Part shown: positions 1 to 64,000 of the stretch, in pieces
Layout: every line of letters starts with the position of its first letter
Position numbering within the stretch: the first letter of the stretch is position 1
Origin: Mya arenaria
Taxonomy: Eukaryota; Mollusca; Bivalvia; Myida; Myidae
Length of the DNA stretch: 64,000 nucleotides
Assembly: GCF_026914265.1 (NCBI RefSeq)
Contig: NC_069124.1
Location: 15,025,088 to 15,089,087, forward strand
Direction of reading: 5' to 3'
Program-made: the position numbers and the translations under genes
The notes under the pieces: model-generated
The model's database searches: none
Told to the model about the DNA's origin: nothing
What the model saw: only the letters and a program-made list of their open reading frames with translations

Positions 1-212
1 TGAAAACGCAAAAAAAGTATTAAATGATTGGAGAGTGCTAGAAGATTTACTGTGATCTGCTCTAGTCTCATAAGGTAGAAATACCATGCTTTCTGCACCT
101 CTCTTTCAAATTAAACTCGGTATCCTTCATTAGAACCATTGATTTTGATTATTAATATTTTTTTGTATATCATTACAGTTGTATTATTTGGGTGTAAGAG
201 TGTATCTTAAAT
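1..212 (+). mobile_element. TTAA-type MITE, copy 1 (cut by window start)
   Basis: The sequence matches two other stretches in this window (7505-7881 inverted, 18214-18866 direct), sharing the block around TCTCATAAGGTAGAAATACC and GGTATCCTTCAT. It ends with GTAAGAGTGTATCTTAA, the partner of the AGTGACACTCTTA start seen in the complete copy. The TTAA borders and short inverted ends suggest a piggyBac-like non-autonomous DNA element. Its 5' part lies outside the window. Confidence 0.6.
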
Positions 213-2393
213 AGATAACATAGAAAAATCGAGAAAAACCCATGTGGTATCAATAACCAAGATATTAAATTAACTTTTTAATAGAAGCATGCTATTTAAC
301 TCACATATATGTTATTTAAGGGTGGTCTTACATATGACAACTGGTTTAAAATATGCTGAATATTTCCATGAACTCATTATTAATGTTATCGTAGACGTAG
401 GGCGCCTATTATAAAGTATTGGTACAGATACTGGAGTGATAAATTTTCAAAATGGTCGATTACCAATACCTGTAGTTTAGGTAAACGGAAATCGAAAGTA
501 GACTTATTCTTTTTGATTTATTCAAAGTCAATGTATTCAACAAGGTCATACATTATTGCAAAACAGTTTACATCTTCTGTAGATGTTGACCATTTCCTTT
601 TTCAATTTGATCATGATTACGATGTCCGTTGACCTGTGCTGTGGTATTGTTTAGTTCTACTTCCTTGTTTTGGTACGATTGGCTGATAAATACAAAAGAA
701 ATACGCAAAGTAATAACTTAATCGCTAAATTCATTGAATGTTAGTAAAGTATGTAAGATCTTACCTTGTCGGGTCGAAGTTCTATTTCAAACAAATAAAA
801 TCACCGAATATGTGTGGTGTTCGATTTCAACTTCCATGAAAAATGAAACGTATTTATATTCGTTAAAGTCCGTCAATCTCCGTAAGGTGTCGGGAGTCAA
901 TACACGGTTGTGCCAGTACGCATTGTATAGCAGGTAGATCTGTACTAACAGCTTGCTTTAACTATTTAATTAGAATTATAGTGTATATTGATTAAATGGT
1001 CATGTTTTGTATGTATCATACTGTGATTGTGCTTGTTTGTAGATATTTATGAACACAATTATACGGGCGATTCAATGCTAGTTGAACACACTAATTCGGT
1101 GATTTAACTCGGTTAACTTGATGACTCGCGTCGATCGCCGTCGACAGTAAATAATAGCATATCATGATTTACTATCTAAAGTTCTTGAACTAAATCTTTA
1201 CATACGACATATAGAAATATGAAATGGGTGGAGAGATAAAGTGGCCGACTTGCAAGGACATTGCGCAATTGAGCATTTATTTTTTGTTTTAGGCCGATAT
1301 GAATTTATTGCTGGATTTTCATCCAATTTTCTCTTTAAATGGGGGCAGGGTAACAATTTATTTTTTATCTTTTTTTCTAAGATGACTGTTTCACCGTTGA
1401 ATTCGTACTGATGCTTTTTATTATTACATAATGGACCATTTACATGTTGCGGTTTCTGGAAAAACCCATTAGGAACACCATCGGGCAATTAACTTTAACG
1501 GTTTTTACATGTGAATGTTATAAATCCGGCGACACCGTAGGTATGAATAAACGCCGTTCCCAGACAGTATAGGACCGATACGCAATACAGACATTAGTTC
1601 AATATTTTTATTTGAGTCAATACAGTTTAAGAGGCCGTGGAAGAAGAGGGGACGGGCGAGGACGAAAACCTAGCAAATAATTTATGGTCGCCTAATCTGG
1701 GACACAGGTTTGTTATCAGTGGCCCTAGGTTTTATTAACCAGCAACACATCCAGAATAGTGACTGTATACTTTATCTTTTAAACATTCAACTAATTCTTA
1801 TTCAAAAATCAATTTTTTAAAGATATATGAAAATCATTGAGATATATTTAACTATAAATTTCAGGGCGCCCTGTAATATATTTAAACGCATATGTCTGTA
1901 TGTCACGGTGCACCTAGCGGCATAGTCGGCATTGCTGAAGGTTGATTTTTTAAAATGTACTTATATCGTTATAAATAATAACATATCATACAGCTCTAGG
2001 ATTTACCTAATTTGATTAAGTCGGAATGTAAAAAAGTTAAATGCCGCGGAAAACGAAAGTACAATGTTTGCATGATTGCTTCAAAAACACCGCTTTTATT
2101 ACAAAACTACTTCCTTATTCACTGGTCGGTAATTTACTTCCTCTGTGATTTCCTTCTTTCATCTTATTGGAAACAGTCGACAATCTATTGATTTGTATAT
2201 CTATGTAAGTAAATTAAGAAGAAATTCAGACTTTTGAATAATTAGTTATATTTACAATATTTAAAGTAAGAACATACATGTCAATAACGAGGGAGGAACA
2301 TGGAACATGAAGATAATTTAAGAAGGAATGGTGGAAAGAAAAGCGTTTTAATTGATTGTATAACAGCGGACCCGTGTACATGATTCCTTTCAG
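213..2393. other. Upstream flank with no confident gene
   Basis: AT-rich sequence upstream of the SPATA18-like gene. The open frames here (734-937 +, 1198-1488 -) match no family I know and have no convincing splice context. A short arginine/glycine-rich frame at 1626-1680 is treated as a finding. Positions 2374-2393 end in TTCCTTTCAG, a good splice acceptor, so a non-coding 5' exon of the SPATA18-like gene probably lies somewhere in this stretch. Confidence 0.5.
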
Positions 2394-2403
2394 GAAAGAC
2401 GAA

Positions 2404-5400
2404 ATGGCTCAGCCTAAGATCACCAAAGCACCAAACAGGGACCAGTTTTCACTGGAAAAAATAGAAGCTGATGTGTTGAACTTGACGATATACGTTCACG
2501 AATTTCATAATAAGTTAAAGGTAATTGTTGATACTCATACAACGAAATTATAGGTAAATTTTGATATTGAATGGAAATATTAGGTATATTTCTATATAGA
2601 AACGTATAAAGTAGTTTCCATACTGTTTATGTTCGATGATGGAAAACGAAGGAAACGGTAATTATTTTGTGTTGTATAACATTGCACTATTCTTCTAATT
2701 ATTATTCTTAATATTATGCTTGTGTTTCTTAAACCAAATTTTGTCCGGAACGTATCTCAAAAACTACTCAAAGGAATTTATTGAAACCTTGAAAATAGAT
2801 GGATTCCGATGTGTAGATTCATGAGCATTTCGCCAGAGTTATAACTCTTGGACACGTTAATGTAAAGTTATCTCCCCTTGTTCGATATGCAATATATTTA
2901 TTGTTATGTTGTGTCGTTTAATATGTGGTATTCCATATATCGGTAGATAAACCGGCGTTTTCCAGCAAATGTTTCACCTACCCTGGCCGATACTGGAGGG
3001 GGGCGGATTCCAGGAATTAACTTACGAGGGGGAGTTACTTAGGGGCAAAACCTTTTTGCAGTTGCCCTTACATCAAAACCGAAGTTTCAATGCTTTAGAT
3101 TGTTGGCAGGCGGATATGATAGTTATAATTACTAGCCAGAAAGTTGCATTTTGAGCGTATTTTATTAGTTCCTTTTCTCCGATATTGACATAAACTGAAG
3201 TAAACTTGTGGACGAGTTGCCCCCCCCCCCCCCAGTCCGTTGGTGACCTACAGCAGTTATACATGCAGTCTGTAAGATAGATTAACTGATTATTGCATGT
3301 CTTTCGAAAACAAAAATATGTTTCAGAACATGTTGTTTTTTTTATAAACGGTAACTAGTAAAGTAGTATCCTTCATTTTCAGAAATTGTACAAGAACATT
3401 TCTGCAAAGGATACTAGTAAGCTTTTTGTGGAATACTGCACTGACGCTATCGACAGCTGTGAAAGCTACCGGGTATAACATTTACTTACTTTATAATATA
3501 TACTTCTATTACTTCTGACCCTTTGCTTTTAAGATTGTATAGAAAAAAATAAAATAATATTTTTGATACCATCTTTCTTTTTTGGGTGACCTTAAGATTT
3601 ATAATGTAAATTAATGTTCTGTATGATTAGGTTTGTTCGTCTTGTTTGAAGCTGCACTCTCACAGATATACCATTTTTACAACTGTTTTTTTTATTTTTT
3701 GTCTTGGAAAGAGCAAATATTTGCGTGAATATCTGCAAACCAATGATAATAGATTGCTGACAAAAGATCAGATCGCAGATTTTCATATTTCCGTTCGAAA
3801 ATTGATGTTTTATGGTTTAAACCGTTATTAAAGATAAAGGTTTAAGAAAAATTCATAAAACATCATTTTTTGAACTTAAATATAAAATCTGCGTTCTATT
3901 TTTGTCAGCATTCTTATATAACTGGTTTCTATGGATTTTCGTCAAAAACTGGCTCGTTCCAAGACAAAAAAATAAAAAAAAGGTTGTCAAAACGTTCAAT
4001 CTGTGAGAGTGCAGCTTTAAAGACATCACTTGAGACGACCGGTTAAAGTCGGTAAATGCTCGGTAGGGTTACTATTGTTTTATCAATAGAGTATATCTTG
4101 CTGACTTAAATATGTCAGTCTATACTTGAGGTAAAAAGATGATCGACTTTTGTCGGAATTCGATCATTTACTCTCAATGTCGGATTAGTCGATTTTTACT
4201 TTCAAATATCGATTGTCGCTAGCAGTAAATAGGAAATACAACTGCTATTGGAAATGTAATGTTTTTTTAAACTAAATGTGATTTTTCTGTCTGACCATTA
4301 ATCATGAATTTTGTTAACTGATCGTGTTCGTGTATATTTTCAATTTTAATTATTGAAACGATTATTGATCAAAATTACGTTACGATCATTTCTTCTCATC
4401 GATTATAGTTTTGGTCGGATATTTAATCTCTACAGTATATCTCATCTTTACTGTGTAATTAAAGCGGCCCTACAAACCAGAGAAACCAGAAGTTCGAGTC
4501 GCCGCGGACAAGACTTCGCAGACCATCATTGAACGGCTGGAGAGGCAAAACCGGAAGTTAGATGCTGAGTTGAGGGAGGCGATCCAGGCGAAGGATCGAG
4601 CGCTCAATAGGTACCGCATTCACTAAGAACACAACCTACATTTACAGCCAATGAAATTGCATATAAGCTACGCTCACTGCGACCATTCTTAATCATTAGG
4701 ATTTTAATTCATTTTGTCTAATTATAACATTGAAAATACAAAGAATTACGATACCATTTAAACAATGGCTAAAACGTCCACTTATTAGGGTATAGCATTA
4801 TAACTTTGTATACGACTTTTTCATAGAGGCTTTACAAGTAATTTGCACAATGAAGTTACACTAATCTAATATATTTGTATGTAGCTTATAAATATCCCGT
4901 TAGCAAACGAACATATTTTATATTTCATTATAGTTTTAAAGTTTAGTAAGTCCTGTCAATTTCAATTCAAGCTGGTTCAACAGTTTCCAATTTATTTGTA
5001 ACAAGACTGAGCGAGTTGCAGTCACGAGTGCTAAAGCAAGGAAACCCGGATATAACGGACCTCTCGGACGAAAACCGCCCGACAAACCTGGGAACGGAGT
5101 TCAAGAAGTTGTATGAGGACGAGTGGACAGACGCCTTCAGCTTTCTTACTGACAGTAAAGGCGTGGAAGACGAGAAAGGGATTGAAATACTGCTCAAATT
5201 ACTGAAGGTACTGACATTATGTATATAATGTATATAACACCAAGTTTTTGAAAGGCGACTCTTTAATCCTGTTATGAAGACTGAGTGCCGTTTTGTGTGT
5301 TTTAAGTGGTGTCATCGAATATAAGTTTAGACGATATGTAGTAAATGAACCAGATAACAAACAGAAAACGAGCTAAATATGAACAGAACTAAATATAAAG

Positions 5401-7199
5401 AGTATGAGAGATTGGTCTTATAATGATATCACGCTAGAGTCTGACTACAACACCACCCTTGTTGTGCTTATTATTCTTTGCAAATGAACAAAGCGTTTCA
5501 AGATTTTAAATCATTGAACGATCGTGGCTTCAACTGCACCTCAATCCATCAAGTGAATGTCAAATCAAGTGTTTCACATATAAAAGAAACCATCTGCCGC
5601 AATCAGCGATTTGGACCTAAAAATCGAAAGGTGGGCTCATACCCCGGCAATGCATACTTGTGTGTTTGCATCGGTTTCACTTAAACCGACCGAATACATC
5701 GTAATTTTAATTAACGCTTGCGAGAACGGCGCAGTGACATAACAATTTGACCATCTGTTTCTTGCAAATGGCTTTACGAGTTTTGCTTGGCTTATTTGCA
5801 TGCAGTGGCAACAATTAGTTTTATTACATTGTCATTATTTCTCGTATCATCAGGGCAGTAACTCCCTGTGTGAGGAGGCGTCGGCGGACATGAGGTCAAG
5901 TATGGAGAGGGTTGTGACAGATCCGGCCTACCTCACTCCAAGCAAACCTCGGGCTCAGGTACCTACCCCATAGTCCATCGTTGTGTTTATCCATTAGGGA
6001 CTCCTTGGCCATTAAATGTAGTGTTTTCATTCATACGTTTACTAAAGTGTAATAGGTGTTTCTAAGTAAGCATGTGGCTTGTGTAAGATCAACTGTATGC
6101 GATATATCACTACTCTTTTAAGGCGACAGATGATGACTCGGGGCCTACTCTAAGCGCACCTGCCATGTCCCGGGGTGGAGATGACCCTAAGACCGGCCAG
6201 TCACAAGTTACTCGAATAAATGTCGGACAAAACGCTGCTGGGAATCCTTCGACAAATGCCGTGGGTCAGCAGAAACAGCAACAACAGCAGCAGCAGCAGC
6301 AACAGCAGCAGCAAAAACAACAACAACAACAACAACAGCAACAACAAAAGAAGCAGACACAACAGCAACCAGATGGACACAATGAAATGCGCAAGGTTTA
6401 AAATTCAAAAAAGAAGTAGCTGATAATCTAGTTTTGCATTTTTGTATCTGTTCATACATGACAGTTTTGAAACTCCAGAGGTGTGTTTATAAACATATTT
6501 ATATTGTTCTACATGTAGTTGTACTTATACTTTAGGGCGCAGGGATCAGATCAACGTTAGAAATTCCCATTCGAGATTTTTGCAAATATTCTGCGGCGGA
6601 GGTGCTAAAGAACGTTGATTTAGAGGTTTGTCTATAAGTGCGTTTAGTCTTAAATACTTAATTATACTGTCAATATTTACCTTAAAGGAAGGAGGGGAGG
6701 GGCCGGGGAACCAATTAGACCAATGTCTTACACACATACTTTATATTTAGAGCGATTTACAAAATAAATTAAAATACTTTTGAAGCATTTATTCATTGCA
6801 ACTATAAACACACAGAGTGTATGCAACGTTTAAAACAAAATTAAGCATATTAGAAATAACTTCTTTTTATATACACTTGGTATTTCTTTTGCATTTCAGT
6901 CTATTGTTCCGAAAATCATTCGGGACCTAAAGTTTAAAGAGGCCCATCTGAATCACAAGGATATAGCCAACTTTGTGGTCCAATGTCTGCGGCTTTGTTG
7001 GTTGATGCAGGCCCAGTACCCGCCGATGGTGTTGGATTTCTCCTTCCGGTCCGGTGACGTCTTCAACACGGACGCATTGGCCGCCTACTCCACGCGCGGG
7101 CCTACCATCGCGTTCCTGGTCTGGCCTCCGCTGCGCTTACACAAGGACGGGCCTCTCGTCTGTAAAGGATACGCAGAGGGGTTAAAGAAAAAGGCATGA
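2404..7199 (+). CDS. SPATA18: Mitochondria-eating protein family member (SPATA18/Mieap-like)
   Basis: Eight coding exons with consistent phases: 2404-2520, 3383-3472, 4465-4610, 5006-5207, 5854-5958, 6123-6395, 6536-6625, 6900-7199, giving 440 residues. The chosen ATG lies 10 bases after an acceptor (TTTCAG at 2388-2393). Residues about 80-125 form a charged coiled coil (ERLERQNRKLDAELREAIQA). Exon 6 encodes a glutamine tract. The last two exons resemble the Mieap C-terminal domain: CLRLCWLMQAQYPP, then VFNTDALAAYSTRGP and FLVWPPLRLHKDGPLVCKG parallel the human order of cysteine-rich helix, VFN and VWPAL blocks. In vertebrates Mieap acts in mitochondrial quality control under p53. The protein is shorter than human SPATA18 (538 aa) and the middle is divergent, so family membership is firm but one-to-one orthology is not; bivalves may hold several paralogues. 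Confidence 0.82.
3649..4018. mobile_element. MITE with long inverted ends (GCTGCACTCTCACAG family)
   Basis: The left end AAGCTGCACTCTCACAGAT is mirrored by ATCTGTGAGAGTGCAGCTT on the right. The inverted homology continues about 65 bases inward to GTCTTGGAA / TTCCAAGAC with some mismatches. The right border is TTAA, while the left reads TTGA, so a TTAA target site is likely but imperfect. It has no transposase frame. It sits in intron 2 of the SPATA18-like gene. Confidence 0.75.
6268..6366 (+). repeat. CAG/CAA repeat encoding a polyglutamine tract
   Basis: A mixed CAG/CAA run in exon 6 of the SPATA18-like gene encodes a glutamine-rich stretch of about 33 residues broken by a few lysines and a threonine. 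The first half is mostly CAG and the second half mostly CAA, so it is partly interrupted at the DNA level. It lies between the coiled coil and the C-terminal domain and is likely a disordered linker of variable length. Confidence 0.9.
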
Positions 7200-7378
7200 C
7201 ATCATTGGCGAGAACATGATTATAAACAACATTTTAATGAATTAATTCAAACTACCCTATTCCTTATCCAATGTCACAATGTGAATTACTAAATCATCAT
7301 TTGGTTCGTCGAACGTATCCTTCCCATTTTATGAAATCCCCAAAGCTTCTGATCATATAATATTTACGTATTGCAGTG
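7174..7378 (+). repeat. Direct repeat, copy 1: 3' end of SPATA18-like gene
   Basis: A 205-base segment starting at CAGAGGGGTTAAAG, covering the last eight codons, the stop and 179 bases of 3' flank. It recurs at 8387-8591 with about nine substitutions and no length change by eye (about 4% divergence). The offset is 1213 bases. Confidence 0.85.
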
Positions 7379-7504
7379 TTGTAACCTTATATTGTTGTGC
7401 TGCTGACAATTATCTCCACTTATTTTTATCTTGTGTAACCATTATTATATTCCCTTTGGTATATCAAGACGTGTTGTTTTTTCTGCCCCACTAAACCCCA
7501 AAAC

Positions 7505-7881
7505 ATAAATTTGCATGCACTCTTACTCCCAGAAAATATTTACGACAGTTAATAATATTGTTTTAATATCCCAAAACGGATGAATAAATGTCGAAAACAG
7601 TGGTTCTTATGAAGGATACCGAGTTTAATTTGAAAGAAATGAATATAAAACACGGTGTTTCTACCTTATGAGACTATAGTATACCACAGCAAATTTTTAT
7701 GTATTCACCAATCATTTAATAGTTGTGCGCTTTCTGCTATTAAACGGTTACAATCTTTTATCAGTAATAAATATTTTCCATAAAAGCAGTATTTAGTAAG
7801 TAGTTAAAGGTTTATAAGTCAAAAATTGATGTTTGAGATACATGTGTATGTATTGATTTTGAATAAGAGTGTCACTTTAAT
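7505..7881 (-). mobile_element. TTAA-type MITE, copy 2 (inverted)
   Basis: Inverted relative to copies 1 and 3. It ends with AAGAGTGTCACTTTAA at 7866-7881, the reverse complement of the start of copy 3, and shares GAAGGATACCGAGTTTAA and CTACCTTATGAGACTATAG. Its other end near 7515 reads CACTCTTACTCCC and is less exact. It lies between the SPATA18-like gene and the last exon of the minus-strand membrane-protein gene. Confidence 0.65.
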
Positions 7882-7938
7882 GATGCATTACACTTACACT
7901 GTAAATTAAACGTTCCATGCATTTCCCCACACTCAACT

Positions 7939-10506
7939 TCAAGGGTGGAGAAAGTTTGTAAACAGCGCCTGGAGGATCTGTTGTCGGTTCTTTCTGGTTG
8001 ACTTCTTAGCCAGAGATCGGTTCTTACGGTCCATCCAACTCGACGGAAGTTGGAATCTAGAAGGTTCGTTTCCAGCGTCCCTTTGACGGCGGACCGTCGA
8101 CAGGGAGCCAGTTGTGGGTATACTGAGCGGCATGCTTTCCGTTGTTGTTGATGAGTTTTCATGAAGTGCCATCATTAGCTATATTGTTAAACGGAAAAGA
8201 AACATTACCAAATGTGTATATGCCACTGTATAAATAATCAAATGATTATAACCATGTTTTTGCAATAACTAGTTGTTATTACAGTTTAGATAAACAGTTG
8301 TCACAGAATAAAATTAAACGCATTATAACTGTCAATAGTGTTTCGAAGGTTATTTACAAAAGATGGTTCTAAAATAGTTTTTCTTTCAGAGGGGTTAAAG
8401 AAAAAGGCATGACATCATTGGCGAGAACATGATCATCAACAACATTTTAATGAATTTATTCAAACAACCCTATTCCTTATCCAATGTCACAATGTGAATT
8501 ACTAAATCAGCATTTGGTTCGTCAAACGTATCCTTCCCATTTTATGAAATCACCAAAGTTTCTGATCGTATAATATTTACGTATTGCAGTGAATCAATTC
8601 TCGTCCAAAGAAGTAAAATAATTATCTAATTGGGCCCATTTAATATCAATGATGCGCAATCCAAGTGGGCCCATTTAATATCAATGATGCGCAATCTAAG
8701 TGAGCCCGTTTAATCTCAATGATGCGCAATCCAAGTGGGCCCGTTTAATCTCAATGATGCGCAATCCAAGTGGGCCCATTTAATATCAATGATGCGCAAT
8801 CTAAGTGAGCCCGTTTAATCTCAATGATGCGCAATCCAAGTGGGCCCATTTAATATCAATGATGCGCAATCTAAGTGAGCCCGTTTAATCTCAATGATGC
8901 GCAATCCAAGTGGGCCCATTTAATATCAATGATGCGCAATCCAAGTGGGCCCATTTAATATCAATGATGCGCAATCCAGGTGGGCCCGTTTAATCTCAAT
9001 GATGCGCAATCTAAGTGAGCCCGTTTACTTTCAATGATGCGCAATCCAAGTGGGCCCATTTAATATCAATGATGCGCAATCCAAGTGGGCCCGTTTAATA
9101 TAAATGATGCGCAATCCAAGTGGGCCCATTTAATATCAATGAAGCGCAATCCAAGTGGGCCCATTTAATATCAATGATGGCAAGTGTGCCCATTTAATAT
9201 CAATGATGTGCAATCCAAGTGGGCCCGTTTAATATCAATGATGCGCAATCCAAGTGGGCCCGTTTAATATCAATGATGCACAATCCAAGTGGGCCCGTTA
9301 AATATAAATGATGTGCAATCCAAGTGGGCCCGTTTAATATCAATGATGCGCAATCCAAGTGAGCCCGTTTAATATCAATGATGCGCAATCCAAGTGAGCC
9401 CGTTTAATCTCAATGATGCGCAATCCAAGTGAGCCCATTTAATATCAATGATGCGCAATCTAAGTGAGCCCGTTTAATATCAATGATGCGCAATCTAAGT
9501 GAGCCCGTTTACTTTCAATGATGCGCAATCCAAGTGGGCCCATTTAATATCAATGATGCGCAATCCAAGTGGGCCCGTTTAATATAAATGATGCGCAATC
9601 CAAGTGGGCCCATTTAATATCAATGAAGCGCAATCCAAGTGGGCCCATTTAATATCAATGATGGCAAGTGTGCCCATTTAATATCAATGATGTGCAATCC
9701 AAGTGGGCCCGTTTAATATCAATGATGCGCAATCCAAGTGGGCCCGTTTAATATCAATGATGCGCAATCCAAGTGCGCCCGTTTAATATCAATGAAGCGC
9801 AATCCTAGTGGGCCCGTTTAATATCAATGTTGCTCAATCCAAGTGGGCCCATTTAATATCAATGATGCGCAATCCAGGTGAGCCCGTTTAATATCAATGA
9901 TGCGCAATCCAAGTGCGCCCGTTTAATATCAATGATGCGCAATCCAAGTGAGCCCGTTTAATATCAATGATGCGCAATCCAAGTGCGCCCGTTTAATATC
10001 AATGATGCGCAATCCAAGTGGGCCCGTTTAATATCAATAATGCGCAATTCTAATCATATTCAACTTCGTTGATGACATGTGGCTGAGGTTCAGTATTACC
10101 AAGATTTAAAATAGATATACACACAACACAACAACAACAACAACATAATATACAAATGCAATAAAATATGATCCATTAACAAAATATCTTACCTGTGCAA
10201 GAAATGTCCATCTGGTGACGAAGATAAGAATCCCATACGCGGAGATGATCAGGGTAAGGTGAAGGTAACGTCTTTTGTATTGCATCCTTGGTCTGGTGTC
10301 TGTACACAAAATAGTTCTCAAACGATTTCAAGCACCACTGGTAACTCCTTATTCCGTTTAAACCAGTGCTGATATTGCTTTTTATCGATTGGATTTACTT
10401 ACCACTCAATGATCTTTTATTCACCGAAACACAAATGGACTTGTTCACGTCGTGTTGAACGTCAACGCAATGATTACACTTTCTTTGAAAACTATATTTA
10501 TCCGAA
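7939..10506 (-). CDS. Unrecognised single-pass membrane protein, 5' end unresolved
   Basis: Three minus-strand exons join in one frame with matching phases: 10506-10403 (phase 2 in, phase 1 out, donor GTAAGT), 10299-10193 (acceptor TGTGTACAG, donor GTAAGA) and 8178-7939 (acceptor AATATAG, stop TGA). The product has a short ectodomain with KCNHCVDVQHD and one more Cys, a membrane segment (YLHLTLIISAYGILIFV) and a basic Ser/Thr-rich tail of about 80 residues ending ILQALFTNFLHP. I recognise no family. The exon with the start codon is not certain: an ATG at 10592 opens a hydrophobic, signal-like frame contiguous with the first exon, but a TAA at 10515-10517 separates them. The gene is either spliced from a further exon upstream, or this allele is broken. 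The large intron is full of satellite. Confidence 0.55.
8387..8591 (+). repeat. Direct repeat, copy 2: second 3' end of SPATA18-like gene
   Basis: Second copy of the 7174-7378 segment. Here the homology begins just after TTTTTCTT, so the copy starts with a convincing splice acceptor (TTTTTCTTTCAG) followed by the final codons and stop. No upstream + strand exon is visible within about 200 bases. It lies inside the large intron of the minus-strand membrane-protein gene, directly before the satellite. Confidence 0.8.
8630..10048. repeat. 35-bp satellite array, about 40 copies
   Basis: Tandem units of 35 bases sharing GGGCCCATTTAATATCAATG and the block ATGCGCAATCCAAGT. Variants alternate GGGCCC with GAGCCC and CATTT with CGTTT. 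A truncated 29-base unit (GATGGCAAGTGTGCCC) occurs twice, near 9178 and 9662. A segment of about 14 units starting near 9010 recurs at an offset of 484 bases (14 x 35 minus 6), showing a higher-order duplication. The array lies in the 8179-10192 intron of the minus-strand membrane-protein gene. Confidence 0.95.
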
Positions 10507-11100
10507 CTGATATATTATAATTTATAAGAAGTATTGAAAACTAATGCAAGCACACACATAAGTGTTACATGTAAACATGTACCGGTTGTCATCGTGACTT
10601 CCGCAAACCGTAAGGCCCTAAGGTTATACTGAACTTTGGTCGAATGTCAATTATTATATAAATAAACAGTCTCCAATGGCTAGTTATAACAAGTTTCTTC
10701 TTAAATAAAGTTTACTTTATTCGGTAACAAATTATTAAAATGCATTTCTGTGGGAAATTTCAATTAAAATAAAAACCGGCCTTTTTCTAACAACTTTTTT
10801 GTTATTTTTAATTGAATATAGTTTTATTCAAAACAAATTGAATGTGTATCAAAATTAACAATTCTGATTTTATTTTGAATAAACTGAAAGCGTTTGCATA
10901 CCCTCTACAGTAAAAAACAAAATGAAAGTTTATTCATATTATGACTTGGAACGAGAGTCGAAACAAAATGTTAATTATGTTTGATTATCACCGACTCCTA
11001 GGACCAATAACAAACTCTACTCCCAGCCGGTACTAACAATGATCATCAGATTCATGCTTTGTCGGGATCATAAAGTTGTTTCATACTGTACAACGCAGGT

Positions 11101-11263
11101 GATGCAGACGATTTTTTGTTTGTTGTTGCCTGTGTTGTTTTCCTTTATCTGTGGCGCGATAGAACAAGCCAGTGAGCAGAATGAGACTGCTGGTCACCGT
11201 CATGACAAGAATTTAAACGCTACTTTTCTCTGTACAGCTACAAAGAATGAATACAAAACTTAA
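11101..11263 (+). CDS. Possible small secreted peptide or first exon (weak)
   Basis: The frame from ATG 11102 starts with a good signal-peptide pattern (MQTIFCLLLPVLFSFICG), then a polar segment containing QNET and NAT glycosylation-like sequons, and stops at 11261-11263. An acceptor-like ACAACGCAG precedes it. A donor-like T|GTACAG follows NATFL. A second frame (11247-11444) with CCQCKR overlaps its end in another phase. I cannot link it to another exon, and the complementary strand also holds a short hydrophobic frame, so it may be chance. Confidence 0.22.
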
Positions 11264-11592
11264 CCCCGATCCTGCAGCCTGTTGCCAATGTAAAAGAAGT
11301 CTTTTTTTAACAAAAAAAAACGACATGCTCGATCGGCGTCGAATTATTATGCCGTGCACAAGGCACACCGATCTCTTTACTGCCGTTTTATCCAGAATTA
11401 AATCGCTTACATCATCTGTAAAAAAGATAAAAAATTTTTTTTAAATTTTAGGCAATGCCTTATTAGCGGTACCCCATCCACCATCAAACACTCGTAAATC
11501 ATCGTTCTTTTTTATTTTTGTTCATCTGTTAATTGGCAGTAAATTGATATTATTATACGGAAATGTTGATGTGAGCGGCAAACTAATCCAAA

Positions 11593-14500
11593 ATGGCTGA
11601 AAATGAAGAAAAAGATGTTGTCCAAAGGTTGTTTTTCACTTATCTTTTGTTTCACGGTGTTAACAGTCTACAAAAAATATCAGTCTTAAATCAGTGATTC
11701 ATATTCTTATAATTGGTGTCATATTAAGTAATGAGCTTTAAAATAGCATTCAAATTTCAATGGAAAACGCCCCTAAAAAATGTAAACAAATTTAAAACAT
11801 GGTCAAAATATCATAGTGATATACACATGCACTTACATAACATATAGACGATATTCAATGTGGTAGTGCTCAGTTAATCAGAAGATGTCAAAGCACTTTT
11901 AAAACTGTCGATAGAGTCTATGTTAACGATTCTTTCATTTGTCTCCGTGGCCTAGTGGTTATGCATCCGCCTACGGAGCTTGAGGTCGTGGGTTCCAAGA
12001 GACGTTAAAAGTTGGTACAAGAAGCTCCCTTGCCTGGCGCTCGGCATTTAACTGGTGTACTCAGTATTGGTTTAACCCAGGAAAGTTGTACCCCTTTTGG
12101 TGCTTTACATCAAGCAAGCAAAAGAACCAAGGGGTCTCTTCATAAAGAGCTAGGGTATCGCACCCGTACTTTCTTGTATCCCACCACTGTCCTTTCTGCA
12201 AAAACAGAGGACCCCGTTGGAAATAAGTGCTTGCACTTTCACGGGTTATCCTTGACTGCAAGGTCTAAAGAAATACATACATTAACTAAGTTTATTCCAC
12301 TCTCACACAGTTTTGGAGAAGAAAGATATGTGTTATTGAAAAAAAACTAGACTAATTTACAATTGAATGGGCTAAATCTTTTATTTGAATGTATCTATTA
12401 TGATTAATATGCCATATCATTAGTTATCATATTAGTTCATAATGCACAGTCAATTGTAACCACTCCCCCGCCACCCCACCCCCCCCCCTCCCCTCCAGGT
12501 ACAGGGAATAGTGGGGACTTTGACTTTTGGTCCAGCCAAGCCCAGGTAAAATGCTCGCCCTTCGGGGACAAACTCAGGGTTTTAGCACTCGCAAACTCAC
12601 TAAATGCGAGCCAAAATTAAAAAATGCGAGTTGAATTTAAAGACACTCGCAAAAATTGGCGAGTTCAAAATTTGCAGAAAATATGCAATCCCACGAAATA
12701 GATATGAACATAATTGGTGATAATAAAAAAATATGAGTAAGTGTCTGTTTTTGCGAGTTGAAATTTAAGCGTTCGCAAAAATTTGCGAGTATCAAAAAAA
12801 GTTAAATTCAAACCCTGAAACTGCTGGTAAAATCCTCGCCAAATGCCCCTGCACCCCAGGGTCACCAGGTAAGGCCCATTCCCTGGTTTTTGGCCTGAAG
12901 ATAAATTCACTGCATTCACCCGGCACTTAGGGGCCACCTGGAAGGTAAAAACCTGTCCCATTTCCTCGGCTATCCCAAGTGTACCCCCCGGACCTGGTGG
13001 GCCTGTGGTTACAATTGACTGGTGCATTACATACACCAATTATCTGAAAACTACTGGCATCATGCATGTAAAAGAGGTGGTAGTTACTCATGTCTCAGTA
13101 AATGACAAGCATTTTATGAAATGATAATTAGTGTTGTTCCAAATCCTTTTGGGTTGCATTTTTTTTTTGGTAAACTGAAACTTACAAATCACCTTACTTA
13201 ACCTAACATCCATTTTTAGTCCCCCGCCACAGAGTGGGAAGGGGATTATAGGAATTTGTCCGTCTGTCAGTCTGTCTGTCAGTCCGCCCATCCATCTGTC
13301 TGTCTGTAACATTTTGTGTCCGGGCTATAACTTATTTATGCATTGATGGATTACCATATTACTTTGTACAAATGTTGTCCTCATTGAGACGATGTGCAGT
13401 GACCTTGACCCAGTCCATACCTCAAAGGTCAAGGTCACATCTGACATTTTAAGGTCATAGTACCCATGCTTGTGTCCGGGCTTTTTATATTTAGCAGTGT
13501 AGACATGTCAATTCTTACTGGATTTATTGACCTTATACATTTCATGTACTTTTTCCAACTATAACTGAATTTGATCCAAGAACTCGAACCAATTGCAATT
13601 TGTACCAGTAATCAATCATGAAGTTTTGGGTCCATATTTTGACAATGCTAAATAGACGATAAGATATAAATGTGAAATGAAAGTGTTAAACAAGTTGCAC
13701 AGATTGATACTTAGGGCACTCTACCAAGCATTATCATTATGTGCAACAAGTTTAATATTTAAAAAAACAATGGACACAAATGTGATAATATATTAATATG
13801 TGTTTTCTCTTCAAAAGCAGTAAAACAATGTTATGACGTCACCGCAATATATATGTATCACTTTATCAAAAATACTTTAAAGTATAAGCTTAAAAGGCTT
13901 GCTATTTCATCGATGTTATAAATCAAGGACTCATTTTCCTTCTTTTTTTTAGCCAAAATAACCTTGACATTAATCTTAACCTACACTACACACAATATGA
14001 ATAACTTAAACAAATATCCTTTTATAATATGTTCAAATATCCAAGAATATTTCGGTTACTGATCAAACAACTTGTATTTCCTATATTCCCACTCTTGACC
14101 AGTGGTTGTGTACAATTTTGGTCAGATTCAACGTACCAGTCAGGTTGCGAGAAAAACAAAATATACTAAAAAACAACGGCGGGGGATATAGCCATCCTTT
14201 GGACTGCCTTGTAAAACATTTGAATTTGTTATTTATGGAAATAATTAATGCAAAATATTTGAAAATAACAAATAAAAAAAATCAGCAAATAAGACATATG
14301 TTTAGTTATAGAATGATGAAGGGAAAATGTTAGTGTGTTAACATAAATGAAAATGTTTTATTATGCATTATTCATTGATCGGTATTCAATACTCAATAAT
14401 TGAAAGTCTGATTCCCACTGTACTGAGAATTCATTTAATTTATAATTCTGTTTCAGTGAACGACTAAAGCATCAGCTTTTAATTGGCTTGAAGACGACAG

Positions 14501-17500
14501 TAGAGGGTCTGCTATCTACCAACACTAGTAATGTGTGGGGAATGTATGGGGGCCTGCAGCGCCTGTGCAAACATGTGGACAGCATTCTCAACCATAGGCT
14601 CAAAATTGTTGTGGTGGGTGGGATTTCACTTGCAGTATTGGCTGTGTTGATCGAGTTCATAGCAATTTTTGTGAGATGATTCAGATTCATATCATAAAAT
14701 AATTTATTATAAAGGCTTGAATAAATAAAAGACAATATTTGTTTGTTCCTTTGTGGGATGGCAATTTTTTTCATGGAGTATCTCAGTGAGTTCCAAAAGC
14801 AAGAGGCATACATGTATTATGTATGTCTCATAAGAGTACAATATGACATGTAATTTTAATTTATTAGGTCACCAAATTGTATGTTAATGTGACATAATTT
14901 TGAGCTGTTGCAATTGATTTTTTTTCTTATATACTTACTATTTAGAATGATAATCCTGAAGATTATAACTTAAAATATATTATCTATGTGTAATTTTATG
15001 GACATACCCATGTTTCAGCCTATCAGAAGTTGTCAGAGACATATAAGAATTTGTTTTTGCATTATTAGATAGAACATGGCTTCAAAAGAAAGTGTGTTTG
15101 GATTGTTTTGGCGAAAAATATAAGCTGTCATTTAATAAATGAATTGTTTTTCGTATTTTTTGAAAAATGGTGAGCTTAATGCGATGAAAAAAATATTTGG
15201 TTTAGCTTGATTATGGGAACTAATTATTCCTAAAAATGGCAAAGGGTAAGAGATGCAGCTACATTTGTAAACTGTTGGAGCAAACATTTATGGTTGAATC
15301 TCTTTTCAGGGTGACTATGGAAGTGTTGTTGACTACTGGCCATTTGTGAAGGGGCTAAAATGGCTCAACCCTGTCACAACCCCATTTATAGAGAATATCC
15401 GAAGGGGGCACTACCAGAAGGGGGTCGGGAAGGGCCAGGTCTGGGTGAGGGAGAGTTTACGTGAGCACAAACTTTCCATGCAGCTGAAGGTCCTCGTAGC
15501 TAGTGAACAACATATGTACAGGCACTACTTTGGTAATATATAACAGAATTGTGATACATTTTACTGATAAGGAATAGCAGTATTGCGATACAATTTACTT
15601 ATAAAGAATAGCAGAACTGTGATACCTGTTACCGGATAGGAATAGCAGAATTGTGAGAAGTGTTACTTGGAAGATGAAAATGTGATCTAATATTGTAAAT
15701 AAATTTAATGATCATTTGTTTTAAAGTCAACAATAATCGATCATGATTTTCAAAAATTGATCATAGCTATAGGAGTAAAATAATATGATAATCACTTGAT
15801 TAAACGTCATGTTGGGATGTTTACCAAAATCAAGTATTTAACTCAGTATGGCTCTTATGATGGAGTTGACTACCACTAAGTGGTGCCGTCAATGCGAAGG
15901 TGATATTTTGGAATGACCAAATGTCATCTTTATTCACCTGGTTGAAAAAAAGGAGATTATAGAATTAGCTGAGGCAGGCGAGCAGCATCCAGTATGTAGT
16001 CCACTCCATAATTTTGTCGGCTTTGTCCAATCACCACTAAATTTAGTCAGAATGTGTATTGGTATAATATTATGGACAAGTTAGATAACCAGTCATATCA
16101 CTGTTGTCACCCAAGAGTTATTGTAGAAATTACCTGAAATAGGTCTTGTCCGCTCAATAACTTTAGAAGCCTTTGTGCATTCACCACCAAATTTAGTCAG
16201 AATGTGTGTAGGCATAAGATTTCAGCCAAGTTTGACAACCAGTCATATTTCTTAGGTCATTCGAGAGTTATCACACTTATTTATACCCTGAATTTGGTAT
16301 TGTTCGATAGTTACTTTAGAAGCCTTTGTCCAATCATAACCAAATTTGGTTGGAATGAGTATAGGAATAATTTATTGCACAAATTCTTAAACCAGCCATA
16401 TTGTTTGAGTTATTTCCCTTTAATTATATATATTACTGAAAATCAGTCTTGTCTGATCAATAACTTTTTCCAATCATCAGTAAATTTGGTCAGAATGTGT
16501 ATGGGCAGCATATCTTGGTCAGGTTTGATAACCAGTCATGTCACCTCTTTAACTCCAGACTTATGACCCTTGAATTGGCAAAAACTGTCTTTAAAGTGTC
16601 CACTCCCTAAATTTAGCTTTGGTTTCAAGAACTTATCACCAGACTTAGGGTCCTCACATGACAATGGGTTATTTTGTGACAGTTGGCGCTCTTGTCTGTT
16701 ATCATATGGATATGAATCAGTAAGCAGCAAATTTTGGTGACTACTAGTTACATAACTACCCCTAAGGCATGTCTTCAGTTTTGATTATGAAGATGATGGA
16801 TTCAAATAATTATGATCTTCAGTTATGGCTCTGGTCCGATTTTCAATTTACTTCACATGTGAGCTCATTCGAGTGGGATTATTTATGGGACAAATTTGTC
16901 ATATGACAGGCATAATATGGGAACACCTGCAACAGTCCGGCAGCTTACTCGAAATGTGCAAATATACAAAACATCACCAAACTTGGTCACCATGTTGATA
17001 GGCAAAACAAGTCAAACACATTTTATAACAAGCCAGAATGTCCCTGCAGTGTAAGGGCTCGAGAATTTACCAAAAAAATGTATGGGATATTGCATATTAT
17101 CAGTTTCTTTGTGTGATAAAACTTGGCCATAACTTTAAAAAAAGTGGCAACTATGGAGTAATGCTAGGCACATTCAGTCCATTTGATTATTTGATCACAT
17201 GCACTAAATTAAGTGGCCCTTATTTCTTGAAACTTATTAGTCCCTTATAACAAGATTAAGTTCAGCTCACTATTCCTGTTTTTTTTTCAATAACTTGCGT
17301 AATACTTACTTCTATGGAAGTTTTTATACTTAAGATAGAAATGATCTTTATAGTAATCACAATCATTCCATTTCTCATTTATCAAAGGTCTTTATTTTGG
17401 CTAGTTGAAATAAGCGACTTAAGCCTGTTAAGCTTAAGAAGTTTTGACCTGGAAAATTGGGACCTGGTTATTTGTATTATATAATTCCCTCACATATTTA

Positions 17501-20500
17501 TTTAATAAATAAACTCTACTTTTAATTGTTTAGAATGTTGTTGAGAGCATAAAAGACCCATATTTGTCATTAACCTTCTACTTTTAAGTGACTTGTGATA
17601 CTATTAATAACGATGAACCATGATAACAACTGTAATGAGTGATTATACATGTATGCACTGTTAAGAGATTAGACTTTCTTTATATGAATTCATTCTCCAC
17701 TTACTATAAGTGCTTTCATTTAAAATAATTTCATTAAGTGACATTTTTCACAATGAACAATACATTTTGCCCATAACAGTAATAGTTAATTTAAACACTA
17801 TGATTGTTTTTCCGCCAATAAATGATGTGTTAAACACATGCTACAAAGAGAATGATTATTTAAACAGAGAATGTACTTTAATATGTAATTTTAGTTGCAA
17901 GCTTAAGTTTATTGCTGTGTTTTTACTCAAAATTGATGTGTATACATACGAACATGAGTAAATGGTTGCTTCTTTCCCACAGAGGATGCTTTCCTGTTCA
18001 GCCCTCGGTACTTCAAAGCCATGTGTATCTGCCTGCAAGCGGTTGAGGAAAACAGGGTCTCATTGTTGGCAGACATTGAGCCCAAACTTGTGAGTTAATA
18101 TTTTGTTTGTTTAATGTACTGTATTGTGATGTCTTCCTGTCAGAACACAGAATATTTTAATCCGAATGAAGGTTGGAGCATTGTTAATCAGATACATTTT
18201 GGGTTTTGTGTTAAAGTTAAAGTGACACTCTTAATGAAAATCAATACAATGTACATACACATATATATATAACAGACATTAATTTTGACTGAAAAACCTT
18301 TTACTTCTTACTAAATAATGGAAAATTTATGGAAAATATTTATTACAGATAACAAGATTGTAACCGCGTATTTAATAGCAGAAACTGCAAAAATATTAAA
18401 TGATTAGTGAATGCTAAAATATTTACTGTGGTCTACTATAGTCTCATAAGGTAGAAATACCGCTTTTAATGCTCATTTCTTTCAAATTTAGTTTAAACAT
18501 ATTTATTTTACAACGATTGTGAAACAAGTTATTACAACATTATATTAATCACTCTCGTTGGCACGATTTAACGCGAGAGTGTGGTCTTGTGTTGTGGGGG
18601 AAACCGGAGAACCCGGAGAAAACCCACTTGTCCGGCTTGGTGACCACAAACCAAACTCACATGCGCCCAAGCCGGGAATCAAACCGGGGTCGCCTAGGTG
18701 AGAAGCGAGTGCGCTAACCACTGCGCTAACTGGACAACCTTTCAAATTTAACTTGGTATCCTTCATAAGAACCATTATTTTCGACATTTATTCATCCTTT
18801 TTGGAATATTAAAACAATATTATTAATTGTGGTAAACCTTATCGGTGAGTAAGAGTTCATCTTTAAATTATCTACTGCTATTATGTTATTGATATGTCAG
18901 AATATCTTTGAAAAATTATTGTTCTTCCTTTATTTCTCTTCAAGTAAAATTGCATGTGACTTTCTTTGAATGAAGCTAATAGGCATGTATTCATTTTTAA
19001 ATGATGCTTTTTTGTGGTTTACCAGACTATACATACACATTGTGCTGTCTCACAGTTAACCCTTGCCTGTTTCATACAGCTGACATTCAGTGCAGCGAGG
19101 GCTGTCCCGACACCAGTGCGTAGTGCCTCCCTCCCTCTTTCTTCCCTCCACGCCCCGGGAAGGGGCAGACGGGGCTCAGGTAGATCCAGCAGTGACCTGT
19201 CAGCACTTGCCCCAAATTTTGTGTCGCCCAGTAAGGACAGTGGGCTCTGCTCGTCTGGTGAACATGCTGTGCCTTATAATATTGGTATGACAAGTTCAGT
19301 CTATTGTTTATGAGCTTTATTGATACGTCGCTAAATTTGATCCTGACAGCCCTCAATAAAATTCAACCGCGTTTAACAAAATACATTGAATCCATATACA
19401 TACATTTTTTTGCCGAGTGTTCTAAACTGACTAGTTAATCACTCAGTTGGTTTAAGGGTGTTTTTTAAAAACATTTTTAGAGAGAATTAAGAATATTTTT
19501 TTTATTCTTTTTCCATAAATAAAACAATATATGGAATTGAACCCTTATAAACAGATTATCAAGTGTATCAGCAATTTTAAAATACTAATGCTGAGCTTAA
19601 TAGAGCTGGCATAGAGACTTCTGAAGTTATTGGGGAAAATGATTTCAAGTTTTTCCCAAGTTAAACAGATACTGGGTAAAAGTGTGGCAATCTAATTTAA
19701 TTTCTTTCTTTCTTGAAATATATTTCTTTCTTTCTTGAAATATATTATCAAAATATAAGTTGAATCACCACTATTTTATGAATTAATTTGTAATGTTGCT
19801 TTATGTGTAAGCTGTATCAGTCCATACACAGGGAGTCATGAACAAGGTCCATTTTTAAATATTTTGGGACAAAATGTTATTTTTAAGGCTATGAAAACAA
19901 ATAGACATGACCGTTTCCTTTTTCTTTAAACCTTTAAATAATATGCTTAATGATGTCCATTTCTTTGAATATTGGTTAAATAATATTTTTTATGTGATTC
20001 TACATGTATGTATTTTGGTACACTCAGTACAAATGAAAATTTTCATTGCTCCTTGCTTATTTTAGGATTCCCTTGGAAATACTGAACCCAAACTATCAAT
20101 GTTGAATTTTTCTGGCACGAAATACATTTGGGCTTATTTGAAGTGTACTTATTATCATCATTTAGAAGCCAGAATTGTTTAAGATTATAGCTTTGAAAGG
20201 CTTTATGTATCACATCTATATCGAGCGTGTACACATCGTGTTAATAGCATTTTCTTTTCAATATACATGTAGGTTTTTGTTGTTGTTTTGTTTACGCCTA
20301 ACATGTTAGGACATAGAGTAATGATACTTCACAGCAAGAGAGGTCAGTGTAACATAGTTTGATTAAAAAAGGTCGTACATATTTTACAATCAAGTATGTA
20401 CTTAAGTTCAAGTATGTTCTTAAAGGAATTGAATTTGTTTGTTCTTTTATAGTTAATATTTTTTACTAATTAGAAGATAAGTGAAACTCAACAGTAAAGC

Positions 20501-23500
20501 ACTAAAAGATTTTAAATGTAAAAATAGGTTACACATTTTTTGCTTAACTTGAAGTGATGACTTCCGAAGCATATGATTGTACATGCATATTTTCATGTAC
20601 ATAGCTTATGCATTATCATATGAAAGCTCTCAAAGTCTTGATTGGCCTATTACTGCAAATAATGAAGCTTAAAATCATCATGTTAGTATTGCATATATTA
20701 ATGTATTAATATTTTTAAGATGTTATTTTTGAAAATTACTAAATTTAAACCTAGTTATGAATTATGTTGGGATTTGGACCTAATTTTACTGCTATCAATT
20801 ATGGGAGATCATTAATTGATAATCGATTGTTTTCAGGCTCGTATAAACACTTCACTCTTTTCATTTTTGTTTCATTATTTTATAACTTCAAATAACTTCA
20901 TTTCCTAACTTGTCTGTTGTGTTATTTTTGTTTATCTAGCAATTATTGAATCATATATATATTTTTTAAATGTTTTATTTAATAATAATTTTTTTAATCA
21001 ATTATCAATTGTGAAAAAAACTGCTATCGATAGTGACCAATATTGACCTTTTGGATCGATTTTCGAGTACAGTTGAACCTCAGAACAACACAAGTTTTAA
21101 ACTTGTCAAGCTTTCAATTGTTTCATGGTTTCAGGTTCAAGTACTAGTCCAAACGACGGAGGAATATCTGCCAAAGAGGCTTTAAGGACAATCATCCGAA
21201 AATCGGGCTCTGAATCAGACCCAGTGGACTTAAGCACATCCGATTCCAAGGAGAATGGCTTTAGTTTTTATAACACCATGAACAGTGATCCTCTGATGAA
21301 CCTTGGTTTACTAGGCTCCAAAACCAGTGACCTTGAAAGTTCAAATGATGTGCCAAAAGTGATTAAGAAAGGTGGTTTGACTAGGAGTACGTCTGAAAGT
21401 GGTGTTGCTAAAAAGATTAAAGACAGCAAAGCTGCAGAAATGATGGATAGAATTATTCATGAAAATGATGACGATGTGTTTGCAATATCAAAATCTACAG
21501 AAACATTGACTTCTGATTCCATTAAGAAGCAAAAGATGTTTGAAAATGCGAGGGACATATTTTCCGACTCTGAAACTGTGGAAGCTAAAGCTAGTCCCAG
21601 TAAGGTCAAAGTTGATGAGAGAAAGGTCAAACATACACACAAAAGGTCAAGGTCAGACATAATTGGAATAAAAACATCTGTGATACAAAGTGATTTACAT
21701 AATGTGGAAGAAGTTAAAGGCAATCATAGTAACAATGGAAATACAGGTAATTATTGCACAACTTATACAAGTATGGACTGTAATTACATCATTGTATTAA
21801 CAATTATAGACTTGTGACCTGTGATATTAATGAAGATAATATATTACAGTCTATATTACACTTGCTGACTCCCCATGTGATACTTTTCATCCAATCAAAA
21901 CTGCCTTTACATACACAAACGGTACATGTACCAGTATATAATATTAAATTGATATCTCTCTGATACAAATTTCAATACAATGATCTTGTTAGTTATATTG
22001 ACTTTTAAAGCCTTTCATCTTTTTTGTGTTTTCAAATAATGATTTTTGAATTTAAACAATAAATAATTTTTACACTTGTATCATGTAAAGAATGTTTTGG
22101 TTTCTTAAATCTAAATGTCATATAATATAAAGATATGATTGCCACTACCTATTGATATGTTTTACTTCTGTTCCATATCACAATATCGATATGTATTGGT
22201 ACATCCTTTGTCAAGATATGGGTACATGTTTGCCACTATTAATATTTTATTGAAACATGTACCTGAACATACTGTTTTATGTAAACAATTTATTTTCAGA
22301 CCAACCAGATGGCCGTGTAGCAGGAGGGGGTGGGGGTGGGGGGTATTTTTCCCCTCCCGTCCCAGGACAGTCACTGCTTCACTACCTCTCCCAGCAGGAC
22401 TTTCATACTTGTGCCAACCTGGAAAAGGTATATAGTCCTTTGTGCCACTACCACCTGTTGCAGCATTTTACACTGTATAGTTTTGCTGGGATGGTTCAAC
22501 TCCCGATTGAAAACAATGATATCAAGATTCAAACTATCCAGAAATGGATTTATAGTCTCATACTGAGTTCAAGTCTTTGTAGCAATTTTGGTGTAAAATA
22601 TTTTAAAAACCTTTTTCACCAAAAGGTATATGGGAGAATATCTGATCACATCTATCATTCTGTGTACAGTACATGTTTTAAGCTTTATGTGATTCTTAAG
22701 TTTGGTGCTACTGTGACCTTTGCCTGGATGTGGATCAAAATGTTGTACCATTTCATGTATATGAAATAAATTGTATTTAACATTTTTTTGATAAAACTGA
22801 AACAACCTAATGTCATTTTGAGCTTCTTGTGATGTACCTTACAATAAACATGTGTTTCTTATGTGCTCTTAATGCTTTCATTACGCATTTACAAAGCTAC
22901 GTACGTTTTTGCATGAAGTAATACAAGACTTCAGATCTGGTAAAAAATGTTTTATTGATACACATTTACTCTGTCAATCAATTCAGAGTGTAGTTATTTT
23001 CTTTGCTTTCAGTTGACTTAAATATCTTGCCATGATGTGATACCCACTTGGTTGCACAGAAGGCCAAGTACATGTTAGATAGGGATGATAGAATTGAGGT
23101 TTAATTCTAAATTAAGGATTGAGACCTTTCTATTTTAGACTTCTCTTATAGGTTATGTTTGTTTTTGAAGATTCATGAACTATATGGATATAAATGGCAA
23201 ACACCTTCAAAAGGAAGTCTGAGGAAGGCAGGAAGACTGAGGAAGGCAGGAAGTCTGAGGAATGCAAAAAGTCTGAGGAAGGCAGGAAGTCTGAGTCCCT
23301 TTGTGCCTGAACCAATCATACCGGTACTTAAAACATTTTTTCATGATTTACAGGATGAGGTCTGTTATCCTGTGCTAGCTTTAACCAGTAAAGATGCAGA
23401 GATAAATGTACAAAGTTTGTTACAGGAGAATGCACACTTCAGCATATCGGAGGCGTTGATAGCAGCAATCGAACAGATGAAGTGGAACCATCTGATTGGT

Positions 23501-26500
23501 ACGGGGGAGGGGAGTGTGCAGCTGGAAGAGCCGGATGATAGTGATGAGGAAATCAAACAGCTACAGCAGAGAATACGCATACGAAAACGACAAAAACTCA
23601 AAGAGGTGGGAGTACTACTAAAGTTGTGGACTCTTCATGTTTAGTTGTGGGAATTCAAATACAACATTGCATCGTGCGTTTTCCTCTGTTGTTTTATTTT
23701 TATCGGTCTCCATAGTAAATGAAAACAAACATTTGGAGGTCTAGTGTCTGTTAATTTTGTCAGAATTAGTACTTCAGAGGATAAGTCTAATTTCAGCCAG
23801 AAATAAAATGATTCCCATTTAAGTAATTTCTCAAAGGTTAATGCTTTGTTTCAAGATAATTAGATTAATTATATACCGTGTACCCACAGTAGATATAGAT
23901 GTACATTTTTAATACATAACATGTATGTATAGAGCTTATATGTACTGTTTTTTGCAGAAAGCAAGAGGTTTCCCGATACTAAGTGATGGACGTACAGATA
24001 GTAAGTTTTTAAACACATAATGTTTCTTTATAGCTATTGTATTTATTTATAAATGTACATACTATCATTTTCATTGTTGTTTGGAAATTAATGTTGTGGA
24101 CATTTAAGTTATAAAAAGCATGCATGTCTTAAAACTTTGCACTGTCATCATTTCACATGTTCAAGTTGTAAAAAAATGTTTTAAGCAGAGAAAAGCCAGT
24201 AAAAATTGTGTCTTGTACTTATTATAAAGATAAACAGAGGGTTCTATAGTTCAGGATTAATCCTGAAGTCACTGGATTGAGAACGTTTAACTTCAAACTA
24301 TCATACAGTTGTGAAGATTGTTTTTTTTGCTTGGACATTTCCATCAAAAACAGTAAAAAGTACCTTGAAATTAATATATTAAAAGAGTAAAAGCCACCTT
24401 ACACTGCTTTGGACATGAACCCCTCATACACAGAATTTTTTTCAGGGTTGTTAAAAATCCTGGTTAAAGAGTTCTGCATGCTTTCATAAGGTTCCTATTT
24501 TACTTTAAAGTTCATGTAGTAGTCTTGATTGTAAGAAACTAGAAATTTTTAAAGGTAATCAAGTACTTTTATTATAAATCATAATTTCTTGTCAACTTAT
24601 GGATAAGAGCAGTTGGATATTTTGAATGTTGTTTGTGTGTTGTACAGCTGGCACGAGTCCCAGTCAGTCAGCATCCCCGTTCTCCTCCCCACACGACAGC
24701 GAATACTCAGGTATGCATGCTCACATATTCTGTATCAATATTGTATGCTACAGGCACTGTTTAAGCACTCAATTTGCCTTTGTTTGATGTAAATGGCATC
24801 CTGGTGAGTTACATTTACAACTACAATTTTGAAAATTGAGATTCTGCACTAGTGCTATGAACAGCTGTCGTCATTATTGGATAAAGGTATGAAGCTTGGA
24901 ATGTGGAAAAAGCTCAATATTGACCGCTGTGCAAATAAATGGTAATACAATGAACAATCCCACACTGGGGTATTTTTTGCATGTAAGTGTTTCTATATAT
25001 TTTATGAATGTCCCTGTATCACTTCCTACATGAATTTGTAGTTTAAAGAGTTCAGTGTAGAAAGTTGCATCTCAAAACCATTCCTAGTAGAATGTTGCAT
25101 CCCAAAAACATTCCTGGTAGAAAGATGCATCCCAAAAACATTCCTGGAAGAAAGTTGCATCCCAAAACCATTTCTAGTAGAAAGCTGCATCCCAAAACCA
25201 TTCCTAGTAGAAAGTTGCATCCCAAAAACATTCCTGGTAGAAAGTTGCAGCCCAAAAAAATTCCTGGTAGAAAGTTACAGCCTAAAAACCTTTTTGGTAG
25301 AAATTTGCATCCGAATAACATTCCTTGTAGCAAGTTACATCCCAAAAACATCCCTGGAAGAAAGTTACATCTCAAAATCATTCCTTGTAAAAAGTTGCAG
25401 CCCAAAAACATTTTTGTTAGAAAGTTGAAGCCCAAAAACATTCTGGGAAGAAAGTTGCATCCCTAAAGTTAATAAAAAAATATCTGTTTAGCAAAGTTTG
25501 ATAACAGAGAAAGCATTTAGTTCAGATCAAAACATTTTAAAGTACATGAGTAGTGCTGTTGTGCAGCTTTAGGCGTCTCGTAACTAATACAGTAAATGTC
25601 CTATTTGATGTCTGGGCGCTTGTCTTTTAAGAACTGTGTTCTCTAAATAGTACCATTTTCCGCCTTCAGCAAACTTCATAAAATAGCCGAATTTGAGAAA
25701 TCAGTCATGTATGGAGCCATTAATATTAAATTACGACTACATTTGTCACAATTACCCATCACTTAGATTGTTGAGGGAGTCAAAATCCTGCAACTGACCA
25801 ATCAGCTTGTACTATCTACAACAGCATCACTGGTGTGTGAATCAATAAAATGGTCCACTGAACATTTGGCTTCAATATATCATTTGGCAAGAATGAGAAT
25901 TATTTTGCTCTTTTGTCAACATAAATGGTGTGTAACCTTATTTGTATGATAGGGTATAGGTTTAAATGCATGAGCCTGAGCCAATGTGTGCTGGTAATGG
26001 GAACTTATAGCATTTTTTCAAATTCAAATAACAGAATCTAAATGAAGTCCAACAAAAAATACCCCCTGTCCGTCTTTAACGAAATGTGCTTCTAATAGGA
26101 CATTAACAGTATATGGAATTTGGATGCCGGGTGATCCCATATCATTTTGGTATCATTTGAAAGGGTTTTGAGTGGAAACAAAAATACTAAAGGTATTGAA
26201 TCAAGAATTGTTCTTGGCTTTCAGAGATTGCAAAATAGGTCATTTTACATCTGATTTCAGTTGAAATAAAGAGCATTAACTGTGAAAGCTGTGATGTACC
26301 TTGGAAATTTATTTTACATATTAGTAAATACCTTTCATATGACAACAAAATTATATAGGGTCACAAGGAATTAAAATTTAACATTAAGATCAATGGAGCT
26401 ATTAGAGAATTTATAAGTGGGATTCCTTAAATATTTGGAGGGATTAAAGATGCATGCCTATATACATATTCACTGAGTATGTGCTGTTCACCTGCTTATG

Positions 26501-29500
26501 TGTATTTATACTATAGATAGTGAAGCTTCCAGCGGCGAGGAGGAAAGACGGGTTGAATTGACCAGTAAGTGACCACCATCGCTCATATTGCATATATTTG
26601 TAGAAAATCCCCCAATTCATTTGGCTGGTGAACTTTGGGTTGTTTCTTAATTGCTGTACCATAATTAGTCGTAAACATTTTTAGCTCAATGGCATCTGTT
26701 TATCAGAGAAAGAAAGTCTGGCTATTGTGATAGCCTTGATGCCGTTGTCTGTTCGGAGACAATGACGTTAAAGACTACATCATTTGCTGTGTTTGAGAAT
26801 CCATTCAAGATATAATTATACATATGAAACTTGTTTCAAATGATGCCAGTATACGCCTATGTTTAGCAAGGCACATAACTCAGACTTGTATAATTTTGGA
26901 GTTATTCCCCATGTTCGACTTAAAAAAAAACAACAGCAGACAACGTGGGCATCCAATCCACAGCAATATATTTATAAAGAAGCAATATGACTTATTGCAA
27001 GGCTTTAGAGGGACATGTTTTTAGAAGATTCAAGGTTGATATATTGCCTTGTTAAAATTCTCATTGTAATATGTTAAAATGGCAAAAACTTGTCTATGAC
27101 CCAAAGCTTTATCAGTGTACCCTTTTCCAAGGCAAGTCTGTACATCATTAGCAAATTTAATGACTAGCCACTTGACTTAATTATATTAAAATGGACATGC
27201 ATTGACATGCATCAGCATTTGCTTGATGTGGCCATGTTTAATTGTTACCACATTTCTAGGTAGCAGAAACTTGTTGAAACATTCTTGTATTGAAATATTC
27301 CTGTTTCTAAGAAATTAGAACTGTTTCACCCATCACTATAAGGCGCTCTTAGTTGATTTATCCAGATATCTGTTTTATTAATCCACACAGCTTATTTCCA
27401 ATGACTTTCAAACAAGTTAATCCACAAATAGGTTTTTTCCGGGCCTCGCACTGTCTGCAGCAATTATGATCATGAACCTTGTGCATCTTTCAGTGAAAAT
27501 CATTTGAACACTGATTTCTTTAGATATAGAAGAAAGACCAACTCCATGCATACTTTAAGATACTTTTAAGATAAAAGCAGATGTAATTGTAATGATCATA
27601 CCAGGCAAGCATTTTGTCATATTTTAGAAAGATCTAGATCAAACATGAAAGATGAAATTAGTATCTACCAGTTTTTTGGTTTTTTTTTCTACAAGTTAGA
27701 CAAAAAACTTCATTTCAGAAAAGTTTAAAAACCACATTTTCAACATGAGATCTGTGAGTTCTTTCAAATGCCTTTTTATTAAACAGAACCAAGCTAATTT
27801 AACTGTTTTTGATAAGGAATAGGTTGTGTGATTTTCTTCCTTTAAAGAGATTTTAGCATTGCTTATCAGGCTTGCTCAAATACGCGATTTATATAGCTAG
27901 CTCGTTGAAAAATTCCATAAGAATAAATGCTTTTTCACCCAAATGTCTAATTTTGATGACTGTGTAACCAGTAGAAATATTATATTAATATTGACTGCCA
28001 TGAGGGTGACAGTGCATATTGTCAACCTGAGGTAAATACTGTTGACAAGAGTCAGGGCTGAGATCGATAGCATTTTCTGAAGGTTGACAATTCGTCACCC
28101 TCAAGGCAGTTGATATATAATTTATTGTAACAAAATCTGTAGAATTTTAAAGTATTCTATTAAAATTCACATTCATCAAGAATGAGAAGTTTACAAATTC
28201 ATTTTCCAAATGGAGATATTCCAGAAATAGAGCAACACTCCTACAAACAATCCTCAGTTTATCATCTGAATCTTTTGATGATTCTAATGTCAATACCATC
28301 AAAACCCTTTTGGCTCGAACTCGTATGGCTATATACCCTTGAACTGGATGTAAAGACCAATTTTAAAGACCATTCTACTGAATATGACAATTCCCGCTTG
28401 GCATGAACTTCCACTTGTATTTTCGCTAAGGGGGTTTGACTGTAAATCATTTTCACTGTGCTGCAAATCTTGCTGCCATTTAAGCAACAATTGTCGGCTA
28501 GTTAATAAAGCGCTCAGGTGATACAGACTTTAAGGAAAGTCAGTAAAATTAATAAATCCCATATTTGTAGCATATTGCCAATTTGTATGTTCTATAGAAG
28601 CATAATATATTAACCATGACTGTGTGTGTTACAGTGGATGAGAGTCAAGGCAACCTGACCAGTCTAAAGAACAGCGGCCTCTCTCTCTCACTCGCTTCTC
28701 TCTTTTCTGGTGAGTGGATCATAAGTCGAGTGTTTGTGTGATTAAGTAATTAAGTCATCACACAACTGATAACAGATTTTACTTTGTCAGTTTTGCGAAG
28801 AAATAAATGAAAGTATTATGATAGCCTTGATATCATTGTCTGCGTTGTTTGTTGGTGTTCAAAATCTTGAACTTTGGTCATAACTGAAATAATGTTCAAG
28901 ATATTCAAATGAAACTTTGTCAGCATGATTCCGTAGACAGTATTGTATGACATGTGTGTATGAATGGCCAATTACTCAAGCTTTGATAATTGTTGAATAA
29001 TGACCCTTTTGACTTAAAAAAACCCATACTCCCAATCAACCACCAATCGCTTTCAGTGCTCTGATATACTTTTTTTATTTGTAGAGTGAAGAAAAGGAAA
29101 AATCTATGGTACAGTTTAACGATGGAAAGAGAAATGTGGTAATGTACATTAACATACTTTCAGATGCCGACCTCCAGAAGACAAGACAGTCTTCATACAC
29201 CTTGGACCCTTCCACCATCCCAGAAAATGGAAACATAATGTCCGCAGAGTCTGTTGCCATATCCTTGCTGAAGAAATTCTCTGAACACCAGTTACCCAAG
29301 GCCTCGGACCTACAGTGGCTTGTATCAGAGAGCGATGCCCCACAAAGGGTAGGAATATATATCGATATATCTTCATCAAAGTTTAATAGTACTCACTGAT
29401 AACGCAAGTCTATTCATGTAGTCAAGAAGAGATAAGCCACCCCCTGTGAAAGATATCCAATCTACAGTGACTAGTATCAAAGTGGTAAACTGCACAAAGG

Positions 29501-32500
29501 GTAAGAATTGAATATCGTCTTCAAATTAACTCATACTCATTGATGATGCTAGCTAAAACATGTATATAGGCAATTAGCTTTTATTTTCTGAACATGTCCT
29601 GCCCAAGGGTTCTGATCTGCAGTTGTGTTCAGGGATGGTACTCCTGAGAGGAAACAGGGCTGGTATTCATAAGACATCTTAAGTTATTTCTTATCGTAAG
29701 TCAAATTCCCAAAATTTTAATAGACCAATTTAAAGAAAGTACAAGTGTTCCTTACAATTTCTTTTGTATAGCACATAACATTGATGAGAATAGATAGTTT
29801 TAGATATAATTAATTCATTATATCATATGACCAGTGAGATACTTTGCTTAAGAAAATGACTTAAGTTAAGAATTGTCTTTGGATGTTTTATGAATACCAG
29901 CCCTGAGCTTGGGTGATTATTGAAGTGTATGGTTAAACAGTGACCTTTGGAAGGCTTTACGAAATGAACATGAATTAATATGAATTATAAGAGGAACAGG
30001 AGTATTTTCATTCTCTGACACGTATAGTAATAACCTTTAACCTGCATGGAAAGACACTAATTTTTTGGTGATTGCTAGTACATTTACATAGATTGCATGT
30101 ATGTGGATGTATTGTTTCAGTTATTGCCGTTGCCCAACTCCTACCCGGTGTCACCTGATGATGCTGACAATCCCAAGCAGTCAATGGTAAAGATAGACAT
30201 AGTTTGGTGTAGCATTGAAAATGAGAGAGTTACTGTGCAGATTGCATTATGCTTCTATACCTTTTTATAGCAATACTTTTATGTTAATTGACCAGTTGCG
30301 AAAATTACTCTTGCAACTTTTAAAGAGTGTTTGGCGAGGGTTTTAAGTTCATCCATTGGACAATGCAGCTATTTGTTTTCATTTTTTAGCTCGACTATTC
30401 GGCGTCCGGTTAAAGTTTTAGGGCAAGTTGGGATTTTCACTTATAAGTCCAATACCCTACATTCAATTGACTTAATACTTCACACAGTTGTTCAGGGCCA
30501 TCACATGATGAGGTTAGATAACTCCATATTATTCTTTACACAGATTATGGCCCCTGATTGACTATGGAACTTGGGTTAAAGTTTAGGGCAAGTTGGAATA
30601 TTTATTAATAACTTCTATATCCTTTGTTCAATTGACTTAATACTTCACACAGTTGTTCAGGACCATTACACAATGAGGTAACATAAATCCATATTATCCT
30701 AAATACAAGTTATGGCCCCTGATTAACTTAGGTTAAAGTTTTAGGGCAGGTTAAAGTTTTAGGGCAAGTTGGGATTTTCACTTAAAACTCCAATACCATT
30801 CGTTCAATTGACTTAATACTTCACACAGATGTTCAGAGCCATCGCATAATGAGGTTAGATAACTCCATATTATCTTTTATACAAATTATGGCCCCTGATT
30901 GACTATGGAACTTAGGTTAAAGTTTTAGGGCAGGTTGGGATATTGTTTAATTACTTCTATACCCTTCATTCAATTGACTTAATACTTCACTTAATTGTTC
31001 AGGACCATCACCCAATGAGGTTACATAACTCCATATCCTTAATACAAGTTATGGCCCCTGATTGACTTAGGTTAAAGTTTTAGGCAAGTAAAAGTTAAGG
31101 GCAAGTTGGGATTTTAATAAAAAAAACTTCTATACTGTTCATTAAATGCACTTAATAAAATTCAAAATTATTTACGACCATCTTACAACAAGAAACGTAA
31201 CTCCGTTTTAAGCCTAAATACAAGTTATGGCCCTTTTTTTTTTTTTTAAATTTCCTTTGAAAGGCATATTTGTATATTCTTAACCACATTTTCATAATGG
31301 GAAATCAAGTTATTTGAATGACTTGCGTCATTGTTTGGGCGGGCTGGTGTGAGGGCAGCATCAAAGTCACCTTATGTATCAAATGATTTTAGTTAGGTTT
31401 GATATAAAGAGACCAAACTTGGTATTATTACATCGTTATTGTATTCTAAGTCAAAGCAGCGTAGTCGAGCGCGCTGTCTTACGACGGCTCTTGTTATAGA
31501 GTATAATGCCATTATTAGTTGGCTTGTTATTTGATTGACAATTGGCAATTGGATGTTTGTAACATGGATACTAATATTGCTTGTGAGTCTTGCTCAAATT
31601 GCTCAAGAAAATGGGATGCGTGCATCAACTGTGGTCTGGTTTGTTTTCAGACTCGGCTGCGAGGCAACATGGAGTGGGCTCCACCTCGCCCACAGATCAT
31701 CTTCAACATTCACCCACCACCCAGGTAAATAAGTTAAAACTTATCTCAGAATGCACTTTTTTATGTAGAAACAATTTTTAAATGATTATAATTAGGATAA
31801 TTGATATTTACATTCACGCGATAACATATCATCGTCCTTTACATTGTGAATGTTTTTTAAATGGCAAACAATGGATTAGCACAAAATATGTTTATTTATC
31901 ATATATTTCAAATCAGTCAGTCTGATTTGTTCAACAACGTTAAAGGTGTCAGGCATTCACAATTTGTTTTGTCTGTTTATGGATTCCCGACCTACCCTAA
32001 ACTTCTGCACCCTCATCCTAGATTGTAAATAACAATTGTTTTGTCCCTGTTATATTTTTTCTTCTTTTCGGATAACATTATAGTAGTTAAACTTTTCTTT
32101 TATTTTATAACTATATATACACTGATAATACCTACCCTATATATTTTGGCAGTGATATCGGAAACAAATTGTACAGATATTTAAGTAAGGAATTGCGGGA
32201 TTGATGTCATTATGGGTTTGAATGCAATTGGGCTGGTAAATGTGTGTGGAGTCCGATAATGACATCAGTCCCGTAATTCATTACTTATATTTACACCAAT
32301 AGTTCATTATTTCATTCAAAAATTTAAAAAAATACTTTTTATTTAAGAATACATTTCATTAATCCTTTCTTACCCATTCTGTAAATAGAATGACCTGACT
32401 GTAACTGGAAACATTTGATCAAATGTTGTCACAAAAATGCGGGAAAAGATCAACCACTTGAAATCACTTTTAAACATAAAATTGAAACACTTACGGCAAC

Positions 32501-35500
32501 GATACATTTAACATATCATTATTTAACACTTTCTAAAATGTTTGTTTATATTTTACGGCACCTGCTGACACAATACAAACAATAACAAGATAAAAAAAAT
32601 CAGGTACCTGTATATTGTTATGCGATGAATTGTGTTTCGAACATATCCGAAGATGTTACGTTCATCGATTGATAAACACAATTGCTAAAAGGCAGTTCAT
32701 TTAAGGAATGAAAGTTGAGGTGTAAATGTTGAATAATTCATTTAAATCATCTATCAATAAAACAGACAGTATCACTATATATCTTATTTCAGGAGAAATT
32801 CAGTGCTGGTGAAACAGAACTACAGATGTACAGGTTGTGGAATGAAAGTGGAACCTGGTAATTATTGCACTCTCTGGCTACTGCACCAATTAAGGAATTC
32901 ATTTCATGTTTCTACCAAACAACATTCATACCTTATAGGTTAATCTGCCAGTCAAAGAAAATGTTCCAAATTTGCCAGTCTAAAAAATCATTTCGCAAGT
33001 GCCTGTGAAAAGAAATTATTCAAATAGTTCTATGTCTGCCTGTCAAAAAAAAATGCTTCCAAAGCACCTGTCAAAGAAATAGTTCCAAATCTGTGTTCCA
33101 AATCTGCTGTCAAAGAAATAGTTCCAAATGTGCATGTCAAAGAAATTGTTCCAAATGTGCGTGTCAAAGAAATTGTTTAATGTACCTAATTGTAACAGCT
33201 CCAAGGTGCGTAAATATCATTTAAAATGATGAATTGTGCCATAGAATTTTAACCAATTAAAACATCGTTCTAATTGATTGGCATGTGTATAGGAGAAATC
33301 ATATTAATAAATTTAATTTTGAACAGTGGAGTATTGTAATTTAAGTAATTAAGGCAGGGTTTACTTCCCTCGACAGTACTATATATGCTATTCATTGGCA
33401 CTTGTCATATCTTTTCAATCGATAAGCAACTTCCTCAGACTTCATTTCTTTTGATACTCGCAGTTGAAGTGTTTTAATCATAATTAGTAAATACTCTTTG
33501 CAGTTGTAAATTAATGATTGAAGCAGACTGTTATCCAAATTTATATTGCCATTTTTGTAGCTTTGTGTTGGTTAGTTATGTACATAACCTTATTTTTTAC
33601 TTGTCTAATCGCAAAATTCTTGTTCTTTTTTATTACAGGTTATGCAAAAAGATACAGATACTGTGAATATTTAGGGAAATATTTCTGCCAGTGTTGTCAT
33701 AGTAACCAATTATCTGTGATTCCTGCAAAAGTGCTGCACAAATGGGACTTCACCAAATATTATGTGTCAAACTTTGCCTATGACTTTCTTGCAAAGATGG
33801 GTGAAGAGCCATTATTTAACTTATCAGACATAAACCCCATGTTGTATAAGAAGACAAAGTTTCTGGTGCAGATAAAGGGCTGGCGGACACAGCTAGCGTC
33901 ACTACAGTCACTTCTTGGACTATGCAAACTGGCCAAAAGGTGAGAGGTCTAATCTCATCACCTCAGTCGATACGAAGCAAGAGGTTGACTTACAAGCATT
34001 ACTCATTTTATTGCCCTTTATTGCATTAGAAAACTAAAAAGTATATCAGAAATCTTAATCATTGAAAGACATTTATCATTAAATAATAGCAGGTTTGTAT
34101 TTCAGAAAGTGCAAACTTGCGTTTCTTTCTCCATGATTAGTGGTTATACTCCTGGATGTAGATCTCATTTAGAAGAATATACAGTAACTTTAAGTCATTA
34201 TCTCAGTAATAAACATTTATATAGATATATATACCAATATATATCATTTATATGAATATTTTGTCGCCTGCAAAGCATGGCAGATACATAGGGATTAATT
34301 TATCTTCTTGCGTTGTCTGCATCCACATCATTTGTTTCCAATTAATAGCTTTTAGTGTCTTTAAATGTATATTGGTCAAGGTCAGTAGATGGTCACCCTG
34401 TTGATTTTTGGCTTTGTAGGTCAAAGGTCATGCTCAAGGTGGCATTTGCACTCCGCACAGCTGACGCATCCATTTAAATGAATTCTAGTTTGTATCTGTC
34501 TTGTGTGCAGTCTTTCAAAGATGATTGTCAAACTTCTCAAAACACTTTGTTAGATAAATAATAGTTCTTATAACAATGTTGTTTACAGTCTTTCAGGGAA
34601 GATTATCAAGCTCCCCAGCCATTGGCTAGAGGATGTTCATGTGTACTCTCTCAACGACCTCATATCAGTAAGTGAATGGTAAACAGTCCATATTTTTTTT
34701 AATTTACATATTGTTCATCCCAGGAACCCCAAAAGGAACTTTTTTTTAGTGGGACCCTATAAATTTACCAGGGCCCCCTATTTGTCAGCCATCAGAGTCC
34801 AAGGACATTAGCTTAAAATTCTTAGGGAAACTTTGCTATGTACATGTTGTGTCATAGAATGAAATATGATGTTTTCAATGCCAATTATTTCTGTAAATAT
34901 CAATCACGGTCGATAATGTGTCTGAATTGGATTTTCAATGCTTGAAATCATGTCATTATATAATTCTTGAATGTGGAATACATAATATAAGACACATTTC
35001 TGCAGGTGAAGGCAGGTGTTTCAGGCCACGTCTACAGCAACATGAAAAACCTGGCCAGTGAGTGTATCAACCATGTGCAACATTGCCAGGTATGAGTTTA
35101 ATCCCATAATGAAGACTATATTACCAGGACTGATATCAACATGGACCTAAATTGTTAACTCCTATAACCATGTGCAACATTGCCAGGTATGAGTTTAATC
35201 CCATAATGAAGACTATATTACCAGGACTGATATCAACATGGACCTAAATTGTTAACTCCTATAACCATGTGCAACATTTGCCAGGTATTAGTTTAATCCC
35301 GTAGCGATGACTATTTTGCAAGGTCTCAACATGGACTTAAAATGTTAACTCATATAACCATGTGCACCATTGCCAGGTATTTATCTTGACCAAGAAGCTT
35401 AATCCTGTTACCATGTGCAACATTGTCAGGTATTAACATGGGCCTAGAAGCTTAATCCCTTAACAATGTGCAACATTGCCAGGTATTAACATTGGCCTAG

Positions 35501-38175
35501 AAGCTTAATTCCTTAACCATGTGCAACATTGCCAGATATTAACATGGGCCTAGAAGCTTAATCCTGTAACCATGTGTGCAACATTGCCAGGTATTAACAT
35601 GAGCCTAGAAGCTTATTCCCTTAACCATGTGCAACATTGCGAGGTATTATCATGGGCCTAGAAGCTTAATCCCTTAACCATGTGCAACATTGCCAGGTAT
35701 TAACATGGGCCTAGAAGCTTAATCCTGTAACCATGTGCAACATTGCCAGGTATTAACATGGGCCTAGAAGAAAAATCCTGAAACTTCCTGCAGCATTGCC
35801 TGTTATTAACATTGGCCTAGAAGTTCTATGCTATACTACCCCTTGCATGACCGTATTCGATTAATACCAATCTTAAAATCCACCACTGAGGCAATGAATG
35901 TGGAATTCCAGATTTTTTACAGACTTTTTACAACCCTGAATCTGTTGCCATGTGTATATGCTTTATGCTTTATCCATTCCTTAAAAATGAATTCCTGTAA
36001 TAATAATTGTAGCTCCTGTCATAAATCTGCGTAATTTTACTATTTTCTGAACAGGAGCAAAAATAGGTTAATCTAATTGATAACAATAAAATAATATGTA
36101 TGTTGTTCAACACATAACTGGTATACATATCATGGCAGTATTTCCATTAGTGTAGGGACATATTTTCCCAATACTCTTATACATGTAACTGGTAAGTTCA
36201 TCTGTACCATAAGATTGATTTGAAATGCAACATGATTTGTAAATATTCTAACAAAGGTATCACTGTTTCACTATCGTTTTAAGTTCTGCCATGGGTTTGG
36301 TTTCATCTGTGAGGTGTGCCGTAACCAGGATGACATTCTGTTCCCCTACCAACTGGAGACCGTCTGCATATGTCAGGGTATGGTGATCTACAACTTTCTT
36401 TACTTATTTTTTTGGTATTCTGGTAAATGACTTATTTTTATAGAAGTTTATTTTTTCCAACATCTGCTATGTAAAAGAGTTTACATATTTTGTATAGAAG
36501 GTAGAGAGAGTTGAGTAGATAAATATAATTTTTTCAGTAGGTTTAGTGTCAACATATAATTTCTAAGCAGAGCATTGATTGCAATTTTAACAACTTAGCA
36601 TGATCCTAAATGGAAGTCACTTGGCAATTTATTGGCTTGAATTGAGTTGCATCAAAAATTTTGCTTAAAATAAAGACTGTGAAATAATGCCTTCAAATAT
36701 CTAAGATTACTTGTGTAAAACTACTATGTCTAAAATTCTTAGTCACAATCAATCTCTTACCAAATGATCTGCCTTGACGAACAAAGAAGATATCTGCCAC
36801 CACATACCAAATATAGAATTTTCAATTTTTTTATTTTTTTTATTTTGTAGATTTCCTTTTTCTCTTTTAAATCTGTGAAATATTGAATTTTCATATCTTA
36901 TGGTCAAGATACGTCTTAGTATTCTTTCAAGAGGATAAATATGGTTGAATGATTTTGATTATCTTCACATGAAATGCATGGTGGCAATAATAACTGTACT
37001 ACAAAGGGAAGTCAAGGCTGATTACAGTTTGACTTACAGTGTATTGTAACCATATATTGATGTGTCAATTTACAGGCTGCAAGTCCTGCTTCCACAAGTC
37101 CTGCTATGTGCCACAAAAATGTCCGAAGTGTGCCAGAATAGAGGCAAGGTGGTAAACTTGAAAATAAAGAACATATACACTTGTTTGCTTCTTTGATATA
37201 TATAATGAAGATTTTATTTCATCGAGTGATTATCATAATACTTGATTCTACATATGACACTGTTTTGATGCTCACTTGGTGAAATTTTGGTCCTTGAGAT
37301 GAAAAATATTCTTGTTTTAAGACTTGATTGTTGTTTTTAAGGAAAAATAGTTGAAATAGCATTAGTTTCAATGTTGGTGGCATCAGCGACACCATCAGCA
37401 CGCAAAACCTTTGCCAAACTATAAAACTTTCATTGATAGGATATTGACATGAACCTTTTATGGTACATAATGTTGCAAGAGACAATAAGCATATGCAGTA
37501 ATGCACATTGCTGTCCCAGTATTCATACAACATCTGGAGTAATAACTTATGCTAACTTAAATCAATTTTTTTTTTTGTAGTTTGAGTTTTTTTGTCATAA
37601 ATTTGATTATTTTAAATAAAGACAATAAAGAATATTTCAAAAATTATCAAACATATTTATATTATATGATGTTTTATGAATATCATTCCTGATTTTATGT
37701 ATTGCTCCGGAAAACACAGAAAGAACACATCCAGACAAGTGAAGGCATTTTCAAACAGTGCCCTTCTGTAGCTTTGAACTTATTAAAGAACTCATTTAAA
37801 AACATAACATCTGAAAAGTGTGTCAAATCTGCTGGTAAAATATTATCATTTAGATTGTGACCACGATAGTAAGACAGAGTTTCATTGTGTAAGCTAATTT
37901 TGAGATAAGGGCATATAGTCTTTAGACTAGTCAACTACATGTAGCATTTTGTAGCTGAGAAATAATTTGTTTCTTGTCTTATATAAGCTAATTAATATAT
38001 TCATAAATCGAAGGACTTTATAAACAGAGCTTATCCCATACATATATCTATATACTGATATGATAATTCTGTAAATAACTATTGAAAGAGGTAATTTTAA
38101 TTCAGGCGCCAGCGCCTTCAAGAGGAAAGTTCAGAGGACTTGGATGAGCCTGCAGAGAGAACAGAAAACACATGA
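11593..38175 (+). CDS. RUBCN: Rubicon, RUN and Rubicon-homology autophagy regulator
   Basis: Twenty-two exons in consistent phase: 11593-11627, 14457-14613, 15310-15532, 17983-18089, 19080-19284, 21135-21746, 22300-22427, 23426-23605, 23958-24000, 24648-24710, 26517-26564, 28635-28709, 29164-29348, 30121-30186, 31651-31724, 32793-32857, 33639-33939, 34589-34667, 35006-35089, 36284-36377, 37076-37148, 38106-38175; 988 residues (human 972). RUN domain about 15-180 ([18 protein letters not shown], then [14 protein letters not shown]). The centre is Ser-rich with a Gly run. [19 protein letters not shown] and the [14 protein letters not shown] block match human Rubicon. The C-terminal Rubicon homology domain (about 735-967) keeps its zinc-type cysteines: [53 protein letters not shown]. 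In vertebrates Rubicon binds PI3KC3/UVRAG and Rab7 at endosomes and slows autophagosome maturation. Exon 8 could instead begin at 23354, adding 24 residues; 23426 is preferred because it reproduces the human LEK-ENAHFS junction. The exon 2 donor could also be 3 bases earlier. Confidence 0.95.
11942..12292 (+). mobile_element. tRNA-derived SINE
   Basis: It begins with a tRNA-like head: A-box-like TGGCCTAGTGGTTATGCATC and B-box-like GTCGTGGGTTCCAAG, about 40 bases apart. A body follows with AGCTCCCTTGCCTGGCGCTC and ends near AAATACATACATTAAC. Target duplications were not resolved. It lies in Rubicon intron 1. A 112-codon open frame across it is incidental. Confidence 0.65.
12443..13027. mobile_element. 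Inverted-repeat element, CAGTCAATTGTAACCA family, copy 1
   Basis: The ends are inverted copies: CAGTCAATTGTAACCACTCC at left and GTGGTTACAATTGACTG at right, continuing into C-rich runs and CCAGGTaCaGGGaatag / ggacctgg blocks. The interior (AAGGCCCATTCCCTGG, AATGCCCCTGCACCCC) matches the copy at 39288-39607. It is interrupted by another element at 12586-12829. No coding capacity. Rubicon intron 1. Confidence 0.75.
12586..12829. mobile_element. Small MITE nested in the 12443-13027 element
   Basis: Ends CAGGGTTT and AAACCCTG are inverted, with CTCGCAAA / TTTGCGAG just inside. The flanking host bases AAACT occur on both sides, a 5-base target duplication. CAGGG ends are hAT-like, but hAT elements usually make 8-base duplications, so the superfamily is uncertain. 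Repeated GCGAGTT motifs fill the interior. Confidence 0.65.
13215..13480 (-). mobile_element. End fragment of a Helitron-like tandem-core repeat
   Basis: TTTTTAGTCCCCCGCCACAG begins a block with CTGTCTGTC-type runs and then AAGGTCAAGGTCAC motifs. The C-rich end plus GTCTGTC run plus core recurs in other orientation at 50653-51141 and 49945-49996. It is probably a reversed, truncated member of that group. Rubicon intron 1. Confidence 0.4.
15995..16560. repeat. Degenerate tandem repeat, units of about 130-170 bp
   Basis: Four or more diverged units share AAATTTAGTCAGAATGTGT, AACCAGTCATAT and CTTTGTCCAATCA-like blocks. Spacing between the AATGTGT blocks is about 160, 140 and 150 bases. It resembles the cores of the tandem-core elements elsewhere in the window, but no ends were recognised. 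Rubicon intron 3. Confidence 0.6.
18214..18866 (+). mobile_element. TTAA-type MITE, copy 3, split by a SINE
   Basis: The most complete copy of this family. It starts TTAAAGTGACACTCTTA and ends GTAAGAGTTCATCTTTAA, with TTAA on both sides. Without the 249-base SINE and one copy of its target site it is about 393 bases long. It shares ACCGCTTTTAATGCTCATTT and GGTATCCTTCATAAGAACC with the other copies. Rubicon intron 4. Confidence 0.75.
18491..18739 (-). mobile_element. tRNA-derived SINE with 11-bp target duplication
   Basis: Read on the minus strand, the head has an A box (TTAGCGCAGTGGTTAGCGCA) and a B box (GGTTTGATTCCCGG), then CCGGGTTCTCCGGTTTCCCC and a tail near AAATAAATATGTTTAAAC. The host duplication TTTCAAATTTA flanks it at 18480-18490 and 18740-18750. 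The central block resembles conserved domains shared by SINEs of marine invertebrates, but I cannot name the subfamily. The perfect duplication points to a recent insertion. Confidence 0.9.
22322..22347 (+). repeat. Glycine-encoding G run in Rubicon exon 7
   Basis: A run of GGG/GGT codons gives seven glycines ([11 protein letters not shown]) near residue 455 of Rubicon, in the low-complexity middle region. It is likely length-variable and prone to sequencing error, yet the exon keeps the expected phase on both sides. Confidence 0.85.
23213..23298. repeat. Short 18-bp tandem repeat
   Basis: About five units of AGGAAGTCTGAGGAAGGC with substitutions. It lies in Rubicon intron 7, about 55 bases before a possible alternative exon 8 start. 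The 18-base period keeps a reading frame open, which is incidental. Confidence 0.85.
25052..25466. repeat. 30-bp minisatellite, about 14 copies
   Basis: Units share GTAGAAAGTTGCATCCCAAA followed by AACATTCCTG. Because 30 is a multiple of three and the units lack stops, long frames stay open on both strands ([10 protein letters not shown] repeats on +, [10 protein letters not shown] repeats on -). It lies wholly in Rubicon intron 10 with no splice sites that would make it coding. Confidence 0.9.
27985..28117. repeat. Inverted repeat / hairpin, arms about 40 bp
   Basis: The left arm holds GACTGCCATGAGGGTGACA...TTGTCAACCT; the right arm holds AGGTTGACAATTCGTCACCC then TCAAGGCAGTTGAT. The arms pair with a few mismatches around a loop of about 55 bases. 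It could be a small foldback MITE or a transcribed hairpin. Rubicon intron 11. Confidence 0.7.
29655..29905. mobile_element. hAT-like MITE, 251 bp
   Basis: Inverted ends CAGGGCTGGTATTCATAAGA and, on the right, TTTTATGAATACCAGCCCTG, with CTTAAG blocks just inside. No transposase. The CAGGG start fits hAT-type elements. A clear target duplication was not found. Rubicon intron 13. Confidence 0.85.
30385..31497 (-). mobile_element. Helentron/HINE- or pearl-like element with tandem core
   Basis: Reversed member of the family at 47170-48462. The left end TTTTTAGCTCGACTATTC and the right end GTAGTCGAGCGCGCTGTC then GGCTCTTGTTA match that element's two ends in reverse complement. Between them lie four to five units of about 175 bases sharing GTTAAAGTTTTAGGGCAAGT and TTATGGCCCCTGATTGAC. 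Subterminal inverted repeats plus a tandem core fit the HINE/pearl description in bivalves. Rubicon intron 14. Confidence 0.65.
32182..32287. repeat. Inverted repeat with 32-bp arms and 42-base loop
   Basis: The left arm 32182-32213 contains AGTAAGGAATTGCGGGATTG and ATGTCATTAT; the right arm 32256-32287 contains ATAATGACATCAGTCCCGTA then ATTCATTACTTA. The arms pair almost fully with few mismatches. No target duplication seen. Rubicon intron 15. Confidence 0.75.
32945..33185. repeat. Degenerate minisatellite, about 27-bp units
   Basis: Repeated variants of GTCAAAGAAATAGTTCCAAA separated by TGTGC or CTGCC spacers, seven or eight copies, the last ones best preserved. Rubicon intron 16, between exons encoding the two halves of the first cysteine cluster. 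Confidence 0.75.
35071..35825. repeat. Tandem array that includes the Rubicon exon 19 splice donor
   Basis: The unit begins with the last 19 bases of exon 19 plus its donor (CCATGTGCAACATTGCCAG|G) and repeats through the following intron. Copies start near 35071 (real exon), 35168, 35264, 35358, 35410, 35464, 35517, 35570, 35625, 35678 and 35730, with a worn one near 35785. The first units are about 96 bases, later ones about 53. Most copies retain CAG|GTATTA or CAG|GTATGA. Confidence 0.9.
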
Positions 38176-38535
38176 AGACACCTGCAGAAAAAACAACTGA
38201 TGACACCTGAAGACACCTGCAGAAAAAAACAAGAGATGACACCTTAAGACACCTGCAGAGAAACATCAGATGACACCTTAAGATACCTGCAGAAAAAAAA
38301 CAACAGATGACACCTTAAGACACCTGCAGAAAAAAACAACAGATGACACCTAAAGACACCTGCAGAGAAAACAGACAATACCTGAAGACACCTGCACGGA
38401 AAACCGACAATGCCTGAAGACAAATGCAGAAAAAATCGTCAACACCTGCAGAGATAACAGTTGATACCTGCAGAGATAACAGTCGACACCTGCAGACACC
38501 AGCACAGAAAACAAATGTCACCCAGAGTGTACTTG
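38150..38535 (+). repeat. Minisatellite at the Rubicon stop codon and 3' UTR
   Basis: Units of about 35-40 bases share AGACACCTGCAGAAAAAAAC and GATGACACCT. The array begins in the last codons (AACACATGA within an AGAACAGAAAACACATGAAG block that matches the repeat) and runs about 360 bases past the stop. The last residues of Rubicon (ERTENT) are therefore encoded by repeat-like sequence. Confidence 0.85.
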
Positions 38536-39036
38536 ACATCTCTGAGAGGGCAAACTGGTCAAAAATACCACTAATAATATAATGTTATTATTTAGGTGAT
38601 TTCATATTGGTCATATTTGTCTGAGGTCAGTAGTATTGGCCTGAGCCCAAAGGGTTAGCAATAGTGCTGCTTGAAGGCAACTAACTCAGCCAATATGAAA
38701 TCAACTGATTAATGAGTATTTTATTAATTAACTTTAATGAATGCTGAGACATTTTGATTAAAAACATATCTACTATACCTTATTATTGAAGCTTATTTCC
38801 CAATTTCATTGATGGTTTCTGCTTTTCTAGGCTAAAACTTTGCTGATTTTGACATGCATCCATCGCATAGACTTATGAATAAAGCCAAATGCACTGTATA
38901 TTCTAAGAAAGCAAGAATTGTACTATGTTCTGTTTATTTCATAAAACGTCGGCCAAAAGTTCGAAATTGTTTTCACCTTTGCCCTCCATTTTGTTGGTTT
39001 CCAAAAATCCACTTACAGGTTGAACACAACTGTAAT

Positions 39037-39042
39037 AATAAA
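39037..39042 (+). terminator. Candidate polyadenylation signal for Rubicon
   Basis: AATAAA about 860 bases past the Rubicon stop. Another, TGAATAAAGC near 38876, is closer. Either would place the minisatellite in the 3' UTR. No transcript data, so this is a weak assignment. Confidence 0.3.
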
Positions 39043-39287
39043 GCATACAATGCGTAAAAAGTATTTAATAGGCTAGTAATTCTGAATTAATTTTGAACAA
39101 GAAACACAATTCCTAAAGAAAATAGTCTATTCCTCTTACCTCATATTTGGTAGTTGGTATTTAGTAAGAACGGCAGAAACTTGTATTAGGAGGCTTTGGT
39201 CCATATTAGGTGAGTTTTGGCATACATTGCTGTCAGTTGTAATGTATTAGTAGTATAATTGCTCCAGAATTGCCTCAAGTACGTAAT

Positions 39288-39607
39288 GCACCAGTCTATT
39301 GTAACCAAGGCCCCCCCCCCAGGTCCGAGGGTATACCGGGGATAGCCGGAGTAAAAGGGCCGTGTTTTTACCTTTCAGGTGTCCCCGCAGTGCCGGGTAA
39401 ATGCGGTGGTTTGTCTTTGCTTTGAATTTAGCGGGGAATAGGCCTTACCTAGGGTCCCTGGGGTGTGGGGGCATTTGGCGGGGATTTTACCATCTGTTCT
39501 TCCACGAAGGGCGGGATTTTAGCCGGGGTTGGCTGGACCGAAAGTCAAAGTACCCGCTATTCCCCGGACCTGGGGGGGGGGGCGTGGTTACAATTGACTG
39601 GTGCATA
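39288..39607. mobile_element. Inverted-repeat element, CAGTCAATTGTAACCA family, copy 2
   Basis: Ends ATGCACCAGTC and GACTGGTGCAT with TTGTAACCA / TGGTTACAA just inside, then long C and G runs and CCAGGTCCG / GGACCTGG, giving arms of about 50 bases. The interior matches 12443-13027 with the nested insertion removed. GC-rich relative to its surroundings. It lies downstream of Rubicon. Confidence 0.85.
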
Positions 39608-40540
39608 ATAGTTAATTAATAATCCTTAGATACTTTATTAAATGTAGTTAAAAATGCCACATACTGGTTGGATCATTTTATTATCAGCATGTAGCATGCT
39701 CTGTTTAAGGCCAGTGTTTGATTATGGCTTTACTCTGTAAAGGTACGCATGGCGATGAGAGGAAGTGTATCAAAGTAGATGTACAAATGACCAAATGAAT
39801 AGGAAATGTAAATTGAATCCGCATTATTATGAAAACTGAAGGTAAAAGACAGTATTATATATTTGTTGATCAATTTCCATTCATTTTGAAGGGTTATGAC
39901 GAGTTGTTTTAAGTGATCTCTGTGTTCTTAAAATATTCAACATGGGATTATCCAATCCCATATTTCCAGAGTTAGTGCTTAAAAGTGTTATAATTGATTT
40001 GTATTCAGAGATATATGTATCTGTTGATTGGAATGCCTGTGATAATGTGCTATATTATTATGCCTGTTTTCAATACACTAGCTATCAAGTGCTTCAAAGT
40101 ACTGAAAACCAAATATTTTTATTTTTATAAATTTATATCATTTAGTCTGTAAAATGTTGATACTTCGTTAGTGACCTTTATAGAGTGCTTAAAACCATGG
40201 TGCCATTAATTATGCGAGTCTTTCATTAGTCAGCAACAGACAGATAATTATTTGATAATCATGTAAAATATTGTTATGTTTAAAATTTGCAATAAAATAA
40301 TGACCACAATTGGTATTCACTATTGTTTAAATTACTCTTTCATGTGTTGTTTTTGCTGTTATTTTGAAGAGGAATGTGACAAATGCCCTCCAAAGGCCTC
40401 GTTGGACAGATAGCCATTAATATTTGGGCCTGTTCTGGACAGATATCCTTATGTAACATATTTTCATGATGGAGCCATCCTACCTTTCCATAAGGTTTGT
40501 ATATGTTGATTTGTTACATTTTTAAAGGACAAGATATTAC
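39608..40540. other. Intergenic stretch, nothing recognised
   Basis: AT-rich sequence between Rubicon and VAMP7. Open frames here are short and match nothing I know. No tRNA, no clear repeat ends. Confidence 0.5.
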
Positions 40541-40549
40541 CATGGAAAT

Positions 40550-41075
40550 GGATGTCAACTCATCTCTTGGCTTTAGCGTTCTTCAGTTACTGAATTGGAA
40601 AGATTTTCAGCTAGAGGTCACAACAGGCTTGACCTGCGACTCACTGACCTCAAATCACTATGGTTCATCATTCTGCTGGTATTTACCAAATGGCCTACTT
40701 AGATTGATCTCTGGGCCTAGGCGTTCTTCAGTTATAAATCGGAAGTGTATTTTAAGGTAGCAGTCAGCAAAACCTTAGACCCACTAACCACTTAATTATT
40801 AGTGTTCATCTACTGGTTAATTACCAACCTGCCTACCACAGTGAGGTCTGGGCCTATTCTTCAGTTATTGATTGTAAGAGAGGTCACCACAACCTTGACC
40901 TTTGGGCAACTGTCTTCAAAATTAATTGGATTCAACTGCTGGTCATTACCAACCTGCTTACCAAGTTTAAGGTCTCTGGACCTAAGCATTCTTCAGTTAT
41001 TGACTTTGGTAACTAATTTTTAGCTGGAGGTCACCAGAACCTTGTCATTTGACCACAATAGGGTTCATCTGCTGA
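40550..41075. repeat. Diverged 'GACCTTGACC' tandem repeat
   Basis: Three or four units of about 130-140 bases share GCGTTCTTCAGTTA, AGGTCAC and TTGACCTXTGAC-like motifs. The same unit type forms the array at 48480-49945 in VAMP7 intron 3. Similar GACCTTGACC fragments occur at 13400-13450, 34377-34450 and 60625-60655. Confidence 0.6.
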
Positions 41076-41569
41076 AGAAGAGAAATGAAACCAAAAACAG
41101 TGTATCAAGTGTGCAACTACTGCTGTTAAGGATATATTTCCAATAATGAAATACTTTATGATAAGTCACTTTTGATAGTCACTAATGTTGACATTTCAAT
41201 TTATTTTTAATTAGAACCAATCATCGGAACAACACTAGCAGACATCCACATTACCACAGTGCACTAACACTAATTGTCCTTTAAGAAGAGTGTAATACAA
41301 TTATAATACATGTACATGCTTATGTAAATAAGTATGCTAATGATGAAAAGCTGAATGTTTATAATGTTTATTTGGTGTTATTCAAAGAATTCATATATAC
41401 AAATATAACATCATAACATGCATCAATGGAGTGAAAACAATGAAAATGTTCCTTAAATATTAATCATATCACAAAAGCTTATAGGGTGAATTGAATCATT
41501 TGTAGTGCACAGGGCAAGAAATACATGCTACACAGGATATGGGGTAAAAGGGGACAGCTTCCTTTGGCT

Positions 41570-41995
41570 AACTGAACATGCAGTTGAACATCCAGTAACT
41601 CTCGCTGCAAACTGAATATTGAGTTGCTCTCTACAAATTGAAGATTGAGTAGCTCTCTACACATTTAATATTGAGTATCTCTACTCATTGAACAATTGGA
41701 AGCTCTCTACACATTAAACATAGAATAGCTCGCTACACCCTTTATGCAGGATAGCTCTCTACACATGAAACATAGAATAGCTCGCTACACCCTTTATGCT
41801 GGGTAGCTCTCTACACATGAAACATAGAATAGCTCGCTACACCCTTTATGCTGGGTAGCTCTCTACATATTAAACATAGAATAGCTCGCTACACCCTTTA
41901 TGCTGGGTAGCTCTCTACATATTAAACATAGAATAGCTCGCTACACCCTTTATGCTGGGTAGCTCTCTACACATTGAACATTGCGTAGCTTAACA
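41570..41995. repeat. 26-bp minisatellite with a 52-bp higher-order unit
   Basis: Early monomers vary around AGCTCTCTACACATTGAACA. From about 41700 the array becomes a dimer: one half AGCTCTCTACACATGAAACA, the other AGCTCGCTACACCCTTTATG, repeated about five times with few changes. It lies 1.1 kb downstream of the VAMP7 stop, possibly in its 3' UTR or just beyond. Confidence 0.9.
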
Positions 41996-43121
41996 CATTC
42001 ATTCTTCTATCTTTGTAAATTGTATTTATTCTTAAAACTTTTGAAACAAATATTTAGTTAACAACAAGAATCATTAAAACTTAAATGTACAGTTGAAAAG
42101 TACAATCAATGTTAACCAATCTTGAGGTTAACATGTAATTTGTATAAAGAAGTGTTAACATAAATCATAATATGGTAAGACAAATAATTATTATGCGATC
42201 AACAAACAGGTATTTATATGAAAACATATGAAAAACAGTAATCAAATAGCACAAAAGTATATTTCAGAACTTTTTCTTTAAAATCAGCAGTTAGCTGCTT
42301 TTTAACCAGGTAATTTGATTAACAGGGGCTGAGCCAGTAGACATTATATTATTTCAAACACTAAGCTGATTAATGTTGGTAATTTGCATTCATCAAGGGC
42401 ATGGCTGGGCCAATGTGGATTTTACACATCAACTACTGAGTCAATGGCTGATGCCTCCTTGCCTTCAAGTGTTTCACCAGTTCTGCATTATTTGGTAATT
42501 TATCATTCATTTAACAGCTAATGTCACTTACATGGATTATTCTGATTTGCTTGCTATGCCCCTTGTTCATCAAATAAAATGGAACATGCGAATATGCCAC
42601 ATTTAACCATATCTATTTGATAAATGAATGCTTTCAAACAATAAGAGCAAAATTGAAGAATATGCACTAAGATAAATACATGCATCTTAAAATTTGTGAC
42701 TCAAATATACAGGAAACAGCTGTGTTGGTACTCGGTGCTCAGTATACAGTACTATGTAAGTTAGAGCATGTCATTTTAAACCAATAATAGCACTGCCAGT
42801 AGACGAAGGACACTCAGTCACATGACTCAAAATACAATACAAGCATTTATACCAAACATTTGACAAATACCACAGTTGCGACAATGGTCAATGCTGACGA
42901 AAATCGTCATTTTGTTTTCAAAGGACAAGCAATAGAAATCACAGTTCATTAAGTCTGAGAAATAATCAGTTATACAATATACATGTACATGCACATACTT
43001 AATATAATAAACACGCTGTTTTAATGAGGATGTGACTGGAATGAGACCAGGAAATATCCAGGTATGTATGGCGTTTTCTCCCACAAGTTGAGTGTTTGAA
43101 AGTACAAATATTGCAACCCGG

Positions 43122-46100
43122 TCACTTTTTCCCCGTACAGCTCTGCCACTTGAATCCTCCACATGCGGCCGTTACGATGAAATACAGGATAACCTGAAGA
43201 AAATAAATACGAGAAATGAGGAAAACAGAAAACAATCAGTACAGTATAATTTATGGACTCTTGTGCAATTCTATAAATATATATCAATACTGTATTTTGT
43301 TATTTCTCTATTAAAATAAGTTGATCAAGTTGGTGGTCAATATTTTTGTTTTCTTTAAATATGCTTTTTAATTTCAGACACAGTTTCCTTTGAAATCAAT
43401 GAAAATTCAAATGAGTTTGAAAATTTTACACAATTGCAAGACAGAATTTAAGAATAAAGAAGTCATACAACAAGGAAGTCATACCATATTTGGAGAAATA
43501 TGATATAGATATGTTTCATAGATACCGATAGTAATGACATTACCGAAAATAAAGATCATATTATAAAAGTTAAGTCCTTAACATGTTAAATCATTCACAA
43601 TAGTCTGAAAATAGTACATGTTGTTTTTAATCTAAATGTAAGTCAAATAACATTGACAACATTTAGTTTAAAAAAAAATAGTTTATATAGTTTCTAACAT
43701 ACATGTGTTCATCTGTTACATTTCGTTAGCATTTACTTACAATAACAACAACAACAATAATGATTGTAATCTTCATATTTTTCCACCACATGGATCTTGC
43801 CAAGTTCCTGCTCGTCTTCTTGAATGTAACAGCCTGAAAATGAAACATACAGTTTATACTCGTCATGTTGGAAAATAGCCCTTGGAACATTTCGTTTCTT
43901 GTTATCATATACCCCACCTTTCTTGTATCTATTCTTGTATCTTGTACACTTATTATTAAATATTAGAACCAGACATAAGATCACTTAATATGACTGTGTT
44001 CTGTTAAAAGTTCTGGTTTGTGTTCTTAAAAATTAAGATGTTGCAAATATACATGTTAATTGTGTAATCCTTTTATCATTATTGTCAGAGCAAAATACTA
44101 AATAAAACCACCAGTAGCTCTAAAAGAAGTAACTCCATATGAACTTGTTTAGATGAAAGCTGATATAATTCACCCTCGAGTGCATTTTTTTGGGTAGAAA
44201 CCAGTACTAGTGTCTATTTTGAAAGCTCATGAGAAAGTACCCCTGGTGGGGTTTGAACCTATGACTTCTTGGGTAACAGGCAAACACCTTCCCCACTTGT
44301 TGCGCTCACACCAACACTTACATTTAAACTAAGGTCCTCTGTTTTATCCACCAACAACTCAAGGCGCTCTCCGCGGTCAGCAATCTGATCTGTGTATGGA
44401 AAACATTACATATCATTGTTCAATAGATATAGTTGTAAAATTTACCAGGATCAATATACCAGTTATAATATCAATATGCATGCCCTATTTCAGCTTTGAC
44501 ATTTAGCTGCAATTCAGTAAAGGTTTTTTTATCCAGAAAAATAAAGTGTGCATAGAGTTGTTTCGGATTTTGAAAATTGTGTTAACTTAGATACTAGTAC
44601 TACTTGTACTAGTATCTTAAAGCAGAGTTGGAGATGAATGTCCATCAATTTTGATAGGCATATGTCGACACCATTGCCATGACAATACCACATTGACAAT
44701 GTTTGCTTTAAAATAAGTCAACAACAAAAAAACCCAAACATAGTTGATATTTGTCATGGGTCGAAGCCAAGGCCCCAAACCAAGTATAGTGAAAAGTCCT
44801 TATGAAGATCCTATGCTGTGTGAAGAAAATTAAGTATTTAAAATAGTAAATAGATTTTTACAATTCAGGGACAAAGGCACATGCCACACTTAACCACTAC
44901 ACCTACCGATGTTTCTGACCATGATGCCTTTCAACTCATCAACCTGACCCTGAACTGCCTGCACTTTATCTGCTGATGCCCCTGCACTAGGCTCTGTAGA
45001 TAACCGCTGAAATAAGGAAGTAAAAAGATAAATAAGGAAGTAAAAAGATAAGTCTCCATCAAATTAAACATGTTTGATGGACTGACCAAACAGCCATTAA
45101 CTTTGCTTAAAGAAAAGATATACTGGCTAAATTATATTCTTGTTATTTTGGCATCCCTTAATTTTTTTTTTCAAATCTTGTTCCACTTTGGTACTTGTAA
45201 ACATGAAAGATTTTGAGTCTCTGATTATCACTGTTAAACAGAACTCAATCTCATTTTTCAGAATTTGTAAAACTGCTATCGTGAAAACAGGCAGTCATTC
45301 GGCAACTTGCAAGCAGTGGAGGGTGTTCAGACCTATTCCTTCTACCGGTATTTTCAGATAAAATATACTGACAATGGATCATAACCTAAATAAGTGAAGG
45401 ACTTGAGCACCATTGCCAGTCCCATAGACAGATTATGCACAAACAAATAATTGCCATGTGTTAAAATTTTTGTACGTTGTAAAAATTGCAATGAGAGATG
45501 AAAGGTAATTTGATAAGGTGTGAAAAACTGATTTTCACTGTTTATGCATGACCGCTATTCCAATGTTGCTTGTTTAGAAAATGTGTTTCTTTGTAAAAAA
45601 TTAACTTGTTATTAATTCACTGTTTTTTTCTTTCTTTCTACATTATCACATTAAGTATACAAAAGCCTTTGAATATAGGAGCAATTTCAACAACACAATA
45701 TGTAATCGGAGCAAAAGTAAGCAATCGGTATGAAAACTTCAAACTATAAAAATACATAATGTCATTGTAAGACTTTTCATAACAAACTAAAGGGGAATTT
45801 GGGTCATTCAAAACATCAGATCACTCAAGATTTGACCTCCGGCTCCAGAGTCCACAAGGGATTGCAGTTTTACTGTAATAGCATTATTGAAAATTGACTA
45901 ATTTTAGGATCCCTAAAAAAGTCTACAAAAAGTAAAGTGTGTATACCATCTGTGTGGCCATTGTGCGACTAAACTCTGAATTCATGGCATACGGCAGGGC
46001 AGTCTGCGCTCGAACACCATACTGCATCTGGAACCTGGAATGGAGATGAGATTTTACAACTGCTGATATTAAAATATGAAATATCCATGAGTCAATGTCA

Positions 46101-49100
46101 ACAACTGAAATTACTCCATTGTATTGAACATGATGCTAACCAGAGCTTTGCTCCCTGGTCACTTGTTGGAGGTTGTTTGTCAGAGGTGTTCAAAGTAATT
46201 CATTGAATTATACAACCATGTGCTGCTAATTATTGATGCAATATATTTCCTTGATAAGTTGAATGATAAATCATGCTTATTTTAAGGGCATACATACATA
46301 CATGCCATATCCCCCAGCAAAAAAAACGGAATTTCGATCCATCCCCCGGTGGTCTCCCGGCGGGAGGTAAAAATCCCCCGCAATTTTTAGAGATTTTGCA
46401 TCAGGCAATAATGACAAAGTGAAACCACAGTATGTGAGTGAAACTGAATGTAAAGAAACTACTCCTCAAGGGTGAAATTACTGTTTAAAAAAGGTTTGAT
46501 AAATGCCAAAAGGAAACCTTAACAACAAGTGATCAATTAATTTGAAGTAATGATCAAAGGCAAAGAAATATTACTATTTTGGAAAAGGAAGAAATTAATA
46601 ATATTCATTACATTCTCTTAGTGTCTGAACGTCATCATAGCTGATAGTATTAAGCAGAATTTTTTAAAAAACTTTGGAGAAAGGTAAATTTAATTTACAG
46701 TATTACAGTATGACATGACAGTGTATCATAAGAATATGATAAATCATGACATAAAATAATTCTGTATGATGAAAAAGTTAGAGGTTTTCATAGCAAAATA
46801 TATGTGAATACATTTTTTCGTACTTCCATCTAAAAATACTTTGAAATTTCACCAACTTAAACCTGCTAAAAAAATCCCCCTGAATACTACCAAAATCCCC
46901 CTAAATTTCAGCCTTTCTGAACAAATCCCCCTGAATGGTCTCCAGAAAATATGGCATGTATGGTTATATGATGAATTGGTGTTAGAAATTGAGCTGCAAA
47001 TCACATGAACCAAATGTTTTTTAACATACAATCTATCACCAAAATTTCATAAATTACTAGATTGCTTTTTTGAAAAAGCGCTTGTCTCCCCCAGTGTGTG
47101 ATCGTAGGTGAGAAGTATTCAATGATGGACATGACATTTGTACTTTTGGACTGGAGACAAACAAACATAACAAGAGCTGTCACAGAGACAGCGCGCTCGA
47201 CTATTCCGCCGCTTTTCAATTTAAGGATTGAAACGTTTTGGCAAAACATGCATGGATCACTGTTAGATTAGATTTCAATGCAATACATGGTGTGCTGAGA
47301 TTAACATAAATGTGGTTACATGCAAAATTTTAATGAGAATTTCTAAGTCTAATAATAAAGGGCCATTATTTGCAAAAAACAGTTATCTAACTTGGTTATT
47401 CAATTAAGTTGGGTGGTTGAATACTATGTATAAAGTCTCAATGCAATACATCAAATAGTTGCTGAGATATTATCCTATGTGTGCTAACATGCAAGACCTT
47501 AACCAGAATTTCTAAGTCGCATAATAAAGGGGCAAAAATCATATATTTTAAAAGATAGAGTTATCTTACTTGATTAAATAAGAACGTTAAATAGATAGGA
47601 GCCTGTGTGTAAAGTTTCAATGCAATACATGATGTATTTGCTGAGGTATTGCCTTAAAAGTGGTTACACGCAAAACCTTAACCAAAATTTCTATGTGGAA
47701 TAAAAAAGGACCATTATTTTAATTAATGCAAACTGGAGTTTTTTTTTTATCTTACTTGGTTATTTAATTAGATTGGATGGTTGAGTACTATTGTATAAAG
47801 TCTCAATGTAATCCATCAAGTAATTGCTGAGATATTAACCTATGTGTGCTTACATGCAAAACCTTAACCAGAATGTCTAAGTCAAATAATAAAGGCCCAT
47901 AATTTGCATTCTATTCAAAAAAGTGTTATCTAGGAATACATATCTAATGTTTCAATGCAATACATGATATATTTGCTGAGATATTGACTTAAATGTGGTT
48001 ACATGCAAAATCTTAACCAGAATTTCTAAGTCGAATAATAAAGGGCAATTATTTTGCATTAAATGCAAACTAGAGTTATCTAACTTGGTTAATTAAGTAG
48101 GTTGGATGGTTTACTACCATTGTATAAAGTCACAATACAATACCTCAAGTAGTTGCTGAGATATTAGCCTATGTGTGCTTACACTCAAAACCTTAACCAG
48201 AATTTCTAAGTCGAATAAAAAAGGCCTATTATTTGCATCATATTCAAATAATTGTTATCTAACTTCATTTATTTAGTATCTTAGATAGTATGGAATACAT
48301 ATCCAAAGTTTCAATGCAATAACTGATGTATTTACTGAGATAATGACTTAAAGGTGCTTACATGCAAAACCTTAACCAAGGTGTGACGCCAACGCCGACG
48401 CCACCGCCGACGCCAGGTTGAGTAGTATAGCTCTCCTTATTCTTCGAATAGTCGAGCTAAAAATCATCAACAGGTCATGACCAACCTGCATACCAAATAT
48501 GAAGTTCGTGAGTCCAAGTTTGAAGTCACTGGGTCCAAGCGTTCTTTAGTTAATGAGCGGTTACTTGAAGAAGTGTGACATTCAAACCAAATTGATTTTC
48601 ATCTGAAGGTCACTGTGGCCTTGACCTACTGACCTTAAAATCAATAGGGGTCATCTACTAATCAAGACCAACTAGCATACCAAGTATGAAGCTAGTTCCT
48701 GGGCCCAAGCATTCTAAAGTTATTCAGCAGAAATTGTTATTTTACCTAAAAAATCACCTTGACCTTCGACCAAATGGCCTGTAAATCAATAGGGGTCATG
48801 ACCAACTTGCATACCAAGTATGAATTTCCTGGGTGCAAGCGTTCTTTAGTTACTGAGCAGTAACCGTTCCTTCACCTCAAGGTCACAGCGACCTTGACCT
48901 TTGACCAACTGATATCAAAATCAATAGGGCTCATCTGCTAGTCATGACCAACTAGCATACCAAGTATGAAATTCCTGGGTGCAAGCGTTCTTTAGTTATT
49001 GAGCAGAAACCGCTTCTTCACCTTGACCTTTGACCTACTGATCTAAAAATCAATAGGACTCATCAACTAGTCATGACCAACTAGCATACCAAGTATGAAG

Positions 49101-52016
49101 TTCCTGGGTACAAGCGTTCTTTAGTTATTGAGCAGAAACCATTTTTAAGCTTAAAGGGACTGCACTCCATATGATAAAACAGCGATAAAAAAAGAAAATT
49201 GTAGAAAACTGACATAAACTTGGTATCGATGTGTACAATGCATTGGAACTTACTAACTGAAGTACCACATAGCTTACAATTAATTTATTTTTTTGAGTTT
49301 TTTCGTATTTTTCCATTAAAAAATATAACTAGGCATGTCTACCTAGTAGAATTCATTCCTTATGCATGATTGGCTAGTCCATGTTATCATGTGGTTGACG
49401 ATGTTAGGTATATAGCTTAAATATTCCAACTGTTTAGAGTTAGCCTTCGTAGCACAGTGGATACAGCACTGGACTGCAATTTTGGCGACACCGGTTTGAA
49501 CCCGGTCTCCGATGCATTTTTTTTTTTACATTTGGTATGTTTTTTTACAATTATGATATCAAAGAGTAAAACATTTTATTAGATAATTTTGATGCCAATC
49601 TGGTGAACAGTCCCTTTAAGGTCACCGCCAACATATGGTTTTTTACCTGAAGGTAACCGATACCTTGACCTTTGACCTCAAAATCAATAAGTGTCATCTA
49701 CTAGTCATGATCAACTAGCATACCAAGTATGAAGTTCCTGGACCCAAAGGATCTTTAGTTATTGAGCGAAAACCATTTTTTTCACCTCAAGTTTACCGCG
49801 ACCTTGACCTTTGACCTACTGCTCACAAAATCAATAGAGATCATCTACTTGTCATGACCAACCACCATTCCAAGTATGAAGTTCCTGGGTCTAAGCGTTC
49901 TATAGTTATTGAGCGGAAACAAAGTGTGACGTACAGACTGACAGACTGACGGACAGGGCAAGAACAATATGTCTCCCCATGAATGGGGGAGACATAAATA
50001 GCAAATGAAGATTGAACACTATTGATGGACATTAAGCTAGTGCTGCTATTTTTTTAATTTGGGTTTTTAGAATAATTTGATAAAAAGATTTGATGATAAA
50101 AACATTTAAAGGACTTACTTTCTTTTGATTTCTGACAGGAAGGAGAATGCTTTTGCCCTTTCATAATCCTGAAGTGCAAACCAATAACAGACATTGATCA
50201 AAACGTAACAAGATTTCACTGTAAATAAATATTCCATTCATGTACAGCATATGAAAAGATGCATTCTTAGATTAGTATTCATTTATTATTTGAAAATTTG
50301 AAGGGTCCAAGTCTTATAAAGGGTCCAAGTCTTATAAAAAAACCCACAAATATTGAATGCTGAAAAGGTACATGTACGTAACATGGACAAACTGCCATAT
50401 TTACAATAATTTTTTTTGCCCTTAAATCATGTAAGCAAAAACGGATGGCAAATAAATTCAATCAATCCCTTGTGATGTTGCTTATTTTTGTTTTTATTTA
50501 TAACAAGTTAGAAATACTTACATCATCTGTTATACACAGATATATAATTCTCTCCTCACAAATGTAGTGGAACAAGTAGCTGAAAAGAAAAGTAAATCGT
50601 TTTCTAATATATTATGAAACATTATTCCACAAGGTATTATTTTATTCCCAAACTAGAACACCATAGGATCCATAGGACACGGATGCCCCCACTTCGGTTT
50701 TTTGTCACAGAAAATAAGCCATAATGATTTTTGAAGTATTTTTGGCAAAAAAGGGCCGTAACTCCTAAATGACTAAAGCGATTTCCATGACTATCGAACT
50801 TGATCAAGATATTATGGTCACAAACATGTGTTTAAAGTTTGGTGAGGATTGGACAAACAGTTTTCAAGAATTAGATCGGAAACAATCTTCGGGACATATT
50901 TTTCAAGTCTTTTTTTGCAAATAAAGGGCCGTAACTCCTAAATGACAAAAGCGATTTCCATGGCTAAGGAACTTGATCAAGATATTATGGTCACAAACAT
51001 GTGTTTAAAGTTTGGTGAGGATTGGACAAACGGTTTTCAAGAATTAGATCGGAAACAATCTTCGGGACGTACGTACGTACAGACAGACAGACGTACGTAC
51101 GGACAAGGGCAACCCTATATGCCGCCACTTTGTGGGGGCACAAAAATATATGGTTAATTAATTACAACTGAAGAATGTCCAGTTGTAATTAATTAACCAT
51201 ATATTTTTACGTCACATATTTAGTGTTAAAATGTGCATGGGTGAAAGTTTGAATTTTTCAAAATACTGAACATAGGGTGTTTACATAGGGAAATGCCATT
51301 TTTACAATACATTATATAGGATAAATATTTTTCAAAATACTGAATTCAGTATCAATACTGAAAACTTCCACCCATGCATGTATATAATTTAGTTCAATAC
51401 ATGCAAAAGCTACAAAACATTTTTCATTTTTCATATATTTTTTGGTCACATATTTGGTGTAAAAATGTATATAATTTAGTTCAATACATGCAAAAGCTAC
51501 AAAACATTTATATAAAATCACCCCAATAGCTCTGTGAGAGAGCATCTGATTCTGGGGCAGGAGGTCTCAGGTTCAACCAGATTGTGCCATGCCAGAGACG
51601 GCATTATACCATAGACTGCAACATGCCATAGCGGGTAGTGGTTAAAGCTGAATTACATCGGGCATGTTACAGAACCAATAGGTCTAATGAGTAATCTGAT
51701 CAAATAAGAGCTAGTTAAATCACCCAATTCACTTGTATCTAAGTTCTAACACTAGCACTTTTGCTCAGCAGTGTCTTCAGCAACATACCCTTTGGATATG
51801 TACATGATACTTTCAACGACTATCCTAGATCGCAAGGCTCTGAATGATATACTTAAAAGTTCCTGCTTACCTGCCATGTGAATATGTCAGCTTTGAGTTA
51901 TCTGGCGGGATTTTGGCCAGGATCTGCTCTGTGACTTCTGTGAAGTTACCAGCACAGCCTGCATACTTGGCGAGTACAGTTGTACCTCGTGCTACAGTAC
52001 AAAACAGGATCGGCAT
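43122..52016 (-). CDS. VAMP7: VAMP7, longin R-SNARE
   Basis: Eight minus-strand exons in consistent phase: 52016-51871, 50579-50522, 50168-50119, 46034-45947, 45006-44907, 44389-44322, 43833-43741, 43193-43122; 224 residues (human 220). The longin domain opens MPILFCTVARGTTVLAKYAG and continues EVTEQILAKIPPDNSKLTYS. The R-SNARE motif runs about residues 125-187 (VDELKGIMVRNIDQIADRGE, then KTSRNLARSMWWKNMK); the zero-layer arginine is Arg153 in ADRGERL. A tail anchor (TIIIVVVVIVILYFIV) follows, then CGGFKWQSCTGKK, which matches the human luminal tail. VAMP7 drives late endosome/lysosome and autophagosome-related fusion, with the longin domain folding back on the SNARE motif. The gene is head-to-head with POLR1D, 1.7 kb apart. 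Confidence 0.95.
44160..44313 (-). mobile_element. tRNA-derived SINE next to a VAMP7 splice donor
   Basis: Read on the minus strand: a tRNA-like head (GTGAGCGCAACAAGTGGGGA, then B box GGTTCAAACCCCACC) followed by a body with CTACCCAAAAAAATGCACTC and GAGGGTGAATTATATCAGC. Its head starts 8 bases inside intron 6 of VAMP7, right after GTAAGTGT. Target duplications not resolved. Confidence 0.65.
46296..46963. mobile_element. Non-autonomous DNA element with ATACATGCCATAT ends
   Basis: Ends ACATACATGCCATAT and ATATGGCATGTATGG are inverted. Just inside, CCCCCAGCAAAA and repeated AAATCCCCCTGAAT blocks occur near the two ends. 668 bases, no transposase frame. VAMP7 intron 3. Confidence 0.65.
47170..48462 (+). 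mobile_element. Helentron/HINE- or pearl-like element with tandem core
   Basis: The start AAGAGCTGTCACAGAGACAG is followed by CTCGACTATTC at 47194-47204; the end carries GAATAGTCGAG at 48446-48456 and then CTAA. These two 11-base blocks are inverted copies lying inside the ends. The core is about seven units of 150-180 bases with TTTCAATGCAATACATGATG and ACATGCAAAACCTTAACCAG. A GC-rich GACGCCAACGCCGACGCC block precedes the 3' end. No protein frame survives. VAMP7 intron 3. Confidence 0.7.
49149..49621. mobile_element. TTAA MITE carrying a tRNA-like module
   Basis: Ends CTTAAAGGGACTG and CAGTCCCTTTAAG are inverted, with TTAA as the likely target site. It is inserted in the tandem array of VAMP7 intron 3: the AACCATTTTT before it and GGTCACCGCCAAC after it restore the array pattern. 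Inside, near the right end, is a tRNA-like sequence (49442-49515) followed by a T run. Confidence 0.8.
49442..49525 (+). other. tRNA-like sequence inside a MITE
   Basis: A-box-like TAGCACAGTGGATACAGCAC and B-box-like GGTTTGAACCC are spaced as in a tRNA. The T arm ACCGG-TTTGAAC-CCGGT is perfect. The anticodon loop would read CTGCAAT (GCA), but the anticodon stem relies on G-U pairs and the acceptor stem does not close well. A run of ten T follows, fitting a Pol III terminator. It is a tRNA-derived module, not a confident functional tRNA. Confidence 0.55.
50653..51141 (+). mobile_element. Tandem-core (Helitron-like) element, two core units
   Basis: Left end near GGATGCCCCCACTTCGG and right end CACTTTGTGGGGGCAC are inverted around TGCCCCCAC. 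The core has two copies of about 180 bases sharing GGGCCGTAACTCCTAAATGA and GTGTTTAAAGTTTGGTGAGG. A CGTACGTACAGACAGACAG tract precedes the 3' end, like the GACTGACAGACTGACGG tract of 48480-49996. VAMP7 intron 1. Confidence 0.65.
51142..51208. repeat. Perfect hairpin, 29-bp arms, 9-base loop
   Basis: Left arm 51142-51170 (AAAAATATATGGTTAATTAA then TTACAACTG) is exactly complementary to the right arm 51180-51208. The loop is AAGAATGTC. It directly abuts the 3' end of the 50653-51141 element. VAMP7 intron 1. Confidence 0.95.
51379..51509. repeat. Direct repeat, 43 bp, two copies
   Basis: GTATATAATTTAGTTCAATA followed by CATGCAAAAGCTACAAAACA occurs at about 51379 and again at about 51467 with no changes seen over about 43 bases. 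The spacer contains TTTTTGGTCACATATTTGG, which also resembles 51209-51225. VAMP7 intron 1. Confidence 0.8.
51518..51790 (+). mobile_element. tRNA-derived SINE
   Basis: The head has an A-box-like AATAGCTCTGTGAGAGAGCA and a B-box-like CTCAGGTTCAACCAG about 40 bases apart. The body includes GAGACGGCATTATACCATAG and GTAGTGGTTAAAGCTGAATT. The 3' end and duplications are uncertain. VAMP7 intron 1, about 80 bases from the exon 1 donor. Confidence 0.6.
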
Positions 52017-53741
52017 TCTGGAAAATGAATGTACATATAAACATTACAAGTAAATAATTTTAAACCTTAAACTAAACTTTGTTATCAATATAATTAAGGG
52101 TGTTCCTTAGGATTTTTCAGGGGGTGATCCTATTACCCTAATGGTTGGCAAACTGTGAGTCTCTATTAATTATATATATATGATTCCAATATAATGGTTT
52201 ACTAGATAAATACTATTTTGGGAGTCCTAAGGATGCATTGTATTGACTAATTTCAAAATGAGAGTCCCTAGCTTTAAAATTGCATCAATGACTCAGGCGA
52301 TCAATTTTTTTCTGTTTCCTTAAATATATCCATTTTTCTCCATATAAATGGAAAATATATGAAAATACATAAGCCCTCAGACAGCCTTACCAGCTTTATT
52401 CGAAGATATTTAAACTTCTCTTTCAATTATAACAAACATGAACTTATCAATTTCTCAATCATTTTGTCCATCCGGGAAATGGCCAGTGATTCATTCCCTA
52501 TGAACAAGATTTTGACTGATCAGGTAAGACTGCCATCTCAATGAGTTTTGGACAAATTTAACATATATTTGATTTTAATGATCCATGATTCCAGCTTGAG
52601 TTGGATAATTAAGAGAACAGAATTGTATCTGTCTATACCAGGTCACAATATGCCAACCGACCACCCCCATCTCTCATAAAATAAAAAAAAATGTGATAAT
52701 GTCTTACTACTAAATACAGAAGATGAAATGGAAAATAGGTCAAGCAGCAAATTTAATGGCTTATTACTGTACAAAATACAGAAGATGAAATGGAACATTG
52801 GTCATGGACCTATAAACCATGGATTGGCAACTCTCATCTGTGTTAATGCGATAATCTCAAACTCACGCGTGCAGCGGGATTTCTTCCGAGATCTTAACGT
52901 GCTGTCATTTTCGAGACGCCCGACATCGGCCGAATATATACATGTAGGAAAACATTAATTAAAATTGACTCAAATACGCGGTACTTTCATTTGAGTTGAT
53001 AATAGTCCAATTGAATCTGATTAAAATCACAGTTATTAATTATAATTAAATCTATAACGAACAAGGCATTATTAGCAGAGTTGGCGGAAATAATCGAAGA
53101 TCGCCGTTAATCACCGATCGGAGATTCGGCGGAATTTTTTTTATATTTGCTGAGCGCGCGCTAAGGATTGTGGGTAAATTATTATTTCTTATCGTTTCAT
53201 CGATATGGCGCAGTTGCCAATTCATGGTTTATAGGTCCGTTCATTGGTCAAGCAACAAATTTACTTTCTATCTAGTCATGTCTAATTACCGTAAAAAGAA
53301 GTTTGAACATGCAATTATGGTCATCATCGATCTGGTTGAAATATTAAAAATATATTAAATTTAAAATGAAACAGTTCTGCATTTAAAAAACAAAAGTACA
53401 TTTTGTTATCACCCAACTTGACAAGTCAAAAAAGCAAAACTCAAACCTGTCACCATATGTGTTGACATAAGTTCTATCAAATAGCCTCCAGAAAAGTATG
53501 ATTATTTGTGTAAAAAATACGTTTCTAAGAATACCTGATCCGGAATAGGTGATATTAGCAGCAGACTTTTATATTGTGTTTCTTTCGGTGTTTACATAGG
53601 AAATAAGTCAAACCCACATGACCTGAATGGTTTACAAACATTAAGTAATTTTTGGTAAAATGTTTCGTTTTACAAAATACTCTAAACCAGTCAATAATAC
53701 AGTAAGCGTTTTGTTAGTCTTGATTTTACTTTCACAACAAC
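52017..53741. promoter_or_regulatory. Shared 5' region of divergent VAMP7 and POLR1D
   Basis: The two ATGs face away from each other across 1.7 kb. CpG-rich patches stand out from the AT-rich background at about 52860-52935 (ACGCGTGCAGCGG, GAGACGCCCGACATCGGCCG) and 53085-53165 (GATCGCCGTTAATCACCGAT, GAGCGCGCGC). No TATA box is obvious. Each patch lies just inside one arm of an inverted repeat. Promoter use is inferred from position and CpG content only. Confidence 0.4.
52806..53238. repeat. Inverted repeat between VAMP7 and POLR1D, 27-bp arms
   Basis: GGACCTATAAACCATGGATT then GGCAACT at 52806-52832 is mirrored at 53212-53238 with one mismatch. Weaker inverted similarity (GCGATAA / TTATCG) continues inward about 25 bases. 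The 379-base interior carries both CpG patches. No target duplication was found, so it may be a foldback element or a duplicated, inverted promoter block. Confidence 0.75.
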
Positions 53742-56700
53742 ATGACTGGGGTTTCAAACGAAGGAAAGGGTTCGGCGAACGACAAAAATGATGGCTGTGG
53801 TGAAAAAGAAACGAGAAAACTAGCTGTAGTAGGTTTATTTAATCAAAAATATGTTCATGGTTATTTCAAATGGTTTGTCGTGTTATATTATTGAAATTAG
53901 TCGTCAGGGGCACTAGACGCTTTTGGGAGACATTAAAAGGTTAGAATGTAGGACGAAGTGAACCACTTCCTAAGTGAACCAGGACTAAGTGAACCACTTG
54001 GTGAGACGAAGTGAACCATCTATATGTTATATAGGGAATATTCTCTTAATGAAATATTATGTTTCAGAGTTTATTTTCCTGAGTATAAATGATTTAATAG
54101 ATGATATGGATAAATTGTTAATCATATCAAAGTGTTTATTTATTAGAATTATGTATTTTGATATAACAATGTTTTGAAAAAAGGAAAAGAAAAATGAAAA
54201 ACAAAATACATTTTTATTTAATCCTTATAATGAATATATTATCAATACATCCTACTTTGTTGAATTTTATTCCATATATGTTCAAAAATTCTCTATGTTT
54301 GTTATTTACACCTCAGTCATGTACCAAAAACAAATAAGTGTGGGTGTTTCATGACATTTCGGCTGGATCCATCTGCATTTCGCTAGCATTTTAAAGATAA
54401 TCTGAGCCTATGATATAATAATAACAAAATACTATTTTTTTAAACACCTTAGTAATAGCCAATAATGTTGAATGCATCAAGTAATAAATATCATAATGTT
54501 TATGCATCTCTTGTATTTATGTTACTATCATAAAATAGCTACTATACTATACTAATTGTCATGAAGCTTAAAAGTCAATTTCTAACAGCTAAATAAAGAT
54601 CTTTAACAGTGTAGCAAATGTTTGAAGTCTTGCATTCAAATGGCGATAATTACTAGTTATTATCATCTTTCAGGCAGTGTGCCATCACACAATAGCCACT
54701 ATATAATACATATGTGGTTCACTTGGTCCTGAAATGGTACACTAAGGAACTGGTTCACTTGTGAAATGGTTCACTTCGTCCTGCACCCAAAAGGTTACAC
54801 ACTACCATGGTTTATATGGGATTACCGAGACCTCGTATCACTTCAATATTGTACCATTCTTGGAGGCATTGTACCATATATACACACTATATAAGGAGGT
54901 TTTTACAGGTGTTAAGTATAGCTAATGTGGTCGTTAAAGGAGACAACAGGAGACATACTATGATGTTTCCTTATCTTATTTTGATAAATTGCCCTATCCC
55001 TTGGCAATAATGTTTAGCTTGTTGAATGTATCTGGTAGAAGTAGAAAAGTACTTACAAAATGTCACGGTACTGATACCTACACATGTGGTGAGGATGTGT
55101 GTAAGTGGTTCGGTAGCTCAGTCGGTAGAACACTCGCCCAGATGGCAAGGGGTCCAGGGTTCGAGCCCCAGTCTGGCTGCACATTTTTCTCACCCTGTGA
55201 CATTTTGCTCCCAATGAGGGACCAATTTCATAGGATGTCTCAATTTTCACTATTATACCAGTTTATCAAATTATCAATTATTCATTTTAGCAGATTCAGG
55301 CAATTAAAGTTAAATTACAATTGTTTTGTCAGTGATGCTTCGCTTTGAAAATTATTGGTATCAATTTATTTATAATGTGTTTTTAGATGCCAACCCTTGG
55401 AAGTGAAGAAGATGACACCTGTGTAACATTTGTAATAAACAAGGAAGACCACACACTCGGCAATTCCCTTCGTTATATGGTCATGAAAAAGTATGTACGG
55501 CTGATTGAAATCTTTATGAAGTATTGACTGATTAAGAATATATCACACTAACTGAAGAGTGTGTTCAACTGACCATTCTTTTGAAGAAGTATGAATTGTT
55601 GAACACGTTAGACATTAATTAAAATGAATTTACTTTATTCTTGCCATTGTAATTTACTGATATGTTTAAAATATACTTGTGTATTTTACTTTTATTTCAG
55701 CTTAATGTATTATATTAATTTTGTCATCATGTTAAATGGACATTATTCGGCACTCATTATCATTACCATTGTGTCTTTTTTATGGATTCCTGCATGTGCC
55801 ATGCGGTACAAGTTATGTGTTAATACTGTTTAAATTGAAAAATGCAAAGTATAATGTTGACAATGTATTTATTTATCACCAAATACAATATGAATGATGT
55901 ATTTTGTTTATGCTTCAGTCCAGATACCCAGTTTTGTGGCTACAGTATTCCACACCCTTCCGAAGAAAAAATTAACTTCCGAATTCAGACACGTGGTATT
56001 CAACAAACTTATTAATTTCAATGTTTAAATTTTAGACAAACAGTAGTGTATTTCTTTCATATATTTTTAAAATAAGGTCTGGTGAAACCATATTTATCTT
56101 GTCTGTTATTTGAAGAAAAAGAGTTACTGTGCTATTGGGATAGCAGTGTGCGAAATTAACCTTTATACCCTGGTAGCCAATGGGGCTACAGACATAGAGA
56201 TTTCTGTAGCCCGAGCCAGATTTCCGTAGCCAATTAGTTCTCAGAAAAAACATGGGGCATTTTATGAGTACTATATTATTCAGTTAAAGATACAATATGG
56301 CAGTGGGCTGGTCCTGTTAACCTGTGTTGTTAGGGGCTGGGAATGATAGGGGTGTTTTTTGTGGGGGGTTTTTTGGCGGTTGGAGGGGGGGCTAGTTCTG
56401 TCAACCTATGTTGCAAGTGGGTTGAGGAGATGGGGTAGAGGGTGGGGGGGAGGGCTGAAATATAAAACTGTGTGAATGTACATATCTATTGCCATACATC
56501 ATGACAGATAATATTGCATATTGATCCATAAATGTAATGAAAAACAGCCATTTCTGGATTTGATACTGCTTATCCCAAAAACTTTACTTCAAACAATTTA
56601 TTTGAATGCTGAATGAACAATTTCTTCAGACTTTCATGAAAAACAACAACTTCTGAATGGGATTTTTCTCTCCAGATTTGGGAAAAACATGATGTAATAT

Positions 56701-58617
56701 ATAATATATAATTTTTCTTTGCATTGTGGCCCTTTTCCATAAAAAATTACTTTGCAAAAGCCTTACCCTTGGCCTTAATTCAAAAAACCATCCAAGATAT
56801 TCAAAGGGATCTTGGTACATATGTTAACAGTAGTGTTGGGAATCGGTTCCAATTTTACTATCGATAATCGGTTCCACTCAAGTAACCGATTATCGATAGT
56901 AAAATCGGTTTTTTAAAATACTAGATACAACCTAAAGTGAAGTTTTATTCATGCACATTATGAATCATTATATGCATATACGTTATGTCTATGATTAAAG
57001 TTATTAAGTGTTATATAAAAAATAGTTCATTTTTACTTGCTCATTGTGGCTTTCATCAGCCATTTTGTTAAAGATAACATCTGAACACCTACTTATATTT
57101 TTTTCAATTTTTTTTTCGATGATCGATTATAACCAAATGCAATCGATTGTCGCCGATTTCAGGCCCAACCAATCGATTTTCGATTATAATCGATCATCGG
57201 AACATCACTAGTTAACAGGGACAATATGCACATGTATAGCAGGGCTCATTATTCTCACTTTAATAATTGTTGATTTATACCCATTTTTGGACAATACACA
57301 TGCAAAAGCGTTAACCATGGCCATTTCTCCAAACTATGACTGTCTTTATGATAAAAAAATAACAGATGTTCAAATTAAACTTGGCACACAAGACAGACAA
57401 TATGCACACTTATTGACCAGGCCCATAACTCTGAGTTTAATAATTTGAGAGTATGCTCCTTCTCAAAGAAATAATAATTATTATTGCTTATAAATATAGA
57501 AATGCACAAGATATTCAAATGGAACTTGGTACACAATATGCACATGTATAGCAAGACCCATAATTCTGACTTTAAATGAATGTCTAGTCATGTCCCTTTT
57601 TGACAAAAAAAGAACAAAGACATGCAATTGCATTTGCTCCACTGTTCACTTGTTTTACTTTATTTAGTTTGGAATGGAAATCCTGAACAGTTATTACTTT
57701 ATTCTTGTTAGTGTAGTTTTGAGGAAATACCCCACCCACAAAGTACTCATTTATATAAGTTATAACTGTTTCAGTCCCCATGTAATTGCCAGAGACTAAT
57801 AATATCCTTTTTTGAGATGTTTGATACAAAATTGCTTTACAAGGAAGTGTTTTTAGTATCCAACCACGTACTGGTTTTTTTTTTAATTTTTGTTGAAAGT
57901 AGCTTAAAAATAAACTGTTGTGGTAAATACTGCAAACAATGTCGCAAGATAAAACTTGGTGTGCCCTAATGAATCGTAAAGAAAGACTACCATTTGCTCT
58001 CTTTAGTTCACTTTGACATTTTTTAGTTTTTTACCGAGTTTGAATTTAGGTTAATTGAAGATGACACCCTATAGATTAAATGCTATGTTTTTTCCACAGG
58101 AACACCTGCCAAAGATGTTCTGAAGAAGGGAATGAAGGATTTGAATTCAGTGTGTGAACACGTTCTTAGGACATTTGAGGTACCCTTTGACACTTGTTTA
58201 TTCAGTAAAGATTAGTTCATAATACACATTTAATACCGTGATTAAGGTTTACAGTTAATGTTAACTTAAAAAAACAGAATTCATGAATAAGGTGATCAAT
58301 ACTCAAGTATTAATTTGGTACAAGCCGGACACATCCTGGCTGCCGAATGAATTGTTTAGTAAAGAATAAATATATAATAAGTTAAGGGGTTTGGTGCAAA
58401 TGCCTCTATACTAGCAAGCGTGCATGCTCAAACTGCTAAACAAATTACTTAATAAAATGAACTAATGACTTAATGGAAATTTGGCAGTATTTTCATCAAA
58501 GGCTTTCGTAATGATTAAATCAGAATATGTCCTGTCAATTTTCAGACCAGCATCAATGAGCACAAGAGAAGAAATCAGTCTGCAGATATAGAGCCAATGG
58601 ACCAATCAGCAGGGTGA
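53742..58617 (+). CDS. POLR1D: RPAC2, shared subunit of RNA polymerases I and III
   Basis: Five exons in consistent phase: 53742-53828 (donor GTAGGT), 55387-55490, 55919-55995, 58100-58179, 58546-58617; 139 residues (human 133). Residues about 40-115 form the Rpb11-like dimerisation fold: [20 protein letters not shown], then [20 protein letters not shown] and [16 protein letters not shown], all close to human POLR1D. The acidic and lysine-rich N-terminus and the charged C-terminus vary. The subunit pairs with POLR1C (RPAC1) at the start of Pol I and Pol III assembly in the nucleus. Exon 1 encodes only the variable N-terminus; because exon 2 itself opens with ATG in frame, a shorter product from 55387 is possible. 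Confidence 0.93.
53943..54788. mobile_element. Long-inverted-repeat MITE with 9-bp target duplication
   Basis: Target duplication AAAAGGTTA at 53934-53942 and 54789-54797. The ends carry GTAGGACGAAGTGAACCACT and TGGTTCACTTCGTCCTGCAC, and further AAGTGAACC / GGTTCACTT copies extend the inverted region about 85 bases. 846 bases, no transposase. A 9-base duplication and long inverted ends fit a Mutator-like (MULE) non-autonomous element. POLR1D intron 1. Confidence 0.8.
55104..55215 (+). mobile_element. tRNA-derived SINE head
   Basis: TTCGGTAGCTCAGTCGGTAG gives an A box, GGGTTCGAGCCC a B box, 35-40 bases apart, followed by GTCTGGCTGCACATTTTTCT. The D and anticodon stems do not fold as a genuine tRNA. 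Short SINE or solo tRNA-derived head. POLR1D intron 1, about 170 bases before exon 2. Confidence 0.6.
56610..57600. repeat. Degenerate tandem repeat split by a hAT-like MITE
   Basis: Units of about 150-170 bases share AAGATATTCAAATGGAACTT, GGTACA...ACAATATGCACATGTATAGC and CATAACTCTGA blocks. The unit is interrupted at GTTAACAG by the element at 56831-57210; across it the unit pattern resumes. POLR1D intron 3. Confidence 0.65.
56831..57210. mobile_element. hAT-like MITE with 8-bp target duplication
   Basis: Target duplication GTTAACAG at 56823-56830 and 57211-57218. Ends TAGTGTTGGGAATCGGTTCC and CATCGGAACATCACTA are inverted with mismatches. The interior has palindromic runs of CGATTATCGATAG and GATTATAATCGAT. 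380 bases, non-coding. The 8-base duplication supports hAT. Confidence 0.85.
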
Positions 58618-58969
58618 TCAAGAATGATTTGACCAATCAGCAGGATGAAAATGCCTGCTATGTTTGGTCAGTTGGACTTCAGTCAAGATGTTATGGACAA
58701 GTGCTATTCATTAACATGTGCAAAGCATTTATACATAGTGGATGTACCTACTTTAAACCAGTAAATAAAGCAGTAGGAATATTGTACATATTTGAAGAAT
58801 TACACAAAAAGACTTTAAACACGCAATACATGTTCTTTGGAAAAAAATTGCAACCCATGAATCTTAATTCACAAGCAATAACTGGGCTGCTTTTTTATGT
58901 TTATCTTATTATCTTTTTGAGGTTATGTCACATATATGCACACTGCTAAATATTTGATATTGCGTTAAC

Positions 58970-58975
58970 AATAAA
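58970..58975 (+). terminator. Candidate polyadenylation signal for POLR1D
   Basis: AATAAATAAG about 350 bases past the stop, followed by a T-rich TTTCTTCT stretch. Position and context are reasonable; there is no transcript evidence. Confidence 0.4.
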
Positions 58976-61900
58976 TAAGAATCTGTCTCCATAGGTATAT
59001 TTCTTCTAAAATAATAACATGTTTCTTCTACTGATAGGGATTTGTAATACATACTACAAATCACCAAATGCAGATAATGCCAAGAAGGCGAACCTAAAAC
59101 TGATTGTTAAACAAAGCAGATATAAATATACATGTTCAAATACTAGATCCTTGTACTTTATTTATGTGCCACAGAAGGTATTCATGACAGAAAAAGTAAA
59201 ATTGTTATCTATATGGAGATATAAGAAACTAAACATGTGCCCAATCCAAGGTCTTATATTAATAGCCTTTTGATGGAAGAACTCGACTTTTCGATTAAAG
59301 TGAATGTTTATAAGGAGTACACCAAGACCTTTTTTTCTTTATTAAATCAGGGGTCATAACTCTTGTAGAACTGGGAAAACTGCTAGAAAAATTCCCAAGT
59401 GATTCTTGTTGAAGAGGAAGTTCCACGAGTTTAAGCCAGCTTAGTTTCGAGGTCTAGAAAATTTCTCACCTTTCGTACTGTTGTATCTTTATTTTGAATC
59501 GAACATTACAGATCCAAAAAGATAAAGCGTGATTAATGTTTTAGTTCTTTATTTTCAGTTGATCCAAAATGTTTTCTATATAATAAGATACTTATTAATG
59601 AACTGAGCTAATTTTAAGCCCTAAAATTTGATGTTTTCCCTTCCAATGAAATATTATTAAATTATTTAGAACTATCACGCAAGAAACTAAAATCAGAATG
59701 TTCATGTGAATCATTAATTGGCCGAGGCTCACCAAAAGCTTGGAAAAAAAACATTCATTGGTTAAAAACTCGGGAAAACATATAATCATTGGTTGCTAAA
59801 AAAAGAATGAATATTAATGAGAAAAACATTAAAACCTATTTGGGAACCAACAACTTTATCTTAATCACATGACTGGTAAGGTGACCGACATCATGAAATA
59901 ACAGTTAACAGTTATCATGACCACATAAATACCGTAAATTCCCTAATGATCACACATGTAGGATTATTCATCAAGTCATGAAATATCATAATTCGTCTAA
60001 AAGTAACCCTTAATAATATTGGAGATTAATAAAAACATGATTTTAGCTTGATTTTAAATCACATATTATACTATATTACAATACAACCAGAACCTTTTGG
60101 TATTTGCTATTTTGTGATGCACCAACCCATAAAATTGCTATAGCATGTTTCACTGGCCATCACTCTTGTCAACTGCGAGCAAATAATGAGCAAACTTCCC
60201 ATTAGCAATATATGTATTAAACAGCATTGCAGGATTGTCAATTATCAGCTGTTGAAAAGCCTGATAAGTATACACATTTAAAAATATTATTTTTTGTATT
60301 AAATTTTGCCTATGGCTTATAAGTCATAAAGTTATGGCTCAAGACTAGCTTTTTCATTAATAACAGGCAAATAACGCTTAAAGGATACTGGACAAAATCT
60401 GCATGTCCATCACTTAACTATGATAATACCGGTACTTAAAGTTTTATTAAAGTGTATATCAGTATAAGTTGCTTAGTTCTGACTACAGAAAAATGGACCA
60501 GAAATAAAAAAAATAAAATCATTTATCAAACGATTATACTTGTGTTACTGATCCCATCCAGACAAAAAATTGCACATACACCACCACATATTTCCCATTT
60601 TTCCCTTATGATTTTAGGGGTCATCTGGTCAAAGGTCAAGGTCACAGTGACCTTGAACGAAAAAAGCTTGTCTGTGTGATAACTAGACAATGCCTGCACC
60701 CATTGCCCTCAAACTCGACATTAAGGTTTTTGGTGACCAGCTGGTGACTCCTATGGATTTTGAGCTCATCGAGTCAAAGGCCATGGTCATATATAATTAA
60801 CGCACTATCCTCAAACTTTGAATGGTCATAATCTTAAAACTGCCTCAACGGCATCCAATGTCAGTGACAAATCAGCTGTCATTTCGGTCCATGCATATCT
60901 CATTCAATTATCCATATAATCCTGACAACATGGCGCTCACGGGGGCATAATGTCTGACAAACATCTCTTGTTGAATTGAGACTTAATACAGTGATCCATG
61001 CATGTTGCACCCAAAGTTTGAAACTATACAATTCTTACAATGAAAAGCGGCGGAATAGTCTGTGACAGCTCTTGTTATGGTTTGTGATAGAGCAGACCTG
61101 GTATTAGGATTTGTTATTAGTCCCAGGGCAGACTTTGAAATGATCATAGTTTAGTTCTGGCTTCCATAACTTTAATGTTGATATTTATTTTTTTGATGTT
61201 TACAACGCATTAACACATCCAAAAAGGTGATATATAACGTGTTCGCTGAAGTTCTTTAGCTAATCATAGTTATGACAGAAGAATAACGTCCCAGGCCAAA
61301 ATTTTATTAATAATTTCTACTTTACATAATTGTATTTTTTAAATTTCAACTTTATTTCACCAAAACCATTTACAAACTCTTTGAATTTCAATTATTATTA
61401 AACAATCACCTATATACAACACGCTCAAAAACAATCAAACGTGCGTTTGTTTATGAAAATTGCTCTATGTACTATTGTCTCATGTGATAGTCACATGATC
61501 ATGGGGGTGTGACGTCATTTTTGTCATACGAGACTCAAAAACAGTCGAAAATATTGAGAAATGTGCAAATGATTTGGCATTTCGGGTTCCAAAACTTGTA
61601 AGGTTGGTATTATTTAAGTTGATATGTTTTACTGATGGATAGCGGTTTTTTCTAATGTGTATAAAACCCTGAAATTGAACTAGAATGTATCGCAGATCAA
61701 TGGTAAAAAAGTGGGTGGAGTAAAGACACTCCACTCTCCATAGAAGAAAAACAATCCAGTGTCGCAGTAAACAACAGATCGGCTGACATAAGTAGCGTTT
61801 ATCTCATTATGGTAACTCGTGTCAGCATTCTCTATACAAGCGCTGATTGCAGGTACGGTAATGAAACTATACCAGTATACAATGGGAATCATTGATCAGT

Positions 61901-62086
61901 AACAGTTGAGAGGAAATTATTTCGTCTATTAATATCTTATCATTCATGAAAACACCTGTATGTGTTTCTCCTCACATTCAGGTGATGTAGTCAAATTTCA
62001 AAACATTTAAATCCATGCTACCTTGCAATGTTTAAGGCTTACCAGAACCTTTTTTAAGGAAATCTAGGGACTTAAGGGTAAAAGTC

Positions 62087-62775
62087 AAGTCAAGTCATAT
62101 TTATTTATAAAATCGTGTTTACAACATATAGTACACAAGCTCTAAAGAGCTTTTAAAGCCGACTTGTACTTATATTACATGGTAACAGACATAGCAAACA
62201 TTTAAAATATATATAATATTATGTAACACATTATGTAACAATATGTAATACATCAAATAGAATTGAAAGACAGATAATTACCTTATAAAAAGCATCACCG
62301 GAGCAAATGAGGGACTAAAGATTACAATATTATATACTATTAGAGACACAGTCGGTACATATATATTCATATATATATCACAGAATTATTTGAAAGAACT
62401 CCGGCAATAAGTATTAATATATGCCAAGATGAATACAAAACAGACACACAAGCTTATGGGAACAAACATTAAAATTTGTGTGGAAGCTGCTGATCTTGGC
62501 CTTACATGGTAGCCCGAACGGTTTATTGGTCTGTGATGGTCGGCAAAGTTTATCAATAATTACAGTGACATCTATATAAACCTACTCTTCAAGGACAGAA
62601 ATTCCATAGAAGCTGGGAGTTTAGAAATAAATACCAAATTATCACGTCCTGAAAGGATTAAAAGCTGAAGTCCCTTGTCACAGGCTTAAAAAAGTAAGTG
62701 ACTGGTCAGTGGATTGAACCCTTTGCTTGCAAGTCAGGTGCTCATGTGTACCTACTGAGTTGACAGGCCTAGATA
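62087..62775 (-). mobile_element. Possible retroposon with tRNA-like head
   Basis: On the minus strand a tRNA-like head lies at 62772-62700 (TGTCAACTCAGTAGGTACAC, B box GGGTTCAATCC). The opposite end, 62087-62110, reads AAGTCAAGTCAAGTCATATT on +, the look of a simple-repeat retroposon tail. About 690 bases is long for one SINE, so two elements may be adjacent. Confidence 0.4.
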
Positions 62776-62902
62776 AGTCACTCAACAGCACTCAACAGGT
62801 ACTCACTTAGTCTTTTTCTGATCTGTGCGAGTCATTTCCATAACACATTTATTGCCTCATACTTCTAAAAAATATACAATTTGTTCCATTTTTGAATGAT
62901 TA

Positions 62903-62966
62903 TAATGATATTAATAATAATAATAATATTAATAATAATAATAATTAATAATAATAATTATTATTG
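62903..62966. repeat. TAA microsatellite
   Basis: Interrupted (TAA)n / (ATT)n run of about 60 bases. Confidence 0.9.
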
Positions 62967-63363
62967 TTGTAAACACATTTTAGTAAATCATTGAAAATTT
63001 GATTTTGAATACTGTGGTTTAAATTACCCCAGATTGTATAGATCTGAAACAGTTAGGGTGTACATGATTGCTGGTTTTGTCTGTCCATGTCATTTAAATG
63101 GATTATGAATACTTTTTATTGAGGTAAGGTCCTTTTCATCACAGTTGTCATTCATGATGGATTTGAAATCGATACACATCAGATTAAAATGCCTTGGGCA
63201 AGTCTTAAAACAAAAGACTTATTGTAATAGATGTAATTGTTGACAAATGAGGGTCATAACATATCGATCAAGTTTCTTAGCAAATTGTGAAAAAAATCAA
63301 ATCTTATTTATCTACTTTAAGTAACTGTTGCTTCTGTTAGTTTTCATTTACTTTTGGTGAAAA

Positions 63364-63432
63364 ATGGATGCAAAATTGAGCCAGTTCAGAATTAAGAGCA
63401 AAGTTGGGAAAATGACAGCCAGTAAGATTGAG
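63364..63432 (+). CDS. Possible first coding exon of a downstream gene
   Basis: AAAAATGG context, then a polar frame MDAKLSQFRIKSKVGKMTAS followed by KIE. There are two candidate donors: GTAAGA after 63420 and GTTAGT after 63432. The amphipathic, lysine-rich start looks coding, and there is no repeat here, but I do not recognise the family and no further exon is visible in the last 570 bases. Confidence 0.35.
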
Positions 63433-64000
63433 GTTAGTGAAAACATTTTATCAACACTAAATCACTCACGTACAGTAGTTTTGTACTTTGAGATTAGGCC
63501 ATACCAAATTGAAAAACTATTTTGTGTCAGGTTCCTACTTCAAGTGCCATAGAAAATACAAATTTTCTTTTTGCAACAAATCTATATATACAAATATCTA
63601 CGATAGCAGTTACAGTAAATACCCAATATACCATAAAGAACTTAGGGGCAATTTTATTAAGTGGACTCCTAACTTCAATTACTGTATCTTACAAATGGCA
63701 ATACAGCAGATTTTTTTTTGACGCTTTCTGTTAATTTTAAAAAATTGGTTAAGTCTCAATTTATACAAATATGTTGCAAAATAATGGCACTAAGATAATG
63801 TCATTTTGCGACTAAAACTTTTAAGATCTTTATCTAAATGGCTCCCAGGTCCATAGGAATTTCCGCTTGTATTTAAATATATTGGTACTCTTAGCATTGT
63901 CATTTTAATTATTGAGCCGTAGAAAATGTCTGCTCATTTTAGATTTTAGTAAATGTATTTTTTTTTTTCTTTAATTCTGAAGGCTTAAAACCTTTACAGC

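Follow-up and report, generated by a model that had tools for sequence, protein, structure and literature searches.

An array of exon-edge copies and splice donors in a Rubicon intron of the bivalve Mya arenaria

The Rubicon exon and the array that follows it

We analysed a window of 64,000 nucleotides of the Mya arenaria genome (contig NC_069124.1, positions 15,025,088 to 15,089,087; coordinates below are those of the window). The exons read in its Rubicon gene were the five of the RH domain. Joined, they matched 210 residues of 6wcw_A, which we take to be the human protein, with an E value of 1.9e-69 (phmmer), bearing out the initial annotation of the gene as Rubicon. A search of the genome for the RH domain returned five matches in the Rubicon gene and one weak match on a different contig. 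One of the five exons (35006 to 35089, + strand) is 84 nt long, has phase 0 at both ends and comprises 28 codons ending in CINHVQHCQ. It is preceded by an intron of 338 nt (34668 to 35005, + strand; donor ATATCA/GTAAGT, acceptor TGCAG/GTGAAG, slashes marking splice sites) and followed by one of 1194 nt (35090 to 36283, + strand; acceptor TTTTAAG/TTCTGCC). The true donor of this second intron, GTATGA (35090 to 35095, + strand; CAG/GTATGAG), forms a phase-0 joint to the next exon at 36284. Across the 35089/36284 joint, the alignment of the joined protein to 6wcw is continuous, and the single gap between the joined exons and 6wcw, of three residues, falls within the 84-nt exon and away from its edge.

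The downstream intron contains the array. The last 21 nt of the exon (AACCATGTGCAACATTGCCAG) and the GT donor recur tandemly in 11 further units reaching to about 35825, giving an array of 12 units in which u1 is the exon edge itself. The copying of exon edge and donor into the next intron, seen in the initial annotation, thus stands with 12 units delimited; its repeated 19-nt tail with about ten more copies was right as to the repetition, and the figures become 21 nt and 11 further units. Tandem Repeats Finder divides the region into 35069-35380 (period 97) and 35355-35823 (period 53). The repeated unit spans the exon-intron boundary, u1 consisting of 21 exon nt (35069 to 35089, + strand), the same as the start of u2, and of intron sequence. 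On the same strand, u2 (35166 to 35262) equals u1 over 97 nt and carries a decoy donor, CAG/GTATGAG, after 35186, and u3 (35263 to 35355), of 93 nt, has 87% identity to u1/u2 and carries the decoy CAG/GTATTAG after 35284. There follow eight units of 52-55 nt each (u4 to u11, 35356 to 35780, + strand), starting at 35356, 35409, 35462, 35515, 35568, 35623, 35676 and 35729, and a decayed last unit, u12 (35781 to 35825, + strand; CTG/TTATTA, no donor), whose end is uncertain. Aligned with the long unit, u4 to u11 lack about 44 nt downstream of the donor, and their consensus core is the exon tail plus GTAT.

The exact 21-mer is present in five units (u1, u2, u7, u10 and u11), and u3 and u8 deviate from it by insertions alone (1 and 2 nt, respectively). 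Outside the array, the best match listed on the + strand is 5 edits away, and on the - strand no match with 5 or fewer edits was listed. Given five exact occurrences and a best listed outside match at 5 edits, the recurrence of the 21-mer is beyond chance.

We compared divergence between the core, defined as the 21 exon nt plus GTAT, and the spacer. Between u1 and u4-u11, 0-2 of 23-25 core positions and 4-10 of 23-30 spacer positions differ; taking u1 and u3 together against u4-u11, the differences number 0-2 in the core and 3-10 in the spacer. Among u5-u11 only, the contrast is not significant (permutation P 0.17; Fisher 0.096); with u4 included, Fisher gives 0.005, for units that are not independent. 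The lower core divergence between unit classes could indicate that decoys were retained by selection, or conversion. Conversion from a constrained exon would account for conservation of the core, as would chance.

Decoy donors and the consequence of their use

To describe the decoys, we compared each with the true site, CAG/GTATGAGT. The u2 donor is identical to it. The remaining donors are CAG/GTATTAGT in u3, CAG/GTATTTAT in u4 (CAG/GTATTT), CAG/GTATTAAC in u5, u6, u8, u10 and u11 (CAG/GTATTA) and GAG/GTATTATC in u9 (GAG/GTATTA); u7 (CAG/ATATTA) and u12 lack the GT. The GT, as AG/GT, is therefore retained in 9 of the 11 intronic units and CAG/GTAT in 8, while CAG/GTATGA or CAG/GTATTA is found in 7, in agreement with the earlier statement that most copies keep one of these two forms. 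Among the decoys, +5G is present in u2 alone and missing from the other ten. The description of the array as a row of near-identical, equal donors consequently holds for u2, which equals the true donor, but not for the others, which are without +5G.

Donor scores were calculated from general donor frequencies, and the remark on +5G likewise rests on the sequence together with those frequencies. On this scale the true site and u2 share a score of 4.39 and ranks 4-5 among the 204 GTs in 33641-37160. The u4 decoy scores 2.34 and the remaining scored decoys 0.88 or less. By the same frequencies, the other three true RH donors score 2.30, 1.64 and 6.68, so that u4 lies above the first two of these, and an unused GT at 36192 scores 6.66, above the true site. 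U1 duplex energy does not separate the donors, being -7.2 for 8 of the 12 units including the true site. The true donor at 36378 also reads GTATG.

Use of any of the 11 decoys would extend the exon by 97-713 nt; an exon ending at u2 would measure 181 nt and one ending at u3 279 nt. When the true donor is left unspliced, the TGA at 35093-35095 is in frame, and since every extended exon begins with this same TGA, all 11 meet it after CAG GTA, 29 codons from the exon start. The immediate in-frame stop predicted in the initial annotation thus holds for all 11 decoys, and use of a decoy would truncate the RH domain.

Interpretation of the array

The exon copy and the next exon together encode H-V-x-x-C-x-x-C, aligned with HVERCMLC of 6wcw. 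Because the exon's copy encodes residues in common with the Rubicon of 6wcw, sequence comparison gives good support to the view that the exon is the source and the intronic units are copies, the repeat having spread from exon to intron.

Tandem duplications that resemble minisatellites and span exon-intron boundaries have been described as mirages in the globin genes and Adh3 of lancelets (PMC3087553), with PGBD5 and troponin C as further lancelet mirage genes (PMC3902484). According to PMC3087553, lancelet mirages have AG/GT in many but not all units, their number differs between haplotypes, and Adh3 data together with globin RT-PCR suggest that splicing at them is regular. The Rubicon array shares with the lancelet mirages (BflGb6, BflGb9, Adh3, PGBD5 and troponin C, as far as these two sources describe them) a tandem duplication across the exon-intron boundary, the keeping of AG/GT in many units and unit length, which is 10-160 bp in lancelets; donor-side copies occur also in lancelet BflGb9 and PGBD5. 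It differs in the animal, a bivalve, and in the gene, and has 11 further units as against 6 and 3 in two BflGb6 haplotypes. Both anatomical hallmarks of a mirage are present in Rubicon, namely a boundary-spanning unit and AG/GT in many, not all, units (9/11; CAG/GT in 8/11). Such an array is not unprecedented, given those in several lancelet genes (PMC3087553, PMC3902484), and the Rubicon array is most likely a new example of a known phenomenon rather than a new phenomenon. In the open-licence literature, searched mostly at the level of listings, such minisatellite arrays were found described only in lancelets, and within that same scope the Rubicon array may be the first mirage outside them.

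Related systems differ in other respects. The Rogers model, in the form cited in PMC3087553, likewise involves splice signals being copied by a tandem duplication over an intron-exon boundary; unlike in that model, no new intron is present in Rubicon, where homology shows an intact exon and an existing intron holds the array. Gain of an intron by tandem duplication was accordingly rejected, the exon being intact by homology to 6wcw and no new intron lying within a former exon. In a potato gene, there was a single duplication across the boundary. Human introns are reportedly derived from tandem arrays, as named in a reference title.

We consider it very probable that this is a mirage-type minisatellite of which the first donor is used and which is tolerated. 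A tandem duplication would have captured the last 21 nt of the Rubicon exon, the donor and the following intron sequence; the 97-nt and 53-nt forms of the unit would have arisen when about 44 nt were gained or lost, the short form then being amplified through slippage or unequal exchange. The identity of u1 and u2 may stem from conversion, or from 97 nt at the exon edge having been duplicated at a later stage. The short exon would be recognised across itself from the upstream 3' splice site, so that the nearest downstream donor wins, and all copies would be removed with the intron, which would allow the array to be tolerated. We infer both this order of events and the choice of donor, as we do neutrality: the array is most likely a neutral minisatellite. 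Tandem repeats, in 23 stretches merged by hand, account for 6375 of the 64000 bases in the window (about 10%), and it is therefore unsurprising that one should meet an exon edge.

With an exon of 84 nt between introns of 338 and 1194 nt, the first donor would be expected to win, provided that exon definition in this animal works as in the system in which the rule was established. Minigenes that offered a choice between two identical donors, with introns of 365 nt, showed a preference for the upstream one under exon definition, by cross-exon proximity (PMC9225289). How the first of many equal donors is chosen had been put forward as something that the array would test; for exon-defined exons this answer tested in minigenes exists (PMC9225289). 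Three points speak against the neutral first-donor reading. According to PMC9225289, the rule of Reed and Maniatis, which centres on the intron, prefers the downstream donor, and would here favour a downstream donor; the decoys are not clearly weaker than real donors of the gene; and between unit classes the core has diverged less than the spacer. The intact reading frame would fit an undisturbed regular mRNA.

An unlikely alternative is that decoy use is regulated or leaky, some transcripts using u2 or a later donor, stopping after 29 codons and undergoing nonsense-mediated decay, such that array length tunes the level of Rubicon. The match of u2 to the true donor over 97 nt, the GT in 9 of 11 decoys, the stop produced by all 11, the modest size of the exons that u2 or u3 would yield (just 181 and 279 nt) and the u4 score, above two true donors of the gene by the donor frequencies used, all fit this reading. 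Against it, 10 of the 11 decoys are missing +5G and two are missing the GT, downstream donors are disfavoured by the cross-exon proximity rule (PMC9225289), and the lancelet authors judged mirages harmless to splicing (PMC3087553, PMC3902484). We regard as very unlikely a bolder reading, in which gene conversion would keep supplying the array with the edge of the coding-constrained exon, so that the intronic donors would stay matched to the live one, and a length-variable row of decoys or ratchet points would set Rubicon output between individuals.

Zero-length recursive splice sites consist of an AG directly followed by a GT, and this juxtaposition is common to them and the Rubicon units. Recursive (ratchet) splicing, with an acceptor-like AG and a donor GT in each unit serving as zero-length exons, would remove the intron stepwise and give the same mRNA; we consider it very improbable. 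The AG/GT of 9 of the 11 intronic units is compatible with it, as are a yTnAy motif within 45 nt before the AG in 10 of 10 units from u2 to u11 and a pyrimidine fraction of 0.47-0.59 in these units, set beside 0.53 in three of the five true RH acceptors. However, nearly half of the CAG sites outside the array (399 of 830, 48%) have the motif as well, the units are not independent of one another, none has an outstanding pyrimidine tract, steps of 53 nt are very short and a 1.2-kb intron needs no ratchet. Compared with zero-length recursive sites, the Rubicon array has a short intron, no strong acceptor context and many tandem copies. We give as little credence to an assembly error, by which the pair of identical units u1 and u2 would be wrong, or else the unit count. 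The exact identity of u1 and u2 could point that way, and a mirage was mis-assembled in a draft genome (PMC3087553), but most of u3-u12 differ from one another, so that the array is not one repeated read, and the Mya arenaria assembly (1.22 Gb, 17 scaffolds) was built from long reads and polished, as described in PMC10663159.

If a mirage-type minisatellite is present in a bivalve, mirages are not confined to lancelets, and arrays of exon-edge copies may be a general feature of genomes rich in repeats. Since u1 and u2 do not differ at any of 97 nt, they furthermore offer a natural experiment on the rule by which the donor closest to the upstream 3' splice site prevails.

Searches elsewhere in the genome and other repeats

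The array was matched nowhere else in the genome (1,216,080,610 bases on 18 contigs; best candidates scored, very common words skipped), and a dispersed repeat is unsupported with, under the same search terms, a single locus matched. Using a test for self-matches at exon edges, we sampled 60 further loci of the same genome, comprising 30 myosin-head and 30 kinase matches (L014-L073), and found a multi-copy donor array in none of the 60, a small sample in which fewer than 60 loci truly test an exon edge, since in many kinase matches a single open frame covers the greater part of the domain. The Rubicon locus itself and one RH relative (L001-L013) were excluded from these 60; as a positive control, the 84-nt Rubicon exon was recovered by the same test. 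Self-matches occurred in 3 of the 60 loci, all at the edge: L022, L038 and L039. The self-match of L038 is stop-rich, A+T-rich sequence, and that of L039 has the same coordinates and identity. Three CAGGTR motifs within 400 nt formed one cluster, in L025, among 63 loci (462,266 bases, both strands), L074-L076 being counted for this motif alone.

In L022, 25 nt at a myosin-head exon edge (1652-1676) recur once more, at 88% identity, in the adjoining intron (1760-1784). Read by eye on the reverse strand, the repeat lies at the 5' edge of the exon and keeps the AG; it may be an acceptor-side mirage of two copies, or else what is left of an alternative exon.

Three other repeats of the window were noted. 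At 8624-10048, a 35-nt repeat is present in 41 copies with 91% matches. An 18-nt repeat at 23212-23295 lies within an open frame (SLRKAG-like repeats) that is perhaps a coding exon of Rubicon. At 25057-25467, a 30-nt repeat of 13.7 copies is open for 128 and 139 codons in two + frames and for 136 in a - frame.

Several exons occur twice on one contig with equal or near-equal scores (for example C3:84757807 and C3:85070549; C7 at about 46.6 and 60.8 Mb), reflecting either segmental duplication or haplotypes kept separate in the assembly. Kinase-domain matches with equal or near-equal scores lie in open frames of about 920-924 aa on C2, C7, C8, C11, C13, C14 and C16 and, judged from scores and frame lengths, resemble a kinase-bearing element dispersed in multiple copies.
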